39,180 nt of DNA from NCBI GenBank assembly GCA_017436305.1, contig JAFSDJ010000089.1, positions 1 to 39,180 of the forward strand. The letters run 5' to 3'. Below the pieces are notes generated by a model. The model saw nothing but the letters and a program-made list of their open reading frames with translations. It searched no databases and was not told where the DNA came from. Position numbers and translations under genes: made by a program. Positions 1-39,180 of this stretch are shown here, piece by piece (position 1 is the first letter of the stretch; every line of letters begins with the position of its first letter). Source of the DNA: Lachnospiraceae bacterium (GTDB lineage Bacteria > Bacillota > Clostridia > Lachnospirales > Lachnospiraceae).

Positions 1-1
1 A

Positions 2-1534
2 GACGGACCATGTGGAAACTGTGCAAGTTGCCGGGAAATACTGGCAGGCAATTCCATGGACGTACTGGAACTGGATGCTGCAAGCAACAATTCCGTAGAG
101 GATGTACACACATTGATAAAAGCAGCGCAGTATGTTCCGGTGCATAAAAAGAAAGTATTTATTCTGGACGAAGTCCATATGCTTTCAACAGCAGCATTTA
201 ATGCCATGCTAAAAACCATAGAAGAACCAAATGAAAATACCTTATTTATTTTCTGCACCACAGAAGAGCATAAGGTACCGGCAACCATTAAAAGCCGCTG
301 TATGCGGATTGTATTTGAACGTATTCATGAAAATGTAATTTACGAATACTTAAAAGAAGTCTGTGAAATGCCAAAGTATCAGACCACATATGATGAGGAT
401 GCCTTGAAGTTAATTGCCAGGGAATCCGGCGGAAGTATGAGGGATGCACTGTCAATACTGGACCCGTTTTTAAACAGAGGAAAGGTAGAAGCTGAGGAAG
501 TAGCAGAGTATCTTGGGATAGCCTGGGAGGAAAATTTATTTACGGTTCTTGACGGAATAGCCAATCAGGATATGCCAATGGCATTATCGGCATTCAGAGA
601 CATCATCAGACATGGTGGTAATGCCAAAAACTTTGTAAAAGGTCTTATGCAGGCATGTATTGACTTAATTTATGCCGAAGATGAAAAAAGGATAGAAGAT
701 ATTGTCTGCACGAAGCTCTACAAGGCTTATCTTCAGAACATGGCAGGTCATTTTACCAATGACAGACTGTTATATATGGTGGACGAGCTTTCAAAAATCT
801 ATGGAAATGCAAAGTACACTTCCATAGAGTTTGCCGCAGAAACAACCATTATTTCTCTGATGGCATCGGAAACGACCATTTCCAAGATGGCAGAGGAAAT
901 TGAAGTGTTAAAGAAAGAAGTGGCGCTATTGAAGAAACAGGGGATAAATCAGGTTTCCATGACTTCTTTGCCGGTGGATAACGAAAGTGAGGAAACTTTG
1001 GCAGAGGCAGAAGCCATAACAGAAAAAACCATTCAGGAAGAAGCTGAACCGTCAGACTGGCAGGAGGAAGAATTTGCAATGTATGCAGATATGGCAGGCA
1101 GTGAAGAAGAAAGAAGTGTCTGGGAAGTGGCAGGAGCGGAAGCTTTGGGAAGTGCATTTCCTGACATGAATGGGTCATCATTAGCGGAAGAAGCTACTTA
1201 CTTGGAAACAAAAGAAGAACCAATTTCTTCACAGGTAATGGAGAATATAACTGAGGAAGTACCGGAGAAAGATGAAACACAGCAAAAACAGGATTTAACG
1301 GAAGAAATCAGACAGCAGGAGGAAATGCAGGTACAAAATCCGGTACCGGCTGAATGTCTTCCGGCAGGTGCCATAATCGGGAATGATATTCTCTTAAATA
1401 TGGAAACAAAAGAAACGGAAGAAGTAATAAAAGACCAAACTCAGGACATGAAAGGAGAGGGAGCAGAGGAAGAAGATGATGAAGACGATATGTTCTTTGA
1501 TTTTTTCAGGAATGCTTCCTTAGCCAGGCATTAA
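2..1534 (+). CDS. dnaX: DNA polymerase III gamma/tau subunit (5'-partial)
   Basis: Clamp-loader ATPase subunit. The frame is already open at base 2, so the start codon and Walker A lie outside the window. Seen: the end of the DnaX zinc module (Cys codons at bases 11, 20 and 29), the typical DVLELDAASN segment, Walker B as DEVHML near base 170, and the sensor/arginine region TTEEHKVPATIKSRC near base 265. The lid and collar region run to about base 900. After that comes a long, Glu-rich, low-complexity tail ending in EEEDDEDDMFF, with no tau domain that I can recognise. The visible part is 510 residues. A dnaX copy beside nrdGD and anti-restriction genes suggests a replicon-encoded clamp loader, and a delta-like gene occurs at 14.4 kb. 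It could also be the host's chromosomal copy if the window is chromosomal, though its neighbours argue against that. The identity is certain; the replicon assignment is inference. Confidence 0.95.
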   Translation, partial: DGPCGNCASCREILAGNSMDVLELDAASNNSVEDVHTLIKAAQYVPVHKKKVFILDEVHMLSTAAFNAMLKTIEEPNENTLFIFCTTEEHKVPATIKSRCMRIVFERIHENVIYEYLKEVCEMPKYQTTYDEDALKLIARESGGSMRDALSILDPFLNRGKVEAEEVAEYLGIAWEENLFTVLDGIANQDMPMALSAFRDIIRHGGNAKNFVKGLMQACIDLIYAEDEKRIEDIVCTKLYKAYLQNMAGHFTNDRLLYMVDELSKIYGNAKYTSIEFAAETTIISLMASETTISKMAEEIEVLKKEVALLKKQGINQVSMTSLPVDNESEETLAEAEAITEKTIQEEAEPSDWQEEEFAMYADMAGSEEERSVWEVAGAEALGSAFPDMNGSSLAEEATYLETKEEPISSQVMENITEEVPEKDETQQKQDLTEEIRQQEEMQVQNPVPAECLPAGAIIGNDILLNMETKETEEVIKDQTQDMKGEGAEEEDDEDDMFFDFFRNASLARH

Positions 1535-1565
1535 AAGGTGGTTTGGTACATTATTTAAAAAGTGT

Positions 1566-1709
1566 ATGAAGAAAAAGAAGCAGACATATAGACCACCGGA
1601 GGCAACAAAGGAATACTATAAAGAGGTATTGAATGCAATGGATGAAGATATTGCTGATATACCAGGGGTGGATGAGCTTATAAAGTATTTAGATCATGCG
1701 TCCAAATAA
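1566..1709 (+). CDS. small hypothetical protein (47 aa)
   Basis: Short frame in the dnaX-antitoxin gap. It starts ATG and translates to a charged peptide with a Lys-rich N-terminus (MKKKKQTYRPPEATKEYYKE) and an acidic, probably helical C-terminal half. It lies 31 bases after dnaX and just before a good terminator hairpin, as expected for the last gene of the dnaX transcript. There is no clear ribosome site close to the ATG; the nearest purine-rich stretch, GGTGG, is about 25 bases away. It may be translated weakly or by coupling. I recognise no family. The sensible composition and the position before the terminator are the only support. Confidence 0.45.
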   Translation: MKKKKQTYRPPEATKEYYKEVLNAMDEDIADIPGVDELIKYLDHASK

Positions 1710-1737
1710 AAACTGGCGGAATATATGTTTTTGTGGA

Positions 1738-1773
1738 AACAGGCTCTATTATGGTTATAGAGTCTGTTTTTTT
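1738..1773 (+). terminator. intrinsic terminator after dnaX
   Basis: A 12-bp stem (arms 1738-1749 and 1757-1768, one G-U pair, loop of 7) runs directly into a T tract. It closes the dnaX transcript. Confidence 0.85.
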
Positions 1774-1895
1774 CTGCACGATGAAGATTTTTTTGTAGCT
1801 TAATGCCTGAAAATGCCAGGATGATCCATTGCAAAATTGAGAAAAATGGCATATATTAAAGGTGTAAATAATTGTCTATGATAGGAGGAGATTTT

Positions 1896-2132
1896 ATGAG
1901 TACGTTGGAAGCAAATATGGCTTTATTAGCTGCTATTCCAGAGGAAAAGCAGCAGGAAATTCATTCTTATCTTCTTATGATTGTGAATTCCAATAGTGAT
2001 AATCCATTTAAACCGCTTAGTAGAAAAGAAATTTATCAAGAACTTGAAGAATCAAGGGCATGTTTTTCCAGGGGTGAATATATGGATTTTGAAACGGCAT
2101 TGGATGAAATAGGTGAAAGATATGATTTATAA
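1896..2132 (+). CDS. RelB/Phd-type antitoxin-like protein (78 aa)
   Basis: Acidic, helical small protein. The chosen ATG at 1896 follows a strong AGGAGG with normal spacing; an in-frame ATG at 1872 lies upstream of that site and is unlikely. The C-terminal part (SRKEIYQELEESRACFSRGE... ALDEIGERYDL) resembles the toxin-binding tail of antitoxins that precede RelE/ParE toxins in Firmicutes. Its last codons overlap the start of a 23-codon RelE-like fragment, the classical antitoxin-toxin overlap. The toxin is cut off, so the antitoxin appears to be an orphan, perhaps kept as an autoregulator or as protection against a chromosomal homologue. The family call rests on pattern and context, not on a DNA-binding motif I can prove. 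Confidence 0.6.
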   Translation: MSTLEANMALLAAIPEEKQQEIHSYLLMIVNSNSDNPFKPLSRKEIYQELEESRACFSRGEYMDFETALDEIGERYDL

Positions 2133-2193
2133 GGTTGTTATTACGTCAGCAGGAAAAGAATATATAAGCCGTATTTATGAAAAAAGTTTTTGA
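2122..2193 (+). pseudogene. truncated RelE/ParE-type toxin remnant
   Basis: An ATG overlapping the antitoxin end opens a frame starting MIYKVVITSAGKEYISRIYE, a typical RelE/ParE N-terminus (first beta strand and start of helix 1). It stops after 23 residues at TGA. Full RelE toxins are about 85-100 residues, so the catalytic C-terminal part is gone. A terminator follows 20 bases later, so the loss looks like an old deletion rather than a recent frameshift. I see no continuation in the other two frames before that terminator. Confidence 0.65.
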
Positions 2194-2214
2194 TATGTAT
2201 AATGGTATAGAAAT

Positions 2215-2236
2215 AGCTACGTAAGTAGCTTTTTTT
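2215..2236 (+). terminator. intrinsic terminator after TA remnant
   Basis: A 6-bp perfect stem (2215-2220 with 2225-2230), GTAA loop, then seven Ts. Confidence 0.75.
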
Positions 2237-2318
2237 TGTATCTTTTTATTTATCAACTTAAAGGACGGATTTATAAAAAATTCATTTATGTACTAAAAAA
2301 ACTAAATAATTTTATGAA

Positions 2319-2352
2319 AGCAGGTTCTACGGTAGTAGAGTCTGCTTTTTTT
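2319..2352 (+). terminator. terminator/attenuator hairpin abutting nrdG ribosome site
   Basis: A 12-bp stem with two wobble pairs (2319-2330 with 2335-2346), tetraloop GGTA and a seven-base T tract. It ends only about eight bases before the AAAAGGAGG ribosome site of nrdG. Either it ends an upstream transcript or it attenuates nrdG. The same hairpin-then-ribosome-site layout recurs about ten times in this window. Confidence 0.75.
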
Positions 2353-2372
2353 ATAAAAAGGAGGAGCTTTGT

Positions 2373-2960
2373 ATGAAGAATATTAGATTTCATGCCATTA
2401 CCACAGACGATATGAAAAATGGTAATGGCTTAAGAGTAGTACTGTGGGTGGCCGGATGTAGTCACCACTGTAAAGGGTGTCAGAATCCGGCCACCCATGA
2501 CGTAAGTGGTGGAAAGGTTTTTGATGCATGGGAAGAAGCACTTTTCTGGGAATGTTTATCGAAATCCCATATTCAGGGTGCTACCTTTTCAGGTGGAGAC
2601 CCGTTACACCCTGCAAACCGGGAGAAAATTGGACAGATGTGTAAAAAGATTAAGGAACAGTTCCCTAAAAAAGACATCTGGATTTATACCGGATACAGGG
2701 TTGAGAAAGAAAAGGATTCCTTCGTCTTTACAGATGGAACGGAAAAATTTTCTCTTGACTGGCTGTCTTTTGTTGATGTAATTGTAGACGGTCCATTTAA
2801 AGAGGAAATCAGAAAACAGGACCAGAAAAGCCATTTGCTTGTCAAGTGGTGTGGTGACAGCTCACAGAGAGTCATTGATGTGGGAAAAACCATTCAAAGT
2901 GGTACTGTTACCATATTAGAAGGTTGTAAGCCCATCGAGAAAGGAAAGGAGAGTGATTGA
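2373..2960 (+). CDS. nrdG: anaerobic ribonucleotide reductase activating protein
   Basis: Radical-SAM activase that places the glycyl radical on the class III ribonucleotide reductase. Length (195 aa) is normal for the family. The [4Fe-4S] motif CX3CX2C is at C29, C33 and C36 (GCSHHCKGCQNP). The Gly-rich TFSGGDPLHP segment that contacts SAM follows near residue 72. The ATG has a perfect AAGGAGG. The C-terminal tail (about 30 residues, PIEKGKESD end) is Lys/Glu rich. nrdD starts two bases after the stop, so the pair is translationally linked. A terminator-like hairpin just upstream may control the pair. It works only without oxygen, so the host is an anaerobe. Confidence 0.95.
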   Translation: MKNIRFHAITTDDMKNGNGLRVVLWVAGCSHHCKGCQNPATHDVSGGKVFDAWEEALFWECLSKSHIQGATFSGGDPLHPANREKIGQMCKKIKEQFPKKDIWIYTGYRVEKEKDSFVFTDGTEKFSLDWLSFVDVIVDGPFKEEIRKQDQKSHLLVKWCGDSSQRVIDVGKTIQSGTVTILEGCKPIEKGKESD

Positions 2961-2961
2961 G

Positions 2962-5142
2962 ATGGCAGAAGCATATAAATATCCCAAAATAGAAGTGAGG
3001 GTAATAAAAAAAGACGGCAGTTTACAGGAATATTGTCCTGAAAAAATTGTTGCTGCCATTTCAAAATCCGCTGAACGAGTAGCGCTTGAACTTTCGGATG
3101 CGGAAAAAAAGGCTGTTGTGGCAGCGGTAAGTGATAAAATTGACGAATACGGTAAAGACACTGTGCCAGTGGAACGTATACACCGTATTGTTGAATTATC
3201 ACTGTTAAAAATCCGGGAGGAAGTAGGGCTTTCCTACATGAGTTTCCGGAATTATAAACAGGGGTTCTCCGGAATGATGGAGAAGATCTATAAGGAAGAC
3301 CAGCGGATACGTTTCCTTGGTGACAGGGAAAATTCCAACAAAGACAGTTGTCTTGTGGCGACAAAACAGGCTTTGTTACGCTCGGCTACTTCCAAGATTC
3401 TATATGAACTGTTTCAGCTTTCTTTAGAAGAAAGTAAAGCTATAAAAGATGGTTATATTTATGGACATGACGAGGACAGCCGTCGTGATACCATGAACTG
3501 TTGCCTGTTTGATATGCAGACAGTGCTAACAGGCGGATTTAGCATGGCAAACCTTCATTACAACGAACCAAAATCTCTGGATGTTGCGTTTGATGTAATC
3601 GGGGATATAGTCCTGTCGGCAGCAGCACAGCAGTACGGTGGATTTACCGTAGGCGAGGTGGATAAACTGCTGGAACCGTATGCAGAGAAGACCTATAAAG
3701 AAAGCTATGAGAGATACATTTCAATTGGTCTTAGTGAAGCTGTGGCTGAAGAAGAAGCCCTAAAGGATGTCCGGAAAGAATTCACACAGGGATTTCAGGG
3801 CTGGGAAATGAAGTTTAACACCGTTGGCAGCAGCCGGGGTGATTATCCGTTCATTACCATAAGCTTTGGACTGGCAATGAGCCGTTTTGGCAAAATGGCA
3901 AGTATTACCTGTTTAAATGTAAGAAAAAAAGGACAGGGAGAAAAAGGTAAAGAAAAGCCGGTACTGTTCCCTAAACTTGTTTTTCTGTATGACAGAAAAA
4001 TACATGGTGAAGGGTGTGTCGGCCATGATGTATTTATGGCGGGTATAGCATGCTCGCAAAAGTCCATGTATCCGGACTGGTTAAGTCTCTCAGGAGAAGG
4101 GTATGTTCCGGATATTTACAAACAGTATGGGAAAGTAATATCTCCTATGGGTTGCAGAGCATTTTTATCACCCTGGTATGCAAAAGGCGGTATGTATCCG
4201 GCGGATGAAACAGATGAACCTGTGTTTACAGGACGATTCAATATAGGTGTGGTATCGCTGCACCTTCCGCTTATATATTATACAGCAAAGCAGGAAGGAA
4301 AAGATTTCTTTGAGTTGCTGGATTATTACCTGGAGTTAATCCGGGGAATCCACAAAAAGACATATAAATATCTGGGAAATCTTCCGGCAAGCTGTAATCC
4401 CCTTGCTTATTGCGAAGGCGGGTTTTTAGGCGGATGTTTACGACCGGATGAAAAGATTGCCCCGCTATTAAAGTCGGCAACAGCATCATTTGGAATCACA
4501 GCTTTAAACGAGCTTCAGATGGTGTATAACGGAAAGAGTCTTGTAGAAGATGGTGCCTTTGCATTGGAAGTAATGGAATATATTAATGCAAAGGTAACAG
4601 AATTCAAAAAGGAGGACGGCAACCTTTATGCCATTTATGGAACTCCGGCGGAAAACCTCTGTGGAAAGCAGGTGGAACAGTTCAGGGAAAAATATGGCAT
4701 TATAGAGGGTGTATCAGACAGGGAATATGTATCAAACAGCTTCCACTGTCACGTAACGGAAGACATTACTCCGACACAGAAGCAGGATTTGGAATACCGT
4801 TTCTGGAATTATTTTAACGGTGGAAAAATCCAGTATGTGAAATATCCGATAGCATACAATCTGGATGCTATTAAATGTCTGGTTGAAAGAGCTATGGACA
4901 TGGGCTTTTACGAAGGGGTAAACCTGTCATTATCTTTCTGCAACAACTGTGGAAATGATGATGTAGAAATGAAAGACGTCTGTACATGTTGTGGAAGCAG
5001 GAGCCTGACAAAGATAGACCGTATGAACGGTTATTTGTCATATTCTCAGGTATCAGAGCAGCACTCAGACGGAAAGGTATTTACATACTCACGCTTAAGC
5101 CGTCACAAAATGGCGGAAATAGCGGAAAGAAAGAGTATGTAA
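2962..5142 (+). CDS. nrdD: anaerobic (class III) ribonucleoside-triphosphate reductase
   Basis: Glycyl-radical enzyme that makes dNTPs from NTPs anaerobically. The ATG at 2962 has GGAGAG upstream; a GTG at 2953 overlaps that site and is less likely. Seen in order: an N-terminal ATP-cone (about residues 5-95, with VIKKDGSLQEY), the catalytic barrel including SCNPLAYCEGGFLGGC with likely active-site cysteines, then a C-terminal zinc site of two Cys pairs (CNNCG and CTCCG), then RMNGYLSY, whose Gly is the probable radical site. The 726-residue length is usual. It forms an operon with nrdG. Carriage beside dnaX suggests the element supplies its own DNA precursors, as large phages and plasmids often do. 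No truncation is seen. Confidence 0.95.
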   Translation: MAEAYKYPKIEVRVIKKDGSLQEYCPEKIVAAISKSAERVALELSDAEKKAVVAAVSDKIDEYGKDTVPVERIHRIVELSLLKIREEVGLSYMSFRNYKQGFSGMMEKIYKEDQRIRFLGDRENSNKDSCLVATKQALLRSATSKILYELFQLSLEESKAIKDGYIYGHDEDSRRDTMNCCLFDMQTVLTGGFSMANLHYNEPKSLDVAFDVIGDIVLSAAAQQYGGFTVGEVDKLLEPYAEKTYKESYERYISIGLSEAVAEEEALKDVRKEFTQGFQGWEMKFNTVGSSRGDYPFITISFGLAMSRFGKMASITCLNVRKKGQGEKGKEKPVLFPKLVFLYDRKIHGEGCVGHDVFMAGIACSQKSMYPDWLSLSGEGYVPDIYKQYGKVISPMGCRAFLSPWYAKGGMYPADETDEPVFTGRFNIGVVSLHLPLIYYTAKQEGKDFFELLDYYLELIRGIHKKTYKYLGNLPASCNPLAYCEGGFLGGCLRPDEKIAPLLKSATASFGITALNELQMVYNGKSLVEDGAFALEVMEYINAKVTEFKKEDGNLYAIYGTPAENLCGKQVEQFREKYGIIEGVSDREYVSNSFHCHVTEDITPTQKQDLEYRFWNYFNGGKIQYVKYPIAYNLDAIKCLVERAMDMGFYEGVNLSLSFCNNCGNDDVEMKDVCTCCGSRSLTKIDRMNGYLSYSQVSEQHSDGKVFTYSRLSRHKMAEIAERKSM

Positions 5143-5187
5143 AATAAAAAGTTTGAAAAAGGGAAAGAATATGTAGAAATACAATAC

Positions 5188-5340
5188 ATGGAGAATAATT
5201 TGTACTGTGTACGGTATTTTCCTTATTTTAAACAAATGAAAGATGGAAAATTTAAAAAACTGAATTGTAAAATAATTCAGTACATTAAAAAAGTAGATTA
5301 TGAAAGAGGAAAATGTACAATGTGTTATCGTTCTGCTTAA
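5188..5340 (+). CDS. small hypothetical protein (50 aa)
   Basis: Short frame after nrdD. The same frame runs open from the nrdD stop, so the true start could be upstream of the ATG at 5188 if a non-ATG codon is used; no clear ribosome site is seen before the ATG. The product is basic and aromatic, with Lys-rich middle and CxxC near the end (GKCTMCYRSA), reminiscent of a small nucleic-acid-binding or beta-barrel protein. Its stop codon lies in the loop of the long terminator hairpin that follows. No family recognised. Confidence 0.45.
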   Translation: MENNLYCVRYFPYFKQMKDGKFKKLNCKIIQYIKKVDYERGKCTMCYRSA

Positions 5341-5383
5341 TTAGCAGAAGGTATATCACATGCGTACAATTCCTCTTTTTTTT
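5303..5383 (+). terminator. long interrupted terminator hairpin
   Basis: Four paired blocks fold one long stem: 5303-5311 with 5370-5378, 5314-5318 with 5364-5368, 5320-5324 with 5357-5361, and 5331-5336 with 5344-5349, capped by a 7-base loop. A T tract follows. It overlaps the 3' end of the small frame at 5188-5340 and sits about 20 bases before the next ribosome site. Confidence 0.75.
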
Positions 5384-5410
5384 ATGCTTATTGAAAAAGG
5401 AGGAAAGGCT

Positions 5411-5767
5411 ATGCTTTATAGTGAATTTTTAAAAGGAACAGGACAACCTGAAAACATATGGACCCACAAGGAATATGAACGGATTAACCGTATTTATAAC
5501 GATAATGAAAATATGGAAAAAGAAGAGGCGTATGCACTCTTTCAAAACCCGGTCAGACGTGAGGATATACTTGAGATAGAAATGGAAATCATAAAAAGAG
5601 AAAAATTTCAGCTCGAACTAACCATAAAAGGATTAAGGGAAAAGGTCTCTAATCTGGAAGGGCAAGTGAAAGCGGAAAAAGAATGGTCAAATACCTATTT
5701 AAAGGTAATGAAAAATGACCTTAATAACATGATTTACACATTAGAAGATAAGCTTGGCATTATTTAA
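5411..5767 (+). CDS. coiled-coil hypothetical protein (118 aa)
   Basis: The ATG at 5411 has an AAAGGAGG site eight bases upstream; an earlier in-frame ATG (5360) lies inside the terminator and is rejected. The N-terminal 45 residues are mixed. Residues of about 50-110 (EIEMEIIKREKFQLELTIKG onward, ending in a Leu/Asn heptad pattern) predict a continuous coiled coil. No transmembrane segment or motif is seen. It heads a run of three small genes leading to the PAPS-reductase-like gene. Function unknown. Confidence 0.75.
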   Translation: MLYSEFLKGTGQPENIWTHKEYERINRIYNDNENMEKEEAYALFQNPVRREDILEIEMEIIKREKFQLELTIKGLREKVSNLEGQVKAEKEWSNTYLKVMKNDLNNMIYTLEDKLGII

Positions 5768-5816
5768 AAATGTGTAAAAAGTTATAGTGAATTTTGGTTA
5801 TGAAAGGAAGGAATTT

Positions 5817-6020
5817 ATGAATATCATAGAGGAAAAAGATATAAGAGTATGTCCAAATTGCAGAAAGGATGTAGAACGGAGTAATATGCTTTATACAAGA
5901 GACTGCCATGGAATTATCTCAAGACTTGTCTGCCTGGACTGTTATCCGGTGTTGATGAAGCGGGGATATGATGGAGTTTATTACACAGAGGCAGATGAAT
6001 GTATAGAAGCGGATTATTAA
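5817..6020 (+). CDS. small zinc-ribbon-like protein (67 aa)
   Basis: The ATG at 5817 follows GGAAGG at good spacing. Two Cys pairs, CPNC near residue 12 and CLDC near residue 41, with a Cys-His between them (RDCHG), suggest a small zinc ribbon. The C-terminus is acidic and rich in Tyr. Small plasmid or phage regulators and replication accessory proteins often have this form, but no family can be named. Second of three small genes between two terminator-like structures. Confidence 0.75.
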   Translation: MNIIEEKDIRVCPNCRKDVERSNMLYTRDCHGIISRLVCLDCYPVLMKRGYDGVYYTEADECIEADY

Positions 6021-6051
6021 TTGTGATAGTACTGTCTTATAGGAGAAATGT

Positions 6052-6240
6052 ATGAACAGAATAGAAGAAATTAACAGAGAAATAAATGAGTGCTATGCAA
6101 TGATAGACCATTTTATTGCTCTAAAAAAAGTAAATCAGAAGCTGCCTCATATCAGAGAAAAATATGAGGAAGAAATAAAGTACTGGAGAAAGGCGCTGCA
6201 GATGTTAAAATTTCAAAAAAGGGGACTTAAAAACTCATAA
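6052..6240 (+). CDS. small helical hypothetical protein (62 aa)
   Basis: The ATG is preceded by TAGGAGAAATGT, a good ribosome site. The product is entirely charged and helical (a probable two-helix coiled coil, MNRIEEINREINECYAMIDH and a second Lys/Glu-rich helix). No motif seen. It is the last gene before the unusual leader of the PAPS-reductase-like gene. Confidence 0.7.
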   Translation: MNRIEEINREINECYAMIDHFIALKKVNQKLPHIREKYEEEIKYWRKALQMLKFQKRGLKNS

Positions 6241-6348
6241 ATCTGTTATGATAGAGAGTTGCGATTAACAATATGCCAAAGCACTTGGGGAAACAGAGGG
6301 TTTCTAAGCGTAGTCGAGAGGCAGGAGTTACGGGTTTTGTGACTCTTT
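6241..6348 (+). promoter_or_regulatory. unusual leader of the PAPS-reductase-like gene
   Basis: A 108-base stretch without a ribosome site for the next gene. It can form small hairpins (CCAA-5-TTGG at 6277-6289, GAAAC-5-GTTTC near 6290-6304), and its ends, GAGAGTTGC and GTGACTC, can pair across the whole leader. A 47-codon ATG frame crosses it and runs out of frame into the next gene. It may be a structured leader or a scar. Part of it (6313-6332) resembles bases 9655-9675 beyond the invertible cassette. Confidence 0.3.
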
Positions 6349-7125
6349 TTGAAATATATTTGCAGCTGGTCCGGTGGAAAGGATTCCACAGCAAGCGTCA
6401 TTCTCGCACATGAAAATAATGAACCTTTGGATATTATATTGCATTCAGAGGTAATGTTTAACAAAAAGGAGGAAATAAGCGGAGAAAGTCCTGCTCATGT
6501 TAATTTTATACGGAATGTATGTAAACCTCTGTTTGAATCATGGGGGTATCAAGTTATAATTCTTCATTCAGATATGGATTATCTGGATTATTTTAATACT
6601 GTGATAGAATATCCGAGAAAGCATATGGAGCATAGAGGAATCAAAAGAGGGTTTCCCTGTTCCGGCAAATGTGGTATTAAAAGGGATTGTAAACTGAAAC
6701 CTATAGAAGAATTTTACAAGTCTATAAAGGAGCCTTACGTACAATATGTGGGAATTTGCAAGGATGAACCGCAAAGACTGGATTCTTTAAAAAAAGATAA
6801 CAGTAAAATTTCTTTATTGGAAAAGTATGGATATACAGAACAAATGGCAAAAAGACTTTGTGAAGAATATGGTCTTTTAAGTCCTATTTACAGGTTTTCC
6901 CGAAGAGGTGGTTGTTGGTTCTGTCCATATGCAAAGAGAGAAGAACATAGAGAAATCAGGGAAAAGATACCGTCTGCGTGGAAAGTGTTCATAAACCTGG
7001 AAAATACTCCGGGTATAGCCAATAATAAGTGGAATGTGTATGGAGAAACATTACATGATAGAGATGAATATTTAAAGAGATACAAGCAGTTGAGTATTTT
7101 TGATTTGTTGGAAAAGGAAGAGTAA
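6349..7125 (+). CDS. PAPS-reductase/ATP-pyrophosphatase family protein
   Basis: Member of the adenine-nucleotide alpha-hydrolase (PP-loop) superfamily, in the branch common in phages and plasmids and related to PAPS reductase and DndC. The PP-loop SGGKDST lies at residues 8-14, which fixes the start very close to position 6349: TTG is the only start-like codon between an in-frame TGA at 6340 and the motif. There is no ribosome site before it. Cys clusters CSGKCGIKRDC and GGCWFCPY may hold an iron-sulphur cluster or zinc. The C-terminus ends in QLSIFDLLEKEE, whose QLSIF resembles a sliding-clamp-binding motif. Role unknown: sulphur transfer, nucleotide or DNA modification are options. A terminator follows. 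Either translation is unusual or the 5' end has been rearranged. Confidence 0.8.
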   Translation: MKYICSWSGGKDSTASVILAHENNEPLDIILHSEVMFNKKEEISGESPAHVNFIRNVCKPLFESWGYQVIILHSDMDYLDYFNTVIEYPRKHMEHRGIKRGFPCSGKCGIKRDCKLKPIEEFYKSIKEPYVQYVGICKDEPQRLDSLKKDNSKISLLEKYGYTEQMAKRLCEEYGLLSPIYRFSRRGGCWFCPYAKREEHREIREKIPSAWKVFINLENTPGIANNKWNVYGETLHDRDEYLKRYKQLSIFDLLEKEE

Positions 7126-7130
7126 TGAAC

Positions 7131-7187
7131 AGAGAGAGAGAATATCATAGATATTTTTGATATTCCTCTCTCTCTTTATTTTTTTTG
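7131..7187 (+). terminator. intrinsic terminator
   Basis: Inverted repeat of an AG-run plus AATATCA with TGATATT plus a TC-run, followed by a T-rich tract. It insulates the upstream operon from the invertible cassette promoter. Confidence 0.8.
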
Positions 7188-7236
7188 CAGTAAATTTTAA
7201 AACAATTCAATTAAAATTAAAATCATAGTAGCCAAA

Positions 7237-7265
7237 TTGAAACAAAGGTGGTATATTGATATAAA
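7237..7265 (+). promoter_or_regulatory. sigma-A promoter outside the invertible cassette
   Basis: TTGAAA (7237-7242), 17-base spacer, TATAAA (7260-7265). Transcription would start near 7272, inside the left inverted repeat, and run into whichever cassette gene is next to it. It lies outside the invertible segment, so it stays fixed while the genes turn. Confidence 0.7.
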
Positions 7266-7270
7266 TAAGA

Positions 7271-7298
7271 GATAATCAAATGTTATCCGTCAGATATT
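7271..7298 (+). repeat. left inverted repeat of invertible cassette
   Basis: 28-base arm beginning GATAATCAAATGTTATCCGT; partner at 9607-9634 on the opposite strand with two mismatches, both in the inner six bases. Confidence 0.85.
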
Positions 7299-7332
7299 GA
7301 ACTGATGAAAAACAAATTCTATGAGGTTTTTT

Positions 7333-8664
7333 ATGAATGAAATATTTTACCCTAAACAATTATTAACTTTAAAGAACAAACGTATTGAGAATCAATGTTT
7401 TTTTGTTATGCCTTTTGCTCAAGAATATGAAAATTTATATGATACATTATCATTATATCTTGAAAATCAAAATTATAAACCTGTTCGTGTGGATAAAAAT
7501 TCAGAAGCAAGTGTACCAATCATTACATTAATATTAAATGGGATTGCTACTTCGCAATATATTATTGTAGATATTTCAGAATCAAACGCAAATGTATTTT
7601 ACGAATTGGGAATAGCTCAAACATTAAAGGAACCGAACAATATTTTTATTATCAAGGAAAAGGCAGCTAAGACTCCTTTTGATATTCAGCATTTACAATA
7701 TATTTCATATGATAAGAATAATTTAAAAAAGTTAGCTTTGGAGCTTGTAGAGAAACTTGAGTCTTGCCAATATAAAAATGATTTTTGGAATGCACTCAAT
7801 TCGCAAAATTTTATAGATGAAAAACAACTTGATATGTTTGTCGAATATTGTCTTAATGTGTTTTCGGAAGATACTATCAAAAATTTTACTTATATTCTGC
7901 TCAACCACGAAGACACATTTCCGCTTAGTGATTCTACCAAAAGAGCAATTTTGATTCTTGATGAAGTTTTTAGAAAAGAAACAAGAAAATCAGAATCTGA
8001 AAAATATATACCAATGTTGCAATTGCTTTTAAATAAGTTAGTAATGTATTGTAGCAATGACGTTTCTGTGATTGCGTATGTACAAGATTTTTTAAATCTG
8101 ACTAATTATGGCGAGTTACGATTAGAGCAGCTGGTATCATTTCAAACAGATATGGTGATTGAGCTGGCACTTAACTCAAAATTAGAACATATAGCTTTAA
8201 GATGGATAATTGAATATTTTCAAAAATCGAAATCTACAAAAGTTGACTTAAACAGATATAAATTGGAATCATTCCTTTTAAGAAGTAATACTCAATTGGT
8301 AAATGAATATATTATTAATGCAATTGTATCAGAAAATCATTATATAAGAGAACATATGGCAGATATAGCAGGTGAGAAAAATTTGGTTTATGCCGAAGAA
8401 AATTTAATTATACAATTAAAAAGAGAAGATAATATATATACTACAGCAAGTATAATGGAGGCTTTAGGAAAAATTAAAAGTAATAAAGGTTCTCGCATTA
8501 TATATGAATGGGTGGAAAAAAATGCCGAGTTTCTTATCCAAAAGAGCAATTATTTTGTATTAAAACATGCGCGGAATGCTTTAAAAAATATAGATGAGAC
8601 TGATTTATTAATTTTATTTGATAAAAAATACTTAGAAATATTAAAAAATAATAATGCACTATAG
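7333..8664 (+). CDS. TIR/nucleoside-deoxyribosyltransferase-like protein with helical repeat C-terminus
   Basis: N-terminal Rossmann-like domain (about residues 20-145) of the TIR-like or nucleoside 2-deoxyribosyltransferase-like type. Features: CFFVMPF at 22-28, YIIVDIS at 76-82 and NANVFYELGIA with conserved Glu at 91, the probable catalytic residue. Such domains cleave NAD or nucleotides in bacterial defence systems; that role is inferred here. Residues 150-440 are helical and look like HEAT/ARM-type repeats, a likely sensor or scaffold. ATG 7333 has GAGG six bases upstream; an ATG at 7321 overlaps that site. 443 residues. In the orientation given here it is next to the promoter at 7237-7265 and should be the expressed gene of the switch. 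It overlaps the convergent glycosyltransferase by six bases. Confidence 0.7.
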   Translation: MNEIFYPKQLLTLKNKRIENQCFFVMPFAQEYENLYDTLSLYLENQNYKPVRVDKNSEASVPIITLILNGIATSQYIIVDISESNANVFYELGIAQTLKEPNNIFIIKEKAAKTPFDIQHLQYISYDKNNLKKLALELVEKLESCQYKNDFWNALNSQNFIDEKQLDMFVEYCLNVFSEDTIKNFTYILLNHEDTFPLSDSTKRAILILDEVFRKETRKSESEKYIPMLQLLLNKLVMYCSNDVSVIAYVQDFLNLTNYGELRLEQLVSFQTDMVIELALNSKLEHIALRWIIEYFQKSKSTKVDLNRYKLESFLLRSNTQLVNEYIINAIVSENHYIREHMADIAGEKNLVYAEENLIIQLKREDNIYTTASIMEALGKIKSNKGSRIIYEWVEKNAEFLIQKSNYFVLKHARNALKNIDETDLLILFDKKYLEILKNNNAL

Positions 8665-9585
8665 AACCAGTGATGAGCAATATTTATAATATTCGTTAAT
8701 ATCTATAGTAATTGTAAATTCAGACAAAAGTAGGGCTTTGTATTTATTTATCTCGTCTACATTAGATACACAGTCCTCTAAGCGTTCTAATAATGAATTT
8801 ATACATTTTTGCAAATATTTGTAAAAATGTTCTTTTCCACGAACTGTATCTTGATTTATTGCAGTATATAAAAATTTGAATGATTTAAACAAATCATATA
8901 TGTGCTTCTCAGAAAAATTATGGGTAAGTGACTTTGGGTGTTGGAAATAATACAAATTGCACCCTGTTACAATGCCTATTTTATTTGCATGATATAATGC
9001 TAAAAAAGAAAAGGCATCGTCCTCATAAAAAGTATCTATAAATTTAAGATGGTTTTTAATAAGAAAGGAAGTTTTAAATAATTTACATCCTAATAGTGGA
9101 CTCAAAAAATATTCGTTTGTAAATGAATGCGTCAATAAAGAAAGAGCCATATTACTAGTGAGAACATTATCATAGGCATATTGGTACCTTTCACTTATTT
9201 TTAAATCTTGTAATGCTGTTTTAATTTCCCATACAACTATATCTATATGATTGTTTGAAGTGAATTTTTTTATTGCGCGTGCTAAACAGTTTAAATCCAA
9301 CCAATCATCACTATCTAAAAACATTACATATTGCGAATTTATACTATTTAAACCGACATTTCTACAATAACTTGCACCACGTCTAGAACTATTTTTAATG
9401 TACTTTATGTTATTATAATTCTCTATATATGAGGCCACTATATTGCCAGAATTATCGTCTGAATTATCATCAATAATAACTAATTCAATGTTATTAAAAG
9501 ATTGATTGATAATCGATTCGATACATCTAGCAATATATTTCTCTGAATTATACATTGGAATAATTACAGATATTAGCGCGGGCAT
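8659..9585 (-). CDS. GT2-family glycosyltransferase
   Basis: GT-A fold glycosyltransferase. Seen: ISVIIPMYNSEKYI at the N-terminus, IIDDNSDDNS (residues 37-46) for nucleotide-sugar binding, the RGASYCRNVGL motif near 70, and the metal-binding DSDD at 91-94. 308 residues, no transmembrane segment, probably cytoplasmic or membrane-associated, adding sugar to a surface polymer or protein. The ATG at 9585 has a GGAGG nine bases upstream; a TTG at 9600 contains that site and is rejected. Very AT-rich. In the present orientation no good promoter faces it, so it is predicted silent until the cassette inverts. Its start, ribosome site and stop all lie inside the inverted repeats. The acceptor is unknown. 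Confidence 0.85.
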   Translation of the reverse strand: MPALISVIIPMYNSEKYIARCIESIINQSFNNIELVIIDDNSDDNSGNIVASYIENYNNIKYIKNSSRRGASYCRNVGLNSINSQYVMFLDSDDWLDLNCLARAIKKFTSNNHIDIVVWEIKTALQDLKISERYQYAYDNVLTSNMALSLLTHSFTNEYFLSPLLGCKLFKTSFLIKNHLKFIDTFYEDDAFSFLALYHANKIGIVTGCNLYYFQHPKSLTHNFSEKHIYDLFKSFKFLYTAINQDTVRGKEHFYKYLQKCINSLLERLEDCVSNVDEINKYKALLLSEFTITIDINEYYKYCSSLVL

Positions 9586-9606
9586 AACACATACCTCCAA
9601 ATTTAA

Positions 9607-9634
9607 GATATTTGACGGATAACATTTGATTATC
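9607..9634 (-). repeat. right inverted repeat of invertible cassette
   Basis: Reverse-complement partner of 7271-7298 (26/28). It lies between the glycosyltransferase start and the recombinase 3' end. Confidence 0.85.
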
Positions 9635-9676
9635 CTGCAATTTGAATAATAAAAGTTGAGAAGGTAGGAGTTACGT

Positions 9677-10597
9677 CTATATACTAAAATTCTTCCTCGG
9701 ATGCTTGTTTCTTAATATATCTTTCTGCTTTGAAGTTGTAACATGCGTATAAATTTCAGTAATGTTAATGGAACTGTGGCCGAGCATTTCCTGTATATAT
9801 CGTATATCTACATCAGATTCCAAAAGGCTTGTGGCAAATGTGTGCCGGAACATGTGTGGTGTTATATGTAATTCAATACCGGCTAATGCGGCGTATTTTT
9901 TTATCATCCGTCTCACAGACTGGTCTGATATAGGGTTTCCGGATTGTTTTGTAAAAAAATATCCTTTTTCTTTAATCCAATCCTGAAAGCAGGTTTGATA
10001 TTTTATGAGAATATTGGCCACGTTGTCATTGCCAATTTGTATTTTTCTTTCTTTTGCACCTTTTCCGTAGATAAGAATAGTATTATCCGGCAGGTTGACA
10101 TCGGAAGCTTTCAGAGAGCATAATTCAGAAATTCGGATTCCTGTGGAGAATAATAATTCGATAACGGCTATGTCCTGTAAAGTTTTTTTCTTCTGATAAG
10201 CAGTAGTAGCACTGGCATGCTGCGTATAGATAGTTTTAAGAAAACACTCTACGGTGTTTAAAGGGATCGTTTTAGGCAGAATAACGGGTGCCCGGAATTT
10301 AATCTGTATTTTATTAAATGGGTTTATTAAAATTATATCTTTATATTCCAGATAACGATAGAAAGCTTTTACAGAAGCAATTTTTCGCTTTGCTGTTTTA
10401 GGTTTATAATTCTGATGCAAAAAAGCAATAAACAGCTCTAAATCATTTGTGGTAATATCAGAAATATTTTGAGTTGGAACTTTTTTGGAAAATTGTGACA
10501 GGTCAATTTTGTAGGCTTTAATGGTTTTGTCATCCAGACATTTTTGAGATTTGCAAAATGAGAGATAGCTTTCAATGTTCATCTTTAGTGTATTCAT
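9677..10597 (-). CDS. XerC/D-type tyrosine recombinase, probable invertase
   Basis: Complete tyrosine recombinase of 306 residues. It has an N-terminal SAM-like core-binding domain (residues 1-95) and a catalytic domain. All active-site residues are present: R155 in STGIRISEL, K179 in the beta-hairpin GKGAKER, H248 and R251 in HMFRH, H274 in LGHSS, and nucleophile Y283 in IYTH. The start has AAAGGAG six bases upstream. Its 3' end is 43 bases from the right inverted repeat of the cassette, so it most likely inverts that cassette. It could instead be a resolvase or integrase of the replicon. It is divergent from the helicase operon, and a 327-base gap separates them. Confidence 0.9.
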   Translation of the reverse strand: MNTLKMNIESYLSFCKSQKCLDDKTIKAYKIDLSQFSKKVPTQNISDITTNDLELFIAFLHQNYKPKTAKRKIASVKAFYRYLEYKDIILINPFNKIQIKFRAPVILPKTIPLNTVECFLKTIYTQHASATTAYQKKKTLQDIAVIELLFSTGIRISELCSLKASDVNLPDNTILIYGKGAKERKIQIGNDNVANILIKYQTCFQDWIKEKGYFFTKQSGNPISDQSVRRMIKKYAALAGIELHITPHMFRHTFATSLLESDVDIRYIQEMLGHSSINITEIYTHVTTSKQKDILRNKHPRKNFSI

Positions 10598-10698
10598 AAA
10601 AAACTCCTTTTTAAAGAATATTTTACCAAGAAGATACAGGGAAAGGGGAAAGAAGTTGTAAAATTGGTATTTTTAAACTGCCAAATCGGGATTTACTA

Positions 10699-10727
10699 TT
10701 GCAAAAAGAGACTATTTTCTTTATAAT
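10699..10727 (+). promoter_or_regulatory. sigma-A promoter of the helicase operon
   Basis: TTGCAA (10699-10704), 17-base spacer, TATAAT (10722-10727). The ssb promoter at 30581-30609 has the same boxes and spacing. Confidence 0.85.
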
Positions 10728-10760
10728 ATGAGTATCATTTTTTATTTATTTACTATTTAG

Positions 10761-10819
10761 TAATACACCTATTTAGGTGTATGTGAAAGAAAAAGTCTCA
10801 CGCATGTGTTGAGCGTAAA
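10761..10819 (+). ncRNA. conserved 59-nt leader element, copy 1
   Basis: 57 of 59 bases match 30643-30701 upstream of ssb; the two differences are purine changes. It begins with hairpin ACACCT-ATTT-AGGTGT, followed by GTGA...TCAC and ACGC...GCGT pairings, and is followed 33 bases later by a terminator hairpin just before the helicase ribosome site. The layout (promoter, structured element, terminator, ribosome site) is that of an attenuating leader RNA. A protein-binding DNA site is the alternative. Confidence 0.65.
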
Positions 10820-10852
10820 AGAAAGTGGAATACTGAATATATTGATTTATTT

Positions 10853-10883
10853 AGCACGTATCGCGAAGATAGGTGCTTTTTTT
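10853..10883 (+). terminator. attenuator hairpin before the helicase gene
   Basis: A 10-bp stem with one mismatch (10853-10862 with about 10868-10877), then a seven-base T tract. It lies about 30 bases upstream of the ribosome site. Equivalent to 30729-30759 before ssb. Confidence 0.75.
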
Positions 10884-10924
10884 ATGTTCAGGACAGAATT
10901 TTTATTAAAAAGGAGGAAAACGTA

Positions 10925-13423
10925 ATGAAAATGCAGGTAGCAGATTATTACAGACAAAGTTCCTGCGAGAAACAGGCAGAATTTTTGAAAGCAACAGAAG
11001 TACCAGAACTGATTGTGGCGCAGAAAAAACTGTTGTCACTGGTTTGTAAGGAACTGGTAAAGGGGAGCTGTAGAAAGGAACTGCTGGAACTAACAAAGGA
11101 GCAGGTCAGAACCTATCAGGAAGAATGGTTTGACTATTCTTTTCTGAAGGAGAAAACGGAAGTCAGGGATTATCTGGCAATTGTCCGTTTTTTAGACTGG
11201 TACGAAAATCTGGGTGCAAAGGCACTTCAGGCGGATGTGGAATGTGTCCTTCCGTTAAACAAAATAACCCTGTATGAGAAAGCCTCTCTAATTATCCGGA
11301 TGCCGTCTGGTGATTACAGAGCTTTTTTATTGTCTTTTTCAAAGCCAAAAAAGACTAAGGGTGGAAGGAGTATTCATACGAATATTTCCACAGACCTGGG
11401 AGTAATGACGGTAAAGGCAGGGCTTGAAGAAAAATACCCAGACATTAAAGTCTATTCTTTGTCCATGATAGCGGGGGATGATACCCTGGAAATGCTGTCA
11501 AAACAGTTTTTGGTGGATAAGAAGGGTGGAAACGGATATTTTATCAGTTTTGAAAATTATCTGAAAAAAGAACAGTTTCAAATGGCAGAATTTCTAAAAA
11601 AGGCAGAGGAAGCAGTCGCTACACCAATGCAAAGCAATTGTTATTCCTGTTCTTTTAGAAACCAGTGCCATATCGTACCGCTGGAAAGGAGTGAAATAGC
11701 AGTCCAGTCAGACAGTTACCGGATGCCGGAATTTACGGAAAAGCAGAAAACAGTGGTGGACCATAAAGACGGGGCATTACTTGTGTGCGCCGGACCTGGA
11801 AGTGGAAAAACCGCCACTTTAATTGGCCGTATTAAAGCACTGATTGAAAAAGGAGTGGATCCGGCTTTTATCCTGGTGGTAACTTTTACCAAGGAGGCAG
11901 CCAAAGAGCTTAAAAACAGGTGCCTGTCTTTTCTAAAGGACTATGAACTGCCTTATATTTCCACACTTCATGCTCTTTGCTATGATATTTTAAAGAGCAA
12001 TAAGGAGCTGTTTGGAAAGGAGCTAAAAGTGCTGGGGGCTGAAGAGGCGCATGGTATTCTTGATGTGCTTACCCAGGCGCATGGGCAGTTAGCCGGCTTT
12101 TCCTATGGAAAGAAAACTGGTAAGAACGGACTGTTGGAAACAATTGAGAGGAGGATGAAAAGCTATAAGAACGATGATGAATCTTTCTTTTTGCATTATC
12201 CTGAGATTGACAGAAAGCAGTTTTCAGATTTCGTCAGGGAATATGATGAAATCGTTTCGGAAAGAGGTTTAATCACCTTTGATGAGCAGATTAGTCTGGC
12301 AATTACCCTTTTTAAGGAACATCCGGAAGTTTTAAAAACTTACCAACAGTTATTTCAGTATATTATGGTAGATGAATACCAGGATGTGGATGAAACACAG
12401 GCAGAGCTTGTATATCTGCTTGGCGCACATGGAAACGTGTGTGTGGTAGGAGATGATGACCAGTCTATATACGGTTTCCGCGGAGGTTCGCCTAAATATA
12501 TGACAGAATTCAGAAGTCATTTTAGTGCCAGAACAGTTGTTTTAAATGATAACTTCCGCTCAAGGGAAACAATCGTAAATGCCTCAAATAAGTTAATTGA
12601 GAAAAATTCCGGACGGATTCAGAAAGACCTGGTTGCAAGCCGTTCCGGCGGACAACCGGTAACAATTGTGCCAAAACAGTCTGCACAGGTGGTAGAAAAT
12701 ATCATTCATAAACTCCATAAAAATGGTACCGCCTATAAGGATATTGCTGTTTTGAATTTTTCAAATGCACCGTTAGAAAAGCTGGAGAGTGATTTGCGTG
12801 TGCCATGCAGATTAAGCAAGGCAACCCTTGTGGAAGACGGATTTTTCCGGATTGTTTTTGACAGTATAAGAGCATGGAAGGAAGGTTTCACCACAGAGGT
12901 TTTAGCAGATTACGAAAAGGCAGCAGGGTTATACGGCCTGATGGATGAATTTTTACAAAGTGGGCCGGAAATAGAAAAATTGCGGTACCTGAATGAAGCT
13001 GTTTCCTACCTGCGGGCTAAACCGGAAACGGCAGCGGGAAATTTTATTAAGTATCTGTCATTTCTTTATGACATGGATAATACCGTTTCTTCTGATGCAT
13101 TGAATCAGATGATACAGGATAAGCATATCCGGACATTGGATACTCTGTACCAGACGATGAAAGGCATGATTGAGTATGGTGATGAAACCCGTATACAATA
13201 TGGGGAAAAAGACGAAGTCTGTCTTATTACGTCCCATGATTCAAAAGGAAAGGAATTTCCGGTTGTTATTTTATATGATGGTGACAGGTATGGTGATGAT
13301 GAAGAAAGTCGGCGCCTTTTATATGTAGCACTGACAAGAGCAAAGGATCAGTTGTTTGTCCTTTGTGATAAGCCTAATCCGGTTCTTTCGGAGTTAGGTG
13401 TGGTTAATAATAATTATTTATAA
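10925..13423 (+). CDS. UvrD/Rep-type superfamily 1 helicase with N-terminal Cys-cluster domain
   Basis: 832 residues. The helicase core starts near residue 270 with Walker A GPGSGKT (290-296), motif Ia TFTKEAAKEL, Walker B DEYQD (483-487), GDDDQSIYGFRGG (motif III region), and motif VI RRLLYVALTRAKDQL near the C-terminus. It is a DNA-unwinding ATPase for repair, recombination or replication. The 270-residue N-terminus ends in CYSCSFRNQC (C239, C242, C248), the triad seen at the end of RecB/Cas4-like iron-sulphur nuclease domains. I cannot find the nuclease catalytic Asp-Glu-Lys set, so this domain may be degenerate. The 2B domain is short. AAAGGAGG precedes the ATG. The gene is controlled by the shared leader element and followed by a terminator. 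Confidence 0.9.
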   Translation: MKMQVADYYRQSSCEKQAEFLKATEVPELIVAQKKLLSLVCKELVKGSCRKELLELTKEQVRTYQEEWFDYSFLKEKTEVRDYLAIVRFLDWYENLGAKALQADVECVLPLNKITLYEKASLIIRMPSGDYRAFLLSFSKPKKTKGGRSIHTNISTDLGVMTVKAGLEEKYPDIKVYSLSMIAGDDTLEMLSKQFLVDKKGGNGYFISFENYLKKEQFQMAEFLKKAEEAVATPMQSNCYSCSFRNQCHIVPLERSEIAVQSDSYRMPEFTEKQKTVVDHKDGALLVCAGPGSGKTATLIGRIKALIEKGVDPAFILVVTFTKEAAKELKNRCLSFLKDYELPYISTLHALCYDILKSNKELFGKELKVLGAEEAHGILDVLTQAHGQLAGFSYGKKTGKNGLLETIERRMKSYKNDDESFFLHYPEIDRKQFSDFVREYDEIVSERGLITFDEQISLAITLFKEHPEVLKTYQQLFQYIMVDEYQDVDETQAELVYLLGAHGNVCVVGDDDQSIYGFRGGSPKYMTEFRSHFSARTVVLNDNFRSRETIVNASNKLIEKNSGRIQKDLVASRSGGQPVTIVPKQSAQVVENIIHKLHKNGTAYKDIAVLNFSNAPLEKLESDLRVPCRLSKATLVEDGFFRIVFDSIRAWKEGFTTEVLADYEKAAGLYGLMDEFLQSGPEIEKLRYLNEAVSYLRAKPETAAGNFIKYLSFLYDMDNTVSSDALNQMIQDKHIRTLDTLYQTMKGMIEYGDETRIQYGEKDEVCLITSHDSKGKEFPVVILYDGDRYGDDEESRRLLYVALTRAKDQLFVLCDKPNPVLSELGVVNNNYL

Positions 13424-13432
13424 GAGTAGAAT

Positions 13433-13453
13433 CAGGCTTACAGCCTGTTTTTT
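13433..13453 (+). terminator. intrinsic terminator after the helicase
   Basis: 6-bp perfect stem (13433-13438 with 13442-13447), 3-base loop, six Ts, then an AGGAGG site of the next gene about 20 bases on. Confidence 0.7.
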
Positions 13454-13486
13454 ATTATCAATTTATATGACAGGAGGAAAAAAGAT

Positions 13487-14383
13487 ATGTTGAATTATCA
13501 AGAATTTAAAGAAGAAGTAGTAGGTAAAATCGGGAATTATTTACCCCAGGAGTGTAAAGATGCACAGGTTATTTTAAAGCCCGTACAGAAGATTAATCTT
13601 GAAATGGATGGGCTTATGCTTAAATGCAAAGAAAGTAAATATGCCCCGACTGTTTATCTGGAAAATCTGTATAAACATTATCTGGATAACGGCGGAAATC
13701 TGGAAAATGTTTTAAAACAACTGGTGGATACCATGTGTTCAGAAGGTGTAAATGAGCAGGAGATGCAGTCTCTGTTTGAAAACCTGGAAGAAAAAATATT
13801 CTGGCAGGTGATAAATACAGAAGCTAACAAAAAGCTGCTTTCTGGCATACCTCACAGGACATTTGAGGATTTATCCATTATCTATCGTGTATTAGTAAAG
13901 AGCGATAGTTCCGGGATAGGAAGTTTCATTGTTAATAATGATGCAGCAGGAAATTTTGGATTAAGTGAAGAAAAGCTGTATCAGCTGGCAAAGAAAAATG
14001 CTAAGAGACTGATGAAACCAACTGTAAGAATTTTAAGTCAGGTATTGGCAGAATGCGGGTATTTGAGTCAAGAAGAGACAGACGAAGCATTCATGGCGGA
14101 AGATATGTATGTAATAAGCAATTCTGAGAATATAAATGGAGCTGCCTGTTTGCTGGATGAAATGGTGTTCCAGGAATTAGCTAAAAAAACAGATTCTGAT
14201 TTATATATACTACCGTCATCCATCCATGAACTGATAGCAGTGTCTGTGGGGGATAAAAACCCAGAGGTTCTTGCAGAGATGGTAAGAGCAATAAACAGCT
14301 CTGTGGTATCACCCATGGAAATACTATCTGACAGTGTGTATTATTACTGTCGCAGTACACGAAGCATAAAACGGATTGCATAA
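13487..14383 (+). CDS. DUF5688 family protein
   Basis: 298-residue protein of a Clostridia-specific family of unknown function that I recognise as DUF5688. The N-terminal pattern is NYQEFKEEVVGKIGNYLP, then VYLENLYKHYLDNGG and a C-terminal SSIHELIAVSV region ending in a short Tyr/Ser-rich stretch. The family is frequent on conjugative elements and phages of gut Lachnospiraceae. No enzymatic motif or membrane segment is seen. The C-terminal half (LPSSIHELIAVSVGDKNPEV) resembles regions of proteins that handle peptide or nucleotide signals, but that is not evidence of function. AGGAGG precedes the ATG. It is followed 15 bases later by the delta-like gene, so the two are co-transcribed. Confidence 0.75.
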   Translation: MLNYQEFKEEVVGKIGNYLPQECKDAQVILKPVQKINLEMDGLMLKCKESKYAPTVYLENLYKHYLDNGGNLENVLKQLVDTMCSEGVNEQEMQSLFENLEEKIFWQVINTEANKKLLSGIPHRTFEDLSIIYRVLVKSDSSGIGSFIVNNDAAGNFGLSEEKLYQLAKKNAKRLMKPTVRILSQVLAECGYLSQEETDEAFMAEDMYVISNSENINGAACLLDEMVFQELAKKTDSDLYILPSSIHELIAVSVGDKNPEVLAEMVRAINSSVVSPMEILSDSVYYYCRSTRSIKRIA

Positions 14384-14398
14384 GGAAGGAGGAATTTT

Positions 14399-15307
14399 AT
14401 GGTTCAGATATTGTATGGCAATGAACCATATATGATTGCGTACTTTAAAAAGAAAGCAGTGGATACAGTAGAAAATAAGGAATTTTCCTATAAGGAGTTT
14501 AGCGGTGCAAATGAAGAATTTTATTCTTTTGTAAATACCGCTTCTTTTTTTGGGAAAAAACTGGCTGTATTAGTTCCGGAGACTTTAACGGAACTGGATA
14601 CGGAGAAATTCCGTAAAGTGCTGCAGTCTAAGGGTACAGAAGCGGACATTCTGATTATGCCTTTAAAAGTCCAGAGTAACACTAAGTTCTATGGATGGTG
14701 TGAAAAACAGGGATTTTTAAAAGAGTGTAAGAAAGTTAAAAAAGAAGACCTTCAAAAGTTAATCCTCAGAGAGTTTAAGCTCTCTGGGGGTAAAACCATA
14801 ACAGAAGAAGCAGTGAATGAACTCATAAAAAGGGTGCGCTATGAAGCGGATGAAGTTACATTATATGATGTTCTTTCTGATGTGAGAACGGTAACGTACT
14901 ATAACAATGAGGTGACTGCTGATACAGTAAAAATGCTGTGCCGGGACAGGGAAAAGGAAAATATATTTATTCTGTCCTCGCTGTTAATGAAAAAGGATCT
15001 GGCAGGAATCCGCAGACAGGCAGAACTGATTGAAAAGTCGGGGGCATCACCGATTGGTGTTCTATCTGCCATGCTCAGGGATTTTCGTGTAGCTTATAAA
15101 ATGAAGGTATTAGAAAAAGAAATTCCAAGTATAAAAGCCAGAAAACAGGCGGTAAATACCTGGAACATGCCAAGCGCAACAGGAAGTGCATCGCAGCTGT
15201 ATAAGCAAATGGAAATTCTTGTTACTTCAATAGATGAAATTAAAGAAGGTAAGATTTCCAAGGAAACGGCGATTATGCTGACAGTTATGAAAATGGCATA
15301 TTTGTAG
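14399..15307 (+). CDS. holA: DNA polymerase III delta subunit-like protein
   Basis: Clamp-loader wrench subunit. The N-terminus VQILYGNEPYMIAYFKKKAV is the delta signature (ILYGxEx(F/Y)L-type start without a Walker A). The middle has PLKVQSNTKFYGWCEKQGF and KKEDLQKLI, and a helical lid region ALTEEAVNELIKRVRYEADEV-like. The C-terminal collar has LSSLLMKKDLAGIRRQAELI and PIGVLSAMLRDFRVAYKM, as in HolA. 302 residues, slightly shorter than chromosomal delta (about 330-345). GGAAGGAGG precedes the ATG. With dnaX at the start of the window it suggests a replicon-specific clamp loader; delta-prime was not found here. Confidence 0.85.
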   Translation: MVQILYGNEPYMIAYFKKKAVDTVENKEFSYKEFSGANEEFYSFVNTASFFGKKLAVLVPETLTELDTEKFRKVLQSKGTEADILIMPLKVQSNTKFYGWCEKQGFLKECKKVKKEDLQKLILREFKLSGGKTITEEAVNELIKRVRYEADEVTLYDVLSDVRTVTYYNNEVTADTVKMLCRDREKENIFILSSLLMKKDLAGIRRQAELIEKSGASPIGVLSAMLRDFRVAYKMKVLEKEIPSIKARKQAVNTWNMPSATGSASQLYKQMEILVTSIDEIKEGKISKETAIMLTVMKMAYL

Positions 15308-15323
15308 TAGAAAGGAAGAAAGA

Positions 15324-15902
15324 ATGGCAAATATATGTGAAATGAAAATGGTATTTTTCTCCGAAAAAAATCAAAAAGGATTAGAGGAATTGCATTTAAT
15401 GCTTGAAAAAGCATTAAAGGAACACGAGGGACGTTTTACATCTGTTCTGGATGAAAAAGTTTATTCGGGTGTTTCAATGCGGGGCTATTTTACTCATATT
15501 AGTGAGTTAGAACCTGACAGGTTTTCTGCCGGCGCAGAAACAGCATGGAGTCCCCAGTATGATTATCTGGAAACGCTTTGCAGTGTTTACGGTGTGGAAT
15601 TTGCCTCTTCGTCTGATGAACCGGACAGTAACACTTTTGAAATTTACGGAGATATGGAGGGAGACTACTTTACCCATACATTCTCCATAGATATCTGGGG
15701 AAATGACGGAACAAAAGAGGAAGAAGCTCCTGTTATCAAAGCCTCTAATGAGTTTTTTGATACGGAGCAGGAAATGCTTGACTGGTTAAACAGTGAAGAA
15801 CACTATGGCACTTTGTTTCAGGCTGATTCATGGGAAGACTGGGAGTTGTTTTTTGACCGGTATGAAGCAGGACATATCCGTTGCTGGACCAGGATTAGCT
15901 GA
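15324..15902 (+). CDS. DUF1281/Api92-like protein
   Basis: 192 residues. MANICEMKMVFFSEKNQKGLEELH followed by an acidic central part (YFTHTFSIDIWGNDG...WEDWELFFDRYE) resembles the ferredoxin-like DUF1281/Api92 family carried by phages and plasmids. The repeated pattern of beta strand, helix, and Trp/Asp-rich C-terminus supports a small alpha/beta fold. AAAGGAAG precedes the ATG. It follows the delta-like gene by 16 bases and is probably part of that operon. The biochemical role is unknown. Strongly acidic, so a DNA-mimic role like that of the nearby ArdA is conceivable but unproven. Confidence 0.6.
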   Translation: MANICEMKMVFFSEKNQKGLEELHLMLEKALKEHEGRFTSVLDEKVYSGVSMRGYFTHISELEPDRFSAGAETAWSPQYDYLETLCSVYGVEFASSSDEPDSNTFEIYGDMEGDYFTHTFSIDIWGNDGTKEEEAPVIKASNEFFDTEQEMLDWLNSEEHYGTLFQADSWEDWELFFDRYEAGHIRCWTRIS

Positions 15903-15980
15903 GTATTTGAATACGAGAAGTTTAAAGGAAGAATATACTGCTACTTCATCTTGCGAAATAAGGATATAAGGAGCTCGAAG

Positions 15981-16205
15981 GTGTGTTATTTGATTGCAAA
16001 AAAATTCAATAGTCATGGATGTTTGGCTATTAAAGCAGAATATGGCCCTGAATTAGCTTCTTTAGTTGATTATCTGGGAAGAAAAAAAGCACATACTGAT
16101 GTTCAGGTTCTAACAGTCAGTTCAAAAGAGGTGTTCATGGAATATGCGCCATATACTGACATTGCATCAGAGAGTGTTTTTATTTCAAAAGTTTTAGAAA
16201 TGTAA
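15981..16205 (+). CDS. DUF6718-like small protein (74 aa)
   Basis: Starts at GTG 15981, with AAGGAG seven bases upstream; an in-frame TTG at 15951 precedes that site. The pattern VCYLIAKKFNSHGCLAIKAE, then a helix, then VQVLTVSSKEVFMEYAPY matches a small family I recall as DUF6718 from Clostridia (MCYLIAKKF... EY.PY). No catalytic motif is seen. A terminator follows the stop within ten bases. Last gene of the helicase/delta stretch. Confidence 0.6.
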   Translation: MCYLIAKKFNSHGCLAIKAEYGPELASLVDYLGRKKAHTDVQVLTVSSKEVFMEYAPYTDIASESVFISKVLEM

Positions 16206-16210
16206 CCATC

Positions 16211-16241
16211 AAAAAGGGTTCTTTAAAAAGAACTCTTTTTT
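16211..16241 (+). terminator. intrinsic terminator
   Basis: A 13-bp stem (16211-16223 with 16228-16240, one wobble) with T-rich end. Confidence 0.8.
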
Positions 16242-16265
16242 TATACGTATTTGGTGGATTTTAAC

Positions 16266-16296
16266 GTGTTATCCAATTAAGGATAGCACTTTTTTT
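16266..16296 (+). terminator. terminator/attenuator abutting the ardA ribosome site
   Basis: A 9-bp stem (16266-16274 with 16281-16289, one wobble), then a seven-T tract that runs straight into AAAGGAGG of ardA. It is the second terminator in 30 bases with no gene between the two, so it is better explained as control of ardA than as a transcript end. Confidence 0.65.
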
Positions 16297-16314
16297 AAAG
16301 GAGGAAAGCTGTAT

Positions 16315-16881
16315 ATGCAAATAAAAATATATGTAAGTAATTTAAGTAAGTATGTGGAAGGAAGAGAAAACGGTAAATGGGTACCACTCCCAATGGAAGC
16401 CGAAAGGCTTGAGGAAGTACTTGATAAAATTGTAGGAAACGGAAAGGAGCATATCATATTGGATTATGATGCTCCTTTTGCTATTTCAGAATATGAAAAT
16501 ATTCAGGAACTCAACAATTTCCTATTAGGTATATCTGAGTATGACTTCGAAATAGACATACTTACTGCTTTATTTAAAGCAGGAGACAGCCCTGCTGAGG
16601 TCAAGGACTACATTAAAAATGGAAACTTCAGGATTGTAAACGTTGATGAAGTTTCCAAAAACTGGAGTAGCGGATTAAGTGGAACGCAACTGTTCGGAAT
16701 GGCTCTCAACGAAGTAGGTTACAATAATCTATTTTCCCAACCGATACCGGTTGAAATGATAGATTATATGGATTTTGAGCAAATCTATATGTGTCTGTCT
16801 GTAAATGACGGTTGGAGAGATGTTCGGAGTGGAAATACTACGTATCTGGTAACTTTCCAGTGTAATACGAGTGCTGCCTGA
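16315..16881 (+). CDS. ardA: anti-restriction protein ArdA
   Basis: DNA-mimic protein that blocks type I restriction enzymes when a mobile element enters a new host. The N-terminal pattern IKIYVSNLSKYVEGRENGKWVPLPM matches the ArdA signature (IYVANLGKYNEG...GxWxxLP), and ISEYENIQELNNF follows near residue 60. The protein is acidic and 188 residues long (usual 165-190). The last part of the coding sequence also forms the left arm of a terminator hairpin, and the stop codon lies in its loop. It is preceded by a terminator-like hairpin, so expression may be attenuated. It implies that this DNA transfers between cells. Confidence 0.9.
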   Translation: MQIKIYVSNLSKYVEGRENGKWVPLPMEAERLEEVLDKIVGNGKEHIILDYDAPFAISEYENIQELNNFLLGISEYDFEIDILTALFKAGDSPAEVKDYIKNGNFRIVNVDEVSKNWSSGLSGTQLFGMALNEVGYNNLFSQPIPVEMIDYMDFEQIYMCLSVNDGWRDVRSGNTTYLVTFQCNTSAA

Positions 16882-16905
16882 TTTAAAAGGTGGCACTCTT
16901 TTTTT
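16869..16905 (+). terminator. terminator overlapping the ardA stop codon
   Basis: A 10-bp stem (16869-16878 with 16889-16898, two wobbles), seven Ts, then directly AAAGGAGG of the next gene. Confidence 0.75.
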
Positions 16906-16919
16906 AAAGGAGGAACAAT

Positions 16920-17126
16920 ATGGCTCAAAAAATAAAATGGCTGGACGAGAATTGCAATCTCTGCCAATGCAGATTAAACAGCTGGGATGCCAGATTATCA
17001 AAAATACTGGCATATAAAATTCCGGTCTGTGAGAAATGTATGGCAAAGGAATACGGTATGGAAGTGGAAGCTTTCCGTAACCGTATGGAAGATTACCTTG
17101 GTATACGTCCATGTCTTGGATTATAG
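16920..17126 (+). CDS. small zinc-binding protein (68 aa)
   Basis: AAAGGAGG precedes the ATG. Cys pairs CNLC (about residue 12) and CEKC (about residue 40) with an extra C just after the first pair suggest a small treble-clef or zinc-ribbon fold. The C-terminal tail is helical (EVEAFRNRMEDYLGIRPC). It is followed by the larger Cys-rich gene with 12 bases between, so the two are likely one operon. Function unknown; small zinc proteins of this kind are often DNA- or RNA-binding. Confidence 0.75.
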   Translation: MAQKIKWLDENCNLCQCRLNSWDARLSKILAYKIPVCEKCMAKEYGMEVEAFRNRMEDYLGIRPCLGL

Positions 17127-17138
17127 GCGGTGATGTGT

Positions 17139-18305
17139 ATGGAAAGACCTGAATACAATCTTCTTACTCAAAAGCTTCTGGCAGAAGGCTACAGCGTGGA
17201 AAATTACCCGGACTATGTGCAGATTGACACAAGCAGATGGGGAAAAGACCCGTTAGAAAAGGTATCCGGCGGATTTGAATATAAGCGGTGGTATAGTGAC
17301 CGGCTTGTATATAAAACAGGCTGTGGAAAATATGTAATGGGCAGTGAAGTCATGCCACATATGTCCTATATGGATGTAGACTGGACTCATGAAAATAACT
17401 GTCCTACCATACTCTGCCCTTATCATAAATCCGGCTGTGAGCAAAATGATCCAAGGCTTTTTGAAACAAGTGGATTTTCTTTCTGTGCCTGCCATCAGAC
17501 AGAGGAAGCCTATCAGTACGATAACAGCATTGAAAAGGTGTTGAAGGAAAAAGAGCAGGAAAAAGAAAGAAAATATCAGGAATATGCCTTTGTCCATAAT
17601 GGAAGGGCATGCCGAAATCACATGTACTATGATGAAAAAAACGGTACATGGAGTCTAAATTATGCGCCGCTACAGTGTGTAAACAGATGCAACAGTGCAT
17701 ACTGTCCGATTCTTGGCCGGGAAAAAAATAAAAAACGTGGAAATGTTTATTATGATTTAAAAACCAGCTTTATCAGACAGGATGGCACATTGTTTGACGG
17801 TGAGGAAGTTGTAAGCATTACCAAAGGCAAACAATTTTTTAAAGCTCCTGTCAGTATGGACATCTGTGAGGCATTTATAAAACTCCAATCTGGAGAAATT
17901 TACCGAAAATACCTCTGGGAACAGGGCACACTATTCATGATGATGAATAAAACCTGGAAGTTTGAAATATTAAATATCCGGGCAGAATCCAAACCCAGCA
18001 GGGATTTATTAAAAGACTTGGAAGATATAAAAGCCGGCATAGATATTGTTCATGAATCTGACCTTATAAAGAGGCAGAAAGAGTTTGAACAAGCGAGAAA
18101 ATCCAAAAGACAGGAAAAGGAGATTAAAAAGCTGGAGAATAAAATCTTGCAAACCGGCTATGATAACCTGAGTCCATATGGCGCTGACCGCAGACATGCG
18201 GACAAATGGCTTACAAAAGAAAGGATTGCGGAACTGGAAAAACTTCGTCTTCAGAAAGAGATGGAAGAAAGAAATAAGCCGGTTCAATTGTCATTATTTG
18301 AATGA
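17139..18305 (+). CDS. Cys-rich protein with clamp-binding-like C-terminus
   Basis: 388 residues from ATG 17139 (AGGCGG upstream; GTG 17130 and ATG 17133 are alternatives inside that site). The N-terminal 200 residues carry many Cys/His: CGKYV, CPTILCPYHKSGC, FCACHQ, ACRNH, CVNRCNSAYCPILGR. These suggest two or more zinc sites. Residues 130-160 and 310-380 are charged helices. The last residues are QLSLFE, matching the bacterial sliding-clamp-binding consensus QL[SD]LF, so the protein may dock on the replication clamp. No enzyme family recognised. Its placement among delta, ArdA and Rpn nuclease genes fits a replication or DNA-handling role. A terminator follows. Function is inferred only from the tail motif. 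Confidence 0.7.
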   Translation: MERPEYNLLTQKLLAEGYSVENYPDYVQIDTSRWGKDPLEKVSGGFEYKRWYSDRLVYKTGCGKYVMGSEVMPHMSYMDVDWTHENNCPTILCPYHKSGCEQNDPRLFETSGFSFCACHQTEEAYQYDNSIEKVLKEKEQEKERKYQEYAFVHNGRACRNHMYYDEKNGTWSLNYAPLQCVNRCNSAYCPILGREKNKKRGNVYYDLKTSFIRQDGTLFDGEEVVSITKGKQFFKAPVSMDICEAFIKLQSGEIYRKYLWEQGTLFMMMNKTWKFEILNIRAESKPSRDLLKDLEDIKAGIDIVHESDLIKRQKEFEQARKSKRQEKEIKKLENKILQTGYDNLSPYGADRRHADKWLTKERIAELEKLRLQKEMEERNKPVQLSLFE

Positions 18306-18346
18306 GATAAATTTATAAAAACAAGTAGGGAAATCCCTAAGAAAAG

Positions 18347-18380
18347 ACAGGGATTTTCCGAAAGGACTTTCCCTGTTTTT
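18347..18380 (+). terminator. intrinsic terminator
   Basis: Outer 7-bp stem (18347-18353 with 18370-18376), internal mismatches, GAAA cap, then five Ts. Confidence 0.65.
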
Positions 18381-18416
18381 GTTTCTGCTGTTACAGTGGG
18401 GAAAGTGAGGAAACAG

Positions 18417-19340
18417 ATGAAAAAAGTGAAAAAAGTAAAAGTGAAAGAAGGTACGATTTTTGACGATGTATTTCGTACTATTTTGGAAAGGATGCCGTCA
18501 CTGGCAATCCCTCTTATCAATGAAGTATTCCATACTGATTATCCGGAGGATGAAGATATTAAGCAGTACAGGAATGAACACATTACGGTAAATGGAAAGG
18601 TGATTACGGATTCCTGCCTGGGAATCAGAGACCGGATTTATCATATAGAGTGTCAGAGTACGAACGACAACTTTGTCATAATCCGCATGATTGAATATGA
18701 TTTTGCCATCGCATTAGAACAGGCAGAAAGCCGGATAAAAGAAAGTGGGGAAAAGAGCGAATATACGCTGCATTTTCCTAATTCCTGTGTATTATATTTG
18801 AGAAACACAAGGAATAAAGATTCCATTAACATGAAGGTGATTTTACCAAACGGCAAAGACTTTTTATATGAAGTGCCGGTTATCAGACTTCAGGATTATA
18901 CAAAGGATGAAATTTTTCAGAAAAAACTATTGATGCTATTGCCTTTTTATGTTATGAAATATGAAAAGGAATATAAAAACATTGAGGAAAATTCTGAAAG
19001 ACTGAATGCACTGACAGAAGAATATCAGGATATTCTAGGTAAACTGGATAGCGCATTGAGCGAAAATACCAGGGCGAGTTATCACAGACGCTTGGTGGAG
19101 CTGATGAGGAGGATATCAGATTATATGCTGAAACCTCATGAAAAATTAAAGGAAAGGATGGGAAGTGTTATGTATGGAAAGGTATTAGAACTGGAAACAG
19201 ACAAGATAATGGAAGAAGGAATGGCTAATATACAAAGCTTATACGAACTAACGAATAAGGAGGGACGTATGGAAGATTTCCTGAAAGCAATGAAGGATTT
19301 GGATTATATGAAACTGCTTCTTGAAGAATATGGCATTTAG
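18417..19340 (+). CDS. Rpn/PD-(D/E)XK nuclease family 'transposase'
   Basis: Member of the recombination-promoting nuclease (Rpn/YhgA-like, PDDEXK_2) family. Start ATG 18417 has GAGG six bases upstream; a GTG at 18396 is an upstream alternative. The N-terminus DDVFRTILERMPSLAIPLIN is typical. The nuclease core shows the acidic residue in TDSCLGIRD and the metal-binding IECQS (E-X-Q in place of E-X-K, as usual in this family). A long helical C-terminal region with LDYMKLLLEEYGI follows. 307 residues. These proteins are widespread in multiple copies in Lachnospiraceae and promote RecA-independent recombination in E. coli homologues. It sits alone between two terminators, consistent with a mobile gene cassette; I saw no terminal repeats close to it. 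Confidence 0.85.
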   Translation: MKKVKKVKVKEGTIFDDVFRTILERMPSLAIPLINEVFHTDYPEDEDIKQYRNEHITVNGKVITDSCLGIRDRIYHIECQSTNDNFVIIRMIEYDFAIALEQAESRIKESGEKSEYTLHFPNSCVLYLRNTRNKDSINMKVILPNGKDFLYEVPVIRLQDYTKDEIFQKKLLMLLPFYVMKYEKEYKNIEENSERLNALTEEYQDILGKLDSALSENTRASYHRRLVELMRRISDYMLKPHEKLKERMGSVMYGKVLELETDKIMEEGMANIQSLYELTNKEGRMEDFLKAMKDLDYMKLLLEEYGI

Positions 19341-19390
19341 AAAACATTCCAACATAACAGAATAACTACTTTGTATAAGTGGTAAATAGA

Positions 19391-19432
19391 AAGGAAAGCT
19401 CATGAAGAAATTCGTGGGCTTTTCTTTTTTTT
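19391..19432 (+). terminator. intrinsic terminator after the Rpn nuclease
   Basis: Imperfect stem AAGGAAAGC-rich arm with GGGCTTTTCTT arm, then T tract. Confidence 0.7.
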
Positions 19433-19460
19433 GTAAATTATAGAAAATCAATCAATAATC

Positions 19461-19684
19461 TTTAAACATTAACAAACTGTATACTTGTTTAAAGAAAAAT
19501 TTGTTTCTTCCCAACCAGTTTTTTTCTTCCGCACAGGTGGATTTCTTCTTCTTACTTCTTTCTTTGTTCCTTTCTTTTATGTGCCGCTAAGGCGGCAAAA
19601 TCGCCAAAAGGCGGTAAACAAGGGTAGTGGGAGAGAGCGGGGTTTGGATTGTTTAAACAAATATACAGTTTGTTAAAGTTTAAA
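19461..19684. repeat. 33-bp inverted repeat pair around a 158-bp palindrome-rich core
   Basis: Arms 19461-19493 and 19652-19684 are inverted copies with 31 of 33 bases matching; both contain TTTAAACAA and ATACAGTTTGTTAA blocks. The core (19494-19651) has a pyrimidine-rich + strand half and a G-rich half with short palindromes, GCCGC-TAA-GGCGGC and CGCC-AAAA-GGCG, near 19581-19616. No coding frame in it is convincing. Candidates: replication origin or partition site, operators for divergent promoters, or a small inverted-repeat transposable element. No target-site duplication was seen. Confidence 0.7.
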
Positions 19685-19685
19685 G

Positions 19686-19714
19686 TTGACGAATGAGTTA
19701 TATGGTGTTATTAT
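19686..19714 (+). promoter_or_regulatory. promoter for the structured RNA / small-gene operon
   Basis: TTGACG (19686-19691), 17-base spacer, TATTAT (19709-19714); an overlapping TATAAT at 19712 gives a 20-base spacer. It begins two bases after the right inverted repeat, so a repeat-binding protein would sit on its upstream edge. Confidence 0.6.
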
Positions 19715-19741
19715 AATTGCAAATATCTTAAATATTTTGTA

Positions 19742-20020
19742 CTTTATTTAGTGAATAAAGTGTTATTTTTAAAACGAGTTTATATTCTTCATAAACAGGG
19801 AAGGGAAGAATGTAATGGGCAATTAAGATTTGCCTAAGAAGAATTTTACAATTATCTATATGGATGTAAGGAAGATAATTAAGTGGGCGATTTGCCGTCC
19901 ATAGCGTAAGCTGAATATGATAACGGAAAATAACCAGTGCTTCAGGGATTTGTCCCTGCTGAAAAGATTATCTACGTTATCAGCTTTGAGGTTTTAGAAC
20001 TATCTAAAATAACATAGTTG
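19742..20020 (+). ncRNA. candidate structured RNA or long leader
   Basis: No gene here, but many perfect pairings. CTTTATT with AATAAAG (19742-19760). ATTCTTC with GAAGAAT (19784-19811). GGCAA with TTGCC near 19818-19834. AATTATCT with AGATAATT (19850-19880). GATAACG with CGTTATC (19919-19981), enclosing CAGGGA-TTTG-TCCCTG (19943-19958). TTTTAG with CTAAAA (19991-20009). The stems are consecutive, not overlapping, and follow a promoter. It could be an independent RNA or the leader of the genes from 20076. I recognise no known class. Confidence 0.5.
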
Positions 20021-20075
20021 CAAATGGCTCTCAGGAATTTTTACAAGAAATAGATTAAAAGAAGGGAATGATTCA

Positions 20076-20279
20076 ATGAAATATAGTATATATAAAGAAA
20101 TTATTTGTGAAGACACAAAGAAGCGTTTCAAAGTCGGAGATACTGTCACAGTTAAACTGGAAAACGGTGGCGGCATGGGTGGATGCACAATTGTTAAAAT
20201 AACGGATAAAGGATTTCATTATAATCAAGGCGGAAGAGATAAGTGTATACAGTACGACCGTATACAGGATATTTATTAA
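20076..20279 (+). CDS. small SH3-like hypothetical protein (67 aa)
   Basis: AGAAGGGAATG lies before the ATG. The sequence has a short N-terminal strand, KRFKVGDTVTVKLENGGGMGG and ITDKGFHYNQGGRDKCIQYD. The alternating strands and Gly-rich turns suggest a small SH3-like beta barrel, as in many small phage and plasmid proteins. First gene after the structured RNA and probably the first gene of the long small-gene operon up to about 25 kb. No specific function. Confidence 0.7.
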   Translation: MKYSIYKEIICEDTKKRFKVGDTVTVKLENGGGMGGCTIVKITDKGFHYNQGGRDKCIQYDRIQDIY

Positions 20280-20298
20280 TTTAGAGGAGGAATAAGTT

Positions 20299-20487
20299 AT
20301 GCAGGAAAAAAGAATTGTATTGGATTCACTGGAAGTAAAAAGGTCAGAGGAAAATACTGTTATTCCCGGTGGGAAAAGTGATGTTTTGGAAAAGAAATAT
20401 GCATTTGTCGTGGATTTTAACCATTCCGGAAAGAATACAGCAGAATGTCCGGAAAGACTCAGACAATATTATGAAAGGAGCCGGTAA
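20299..20487 (+). CDS. small hypothetical protein (62 aa)
   Basis: AGAGGAGGAA precedes the ATG. Mostly polar; a strand-like LDSLEVKRSEENTVIPGGKS then KKYAFVVDFNHSGKNTAECPERLRQYYERSR, with one Cys. No membrane segment or motif. It lies four bases before the next gene, whose ribosome site is inside its last codons. Not recognised. Confidence 0.65.
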   Translation: MQEKRIVLDSLEVKRSEENTVIPGGKSDVLEKKYAFVVDFNHSGKNTAECPERLRQYYERSR

Positions 20488-20490
20488 GAT

Positions 20491-21015
20491 ATGTACTGTA
20501 TGGGAAAGCCGGTGGGATGTGACGGTAAGTTAAAGGATGGGTACATAGAATTAGATAAAAGTCAAATAATTGTTGAGGTTGAAGAATACTCTCTACAGTT
20601 ATTCAGGGTTAAAATGTTTAAAATGCTGGACCAGTGGATGATATGGTCTATTCTGTTTACTCTCTATGTAAGTCTTGAAATCAGAGAGGGGCAGAGCGTT
20701 GAAAAGAGTACTTTCCTGTTTTTCCTTATCTTTTTTATGGCTATATTATTTGTATTTGAACTTGTCAAAATATATTCCGGTGAATATCAGAAGAAGCATG
20801 CTCAGACTTTGGGAGCTATAGCAGGATTTTTAGACGGACTTGCCATAATATTCCTTTATGCGGACAAATTTCTGCTACTGGAATCCGAAGCCGTAAAAGA
20901 AATATTTTTCTTGTTTTTAGGCAATATTACAGTATTTTATCTGTTTTTTTCCCTATATCAGGTAGTAGATAAACAGATAGTGAAAAAACGGTTAAGAAAG
21001 GGAGTAAAAAAATGA
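20491..21015 (+). CDS. membrane protein with four predicted helices (174 aa)
   Basis: AAAGGAGCC precedes the ATG. The N-terminal 45 residues are soluble. Hydrophobic segments lie at about residues 50-65 (WMIWSILFTLYVSL), 75-98 (FLFFLIFFMAILFVFELV), 110-130 (AIAGFLDGLAIIFLYA) and 143-165 (IFFLFLGNITVFYLFFSLY), so four helices are likely, with a basic C-terminal tail (KKRLRKGVKK) that should be cytoplasmic. No family recognised. The next gene overlaps its stop by four bases (ATGA). Confidence 0.75.
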   Translation: MYCMGKPVGCDGKLKDGYIELDKSQIIVEVEEYSLQLFRVKMFKMLDQWMIWSILFTLYVSLEIREGQSVEKSTFLFFLIFFMAILFVFELVKIYSGEYQKKHAQTLGAIAGFLDGLAIIFLYADKFLLLESEAVKEIFFLFLGNITVFYLFFSLYQVVDKQIVKKRLRKGVKK

Positions 21016-21368
21016 TTGGAAAAATTTTTTTACCACCATGGACCTGCGATAACAGGAACATGGTTAGAAATGCAAAACAACAGGGTAAACGGTACAGCCT
21101 TGACAGTAACGAAGAATATATAGGTCATATTTATGATGATACAGGCAGATATAAGACCTACTATTTAAAAGCCGGGGTGGATAACATAGCCCGTTTTATA
21201 TGTAGCAGCGATAGGGATAAATTTTTAACGTCAAACAATGACTCACCTGTCCTTAATACCATTGGAAAATTTCTGGATTTAGCCTGCCTTGATGAAACAG
21301 AGCAGAAAGCATTGATTACCCTGATAAATAAATACCAGGGGGAAAATACAGAGTTTGTAAGTAAATAA
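21012..21368 (+). CDS. hypothetical protein (118 aa)
   Basis: Starts at the ATGA overlap with the membrane protein gene, so it is translationally coupled; GGGAG upstream also serves as a ribosome site. The protein is mixed alpha/beta and soluble, with YSLDSNEEYIGHIYDDTGRY and a helical C-terminal half (LDETEQKALITLINKYQ). Pairing with a membrane protein suggests a partner role, but no family can be named. Confidence 0.7.
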   Translation: MIGKIFLPPWTCDNRNMVRNAKQQGKRYSLDSNEEYIGHIYDDTGRYKTYYLKAGVDNIARFICSSDRDKFLTSNNDSPVLNTIGKFLDLACLDETEQKALITLINKYQGENTEFVSK

Positions 21369-21388
21369 AGATTTGTGGAGGCGAAACA

Positions 21389-21658
21389 ATGAAACAAGGT
21401 TATCCTCTTTTTAGAGTATATAGACCTAGCAAGGAGGAAATTGAATTAGAAAATTTCCAACGTCCTGTTTTGGAAAAACTGTCTAACGCAGGTTTTGGGG
21501 TAAAAGTTGCAGATAATACCTATATGGATATACCCTGTAGGGTAGATAGTGATACTTTGCCACTTGAGATGTATTGTTTAGATAATAACGAGCCGACTTT
21601 TGTTAAAACGTTTTATAAGTGGGAAGAAATTGAAAAGTTTGCAAGTGAGATAAATTGA
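21389..21658 (+). CDS. hypothetical protein (89 aa)
   Basis: Preceded by TGTGGAGGCG within a 19-base spacer that is repeated exactly before the gene at 22169. Soluble, alpha/beta, acidic C-terminus (FYKWEEIEKFASEIN). The ending pattern WEEIEKFASEI resembles an ending common in small phage proteins of Clostridia. Function unknown. Confidence 0.7.
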   Translation: MKQGYPLFRVYRPSKEEIELENFQRPVLEKLSNAGFGVKVADNTYMDIPCRVDSDTLPLEMYCLDNNEPTFVKTFYKWEEIEKFASEIN

Positions 21659-21695
21659 TAACTAACAATTTTAATAACGGATTGGAGGAAGAATT

Positions 21696-21920
21696 ATGAG
21701 AAAGTGTCCTTGGTGTAAATATAAAGCAACTGTAAAGAATAGTCCTCTTGGATACTACGCTGAATGTGAACGGAATGGTCATATTCATAACATAGGAGTG
21801 CTGGTTTCTGCAAGTAAATCATTTAAAAAAACCAAACAAGAAGCAGAGGAATTATGGAATAAAGAAGTTGAAAAATATAGGAATAAAAACACAAATCAAA
21901 ACTTAAAACTAAAGACTTAG
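21696..21920 (+). CDS. Lar-like restriction-alleviation/zinc-ribbon protein (74 aa)
   Basis: TGGAGGAAG precedes the ATG. CPWCKYKATVKN, GYYAECERNGH and AEELWNKEV follow the order of the Lar family (restriction alleviation): zinc CPxC, a strand with C, and a C-terminal helix with an A..LWN motif. The second Cys pair is incomplete (CERNGH, so C and H may serve). The tail is basic and Asn/Lys rich. Known members modulate type I restriction in E. coli phages; here the same role is only a suggestion, supported by ArdA five kilobases away. Confidence 0.55.
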   Translation: MRKCPWCKYKATVKNSPLGYYAECERNGHIHNIGVLVSASKSFKKTKQEAEELWNKEVEKYRNKNTNQNLKLKT

Positions 21921-21937
21921 TGAATTGAGGTGTGATT

Positions 21938-22147
21938 ATGCAAGGAAGTATTTTTAAAGAGTTTATAGGTTCAGATGTGTATGGAATTTTAGGAATAATC
22001 TCATTGTGCGCATTCATTGGTGCGAGTATCTTGATTTCATGGATGATGGCAAGTGAATCACCCTATGAGAGGGAATGCAGAAAGACGAAAGAAGCATATG
22101 AACGATATGTAAGATATGTAATCAGTCACAAGAAGGATAGCAAATAA
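21938..22147 (+). CDS. single-pass membrane protein (69 aa)
   Basis: The ATG at 21938 follows GAGG by seven bases (a GTG at 21932 overlaps that site). One hydrophobic helix at about residues 14-37 (YGILGIISLCAFIGASILIS) is followed by a charged cytoplasmic tail with ERECRKTKEAYERYVRYV. Unknown; small membrane proteins like this are frequent in mobile small-gene operons. Confidence 0.65.
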   Translation: MQGSIFKEFIGSDVYGILGIISLCAFIGASILISWMMASESPYERECRKTKEAYERYVRYVISHKKDSK

Positions 22148-22168
22148 AGATTTGTGGAGGTGTAAGTT

Positions 22169-22339
22169 ATGAGTAAAATGCAGATTAGTGACATTGTAGA
22201 AATTAAAGCACAAATTGTTGATTACAATGATGGTTTAGAAAAAGTAAAGCTTAGAATAACTGGTTATGAAGAGGACAAAAGAAGTCTTGCGGAAAGATAT
22301 ATCTGGCTGAATTACAACGATATTAAGCAGACAAATTGA
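22169..22339 (+). CDS. small hypothetical protein (56 aa)
   Basis: ATG 22169 with TGTGGAGG seven bases upstream. The product MSKMQISDIVEIKAQIVDYN... ends YIWLNYNDIKQTN and has an alternating strand pattern (ISDIVEIKAQIVDY, KVKLRITGY), so a small beta barrel is possible, similar in plan to the 67-aa protein at 20076. It shares the 19-base spacer/ribosome site (22142-22160) with the gene at 21389. It is shorter than typical annotation cut-offs and easily missed. Confidence 0.65.
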   Translation: MSKMQISDIVEIKAQIVDYNDGLEKVKLRITGYEEDKRSLAERYIWLNYNDIKQTN

Positions 22340-22382
22340 AAGTTAAATAACGATTTGTAACAGTCACAATATAGAGGTGCCT

Positions 22383-22559
22383 ATGGAAAACCTGGTAAAA
22401 TCCGGTTACATACGGATTGTAGGAGAAAAAACAAACTATATATCCTATAAAGAATTTTATACTTATGAGGAAGCCTATATCCGCCGGCTCCGGGAACGGA
22501 TGCAGAATAATACCCTGCAGATGTACTGTGCCTGCTGGCGGAAAATACTCTGGAATTAA
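22383..22559 (+). CDS. small hypothetical protein (58 aa)
   Basis: ATG 22383 with AGAGG just upstream (GTG 22377 is inside that site). Composition: a strand-rich start, SGYIRIVGEKTNYISYKEF, then a basic, Arg-rich helix with two Cys (MYCACWRKILWN). The stop codon overlaps the next start (TAATG), so the two genes are coupled. No family recognised. Confidence 0.6.
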   Translation: MENLVKSGYIRIVGEKTNYISYKEFYTYEEAYIRRLRERMQNNTLQMYCACWRKILWN

Positions 22560-23629
22560 TGATTACAGCAAACAATGTTATCCGGGTAAAAAATAATAAA
22601 TTACAAGACGAGCATATGAAGTCCTGTCCGAAATCAGTTCACTATGAAAAATGGGTTGCTGGTAATAAAAAGGGAACAAAAAGTGATGAAGACGGAAATA
22701 TTATGTTTAATATTGTTCTTCCTTCTGTTATAAAGTCAAACAGTTCCGGCTCCTCGTCTTCTGCATCAGCAGGGGATAAAGAGAATACAGAACACCGGAC
22801 AAGCCTTCAGGATATGGTAATCAAGTTAAATGCCATTGCTTGGGAAAAGCAGACTTTCAGTAAAAAGAAAGAAATTGCTCTGGCAAATCGTGAAAAAAGA
22901 CCACAGACATGGGAATATAAAAGTAATCATGATTTTATCCGCCTGATTTTTGGAATATCAAACGATATCGGCATCAAAGTAGGCAATCATTTTGGAAAAC
23001 TTGCTGATATCTGTTACCGCAGGGATGTATTTTATCAGTGTGAGGATTTCAGGCAACGTTTTTTCATGTATGCAACGATTGACAAAATCAGCGAATACAA
23101 GGAAGAAAGGAAGTACCAGTATATAACGGTAAATATGCCGTCGGATAAGAGCAAAAACAAAGCTACCATCCGTATTCCCACAGTAATATTTGATGTCATG
23201 ATACAGGGAAAGGAAGATATAATGGAAGGCACCCACCGGATATTGGCAGGATATGTACACAGAAGCATGTTTAAAAATGAAGATGGGACAGTTACTGACT
23301 GGATTACCATGCTGAAAGGAGTTATTCTCTATACCGCTGAGAACGGACTATATGCAGAGGACGGATATACAGCGAATCTTATAAACCGGTTATGTGAAAA
23401 AAGAGTGATATTCAAACGTCCTTACCAGCCGCTGGAAAACTTCGGGGACACTATTCCGGCCGTTATGATTGAGAGACTTCGCAGCAAGCATATTTTGATA
23501 GATACTGCTGCCAGCACCAGGGAGTATAACAAAAAACTGAACTGGTCGCTTGATAATCCGGAGTATGACTGTATTATTCTGAAACCGGAGGATGATATAG
23601 ATATTGTATTTCAGATGATTGATAGTTGA
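22559..23629 (+). CDS. hypothetical protein (356 aa), possible replicon-specific DNA-binding protein
   Basis: The ATG overlaps the upstream stop (TAATG), so translation is coupled; no strong ribosome site. N-terminal region (about 1-80) is basic and then Ser/Gly-rich (SNSSGSSSSASAGDK), a linker. A conserved-looking globular part follows, with HDFIRLIFGISNDIGIKVGNHFG and CEDFRQRFFMYATIDKISEY, then an acidic C-terminus. There is no catalytic motif I recognise. It is the largest protein in the small-gene array, well formed and not AT-extreme. The mixture of a flexible linker and basic N-terminus could fit nucleic-acid binding, but this is a guess from composition. Confidence 0.75.
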   Translation: MITANNVIRVKNNKLQDEHMKSCPKSVHYEKWVAGNKKGTKSDEDGNIMFNIVLPSVIKSNSSGSSSSASAGDKENTEHRTSLQDMVIKLNAIAWEKQTFSKKKEIALANREKRPQTWEYKSNHDFIRLIFGISNDIGIKVGNHFGKLADICYRRDVFYQCEDFRQRFFMYATIDKISEYKEERKYQYITVNMPSDKSKNKATIRIPTVIFDVMIQGKEDIMEGTHRILAGYVHRSMFKNEDGTVTDWITMLKGVILYTAENGLYAEDGYTANLINRLCEKRVIFKRPYQPLENFGDTIPAVMIERLRSKHILIDTAASTREYNKKLNWSLDNPEYDCIILKPEDDIDIVFQMIDS

Positions 23630-23693
23630 GGGTGATTGTGTGTAGTAAAGTAGTAGAAAAGTTTGATTTAAAAATAAAAATGGAGTACAAAAA

Positions 23694-23876
23694 ATGATTT
23701 CAAAAGAAGAAACAGTGAAAAAGCTGATTGAGAAAGGATTTTTAGCAGAATTAAAAGACAATGTCGTTTACGTTTACGGCGAAAATTCTAATAAGATTGC
23801 GAAAATCCTGAAAGAACTTAAATACACCCAAAGCTTTGGCACCGGTCCTAAATCTAAAGGCGAAATAAAGCTATGA
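23694..23876 (+). CDS. small hypothetical protein (60 aa)
   Basis: The ATG is preceded by AATGGAGTAC, a weak GGAG site. Two-helix plus strand composition (MISKEETVKKLIEKGFLAEL, VVYVYGENSNKIAKIL). Overlaps the next start by four bases (ATGA). The pair arrangement is common for small phage or plasmid genes in Clostridia. Function unknown; a toxin-antitoxin pair with the next gene is possible in form, but no toxin motif is seen. Confidence 0.65.
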   Translation: MISKEETVKKLIEKGFLAELKDNVVYVYGENSNKIAKILKELKYTQSFGTGPKSKGEIKL

Positions 23877-24052
23877 CCGTTTACATGGAAGTTACACAAG
23901 ACGAATACGAATTGCCGGTAGCAGTTGCTGACACGGTGGAGGAGCTTGCCAAAATGAGAGGAACGACTATCGGCTCAATATTAAGTACAATCTCAAAATA
24001 CAAGTGCGGAAAACGTAAGAAAATAAAATATTTGAGAGTTGATTTAGACTAA
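23873..24052 (+). CDS. small conserved protein (59 aa), MEVTQDEYELPVAVADT family
   Basis: ATG 23873 overlaps the previous stop as ATGA. The sequence MEVTQDEYELPVAVADTVEE followed by LAKMRGTTIGSILSTISKYK is a pattern I have met repeatedly in Clostridia phages and conjugative elements (ELPxAVADSxxELA, then a helix resembling a helix-turn-helix, then KYxxVxID at the end). It is shorter than most annotation limits. Function unknown; the central helices suggest DNA binding. Confidence 0.7.
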   Translation: MTVYMEVTQDEYELPVAVADTVEELAKMRGTTIGSILSTISKYKCGKRKKIKYLRVDLD

Positions 24053-24107
24053 ACAAATTGAGGATAAATATATAAAATCCGTAAAATTAATGATAGGGAG
24101 TGACAAA

Positions 24108-24281
24108 ATGGCAAAAAAAGAAGAAACAGACAGTCTGCAACAGAGTGTACAAAAGATAATACAAGAAGTGTCAGAAGACATTTGTGATAATTATTGCATC
24201 TACCGTAATACGGTAGATGAGGATGCTCTGTGTGACGCTATAAGAAACGGCTGTTCCTGTCCGCTTGACAGGCTTCAATAA
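24108..24281 (+). CDS. small Cys-containing protein (57 aa), CPLDRL family
   Basis: ATG 24108 has TAGGGAG upstream at normal spacing. Helix, then ICDNYCIYRNTVDEDALCDA, then GCSCPLDRL at the C-terminus. Four to five Cys in the pattern CxxxC...C...CxC suggest a small zinc or iron-sulphur site. The terminal CPLDRL is a signature I associate with small proteins of Clostridia mobile elements. Role unknown. Confidence 0.7.
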   Translation: MAKKEETDSLQQSVQKIIQEVSEDICDNYCIYRNTVDEDALCDAIRNGCSCPLDRLQ

Positions 24282-24301
24282 TAATTTTGTGAGGTATGAT
24301 T

Positions 24302-24559
24302 ATGACAGACCGAATGTTTACAAAAAGGTTAGCAAAGTTAAATAGTATGCTCTTTGATTGTGTAGTGCTTGCGGAAGATATATTAAACACAGAACAAGCT
24401 AAATTTTTAAAGAATGTGTTTGATGATTACGAAGATAATAAATTGATTGCACTTCGTACACTCTACAATACATATGCAAGGGATGGTATATGTGATTGCG
24501 ATTTACACAGTGCGACGCTTTCCGACGTAACAAGACTGGTTGAAAAGTTAGATAAATAA
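24302..24559 (+). CDS. hypothetical helical protein (85 aa)
   Basis: ATG 24302 follows GAGG by seven bases (an upstream ATG at 24296 overlaps that site). Mostly helical and acidic, with LAKLNSMLFDCVVLAEDILN and a CDCDLH cluster near residue 62. No motif of known function. The following 90 bases hold no gene and no clear terminator. Confidence 0.65.
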   Translation: MTDRMFTKRLAKLNSMLFDCVVLAEDILNTEQAKFLKNVFDDYEDNKLIALRTLYNTYARDGICDCDLHSATLSDVTRLVEKLDK

Positions 24560-24652
24560 TTGAAATTTAGAAAAACTGATAAATTGAAAAATAAATAAAT
24601 TTATGGCTATTGCGAAATGTCTATTTTGGTAGAGAGGAGAAGGGGAAGCATT

Positions 24653-24841
24653 GTGAGAAGAAATAAAAAAAATATGGATACGCCCAATGAAAATTCTCAA
24701 TTTCTAATTAAAAAATGTTCTTTTTGTGACAAAATAAGGGAACAAGTGTATGAGTTAGCATATGACCGCGGTACTTTTATTTGTGACGAATGTATTGCCG
24801 AAATTACAATACATCAGATGGATAAAGATTTAGCGAGGTGA
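24653..24841 (+). CDS. ClpX-type C4 zinc-finger protein (62 aa)
   Basis: GTG 24653 has GGAGAAGGGG upstream at normal spacing; an in-frame ATG at 24617 has no ribosome site. After a basic, polar lead the protein carries CSFCDKIREQVYELAYDRGT and ICDECI, which matches the C4 zinc finger of ClpX (CSFCGKxxxxV..LI.G..xxICDECI). No AAA+ domain follows, so it is a stand-alone finger. Such a protein could compete with or adapt ClpX substrates or adaptors. This role is inference. Co-transcribed with the next gene. Confidence 0.7.
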   Translation: MRRNKKNMDTPNENSQFLIKKCSFCDKIREQVYELAYDRGTFICDECIAEITIHQMDKDLAR

Positions 24842-24847
24842 AGACAG

Positions 24848-25063
24848 ATGGCAAAATTCTTGGATAAAACAATGGACGAATGGGACGATATTGCTGAACA
24901 ATGGCACAATAATGAAGCCATTGAGGTATCTTTGCCAGAATATATGGGGCTAAATGAGGTGGAATATATGAGATTTGTCCACAATATTACGGAACCAAAT
25001 TTGTCGGATGAGGAAATTTTTGAAGGAATTATGAGAACACTCAACGTTACAGGACCTCTATAA
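24848..25063 (+). CDS. small acidic protein (71 aa)
   Basis: ATG 24848 with GAGGTGAAG upstream. Acidic and helical (FLDKTMDEWDDIAEQWHNNE, then SLPEYMGLNEVEYMRFVHNI). The Trp-rich start and SLPEYMGL...EY pattern are familiar from small phage/plasmid proteins in Clostridia, without a known role. Its last codons overlap a 5'-truncated antitoxin reading frame. Confidence 0.65.
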   Translation: MAKFLDKTMDEWDDIAEQWHNNEAIEVSLPEYMGLNEVEYMRFVHNITEPNLSDEEIFEGIMRTLNVTGPL

Positions 25064-25268
25064 CCTGGTAGAATCTGTAAATCAATATGATGAACCTATA
25101 CTGATTGTAGGGAAAAAAGGAAATGCAGTACTTATATCAGAAGATGACTGGAATGCGCTTCAGGAAACATTGCAATTAAGCAACATTCCCCAAATGACAC
25201 AATCAATTATAGAGGGCAAAAAAGAACCTTTTGAGAATTGTATTCTGGAGGAGAAAGTAAAGTTTTAA
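25035..25268 (+). pseudogene. 5'-truncated Phd/YefM-type antitoxin
   Basis: The frame is open from 25035 to TAA at 25266-25268 but has no ATG, GTG or TTG near its start. It reads STLQDLYNLVESVNQYDEPI, then KGNAVLISEDDWNALQETL and a C-terminal SIIEGKKEPFEN, exactly the order of Phd/YefM antitoxins (usual start MxxTxITxARxNLYxLIxEV). Only about the first ten residues are missing. No toxin gene follows. It looks like a decayed antitoxin, with its start lost where the upstream gene 24848-25063 overlaps it. Translation by coupling from that gene is the only way it could still be made. Confidence 0.7.
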
Positions 25269-25427
25269 TAAAAACTATGTGCTATTTAAAAATTGGGATA
25301 TAAAATGCAAAAGAATGATACATAGTTATGTTATACTATATGTAAAGCAATTAGACCAAAGACGATTGATGATTAACCATGCATGGATTATTTACTGCCT
25401 ATATCAAAAATAAAACGGAGACATAAC

Positions 25428-26321
25428 ATGAAAAGAGCAAAATTTGAATTAATTCAACTTTATAAAGATTATTACCTTGCTGAATTTTTAAAAACTTTGC
25501 GAAGTGAACGCAGCAGAATCGAATATGAAAATGAAATACTAAGTCTTTGTGAATATTGTGACAATATATTTCAGAAAATTACGTATGAAAAAGCCAATGC
25601 CTATATCCAGCAATTTAAAAACCGGGCATATAAAGGGGAAATAAGCGGGGTAAGGGTAAGAAATCTGTATTCATATTTTCAGTCGTACGGTATTTATCTG
25701 GAACAGCGGATAGATGATTACCAAAATCCCTTCCATCTGATTTCCTGTGCTGACCTGACTAAGGCAGATGATATACTTTCAGTCACTATCCCGAACGATA
25801 ACGAAATCAAAGCTATCCTAAAAGGCACCTATCAGAAGAAAGACAAAAGGGCTTTTATGTTGCTTTTGCTCAGCTACCGATGCGCATTGACAACCGTAGA
25901 GCTGATAAATCTGAAAACAGAGCATATTACTTTAAAAGACGGCTGGTATATGCTTGCTCTGACAAAAGATAAATTCATAACTTTGCCGGAAGATGTAGCC
26001 ACTTTTTTTAAGGAATACATAGAAACAATTCCGGAAGGTTATCTGTTTTTAAATAAGCGAGGCAGAAAACTAAACCATATGACTGCCTCTACCTTGATAA
26101 AGGGGGCAATAGGCAGTATTGTAGAAGATTTATCCCTTCGTGATTATACCTTGATGGGATTCAGGAAAGCCGGACTTTTAAATATGTTAGATGGCTCTGA
26201 TGATGTGGAAGTATCAAGATATGCCGGAGTATCCATGAATCAGCTTAGAAATTATAAAAATGCGTATGAAATGCGTGGTGAGACAGCAGCCGATAAAAGT
26301 CCGATTAAAGTCACTTTATAA
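25428..26321 (+). CDS. tyrosine-recombinase-like protein lacking catalytic residues
   Basis: 297 residues from ATG 25428 (GGAG eight bases upstream). The layout is that of a phage-integrase-family protein: N-terminal core-binding helices (about 1-105) and a C-terminal domain with LLLLSYRCALTTVELINLKT near 150 and LMGFRKAGLLNML near 242. The first Arg is replaced (T155 in LTTVEL). The His of HxxR is replaced by Met (M243) although R246 remains. The second His is V268 in AGVSMNQL. Y276 or Y280 may stand in for the nucleophile. So it is probably inactive as a recombinase and may act as a DNA-binding accessory factor. The fold call is by pattern and moderately sure. Confidence 0.65.
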   Translation: MKRAKFELIQLYKDYYLAEFLKTLRSERSRIEYENEILSLCEYCDNIFQKITYEKANAYIQQFKNRAYKGEISGVRVRNLYSYFQSYGIYLEQRIDDYQNPFHLISCADLTKADDILSVTIPNDNEIKAILKGTYQKKDKRAFMLLLLSYRCALTTVELINLKTEHITLKDGWYMLALTKDKFITLPEDVATFFKEYIETIPEGYLFLNKRGRKLNHMTASTLIKGAIGSIVEDLSLRDYTLMGFRKAGLLNMLDGSDDVEVSRYAGVSMNQLRNYKNAYEMRGETAADKSPIKVTL

Positions 26322-26354
26322 ACCCGTATGTATAAGAAAGGAAGAAATACATTT

Positions 26355-26651
26355 ATGAAAGAAAAGAATATGACTATCTATATGCCAGAAATCAATGGAA
26401 CTCCAGTTATTTTAAACACAGATTTATTTCCTTTTTATGAATTTGTTACTAAAAGAAGTGAACAAGTCCCTTGTTACAACCGGGAAGAATCCGTATTACC
26501 TGATATAACAGAAGTTAAAACCCGGCTTTTAAAAGAAAACAACTGTGAAAGGTATCTGGAAGAGCTTAACAGGTTAGAAGTAGTATTAATTGAGGATATC
26601 GAACAATTCCTTGATAAATGGAATATAATTGTGTTGCGAGAAAGGGTTTGA
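26355..26651 (+). CDS. hypothetical protein (98 aa)
   Basis: ATG 26355 with AGGAAG ten bases upstream; an in-frame ATG at 26328 has no site. Alpha/beta with TIYMPEINGTPVILNTDLFP and a helical C-terminus. The end, DKWNIIVLRERV, is followed two bases later by the next start, so the two are one operon. No family recognised. Confidence 0.65.
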   Translation: MKEKNMTIYMPEINGTPVILNTDLFPFYEFVTKRSEQVPCYNREESVLPDITEVKTRLLKENNCERYLEELNRLEVVLIEDIEQFLDKWNIIVLRERV

Positions 26652-26653
26652 TT

Positions 26654-27496
26654 ATGAGAGATAAAATACTCCTTGATAAAAATACCAACACTTATGCAGA
26701 TTTCAAAGAATATGCCGGCTTTTCATCCGTTGAGGATGCCCTAGTGCGTTCCAATTTATACGACTGTCTGGATGGAAGCGGAGCAAGTATAATAACAGCA
26801 AGAAATAACTTCCTCTTTGCACGTTTTCTGGATATGTGGTACCTGATTGCCCTTAGTCATTCCGGCTTTGCATGTATTGGAAAACAGGTCAATGTATATC
26901 TGCTTGACGGAATTATACACAAAGAGAAATTTGACTGTAATACAGCCGGCTGCGATAAAGACGGAACCCCTGTCGCAACCCTGCCATATTTATTTACGGA
27001 AAAAACAACTTATATTCTTTTTCCGGGCGAATTATATCACATCCTGATAAATACTTTCCCTGATGTGATGATTTATGAATATTGCTCAGGAGGCACCTTA
27101 AAAAACGTAACTGAAACTGCTTATGGGCAGACTTATTTATCGTTACTATTTGCATCCATGCTGTCTGCACAGGTAGAACCCAGAGCATTTCCTTTTCTGT
27201 CTTTTTTACCGGAGTCTCTTGCGATGTCAGCTCATTTTATTAAAAAAGAAGACGCCCGAATTGAAACAATAGACCCGTTTACCTGTGAAGCAAAACTGCA
27301 TAATGGATATATGATTAAAAAAGCCCTGTATCATGTAAATGAACCTATTTCCAGTATGTTTCCTTTTATTACTCCTGACCTTGATAGTCCGTTTGGTGAA
27401 CCGGCAATGAATTTTCACTGTCCGCAGGTACATATCATGGAACATGCAGTGGCTAATAATATTATTAATTTTTCAGAAAGAAAAGGCAAAAAATAA
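26654..27496 (+). CDS. hypothetical protein (280 aa)
   Basis: ATG 26654 follows AAGGG by seven bases. Soluble alpha/beta protein with aromatic-rich stretches (FLFARFLDMWYLIALSHSGF, TYILFPGELYHILINTFPD) and a Cys pair near residue 96 (CNTAGC). Hydrophobic patches are too short for confident membrane helices. No known motif. It lies in a tight operon with the preceding gene. Confidence 0.65.
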   Translation: MRDKILLDKNTNTYADFKEYAGFSSVEDALVRSNLYDCLDGSGASIITARNNFLFARFLDMWYLIALSHSGFACIGKQVNVYLLDGIIHKEKFDCNTAGCDKDGTPVATLPYLFTEKTTYILFPGELYHILINTFPDVMIYEYCSGGTLKNVTETAYGQTYLSLLFASMLSAQVEPRAFPFLSFLPESLAMSAHFIKKEDARIETIDPFTCEAKLHNGYMIKKALYHVNEPISSMFPFITPDLDSPFGEPAMNFHCPQVHIMEHAVANNIINFSERKGKK

Positions 27497-27536
27497 AAAC
27501 GGTTTTGTTTACAGTTCCTTTCTCTCTGATGGAAAA

Positions 27537-27668
27537 ATGATTGTTTTTATAAAGAAATCGTGGTACATTGAATTAAATGAATCAAATTATGCGAAAATGG
27601 ATGAAAATTATTTTAAGAAAAGTAAAAACCGATTCTTATATTCAAACGGGAGAGCCCGTATAATATAG
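27537..27668 (+). CDS. very small hypothetical protein (43 aa)
   Basis: Weakly supported. The frame is open from inside the previous gene; ATG 27537 has GATGGAAAA just before it. The peptide is basic and aromatic (MIVFIKKSWYIELNESNYAK). The coding-like composition is the only support. It may be a remnant of a larger gene. Confidence 0.35.
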   Translation: MIVFIKKSWYIELNESNYAKMDENYFKKSKNRFLYSNGRARII

Positions 27669-27719
27669 GGGGTGCAAATTTTTGTACCCATTCAAAAATG
27701 AAAGAAAGCAGGACTATCT

Positions 27720-28226
27720 ATGAACTTTTTACGATATGATTCACGGTTCGGAGCCGGATTTTGTGAATATGAGTTATTTATCTCATATAATGGCTATTTT
27801 AAACCACAAAAGAAAAAAAGGGGGGTATTTGGAACCATCTACGAAGAAGGCATTCTGACAATGGATAACCAGATATGCCGCGGGGTTGTAAAAACAAAAG
27901 CAAATGGTGAGAAACGGATTCAAAAACTTATGCCCCTTATGGAAGGTGTCAGACAAAATGACGAAACAGAAGATGCAAAACTTGCAAGGCATATGCTTAA
28001 CAAAATAAAAAAAGATAGAGAGCGTTTTCCGGTATTTACAAAAAATGTATTGCGTTGTACCCTTTATCGTATTATCTATGCTATTATCTGCCTTGCTTAC
28101 ATATTTCTTTTTTTTAATATGCTAAGACTCCAGATACAAAGCAAAGCATTCATGGCAGGACTTCTCCTGTTAGGGATCATGATAATGGCAGCATCGGTTA
28201 TGATACGAAAAATAAGTCCATTATAA
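27720..28226 (+). CDS. membrane-anchored hypothetical protein (168 aa)
   Basis: AGCAGGACT lies before the ATG. Soluble, basic N-terminal 115 residues with a strand-rich start (YELFISYNGYFKPQKKKRGV, KRIQKLMPLMEGV), then two hydrophobic helices at about 118-135 (IIYAIICLAYIFLFFNML) and 145-162 (AGLLLLGIMIMAASVMI). The plan (cytoplasmic domain plus two C-terminal helices) matches that of the 157-aa gene at 30064. No family recognised. Confidence 0.7.
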   Translation: MNFLRYDSRFGAGFCEYELFISYNGYFKPQKKKRGVFGTIYEEGILTMDNQICRGVVKTKANGEKRIQKLMPLMEGVRQNDETEDAKLARHMLNKIKKDRERFPVFTKNVLRCTLYRIIYAIICLAYIFLFFNMLRLQIQSKAFMAGLLLLGIMIMAASVMIRKISPL

Positions 28227-28259
28227 TAATGCTTTTTATTCAAAGATTGAAACTTTATC

Positions 28260-28319
28260 AACAATAAATATTTTGAAAAATTGTTCTTTTATAAGATATT
28301 TTTCAAAATATTTATTGTT
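28260..28319. repeat. 22-bp perfect AT-rich hairpin
   Basis: Arms 28260-28281 and 28298-28319 pair without mismatch around a 16-base loop. There is no long T tract on either side. It could be a terminator of an unusual kind, a protein-binding palindrome or a tiny inverted-repeat element. The rest of 28227-28450 holds no gene that I can support. Confidence 0.75.
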
Positions 28320-28450
28320 TCACTTATTCTATTCTTAATACACTTCTAAAAGTAAAACATTTACGGTATATATGTTGCAGAATTACAGTCGTGCTTGTGC
28401 CTTTGTTAAAGATACTCCGGCAGAAAATTCAAGATTGAAGGTGATATGTT

Positions 28451-28741
28451 ATGAGTGATTTTTTTATATTTACAGACAAGGTACATTATTATAATATAAA
28501 TACAGAAAATTTCCCATTCTTTTCCCAAGTGCATCCGGGGGAAAGACTGGACTTTTTTACAAGCAAAGCGGCAGCAGACAATGCTTTATCAGTCTGTGTG
28601 GGAAAATTAAGAAATTGTCCGGAAGAGGATACAAAAGAACATCTACATAAACTGCAATCTCTTTTGCCAAATTTAAATGAACAGACATTATTTGAAAAAG
28701 AATGTTCAAAAAATTTATATGTTCCTTTTCTTAGGGGGTGA
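28451..28741 (+). CDS. hypothetical protein (96 aa)
   Basis: GAAGGTGAT precedes the ATG. Acidic, with aromatic N-terminus (MSDFFIFTDKVHYYNINTEN) and a helical middle (KAAADNALSVCVGKLRNCPE). Its last codons carry the ribosome site (GGGGG) of the next gene, so the two are coupled. Not recognised. Confidence 0.6.
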   Translation: MSDFFIFTDKVHYYNINTENFPFFSQVHPGERLDFFTSKAAADNALSVCVGKLRNCPEEDTKEHLHKLQSLLPNLNEQTLFEKECSKNLYVPFLRG

Positions 28742-28746
28742 AAGCA

Positions 28747-30003
28747 GTGAAATACAGAAATAATTTTTCTTTACTATTATTTATCTGCACTATACTCTGT
28801 GCTTTTGTTTCGTTTCCGGCTGCCTGCCTGTGTTTGTTTTCCAGCATTTTTTGCAGCCCGTTTTTTCAGAAATTATTCAAACGGACTCTAAAAAAATGGG
28901 TTACACATGCCCTGCCAGCAGTTTTTTTCATACTTGCAGCATTTTGTATTATATTTCAGGAACAGCAGACTAAAGAATCCCAAGATGTACCGGATATCTT
29001 CACAGAAAATATCCAATCCGAGACTGTCATTTCCGAAAGCGCAGAAAACGTAGAAACGCAGTCAAAGCAAGGGTTTTACATTGCTTATTTTGACGTGGGA
29101 CAGGGTGATTCAGCGCTGATTGTATGTGATGGCCATGCTATGTTAGTGGATGCCGGTTTAAATGATCAGGGCTCCCTATTAAAGAATTATTTAAAGCAGT
29201 GCGGTATAAAGCAGTTGGATTACCTGGTTCTGACCCATTTTGATGCTGACCATATCGGCGCAGCGGATGTTATTATTGATAATTATTCCATTGATACTTT
29301 AATTATGCCGGATGCTGAAAAAGATACAGAAACTTACCGTGACGTAATAGCTGCCATGAAATATGCAGCATTGCAACCCACATACCCTGCAGTTGGTGAT
29401 AAATATACATTGGGAAGTGCTTCCTTTCGCATTGTTGCCCCTAATTCATATGACTATGGTGATAATGCTAACAATTATTCCGTCGGATTCATTATTACAT
29501 ATGGAAATACCAGATTTTTCTTTGCCGGTGATGCCGAAAAAGAAGCAGAAGATGACATGATGGCAAATGGACTTCCTCTTAATGCAGATGTATATAAAGT
29601 TTCCCATCATGGAAGCTCTACCTGTTCCGGCAGCAGCTTTCTGGATGCTATAAATCCAAGTTATGCTGTTATCAGCTGTGGCAAAAATAATTCTTACGGA
29701 CATCCTCATGAAGAAGTAATAAAAGAATTGGAATCCAGAGATATTACCATTTTCCGTACAGACAAACAAGGAACCGTTTATGCTTCTTCTGATGGAGAAA
29801 ATATTACTTTTTCTACTGACTCCATAGCAGGAGCAGATTATACCGGAACGTATTCGCTTAATCCTGAAGCCATAAAAAATTATACATTTCCATCCCTTCC
29901 TACAAAAAAAGTCAAAGATTATATGGAAACGATGGCTTCAGAAGATACCTATAACAAAATTTCAGACATTATAAGTGGCTGTATGAACAGTCTCTTGGAA
30001 TGA
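28747..30003 (+). CDS. ComEC/Rec2-type metallo-beta-lactamase protein with N-terminal membrane anchor
   Basis: GTG 28747 with GGGGG eight bases upstream (GTG 28738 overlaps that site). Two N-terminal hydrophobic helices (about 7-37 and 53-72) are followed by a linker and a metallo-beta-lactamase domain from about residue 113. It shows FDVGQGDSALI, LVLTHFDADHIGA (metal ligands HxDxDH), FFAGDAE and SHHGS, which is the ComEC C-terminal domain order. The channel (competence) part of ComEC is missing, so it is a stand-alone hydrolase, perhaps a membrane-bound nuclease or phosphodiesterase facing outside. 418 residues. Similar proteins occur on mobile elements of gut Clostridia. Substrate unknown. 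Confidence 0.85.
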   Translation: MKYRNNFSLLLFICTILCAFVSFPAACLCLFSSIFCSPFFQKLFKRTLKKWVTHALPAVFFILAAFCIIFQEQQTKESQDVPDIFTENIQSETVISESAENVETQSKQGFYIAYFDVGQGDSALIVCDGHAMLVDAGLNDQGSLLKNYLKQCGIKQLDYLVLTHFDADHIGAADVIIDNYSIDTLIMPDAEKDTETYRDVIAAMKYAALQPTYPAVGDKYTLGSASFRIVAPNSYDYGDNANNYSVGFIITYGNTRFFFAGDAEKEAEDDMMANGLPLNADVYKVSHHGSSTCSGSSFLDAINPSYAVISCGKNNSYGHPHEEVIKELESRDITIFRTDKQGTVYASSDGENITFSTDSIAGADYTGTYSLNPEAIKNYTFPSLPTKKVKDYMETMASEDTYNKISDIISGCMNSLLE

Positions 30004-30063
30004 GTAGGATTTGAAGCGATTGACTTAAACGGACCACTAGAAGCTTATTAGGAGAAGTGACAA

Positions 30064-30537
30064 ATGATAGGATATTTTGAAAGTTGGGACGTCCTTAGTG
30101 TAGCCGGGGCATCCTATCAGGAAATAAAAAAAGATAAGAAAAGATTTCGAAGACAATATGCACAGGGATATATGACATTTCGTGGGCAAGAGTATCTTAT
30201 TTCAGTTGCACATTTATCCTCCGGCGAAATGCTCGTCCTTAAAATTTGTGACCAATATGGAAAACATCAAAAAGAATCAGAGTGCCGCATTAATTCTATT
30301 TTGGATATTATTTTTCAATCAGATGAAACATTAAAAGATTATTGGAAACAGTACAATAGAAATTATGGCATAACATTACTCATATACTTTGTATTGTTAT
30401 GTACACAGATTGTCTGCTTCATTGCAACATTGAAATTTCATAATTTACAACAGTCTGCTCTTTTTTTGATTGTCAGCTTTCTAATTTTTATTATTCAAAA
30501 ATTTAACTTGATAAAGGTCCCAAGATTCCGAAGCTAA
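30064..30537 (+). CDS. membrane-anchored hypothetical protein (157 aa)
   Basis: TAGGAGAAG precedes the ATG. A soluble N-terminal part of about 100 residues is basic (SYQEIKKDKKRFRRQYAQGY). Two hydrophobic helices follow, about 103-124 (GITLLIYFVLLCTQIVCFIA) and 130-148 (LQQSALFLIVSFLIFIIQ). Its plan parallels the 168-aa gene at 27720. Last gene before the ssb promoter region. No family recognised. Confidence 0.65.
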   Translation: MIGYFESWDVLSVAGASYQEIKKDKKRFRRQYAQGYMTFRGQEYLISVAHLSSGEMLVLKICDQYGKHQKESECRINSILDIIFQSDETLKDYWKQYNRNYGITLLIYFVLLCTQIVCFIATLKFHNLQQSALFLIVSFLIFIIQKFNLIKVPRFRS

Positions 30538-30580
30538 CTATTATTAAACGTGTACAGAAATTGCGAAATATGATTTATAC

Positions 30581-30609
30581 TTGCAAAAGACGGATACATA
30601 CTTTATAAT
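30581..30609 (+). promoter_or_regulatory. sigma-A promoter of the ssb operon
   Basis: TTGCAA (30581-30586), 17-base spacer, TATAAT (30604-30609); same boxes and spacing as the helicase promoter at 10699-10727. Confidence 0.85.
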
Positions 30610-30642
30610 GGTAATATCATTTCATTGATTTTACTATTTTTT

Positions 30643-30701
30643 TAATGCACCTGTTTAGGTGTATGTGAAAGAAAAAGTCTCACGCATGTGTTGAGCGTAA
30701 A
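30643..30701 (+). ncRNA. conserved 59-nt leader element, copy 2
   Basis: 57 of 59 bases match 10761-10819. The hairpin CACCT-GTTT-AGGTG is kept although its flanking purines changed. It is followed 27 bases later by a terminator hairpin and then the ssb ribosome site. Confidence 0.65.
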
Positions 30702-30728
30702 TGAAAAGGATGTCATATTGTAATTATT

Positions 30729-30759
30729 AGCACTTATCCTGACCGGTAGGTGCTTTTTT
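30729..30759 (+). terminator. attenuator hairpin before ssb
   Basis: Stem of about 10 pairs with wobbles (from 30729 to 30753) and a T-rich end. It shares AGCAC and GGTGCT ends with the helicase attenuator, while the centre differs, so the hairpin is conserved in shape. Confidence 0.75.
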
Positions 30760-30812
30760 ATTACAAAAAATCTTGCAATTATTGCTAAAATTATGAAAAA
30801 GGAGGAAAAAGC

Positions 30813-31250
30813 ATGAACAAGGTAATTTTAATGGGTCGCTTAACAAGAGACCCGGAAGTGAGGTATTCCCAGGGGGAAAATCCTATGGCAATTGCCAGAT
30901 ATACTCTGGCAGTGGATCGCAGATTCAGCCGTAATACTGATGAGCAAAGCGCTGATTTTATCAGCTGTGTGGCTTTTGGTAAAAGCGGTGAGTTTGCAGA
31001 AAAGTATTTTCGTAAAGGTACAAAGGTATTAATCACAGGCCGCATCCAGACAGGAAGCTACACCAATAAAGATGGTGTAAAGGTGTATACAACAGATGTT
31101 GTTGTGGAAGAACAGGAATTTGCTGAAAGCAAAAACAGTTCAAACGGAGAAGGCAATTTCTCCGGCGGAAATGCTCCGGCACCTACGGCTGCAGGAGATG
31201 GTTTTATGAATATTCCTGACGGTATCGACGAAGAATTACCGTTTAACTAA
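30813..31250 (+). CDS. ssb: single-stranded DNA-binding protein
   Basis: OB-fold SSB of 145 residues, normal for bacteria. The start MNKVILMGRLTRDPEVRYSQ is canonical, ADFISCVAFGKSGEFAEKYF and GTKVLITGRIQTGSY follow, then a Gly/Ala/Pro-rich linker. The acidic tip is DEELPFN, which recruits replication and repair proteins (the usual end is DDDIPF or similar). AAAGGAGG precedes the ATG. It heads the Rad52/ubiquitin-like cassette operon. The promoter and leader are shared with the UvrD-like helicase. It is a plasmid-type SSB copy, probably coating the element's ssDNA. Confidence 0.95.
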   Translation: MNKVILMGRLTRDPEVRYSQGENPMAIARYTLAVDRRFSRNTDEQSADFISCVAFGKSGEFAEKYFRKGTKVLITGRIQTGSYTNKDGVKVYTTDVVVEEQEFAESKNSSNGEGNFSGGNAPAPTAAGDGFMNIPDGIDEELPFN

Positions 31251-31256
31251 TTGCTT

Positions 31257-31284
31257 AAAGGGCTGCTAATGCAGCTCTTTTTTT
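31257..31284 (+). terminator. terminator after ssb, abutting the next ribosome site
   Basis: A 10-bp stem (31257-31266 with 31271-31280, one wobble), tetraloop TAAT, then Ts running into the next gene's AAAAGGAGG. Confidence 0.75.
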
Positions 31285-31303
31285 ATGAAAAGGAGGACAT
31301 ATT

Positions 31304-31633
31304 ATGGATAACATAATAGAGGAGTATTGTAAATTGTGGGACCGTATCTGCGGATACCCGGTAGACTATGTACAGGTGTTTGCGCTGACTATATTAGCAC
31401 TATTTGCTCTTGGTGCTGTTTTGTCACTACTTACCCTGCCTATGTCTGTTGGTGGTGTTGAAGGATGGCTTTTAATCATTATTGGAAAGTTCTTCTGGGC
31501 TTTCTTGCAGTCGGTTATTGTAACTACGGCTGCATCGTTAAAAATCTTTTCTAAAAATTTCCAGTTTTTCTGGGAAAATGAAAAGAAAGGAGCTAAAGGC
31601 AAATCCGCAAATTATCGCAGAAAGAGAAGGTAG
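31304..31633 (+). CDS. two-helix membrane protein (109 aa)
   Basis: AAAGGAGG precedes the ATG. Hydrophobic segments at about 23-45 (VFALTILALFALGAVLSLLT) and 54-75 (WLLIIIGKFFWAFLQSVIVT), then a basic tail (KKGAKGKSANYRRKRR). The stop codon lies in a terminator hairpin. Membrane position inside a DNA-replication/ubiquitin-like operon is unusual. It might anchor the complex or handle transfer; both are guesses. Confidence 0.7.
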   Translation: MDNIIEEYCKLWDRICGYPVDYVQVFALTILALFALGAVLSLLTLPMSVGGVEGWLLIIIGKFFWAFLQSVIVTTAASLKIFSKNFQFFWENEKKGAKGKSANYRRKRR

Positions 31634-31652
31634 CAATAAGCTGCCTTCTTTT
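31626..31652 (+). terminator. terminator-like hairpin overlapping the stop codon
   Basis: A 9-bp stem (31626-31634 with 31640-31648, one wobble) followed by only four Ts; probably partial termination. Confidence 0.55.
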
Positions 31653-31686
31653 AAAAAGGATATATGCTTTCAGAAAGGAGCGTTCT

Positions 31687-31995
31687 ATGATTTACACTTT
31701 TAAAAAGAATACGGTTGCTTTATTTTCCAAACTGGAGCCGGCTGATGAAACAAAAATCCAGCTTCCGGAATCCATATCAGAGGAAGATGTGCTTTTACTT
31801 CACCGTATTCTGACAGCAAGAACAGCAGACGAGCTGGAAGACGTGCCACTTGATGCACTAATGAAACTCTATTATCTGCTTGGCCAAAAAGAGGTCACAG
31901 ATTTATTTTTAAAGCAAAATTTTCTATGTACAAAATATAATCTGACGGATATAGAGCATTTTTATCACAAAAACAAGCGGAGACGTCTTATTTAA
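31687..31995 (+). CDS. hypothetical protein of the PRTRC-like cassette (102 aa)
   Basis: GAAAGGAGC precedes the ATG. A short N-terminal strand (MIYTFKKNTVALFSKLEPAD), then mainly helical (ISEEDVLLLHRILTARTADE, DALMKLYYLLGQKEVTDLFL), ending basic (HKNKRRRLI). No Gly-Gly tail, so it is not an obvious ubiquitin-like modifier. It precedes the E2-like gene by 14 bases, hence is in the same operon. Its position is where some cassettes carry a small adaptor or regulator. Not recognised. Confidence 0.65.
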   Translation: MIYTFKKNTVALFSKLEPADETKIQLPESISEEDVLLLHRILTARTADELEDVPLDALMKLYYLLGQKEVTDLFLKQNFLCTKYNLTDIEHFYHKNKRRRLI

Positions 31996-32009
31996 AAAGG
32001 AGGGATACC

Positions 32010-32705
32010 ATGATTGAAGAAATCAGGGCAAAAAGCAGAATCGGTACATTCGATTCTGTTTTTTTTGATGTTGATGTGGACGTTAAGGAACAGGGAAAGC
32101 CGGTCAGAACCATTTCCAAAACTCTGACCTTTAAGGAATTTGTAAAGTGGCTTTCAGGCTCTTTAAGGGAAAAGAAAGAAATTGCCTACTGTCCGGTAGG
32201 CAGGATTCCAGCGGGGTATGTAGATGCCCTAATCAGTAGCGAAGGAGCATTTTATATTGCAGTACGTACTCCCATGGCAAAAAGACAGGTTATATATATG
32301 GGACACCCCATGTTCTGTGCATATCCGCCTTTAATTTTTATGTTACACATAAATGCAGACGGTACGCTTACAAAGGCAAGCTGTTTCGCACTAAAAGAGA
32401 CGGAAGTAAAAGAGGACACACTTTTATGGCAGTATCCCTACGGCCACGTATCAAAAGAAGGGTCCATCTGCATGGGCAGTGTTCCCAAAAATAATCTGCA
32501 TGGTCTTGCATCAGCAGAAAAAGTAATTGAAAATTTTTTCTTGGGAGAGGACCAGGGACACAGTTACAGAAATGATTTTACTTTGCTAAAAGTGTCTCTT
32601 GGAGAACTTTTCTCCATCACAGAAAAAGCAGAAACATTTCCCCTGCAATATCTAGCAGGTGGAAATACCACATTTAAAGATGAATGGAAAAATTTCAAAA
32701 ATTGA
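32010..32705 (+). CDS. PRTRC-B-like / E2-like ubiquitin-conjugation protein
   Basis: 231 residues, AAAGGAGG before the ATG. The C-terminal half follows the PRTRC system protein B pattern: YPPLIFMLHINADGTL, FALKETEVKEDTLLWQYPYG, then SICMGS with C154 as the probable E2-type catalytic cysteine, and VIENFFLG. These proteins belong to the prokaryotic E2-like fold described with JAB and ThiF-type genes. It would receive a ubiquitin-like tail from the E1-like protein encoded at 35728 and pass it on. The neighbours match that scheme. The family call rests on the motif order; direct conjugation activity is inference. Confidence 0.75.
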   Translation: MIEEIRAKSRIGTFDSVFFDVDVDVKEQGKPVRTISKTLTFKEFVKWLSGSLREKKEIAYCPVGRIPAGYVDALISSEGAFYIAVRTPMAKRQVIYMGHPMFCAYPPLIFMLHINADGTLTKASCFALKETEVKEDTLLWQYPYGHVSKEGSICMGSVPKNNLHGLASAEKVIENFFLGEDQGHSYRNDFTLLKVSLGELFSITEKAETFPLQYLAGGNTTFKDEWKNFKN

Positions 32706-32722
32706 TTGAAAGGAAAGGAGGA

Positions 32723-32751
32723 GCCTTATCGAACACTACGCAGGATAAGGC
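32723..32751 (+). promoter_or_regulatory. hairpin between the ribosome site and the JAB gene start
   Basis: An 8-bp perfect stem, GCCTTATC with GATAAGGC, around a 13-base loop. It lies between AAAGGAGGA (32715-32723) and ATG 32761. Without the hairpin the ribosome site is almost 40 bases from the start; folded, it would be near normal spacing. An in-frame stop at 32746 blocks any earlier start. Confidence 0.6.
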
Positions 32752-32760
32752 ATATGCATT

Positions 32761-34488
32761 ATGTTTAAACAGGGAAGTTTATTTGATGACATGTTCGGAT
32801 TGGACGATTACCAGTCCCCGGAGGAGAAAAAGGAAGAAAAAAAAGAAGCTTCCACTAAAAAAGAGCCGACAAAGGAAAAAAGAAAACAATCTTCTAAGAA
32901 AACAAAGGAAAAGGAGATTTCCGTATCCTTACCGGTTACAGTAGTGGCAGGTACATGGAAAGAAGAAATTGCTGATATCAATGGAAAAACGGAGAAGATA
33001 GCCTTAAAAGACATTGCAGATTATCTGTACCAATTAGGCTATAAATGTATGGCACACAAGGATGTTGTTTTCTTAACAGAACATCTGGAAGAACACATTC
33101 TCTATGTGGCAGAAAAAGAAAACCATTCAGCTAACATGGATGTGCAGCTTTTTTCTGCTTCTGATACTGTTACCATCGCAATTGATGGTTTAATAAACGC
33201 AGAATATTCACTGGAACATCAGTTTTCAGAAAAAAGAAGAGAAGAAGTATCCGTAACGGATCTGCTGTTAGTATTTATTGCAAATTATCCGGAGTATACC
33301 GGATGTACACTTAACTATGATATTGAAAGCGGCATTTTACTTCCTGAATTTACAAAAAAGCCTGTGGAAAAAATCAGTTTCCCATGCGAAGTAAAGGGAG
33401 CAGATGGAATACTGACAATAGAGGAAAGCGACATAACCGGAAAAGACATAGCCAGAAGCATTTTCAAAAAAGCAACCGGGACAGTTCTTCCGGATGCTGA
33501 TTTATTCATTTATGAAAATACGTATGGCATGCTGGTCTTAAAATTCATCGCTAAAGTTAATAAGTTTTCATCCTTTGACAAAACAGGCATACAGTGTGCC
33601 AATGGTGCCAAGGAAAAGAAAGCAGTGGAATATTTTTATCTTCCACTTACCATAAATCTGGTAATTTACGGTATGACACACCCGTTGTCACCGGAGGATT
33701 TCAACGGCAAAGAAAAAGTAACTTGGGAAGAAATTGTAACTTACTTACAACCATCATACCCCATTTTTTCTGACCCATCCAGAAAACCGGTACACCATTA
33801 TCTAAAAAGCCATCAGATTTTAGGAATAGGCTTTGAAAGTGGAAAAAAGGGTTATCAGGCAGAATCCCTGTACGAAGCTGCGCATACCGGACCATGTAAG
33901 CTTATCAGGTCCCTGCAAGATTTTTTAGCTGCAAAAGCAGCTGAGTTTTACTATGGAACATTTTACGCAGATGAAAAAGAAAATGAAACGGGAAATGATA
34001 TTACCGTTTTTTCATCCAGACTGGCTTGTATTACAGCCAGAAGTCTGGGCATGGCAAAATATGACAACCTGGAATTTGACCTGCGGGTACCTAAAATCCC
34101 AAAGTCCGTTATGGATGAGGTAATTACTTATTTCCGAAAAGACCTCACCAGGGAAGCCATCGTCCGGATTTATTACAACGCGAAAGAGGACCGTTTTCAG
34201 ATTGTAAAACCACTGTCAGAAGAAAGAAACAAGGTAAATACCATTTATTCTTTTATTAACAGTGTCCGAATTGCAACTGAAACGGATAGCGTGCTGGTGT
34301 GTGAGATACATTCCCATAACACTATGCCGGCTAAATTTTCTGCAACAGACGATGCAGACGAGGCTTATGGCATCGGATTTTACGGTGTTATAGGGGAAAT
34401 AAATAAAGAAATACCCCACATGGCGCTTCGTCTTGCTTTTAATGGCAGTTATAAATTAATTGCTTGGTCGGAAATTGCAGACATTTGA
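32761..34488 (+). CDS. JAB/JAMM metalloprotease fused to probable beta-grasp modules (PRTRC-A/C-like)
   Basis: 575 residues. The C-terminus has a complete JAMM zinc-protease motif: H517-S518-H519, S527 and D530 (HSHx7SxxD), with a catalytic Glu expected upstream. Such proteases remove or mature ubiquitin-like tails. The N-terminus is a Lys/Glu-rich linker (residues 18-55). Three strand-rich blocks follow (about 56-125, 195-285 and 295-375). The third, IYGMTHPLSPEDFNGKEKVT, EEIVTYLQPSYPIF and a Gly-rich end, resembles PRTRC system protein C, a ubiquitin-like fold, so the substrate-like module may be built in. The start MFKQGSLFDDMF also resembles a clamp-binding motif. There is a hairpin before the start. 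The JAMM call is firm; the internal beta-grasp domains are inference. Confidence 0.8.
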   Translation: MFKQGSLFDDMFGLDDYQSPEEKKEEKKEASTKKEPTKEKRKQSSKKTKEKEISVSLPVTVVAGTWKEEIADINGKTEKIALKDIADYLYQLGYKCMAHKDVVFLTEHLEEHILYVAEKENHSANMDVQLFSASDTVTIAIDGLINAEYSLEHQFSEKRREEVSVTDLLLVFIANYPEYTGCTLNYDIESGILLPEFTKKPVEKISFPCEVKGADGILTIEESDITGKDIARSIFKKATGTVLPDADLFIYENTYGMLVLKFIAKVNKFSSFDKTGIQCANGAKEKKAVEYFYLPLTINLVIYGMTHPLSPEDFNGKEKVTWEEIVTYLQPSYPIFSDPSRKPVHHYLKSHQILGIGFESGKKGYQAESLYEAAHTGPCKLIRSLQDFLAAKAAEFYYGTFYADEKENETGNDITVFSSRLACITARSLGMAKYDNLEFDLRVPKIPKSVMDEVITYFRKDLTREAIVRIYYNAKEDRFQIVKPLSEERNKVNTIYSFINSVRIATETDSVLVCEIHSHNTMPAKFSATDDADEAYGIGFYGVIGEINKEIPHMALRLAFNGSYKLIAWSEIADI

Positions 34489-34505
34489 TAAAGGAGGAAG
34501 TTTTT

Positions 34506-35255
34506 ATGGACAGAACCATAAAAGGAAGAACACTACAAGAGGCTTTCAGCCTTCTTAGAGCGCCTTACACCGGAAAATGGAAATATAAGAAAAATATACC
34601 ATTTATACCAATTGAAGGCTTTTCAGAGAGAATGGATCAGGTCTTCGGTCCTGACAATATCTGGATTGAGTTTACAGAACCCAAACTTATATGTCTTTCC
34701 ACCACCGGCCAGGAAGTTTTTGTTAATATGTGTCACCTGACCATTTTTGATGATTCCGGAAACATTTACCGGAAAACAGATGGTATCGGAGCTACGGAAA
34801 TACTTCCAAGCCAGACTAGCGGTAAGCAAAGCGGGCTTGGAAACAGCCCTGCATCCACAGCTACTTTGGCCTATAAGGATGCCTGTAAACGTCTTGGTAT
34901 TTTCGGTGAAACATTAGAAGATGAGTCTGGCTCTAAAAACAATACAGTTGATAAAGCCAGCCAGAAGGACACTGAAAAAAGAATTGTCTCTTTTACCATT
35001 ATGACAGCTTTTACAGAAAAGACTTCCAATAAAGGAAGCTCATGGCGCTGTCCGGTTACAGTAAAGGAGAAAAACGGCACTAAAACAGAAGGAACTTTAG
35101 TGGTTTTTAATAACGTATATAATTCAGATGAAAAAGTAAAAAGACTGATTGCGACTGCGTCAGATAATCCCAAATATACAGTCACAGCAGAGGTAACTGT
35201 AAATACTACCTATGATAAAGACAAGGTGAATTATATATTGAAAAAAATATTATAA
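34506..35255 (+). CDS. Rad52-like single-strand annealing protein
   Basis: 249 residues from ATG 34506 (AAAGGAGG upstream). The N-terminal half carries the Rad52/22-type pattern: aromatic WIEFTEPKLICLSTTGQE, HLTIFDDSGNIYRKTDG, then the conserved STATLAYKDACKRLGIFGET helix typical of phage and plasmid Rad52-type annealases. A Ser/Asp-rich linker follows, and the C-terminal 95 residues (RIVSFTIMTAFTEKTSNKGS, then strand-rich) look like an OB-type fold. It should anneal complementary ssDNA coated by SSB. It sits between the JAB and E1-like genes, so it is a natural target or partner of the ubiquitin-like cassette. That link is inference. Confidence 0.75.
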   Translation: MDRTIKGRTLQEAFSLLRAPYTGKWKYKKNIPFIPIEGFSERMDQVFGPDNIWIEFTEPKLICLSTTGQEVFVNMCHLTIFDDSGNIYRKTDGIGATEILPSQTSGKQSGLGNSPASTATLAYKDACKRLGIFGETLEDESGSKNNTVDKASQKDTEKRIVSFTIMTAFTEKTSNKGSSWRCPVTVKEKNGTKTEGTLVVFNNVYNSDEKVKRLIATASDNPKYTVTAEVTVNTTYDKDKVNYILKKIL

Positions 35256-35271
35256 AAAGGAGGAAATCGTC

Positions 35272-35670
35272 ATGATCACAGAATACACTGCAGTTTATGC
35301 AGACTACAAAATGTGGCTTCAGACATTTTTATTTTTTTATATAGAGTTTCAGGAAATTAAAGAAACTCTCTTAAAGGGAGGTACTGTAGATCCCCAGTTT
35401 ATTAAAAAAATAACAACTTCCATGAAAAAAGCCAAAAAAGCTTTATTGGATGAAAAAGAAAAACTAAACCTTCCGGAAGGGCTTGCTTTTATGCAGGATT
35501 TGGATTTAATGGGTTTCTCCATTAAAAACGGAAGATTTGTAGGGGAACTGACAAATGTAGCACCTATCGTTACACCCTGGTATAAGGACTTTGATAATGA
35601 AAAGGACTTCTACAAGTATGAAGTAGCCAGTTATATACTGGCACTCTCAAGGTTTCAAAATGGTGCATAA
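35272..35670 (+). CDS. hypothetical protein of the cassette (132 aa)
   Basis: AAAGGAGG precedes the ATG. N-terminal helices with aromatic residues (YKMWLQTFLFFYIEFQEI), a Lys-rich helix (TTSMKKAKKALLDEKEKL), then a compact C-terminal part with VTPWYKDFDNEKDFYKY. The aromatic stretch is amphipathic rather than a membrane helix. It lies between the Rad52-like and E1-like genes, before a strong terminator hairpin. No family recognised. Confidence 0.65.
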   Translation: MITEYTAVYADYKMWLQTFLFFYIEFQEIKETLLKGGTVDPQFIKKITTSMKKAKKALLDEKEKLNLPEGLAFMQDLDLMGFSIKNGRFVGELTNVAPIVTPWYKDFDNEKDFYKYEVASYILALSRFQNGA

Positions 35671-35707
35671 AAAATTAGGACAGTGTTATGCTGTCCTAAT
35701 TTTTTTT
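35671..35707 (+). terminator. strong terminator before the E1-like gene
   Basis: A 13-bp perfect stem (35671-35683 with 35691-35703), 7-base loop, then Ts running into the AAAAGGAGG site of the E1-like gene. Its strength suggests control of the E1-like gene separately from the upstream genes. Confidence 0.8.
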
Positions 35708-35727
35708 ACTAAAAGGAGGAACTATTT

Positions 35728-36537
35728 ATGAATATCCAGAACAAACAAATAAAATATCATTTTATATGCATAGGTGCCGGTGGCACAGGTACCTATTTTT
35801 TAGGACCTTTCAACCGTTTTCTATCCACTCTAGACGGGAACCGGCTAAAATCAATCACCGCACTGACAGTCATTGACGGAGACGAAATAGAACTGAAAAA
35901 CTGTTCCAGACAGTTATTTTATAAAGAAGACATTGGACGTTCCAAAGCCTCTGTAATTGCCGAGGTTATGAATGAAGAACTACATGACATGGGAAGCAGA
36001 CTATGTTGGAATGCCTATTCCAGCTATCTTTTGGATACAAAAATGTTAGAAGAAATTCTGTCATCTACGAATTCTTCTGACTGTATTTATATCCCTGTCG
36101 TTTTAGGATGTGTAGATAATCATTCCTGTCGACTACTGATAGAAGAAGTATTTTATAAAACATCTACCTGCAACCTTTTTTATTTTGACTCTGCAAATGA
36201 GTTTGAAACAGGAGAGTGTGTTTATTCCTACAAGTTAAACGGACAGGTTTTATCTCCCTGCCGCTCCCATTATTTCCCTGATATAAAGGAAAACAAAGGA
36301 AAAGCAAGGGATGAGCTAAGCTGTGAAGAGCTAAACCAGGTTGCGCCACAGCATATCGCTACAAACATGCTGGCCGGACAGATGCTATTATCGGCTGCCT
36401 GTAACCTGATAGAGGGAAGCAGCCAGTTTTTTGTATCAGACTATCAGACTTTAAAAAATGCTGCTATTTTAACGCCGGGATTCAGTATGTTTAACGGCAT
36501 GCGCCATACCAGTGAATTTATTCCATACAGGAAGTAA
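35728..36537 (+). CDS. E1-like ThiF-family adenylating enzyme (PRTRC ThiF-like)
   Basis: 269 residues, normal for ThiF-type proteins. The nucleotide-binding loop is GAGGTGT (residues 16-22). VIDGDEIELKNCSRQLFYKE (about 48-67) is the E1/ThiF signature with D50 and D52 and the Arg-Gln pair (R61, Q62), and KASVIAEVM follows. Later VVLGCVDNHSCRLLI has the GCVDN segment. It should adenylate the C-terminus of a ubiquitin-like protein and may hand it to the E2-like Cys. No zinc Cys clusters are seen, unlike MoeB. AAAAGGAGG precedes the ATG, and a strong terminator sits just upstream. The next gene starts ten bases after the stop, with its AAGGAGG in the gap. Confidence 0.85.
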   Translation: MNIQNKQIKYHFICIGAGGTGTYFLGPFNRFLSTLDGNRLKSITALTVIDGDEIELKNCSRQLFYKEDIGRSKASVIAEVMNEELHDMGSRLCWNAYSSYLLDTKMLEEILSSTNSSDCIYIPVVLGCVDNHSCRLLIEEVFYKTSTCNLFYFDSANEFETGECVYSYKLNGQVLSPCRSHYFPDIKENKGKARDELSCEELNQVAPQHIATNMLAGQMLLSAACNLIEGSSQFFVSDYQTLKNAAILTPGFSMFNGMRHTSEFIPYRK

Positions 36538-36547
36538 GGAGGACATC

Positions 36548-37558
36548 ATGAATATTTCTGAATTAAATGCCTGTACTTCCATACTGGAACAGGATATGTG
36601 TCTGCTTTCCACTTACTTTCCTAATTCATGGAGTATGGAAAATTTAGTAAGTTTATATGATAGCAGGTCTTCCCTTTTGTACTTTTTAAAGGCAAAAACA
36701 GCTTGGCTGATTCACAGCAGATGCCGGGGCTGGAACGAAGACGATCTGACAGCAGAATTTATCACAACAGACATACCGGCTGACAACTTTTTAGGCAGAA
36801 TACTTTCTGATGCAGAAGACATCTTAGCTAACGCATACATCGGTGGAATGACTGCTGCAGAACATGTAGGAGAAGAAGGTCCTATGGTTGATAATGCACA
36901 GTTCCTGCTTGACTGCATTTCTTCACGTTATCAGGAGAATATTTCATGTCTTTTTGAAATGCACAAGCAAAGCTTTCTGTTTGGTTACTACAATATCTGG
37001 GCTGTTATTTCTGAAAACAGCTCTTTGTGTGAACTGATAGAACAAAAACAGGAACTTGAATATTATTATAATGCCCAGGATAAAGAAGAATTAATTTCAC
37101 TTTTTAATAAAAAACAGTTAAGAAAATTGTTTGATACATTTGAGCAACTGGCACCTTTCTGTAACTGTTCCTTTGATGTTTTTTTACGTCTTTTAAAAGA
37201 AACCAATTTTCTTGAAATTACAGATGGATATAGGGATGATCCGGAACCATTCTGTATCTATGTTCTGTCTGGCTATGAACCCGTTATGGCATATTGCCAG
37301 AATAAGGAAAACATTTTAACGGATGAAGAAGCTGCTCTGTACAACTGCATCTGCACTTTTGAAAACAAAGGGTGGGATATGGCCTACAGCGTATACTGGA
37401 ATAAAGATACCAGTATATTATCAGATGGTAGCAAAGCCTGTTTTCAGACATGGGCAAGTAATTCAGAACCATATACCGGTGAAAATGTTTACTTTGGTTT
37501 GTATATAAACAGTTTTTTAATGCTGTCAAAGCTGTTAAAGGAACATCACAAATTGTAA
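36548..37558 (+). CDS. hypothetical protein, paralogue 1 (336 aa)
   Basis: ATG 36548 follows TAAGGAGGAC. Acidic, helical, rich in Cys and aromatic residues. N-terminal part: LLSTYFPNSWSMENLVSLYD and AWLIHSRCRGWNEDD. The C-terminal part carries FCIYVLSGYEPVMAY and a last segment VYFGLYINSFLMLSKLLKEH, also seen in plan in the next gene (CFVLSGYTDN... FYIGAITADILAEEILSEL). The two are likely paralogues. No membrane helix is certain. It follows the E1-like gene, so it is a possible partner or substrate of the cassette. Unknown. Confidence 0.7.
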   Translation: MNISELNACTSILEQDMCLLSTYFPNSWSMENLVSLYDSRSSLLYFLKAKTAWLIHSRCRGWNEDDLTAEFITTDIPADNFLGRILSDAEDILANAYIGGMTAAEHVGEEGPMVDNAQFLLDCISSRYQENISCLFEMHKQSFLFGYYNIWAVISENSSLCELIEQKQELEYYYNAQDKEELISLFNKKQLRKLFDTFEQLAPFCNCSFDVFLRLLKETNFLEITDGYRDDPEPFCIYVLSGYEPVMAYCQNKENILTDEEAALYNCICTFENKGWDMAYSVYWNKDTSILSDGSKACFQTWASNSEPYTGENVYFGLYINSFLMLSKLLKEHHKL

Positions 37559-37575
37559 TGAAGGGAGGAAAACCC

Positions 37576-38604
37576 ATGAAGGTGGATTTGGAAGCACTGA
37601 ACCAGGTTCTTGAAAGAAACGAACAATTTATTCTTAAAAAACCTATAACAGCTGATAGCAATTTACTATACTGCTGTTATATCGAGCATCTTATTGCCAA
37701 GATCATTACCGGATACAATCCGTTGCTTTACTATCACAGCATGGAACGAACAATTAAACATTCTGATAAAATTTCAGGCATATGGGATGTGCCGGAATAT
37801 TTCAACAATTTATCCCATGAGGGTATGCCAATACCGACAAATCCAGACGGATATTATAATTTTACCCCGGATAATCTAACAGGAGTAATGGGCATTTATT
37901 ATGATAATCTGTGTGTGTTTGAAGAGACAGCGATTGAAATAAGAAATCTTTACCTGAAAGATGCTGAATTGACCGAAGAAGACGCTTTTTATATGGTATA
38001 TCCAGAAATGGCCGTAGAAACATATAACGATGAAGAACTGGAAGAATGTTATGATTCATATCAGGCTTATAAATTAGTAGGCAATACACTATACAGTCAG
38101 AAACAAATAGCTGATGAAGAAATTGTTTCTATGTTTTTAGACAATATTCCTGAAAATATACAGGAAAGCTTTCAGGAAAAAGCTCCTGAAATTGCCTGTG
38201 CATATGTTTCTCTCGTTTTCACACTTCTTTATACAAGTGGTGACTCAGCATATAATTCGGGTCTTTTTATATCGTTACATTACTCAGATTCCATTATTTT
38301 ACTGGAAAAACGGTTAAAGAGGAGAAAATCAGATAACATAAGTAAGCTGAAGCTTAGTACTTACAATAAAGCCCTGAAGTTAATGAAACGTCCTACGTAC
38401 GTTGTAGATTCCCAGATACAGGCTGCTTTAAATACTTTAAATAATCTGGCTCCCACAGGTACCTGCTTTGTGTTAAGCGGATACACTGACAATTTAGGTC
38501 CAAACAAAAGATTATATCCCAATGCCGGATTTTATATTGGTGCAATTACAGCCGACATACTGGCAGAAGAAATATTATCAGAACTATATGCAAAGGAAGA
38601 CTAA
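37576..38604 (+). CDS. hypothetical protein, paralogue 2 (342 aa)
   Basis: ATG 37576 follows AGGGAGGAAAACCC; an ATG at 37558 contains that site. Acidic with many Tyr (MKVDLEALNQVLERNEQFIL; EECYDSYQAYKLVGNTLY). The C-terminal part has CFVLSGYTDNLGPNKRLYPN followed by GFYIGAITADILAEEIL, matching the ending of the preceding gene, which suggests duplication. It is the last gene of the operon before a bidirectional terminator. No known family. Confidence 0.7.
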   Translation: MKVDLEALNQVLERNEQFILKKPITADSNLLYCCYIEHLIAKIITGYNPLLYYHSMERTIKHSDKISGIWDVPEYFNNLSHEGMPIPTNPDGYYNFTPDNLTGVMGIYYDNLCVFEETAIEIRNLYLKDAELTEEDAFYMVYPEMAVETYNDEELEECYDSYQAYKLVGNTLYSQKQIADEEIVSMFLDNIPENIQESFQEKAPEIACAYVSLVFTLLYTSGDSAYNSGLFISLHYSDSIILLEKRLKRRKSDNISKLKLSTYNKALKLMKRPTYVVDSQIQAALNTLNNLAPTGTCFVLSGYTDNLGPNKRLYPNAGFYIGAITADILAEEILSELYAKED

Positions 38605-38616
38605 ACAAATAAAAAA

Positions 38617-38655
38617 CCAGGTTATCATCTCAATGATGGTAGCCCTGGCTTTTTT
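38617..38655. terminator. bidirectional terminator between convergent genes
   Basis: Stem CCAGG...CCTGG with inner TATCATC/GATGGTA (38617-38648, one bulge) flanked by T tracts on one side and A tracts on the other, so it can stop the + strand cassette and the - strand regulator. Confidence 0.85.
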
Positions 38656-39136
38656 ATTGCTTATCTATCTGGTTCCAGATATGTCTTAATGCTTCATTAT
38701 ATGTATAATTTTTCGATTTATCCTTTAACAGCTTAAATCCTTCAAGTAAAATATTTTCTTCAGCTATATCCTCATTTAAATAGCGGGAGAGAAGTGATAC
38801 AACCGCTTTTCCTTTCTGGTCTTTTGTTAGTAATGAAATAACCTGATACAAGTCCGGAGTTTCCTCTTTTAATTCCTGCAGTTTCATGTATGTCTCAAGC
38901 AAGTCTTTATCTGCCATATTTGGAATGGCTGCATCTTCATCCAGAGATGGTGAAAAGTATTCGAGTGGAACAGAAAATAAAGCACTGTATGCACGCATTT
39001 CTTTTAAAGAAGGCTGTCTGTGTCCGTTTTCCAGTTCACTTGTAAATACCGACAACTTAGTGCACACTGCACGGTGTTTTAGTGCACGCATTCCGGAGGT
39101 TGAGTGCATCTTTTCCGCCACATAGTGCATTACCAT
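38654..39136 (-). CDS. XRE-type helix-turn-helix regulator (160 aa)
   Basis: An XRE-like DNA-binding domain spans about residues 15-65, with the recognition region KLSVFTSELENGHRQPSLKE and FSVPLEYFSPS (the SxxxNGxxxPxxxxxxxxxxxxxVxxxxF pattern). The C-terminal 90 residues are helical, charged, probably for dimerisation or ligand sensing (KDLLETYMKLQELKEETPDL). It reads toward the cassette and shares its terminator. A palindrome 25 bases upstream of the start is a probable operator. It may control its own promoter and a divergent gene outside the window. The start at 39136 has only a weak GGA, and an alternative ATG lies at 39130. Confidence 0.8.
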   Translation of the reverse strand: MVMHYVAEKMHSTSGMRALKHRAVCTKLSVFTSELENGHRQPSLKEMRAYSALFSVPLEYFSPSLDEDAAIPNMADKDLLETYMKLQELKEETPDLYQVISLLTKDQKGKAVVSLLSRYLNEDIAEENILLEGFKLLKDKSKNYTYNEALRHIWNQIDKQ

Positions 39137-39160
39137 TTTTTAGTCCTATAATTAGATTGG

Positions 39161-39174
39161 CACACTTTTGTGTG
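39161..39174. promoter_or_regulatory. probable operator of the XRE regulator
   Basis: CACAC-TTTT-GTGTG palindrome 25 bases upstream of the regulator start, in the expected promoter region of the - strand gene. The size and position fit an autoregulatory operator. Confidence 0.5.
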
Positions 39175-39180
39175 ACTATC

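Follow-up and report, generated by a model that had tools for sequence, protein, structure and literature searches.

Genes and sites of the segment

The window, that is the whole 39,180-nucleotide stretch of Lachnospiraceae DNA analysed here, carries a tyrosine recombinase gene beside a segment that is bounded by inverted repeats and holds two convergent genes. The features of the locus are as follows.

7237..7265, + strand: promoter-like sequence match, TTGAAA-17-TATAAA, outside the left site and aimed into the segment
7271..7297, + strand: putative left recombination site; core at 7271-7287, GATAA-TCAAATG-TTATC
7298..9607, no strand: predicted invertible segment of ca. 2.3 kb with the two convergent genes inside
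7333..8664, + strand: effector-type TIR/deoxyribosyltransferase-like plus HEAT protein, 443 aa, on the promoter side and predicted ON in the assembly
8659..9585, - strand: GT2 family glycosyltransferase, 308 aa (PF00535, E = 2.1e-33), predicted OFF in the assembled orientation
9608..9634, - strand: putative right recombination site, inverted; core at 9618-9634, N7 the same as on the left
9677..10597, - strand: XerC/D-like tyrosine recombinase, 306 aa, complete frame, predicted invertase

The original prediction described an inverted repeat of 28 bp. The repeat is real, but it measures 27 nt (7271-7297 and 9608-9634; 26 matched, the first 22 identical), base 28 (7298/9607) being mismatched. Among the inverted repeats listed for positions 5000-14000, no other near-perfect one is as long; a 30-nt repeat in that region is only 80% matched. 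Its core has the form GATAA-N7-TTATC with an identical N7 in both copies, and within the window this pattern occurs at two places only, both of them repeat cores. The whole genome contains 12 such places (control, 5), and an N7 in common was found only for the two in the window.

The two enclosed genes converge, and their stops overlap by 6 bp in CTATAG as had been described. Since a search of 7050-10950 for terminator-like sites gave none (shuffles, 1.1), there appears to be no terminator between these genes, in agreement with the original prediction, nor between the recombinase gene and the right repeat. In its 'OFF' state, the glycosyltransferase gene might thus still be transcribed from upstream, together with the recombinase gene. 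The recombinase beside the right repeat proved to be complete: its frame is intact, it is of the PF00589 type, and the conserved motif residues of tyrosine recombinases are present (R155, K179 or K182, H248, R251, H274 and Y283), which we take to be the catalytic residues. The proposed sigma-A promoter is present as a sequence match but is weak when taken alone because 6 of 100 shuffles of the same flank score as well. Of 17 loci compared, 13 had the better promoter score in the flank that is distal to the recombinase. A classic inverton with its promoter inside the segment was ruled out by the anatomy, in which whole genes lie inside and the promoter-like site lies outside.

Sites and orientations at related recombinase loci

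The best 80 recombinase loci from one scan (first set) contained 91 GATAA-N7-TTATC sites, as compared to 3.0 in shuffles. At least one site was present at 57 of the 80 loci, and an exactly matched inverted pair was present at 23, with one further near pair; shuffles gave 0.0 exact pairs. These counts back the predicted DNA switch and show that the sites are associated with the recombinase. Cultured relatives with exact pairs include Eubacterium plexicaudatum ASF492 (L104) and Roseburia faecis M72 (L076). In a second set of 19 loci, whose DNA identity to the best first-set match was 78% or less, 11 had an exact inverted pair and L188 had a pair with a single mismatch. Spacers were matched within pairs and differed between loci, and some of them recurred. 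Convergent gene sets lay between the sites in 22 of 23 exact pairs of the first set and in all 11 of the second (33/34); among adjacent gene pairs outside the sites, 128 of 757 were convergent. The pair without convergent genes is that of L100. A chance origin of the repeat was ruled out by the site counts in the window and by the site-pair statistics across related recombinase loci. The window looks like one case of an apparently large family of cassette switches, as judged from sequence comparison.

At the other 23 of the 80 recombinase loci, no GATAA-N7-TTATC site was found in the DNA examined. The recombinases of these loci are scattered over the tree: the label needs 17 changes, as compared to 20.2 when shuffled, and a value as low was obtained in 28 of 500 shuffles. 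The idea that they form a separate clade was rejected, and they are at most weakly clustered. A search for inverted repeats of other kinds covered 20 loci, namely L031, L035, L086 and 17 of the 23 loci that lack sites. A 33-bp inverted repeat surrounds the recombinase gene itself in L057, eight loci had only chance-like repeats of 15-17 bp, and 11 had none of at least 15 bp.

The comparison of homologous loci that had been proposed revealed both orientations among relatives. Homologous cassettes are opposite relative to the recombinase in five pairs (L058/L098, L032/L102, L037/L088, L034/L188 and L028/L201) and in the same orientation in three (L197/L206, L043/L205 and L076/L206), the opposite orientations coming from related loci of different species. 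The window's own combination of a TIR/deoxyribosyltransferase-like plus HEAT gene with a GT2 gene is found in three other genomes (L037, L088 and L127), in both orientations. A mixture of orientations would make contigs end at the site, as was often seen: a contig end lay within 200 bp past the 3' end of the recombinase gene in 19 of the 80 loci and before its 5' end in two. For 22 further non-duplicate loci (29 minus seven that repeated first-set loci), the corresponding numbers were six and zero with a limit of 210 bp. Long repeats could partly explain contig breaks at sites, the exact repeat reaching 139 bp inward in L028.

These comparisons among relatives make inversion well supported at the level of sequence. 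A fixed locus with relic sites, at which the recombinase no longer inverts, would agree with the single mismatch outside the repeat core and with the window's contig, which was assembled through in one orientation; this explanation is nevertheless very improbable given the perfectly kept core and spacer, the intact recombinase and the opposite orientations among relatives.

Products of the two arms and apparent exchange of cassettes

Profile searches suggest that the effector consists of an N-terminal TIR/deoxyribosyltransferase-like domain followed by C-terminal HEAT repeats. The whole protein scored 22.8 against the TIR model PF10137 (cut-off, 24.7) and 19.6 against PF13676 (cut-off, 28), and the domain alone scored 25.9 against PF10137. 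The earlier label 'TIR-like' is fair, as the best fit to the domain in the window itself is the CAP12/Pycsar TIR model; the wider domain family fits deoxyribosyltransferases and Rcl-type hydrolases too. With a 13-row profile, in which E91 is invariant in all 13 rows, the best solved relatives were Rcl/DNPH1 (E = 3.5e-6), CAP12 (0.019) and deoxyribosyltransferases (0.032), and phmmer with the domain alone gave no match among solved structures. The glycosyltransferase scored 116.1 bits against PF00535 (cut-off, 23.3).

No effector relatives were found in viral contigs by a search that finds close relatives only. Against plasmids (20 records) and phages (5), only the N-terminal domain was matched, covering at most 29% of the query among the matches listed, and phage-family matches were seen in 2 of 10 proteins scanned from the rest of the window. 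Prophage or plasmid cargo is disfavoured by these results. The effector is absent from the other five genomes of its own genus, three of which have a recombinase at 54-56% identity; among those three, a site was seen only in G003, near a contig end, in the DNA examined.

In most of the other cassettes, a biosynthetic enzyme is the partner of either an immune-type protein or a repeat protein. In four related switches (L034, L058, L098 and L188), Thoeris ThsA and a TIR gene sit in opposite arms; the window's genome (G000, 84% complete) had no match to the L058 ThsA (SIR2-STALD) at E <= 1e-20. It is possible, although we hold it to be rather less than probable, that populations hedge their bets with two anti-phage states, as the original prediction proposed: the effector arm would kill or stall infected cells from inside, and the enzyme arm would alter the surface against phage adsorption. 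The presence of TIR, SIR2, ThsA and STAND-like NTPases among effector arms and of GT2/GT1, carbamoyltransferase and CsaB-like pyruvyl transferase among enzyme arms agrees with this, but some enzyme arms are not plainly surface-acting (PLP enzymes, radical SAM/ATP-grasp, nitroreductase and polyprenyl synthase), both arms are intracellular in the Thoeris cassettes, and most NTPase assignments are below Pfam's cut-off or BLAST-based.

Sequence comparison suggests that near-identical flanks can lose, gain or exchange the cassette between them. L032 and L033, whose flanks are 94-98% identical, differ in the presence of the cassette, and L066 and L102 hold different cassettes with the same spacer between flanks of ca. 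90% identity. Both cases would also be expected if the locus were mainly a mobile cassette, with two-gene units being inserted or swapped by the recombinase at paired sites and differences in orientation arising as a by-product that serves no regulation. This is unlikely, since the near-universal convergence with almost touching stops, the trend of the outer promoter scores and the contig breaks at sites are more in line with regulated inversion. A locus could undergo both inversion and exchange.

Proposed gene-choice switch and known systems

Based on these results, we consider it probable, with good confidence, that the locus is a gene-choice inversion switch that selects the effector or the glycosyltransferase for expression from a fixed promoter, and that it is a member of a family whose two-arm cassettes can be exchanged and in most cases set a biosynthetic enzyme against a protein of immune or repeat type. 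The tyrosine recombinase would recombine the two inverted GATAA-N7-TTATC sites and flip the 2.3-kb segment; the two sites of a pair could recombine with each other because they share one 7-bp spacer. Transcription from the promoter beyond the left site would cover the effector gene in the assembled state or, after a flip, the glycosyltransferase gene, and read-through past the overlapping stops would yield antisense RNA to the silent gene. We infer the use of the promoter, antisense silencing, inversion in the strain sequenced here and the roles in catalysis and against phage.

The many switches that relatives have built from other gene pairs suggest that these bacteria hedge between alternative states, which may be directed against viruses. 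If this is true, immune expression in gut Clostridia would be a stochastic, heritable choice, made cell by cell, between an immune-type and a biosynthetic gene; the switch family would explain assembly breaks at such loci, and it would supply uncharacterised proteins of immune type for study, each accompanied by an enzyme. The Thoeris cassettes raise the question of how a two-protein system works with its halves in opposite either/or arms. A speculative reading of the switches, which we regard as quite unlikely, is that a single chemical immune system is split between cells: one orientation would make the enzyme as a maker of signal or surface (ThsB-like TIR, glycosyltransferase, carbamoyltransferase and others), and the other would make the receptor or effector (ThsA, STAND or TIR/deoxyribosyltransferase-HEAT). 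A clone would then contain makers and responders, never both at full level in one cell, and paired cassettes would be swapped between species via sites with shared spacers.

In the open PMC literature, we found no account of inversion cassettes that pair an immune-type gene with an enzyme gene, which is not proof of absence. Surface structures and restriction specificity are known to be subject to phase variation. In the phage Mu G and P1 C segments, convergent alternative gene sets are inverted by an adjacent recombinase next to a fixed outside promoter. In the window, the segment likewise encloses convergent alternative genes and has a recombinase beside it, the promoter being a consensus match only. 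Unlike those segments, in which a serine recombinase acts on alternative tail fibre genes, it has a tyrosine recombinase and an unrelated gene pair. The Clostridioides difficile RecV switches flip short regulatory segments ON or OFF; they share inversion by a tyrosine recombinase in Clostridia with the predicted switch, which differs in offering a choice between two gene sets. Inversion of the Mu G and P1 C segments is named in PMC12529663, which also describes the PinQ P-segment inversion, where a serine recombinase acts on a cryptic prophage segment and changes phage sensitivity. The predicted switch of the window would share inversion, and possibly an effect on phage sensitivity, with that system; its recombinase is of the tyrosine type. 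The invertible promoters of Bacteroides capsule operons, as described in PMC12118408, resemble the window in the tyrosine recombinase, the partly palindromic inverted repeats and the gut bacteria, and in a link to surface glycans and phage that is predicted for the window. In that case, a short promoter region of ca. 180-350 bp flips, whereas in the window whole genes are predicted to flip beside a fixed promoter-like site.

The recombination site and its association with the recombinase

The window is an entire contig (C85, 39,180 bp) of a 2.6-Mb genome that is 84% complete in 107 contigs. The original prediction had placed a promoter-like pair outside the left copy of a 28-bp inverted repeat, two convergent genes with overlapping stops inside the repeat, and a tyrosine recombinase beside its right copy. 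All of these elements were found, except that the repeat measures 27 nt with 26 matches.

Features of the predicted switch in the window
Immediately outside the left repeat: promoter-like pair TTGAAA-17-TATAAA, read in the sequence
7271-7297 and 9608-9634, opposite orientations: inverted repeat, 27 nt, 26 matches
7333-8664, + strand: gene of a 443-aa protein (the effector), inside the repeat
8659-9585, - strand: gene of a 308-aa GT2 glycosyltransferase, inside the repeat, its stop overlapping that of the effector gene
9677-10597, - strand: 306-aa tyrosine recombinase, adjoining the right repeat

The recombinase scored best against the XerC and XerD models, under their equivalog cut-offs, and XerD was its closest solved relative in a sequence search. 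Many of its closest relatives are labelled Lachnospiraceae, and many are recorded as coming from animal guts. The gene directly left of the switch (6349-7125, +) resembles PADLOC SspD (E 2.3e-13) and, weakly, PAPS reductases. Farther away, the protein encoded at 28738-30003 (+) strongly matched phage families (phrog_14556, function unannotated, E 9.6e-100; a tail protein family, E 1.7e-58); nine other window proteins scanned for phage families gave at most one weak match.

The motif GATAA-N7-TTATC was recognised in the DNA 3' of related recombinase genes. Two such sites lie in the window in opposite orientation, both with the spacer (N7) TCAAATG. Genome-wide, the pattern was counted at 12 places and its reversed control at 5; no two of the 12 had a spacer in common except the window pair. 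A first set of related loci (L-numbers) was drawn from 225 recombinase relatives confirmed in genome contigs by one scan, of which the best 80 (64-73% identity) were used. These best 80 of 225 loci contained 91 sites, compared with a shuffle mean of 3.0; an exact inverted pair with identical spacers was present in 23 and a near pair in one, while 24 had at least one site near the recombinase, 9 had sites elsewhere and 23 had none. Per 80 loci, shuffled sequence yielded 0.0 exact pairs. For a second set, 42 of 397 family genomes (the window's genome counted) carried the recombinase at E <= 1e-90; 20 regions were analysed, one of which duplicates a first-set locus, and among the 19 used, exact pairs were found in 11 and a single-mismatch pair in L188. 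The spacer is the same within each pair and differs between loci, and some spacers recur. Site-bearing and site-less loci were interspersed in the recombinase tree. Tandem sites 33-50 bp apart with differing spacers were seen in L028, L060, L061, L071 and L103, forming nested pairs in L028 and, once the motif was relaxed, in L071. Recombinases of this Lachnospiraceae-rich family are also present in L031 and L037, whose records name Bacteroides and Alistipes as the source, possibly through mislabelling or faulty binning.

Architecture and orientation of the cassettes

Exactly two convergent gene sets were enclosed by 22 of the 23 first-set pairs and all 11 second-set exact pairs, whereas in a rough background outside the segments 128 of 757 adjacent gene pairs were convergent, and 39 of these had gaps between -60 and 50 bp. 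The exception, and the only segment not cleanly convergent, is that of L100 (3877-9033), which reads + - + with a second glycosyltransferase facing outwards. The facing stops lie -42 to +48 bp apart in 21 of 24 convergent cases (window and L088 included) and -33 to +12 bp apart in 9 of 11 further cases; since they nearly touch, little space is left for a terminator between the arms. Promoter-like matches were compared in the window and in 16 of the 23 first-set loci with exact pairs, 17 loci whose segment lies close behind the recombinase. The better match was on the recombinase-distal flank in 13, and matches equalled by at most 5% of shuffles were found on seven distal flanks versus one near flank. 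Of 41 loci, 16 have a hairpin terminator, by our own rule, between the recombinase and the near site. Loci in which the segment comes after the recombinase share the order recombinase, terminator (in some), site, set A, reversed set B, inverted site and, in many, an inward promoter-like match. This order is best read as a gene-choice switch, in which the tyrosine recombinase would flip the segment, the outer promoter would serve one arm and antisense RNA might silence the other. Whether the two arms are expressed strictly either/or is questionable, as the same rule found no hairpin terminator between the window recombinase and its near site.

The original prediction proposed comparing homologous loci in other genomes for both orientations. 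DNA of 23 locus pairs (15 + 8), picked mostly for similar gene content or flanks, was compared, and cassette strand was judged with both recombinases aligned on the same strand. Five cassette pairs were opposite relative to the recombinase: L058/L098 (81.6% over 2078 bp), L032/L102 (65.7% over 1730 bp), L037/L088, L034/L188 (73.7% over 2216 bp) and L028/L201 (69-77% over almost 6 kb). The cassettes of L197/L206, L043/L205 and L076/L206 lay on the same strand, and L055/L100 had just a 138-bp opposite-strand stretch in common. Annotation covered 38 switches, namely the window, the 34 exact pairs, L188, L088 (cut by a contig end) and L127; L071, the first-set near pair, is outside these. In our tally, the promoter-side arm, predicted to be ON, was effector-type in 14 and enzyme-type in 12 of the 26 judgeable switches; the tally omits L067, L076, L085, L104, L192, L193 and L207, whose segment lies before the recombinase 5' end, as well as L032, L102, L100, L127 and L204.

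Contig ends also bear on inversion. Sites lay within 150 bp of the locus end in 30 of 91 cases (29 without L076, whose end is the edge of the analysed region), as compared to 0 of 13 control patterns with other spacers. In the best 80 of 225 loci, a contig ended within 200 bp past the recombinase 3' end in 19 and before the 5' end in 2. With a 210-bp limit, the corresponding numbers were 9/29 and 0/29 in second-search loci, 7 of which repeat first-set loci, and 6/22 and 0/22 in the non-repeat loci. Breaks at sites are expected if a sample holds both orientations; long repeats can also break assemblies, and the breaks are indirect evidence.

Proteins encoded by the arms

The C-terminal part of the window effector matched HEAT-repeat proteins, mostly designed ones. 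Its N-terminal domain had been described as TIR-like, and the CAP12/Pycsar TIR model was indeed matched, just over the cut-off by the domain alone; the whole protein remained under the cut-off, and a domain profile was nearest to another kind of protein. This profile of 13 rows (four relatives and nine distant single-domain matches from order genomes) gave as its top solved structure the 2'-deoxynucleoside 5'-phosphate N-hydrolase Rcl/DNPH1 (E 3.5e-6), followed more weakly by CAP12 (E 0.019) and nucleoside 2-deoxyribosyltransferases (E 0.032). The deoxyribosyltransferase family was matched by nine of the 13 rows, the window's row not being among them, and E91 was invariant (13/13). We read the effector as a predicted TIR/deoxyribosyltransferase-type N-glycosidase fused to a HEAT sensor, in which E91 would, judging from enzymology, be catalytic.

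Full-length effector relatives occur in L037, L088 and L127, the last a 3509-bp contig with one site near each end and no recombinase; the remaining matches in 397 family and 392 order genomes cover mainly the N-terminal part. In each of the three, the gene facing the effector encodes a GT2-type enzyme with 28-34% identity to that of the window, and the recombinase-adjacent arm is the effector in L037 and the glycosyltransferase in L088. The glycosyltransferase arm of L127 also holds a CsaB-like polysaccharide pyruvyl transferase (76.1 bits, under the cut-off of 213), an addition in favour of a surface-glycan role.

By our classification, 31 of the 38 switches oppose an effector- or repeat-type protein to an enzyme. 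The enzyme arms encode GT2/GT1, D-Ala-ligase-like ATP-grasp, carbamoyltransferase, PLP or radical SAM/ATP-grasp enzymes; the pentapeptide-repeat proteins of ca. 470-530 aa face an enzyme of one of the last two kinds.

Cassette types among the annotated switches
Window type: 4
STAND-like or other P-loop: 16 (L028, L045, L048, L054, L055, L070, L076, L078, L096, L100, L189, L193, L197, L201, L206, L207)
Pentapeptide-repeat: 7 (L043, L063, L066, L067, L085, L087, L205)
TPR or unassigned large protein: 4 (L104, L190, L192, L203)
Outside the 31, polyprenyl synthase versus unassigned protein: L032, L102
Outside the 31, arms unassigned: L204, with a 412-aa arm similar to the window-type effector across ca. 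100 residues

A P-loop match at or above the Pfam cut-off was obtained for 5 of the 16 (L045, L048 with SIR2 and NACHT, L076, L096, L100); in the other 11 the assignment is weaker or via BLAST to another arm.

Thoeris cassettes, apparent cassette exchange and known inversion systems

In four switches (L034, L058, L098, L188), ThsA is paired with a TIR gene in the opposite convergent arm. The ThsA of L058 matched PADLOC ThsA (9.7e-99) and aligned with solved ThsA from residue 5 to residue 441 of 448, with no NCBIfam Thoeris model at its cut-off; that of L034 matched PADLOC ThsA at 1.1e-59, and those of L098 and L188 were assigned via 89% and 74% identity to the L034/L058 proteins. The TIR partners of L034, L058 and L188 exceeded the Pfam TIR_2 cut-off, and those of L034 (5.6e-12) and L058 (4.7e-4) moderately matched PADLOC ThsB. 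Eight family genomes yielded a ThsA match, and only in G154 (locus L188) do the 1.5-kb flanks of the match include such a site; thus, Thoeris usually lies outside switches. Both Thoeris proteins are required together. Because one promoter cannot drive genes in opposite convergent arms of an invertible segment, strict either/or expression would part them, which further argues against it. A bold, speculative reading is that maker and responder roles may be split between cells of a clone, a division that would resolve this oddity.

Loci L032 and L033 have flanks 94-98% identical, and the cassette is absent from L033. The apparently empty switch of L033 has two sites with differing spacers 34 bp apart. 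L066 and L102 have flanks ca. 90% identical and a spacer in common, with entirely different cassettes, an apparent exchange. Two switches of one isolate (L045, L055) have recombinase regions 95% identical and different spacers and cassettes. We infer exchange of entire cassettes, perhaps by recombination at paired same-spacer sites.

Inversion systems on record, in the portions of the literature available, act on surface structures, capsule promoters (PMC12118408), restriction specificity and prophage segments (PMC12529663). The original prediction knew of no system pairing its two genes in one switch, and a search of the available portions of the literature (including PMC12529663, PMC12118408, PMC5903667 and PMC11892184) likewise found no switch in which an immune-type gene is set against an enzyme gene. 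The gene-choice logic is like that of the Mu G segment, whereas the predicted driver here is a tyrosine recombinase.
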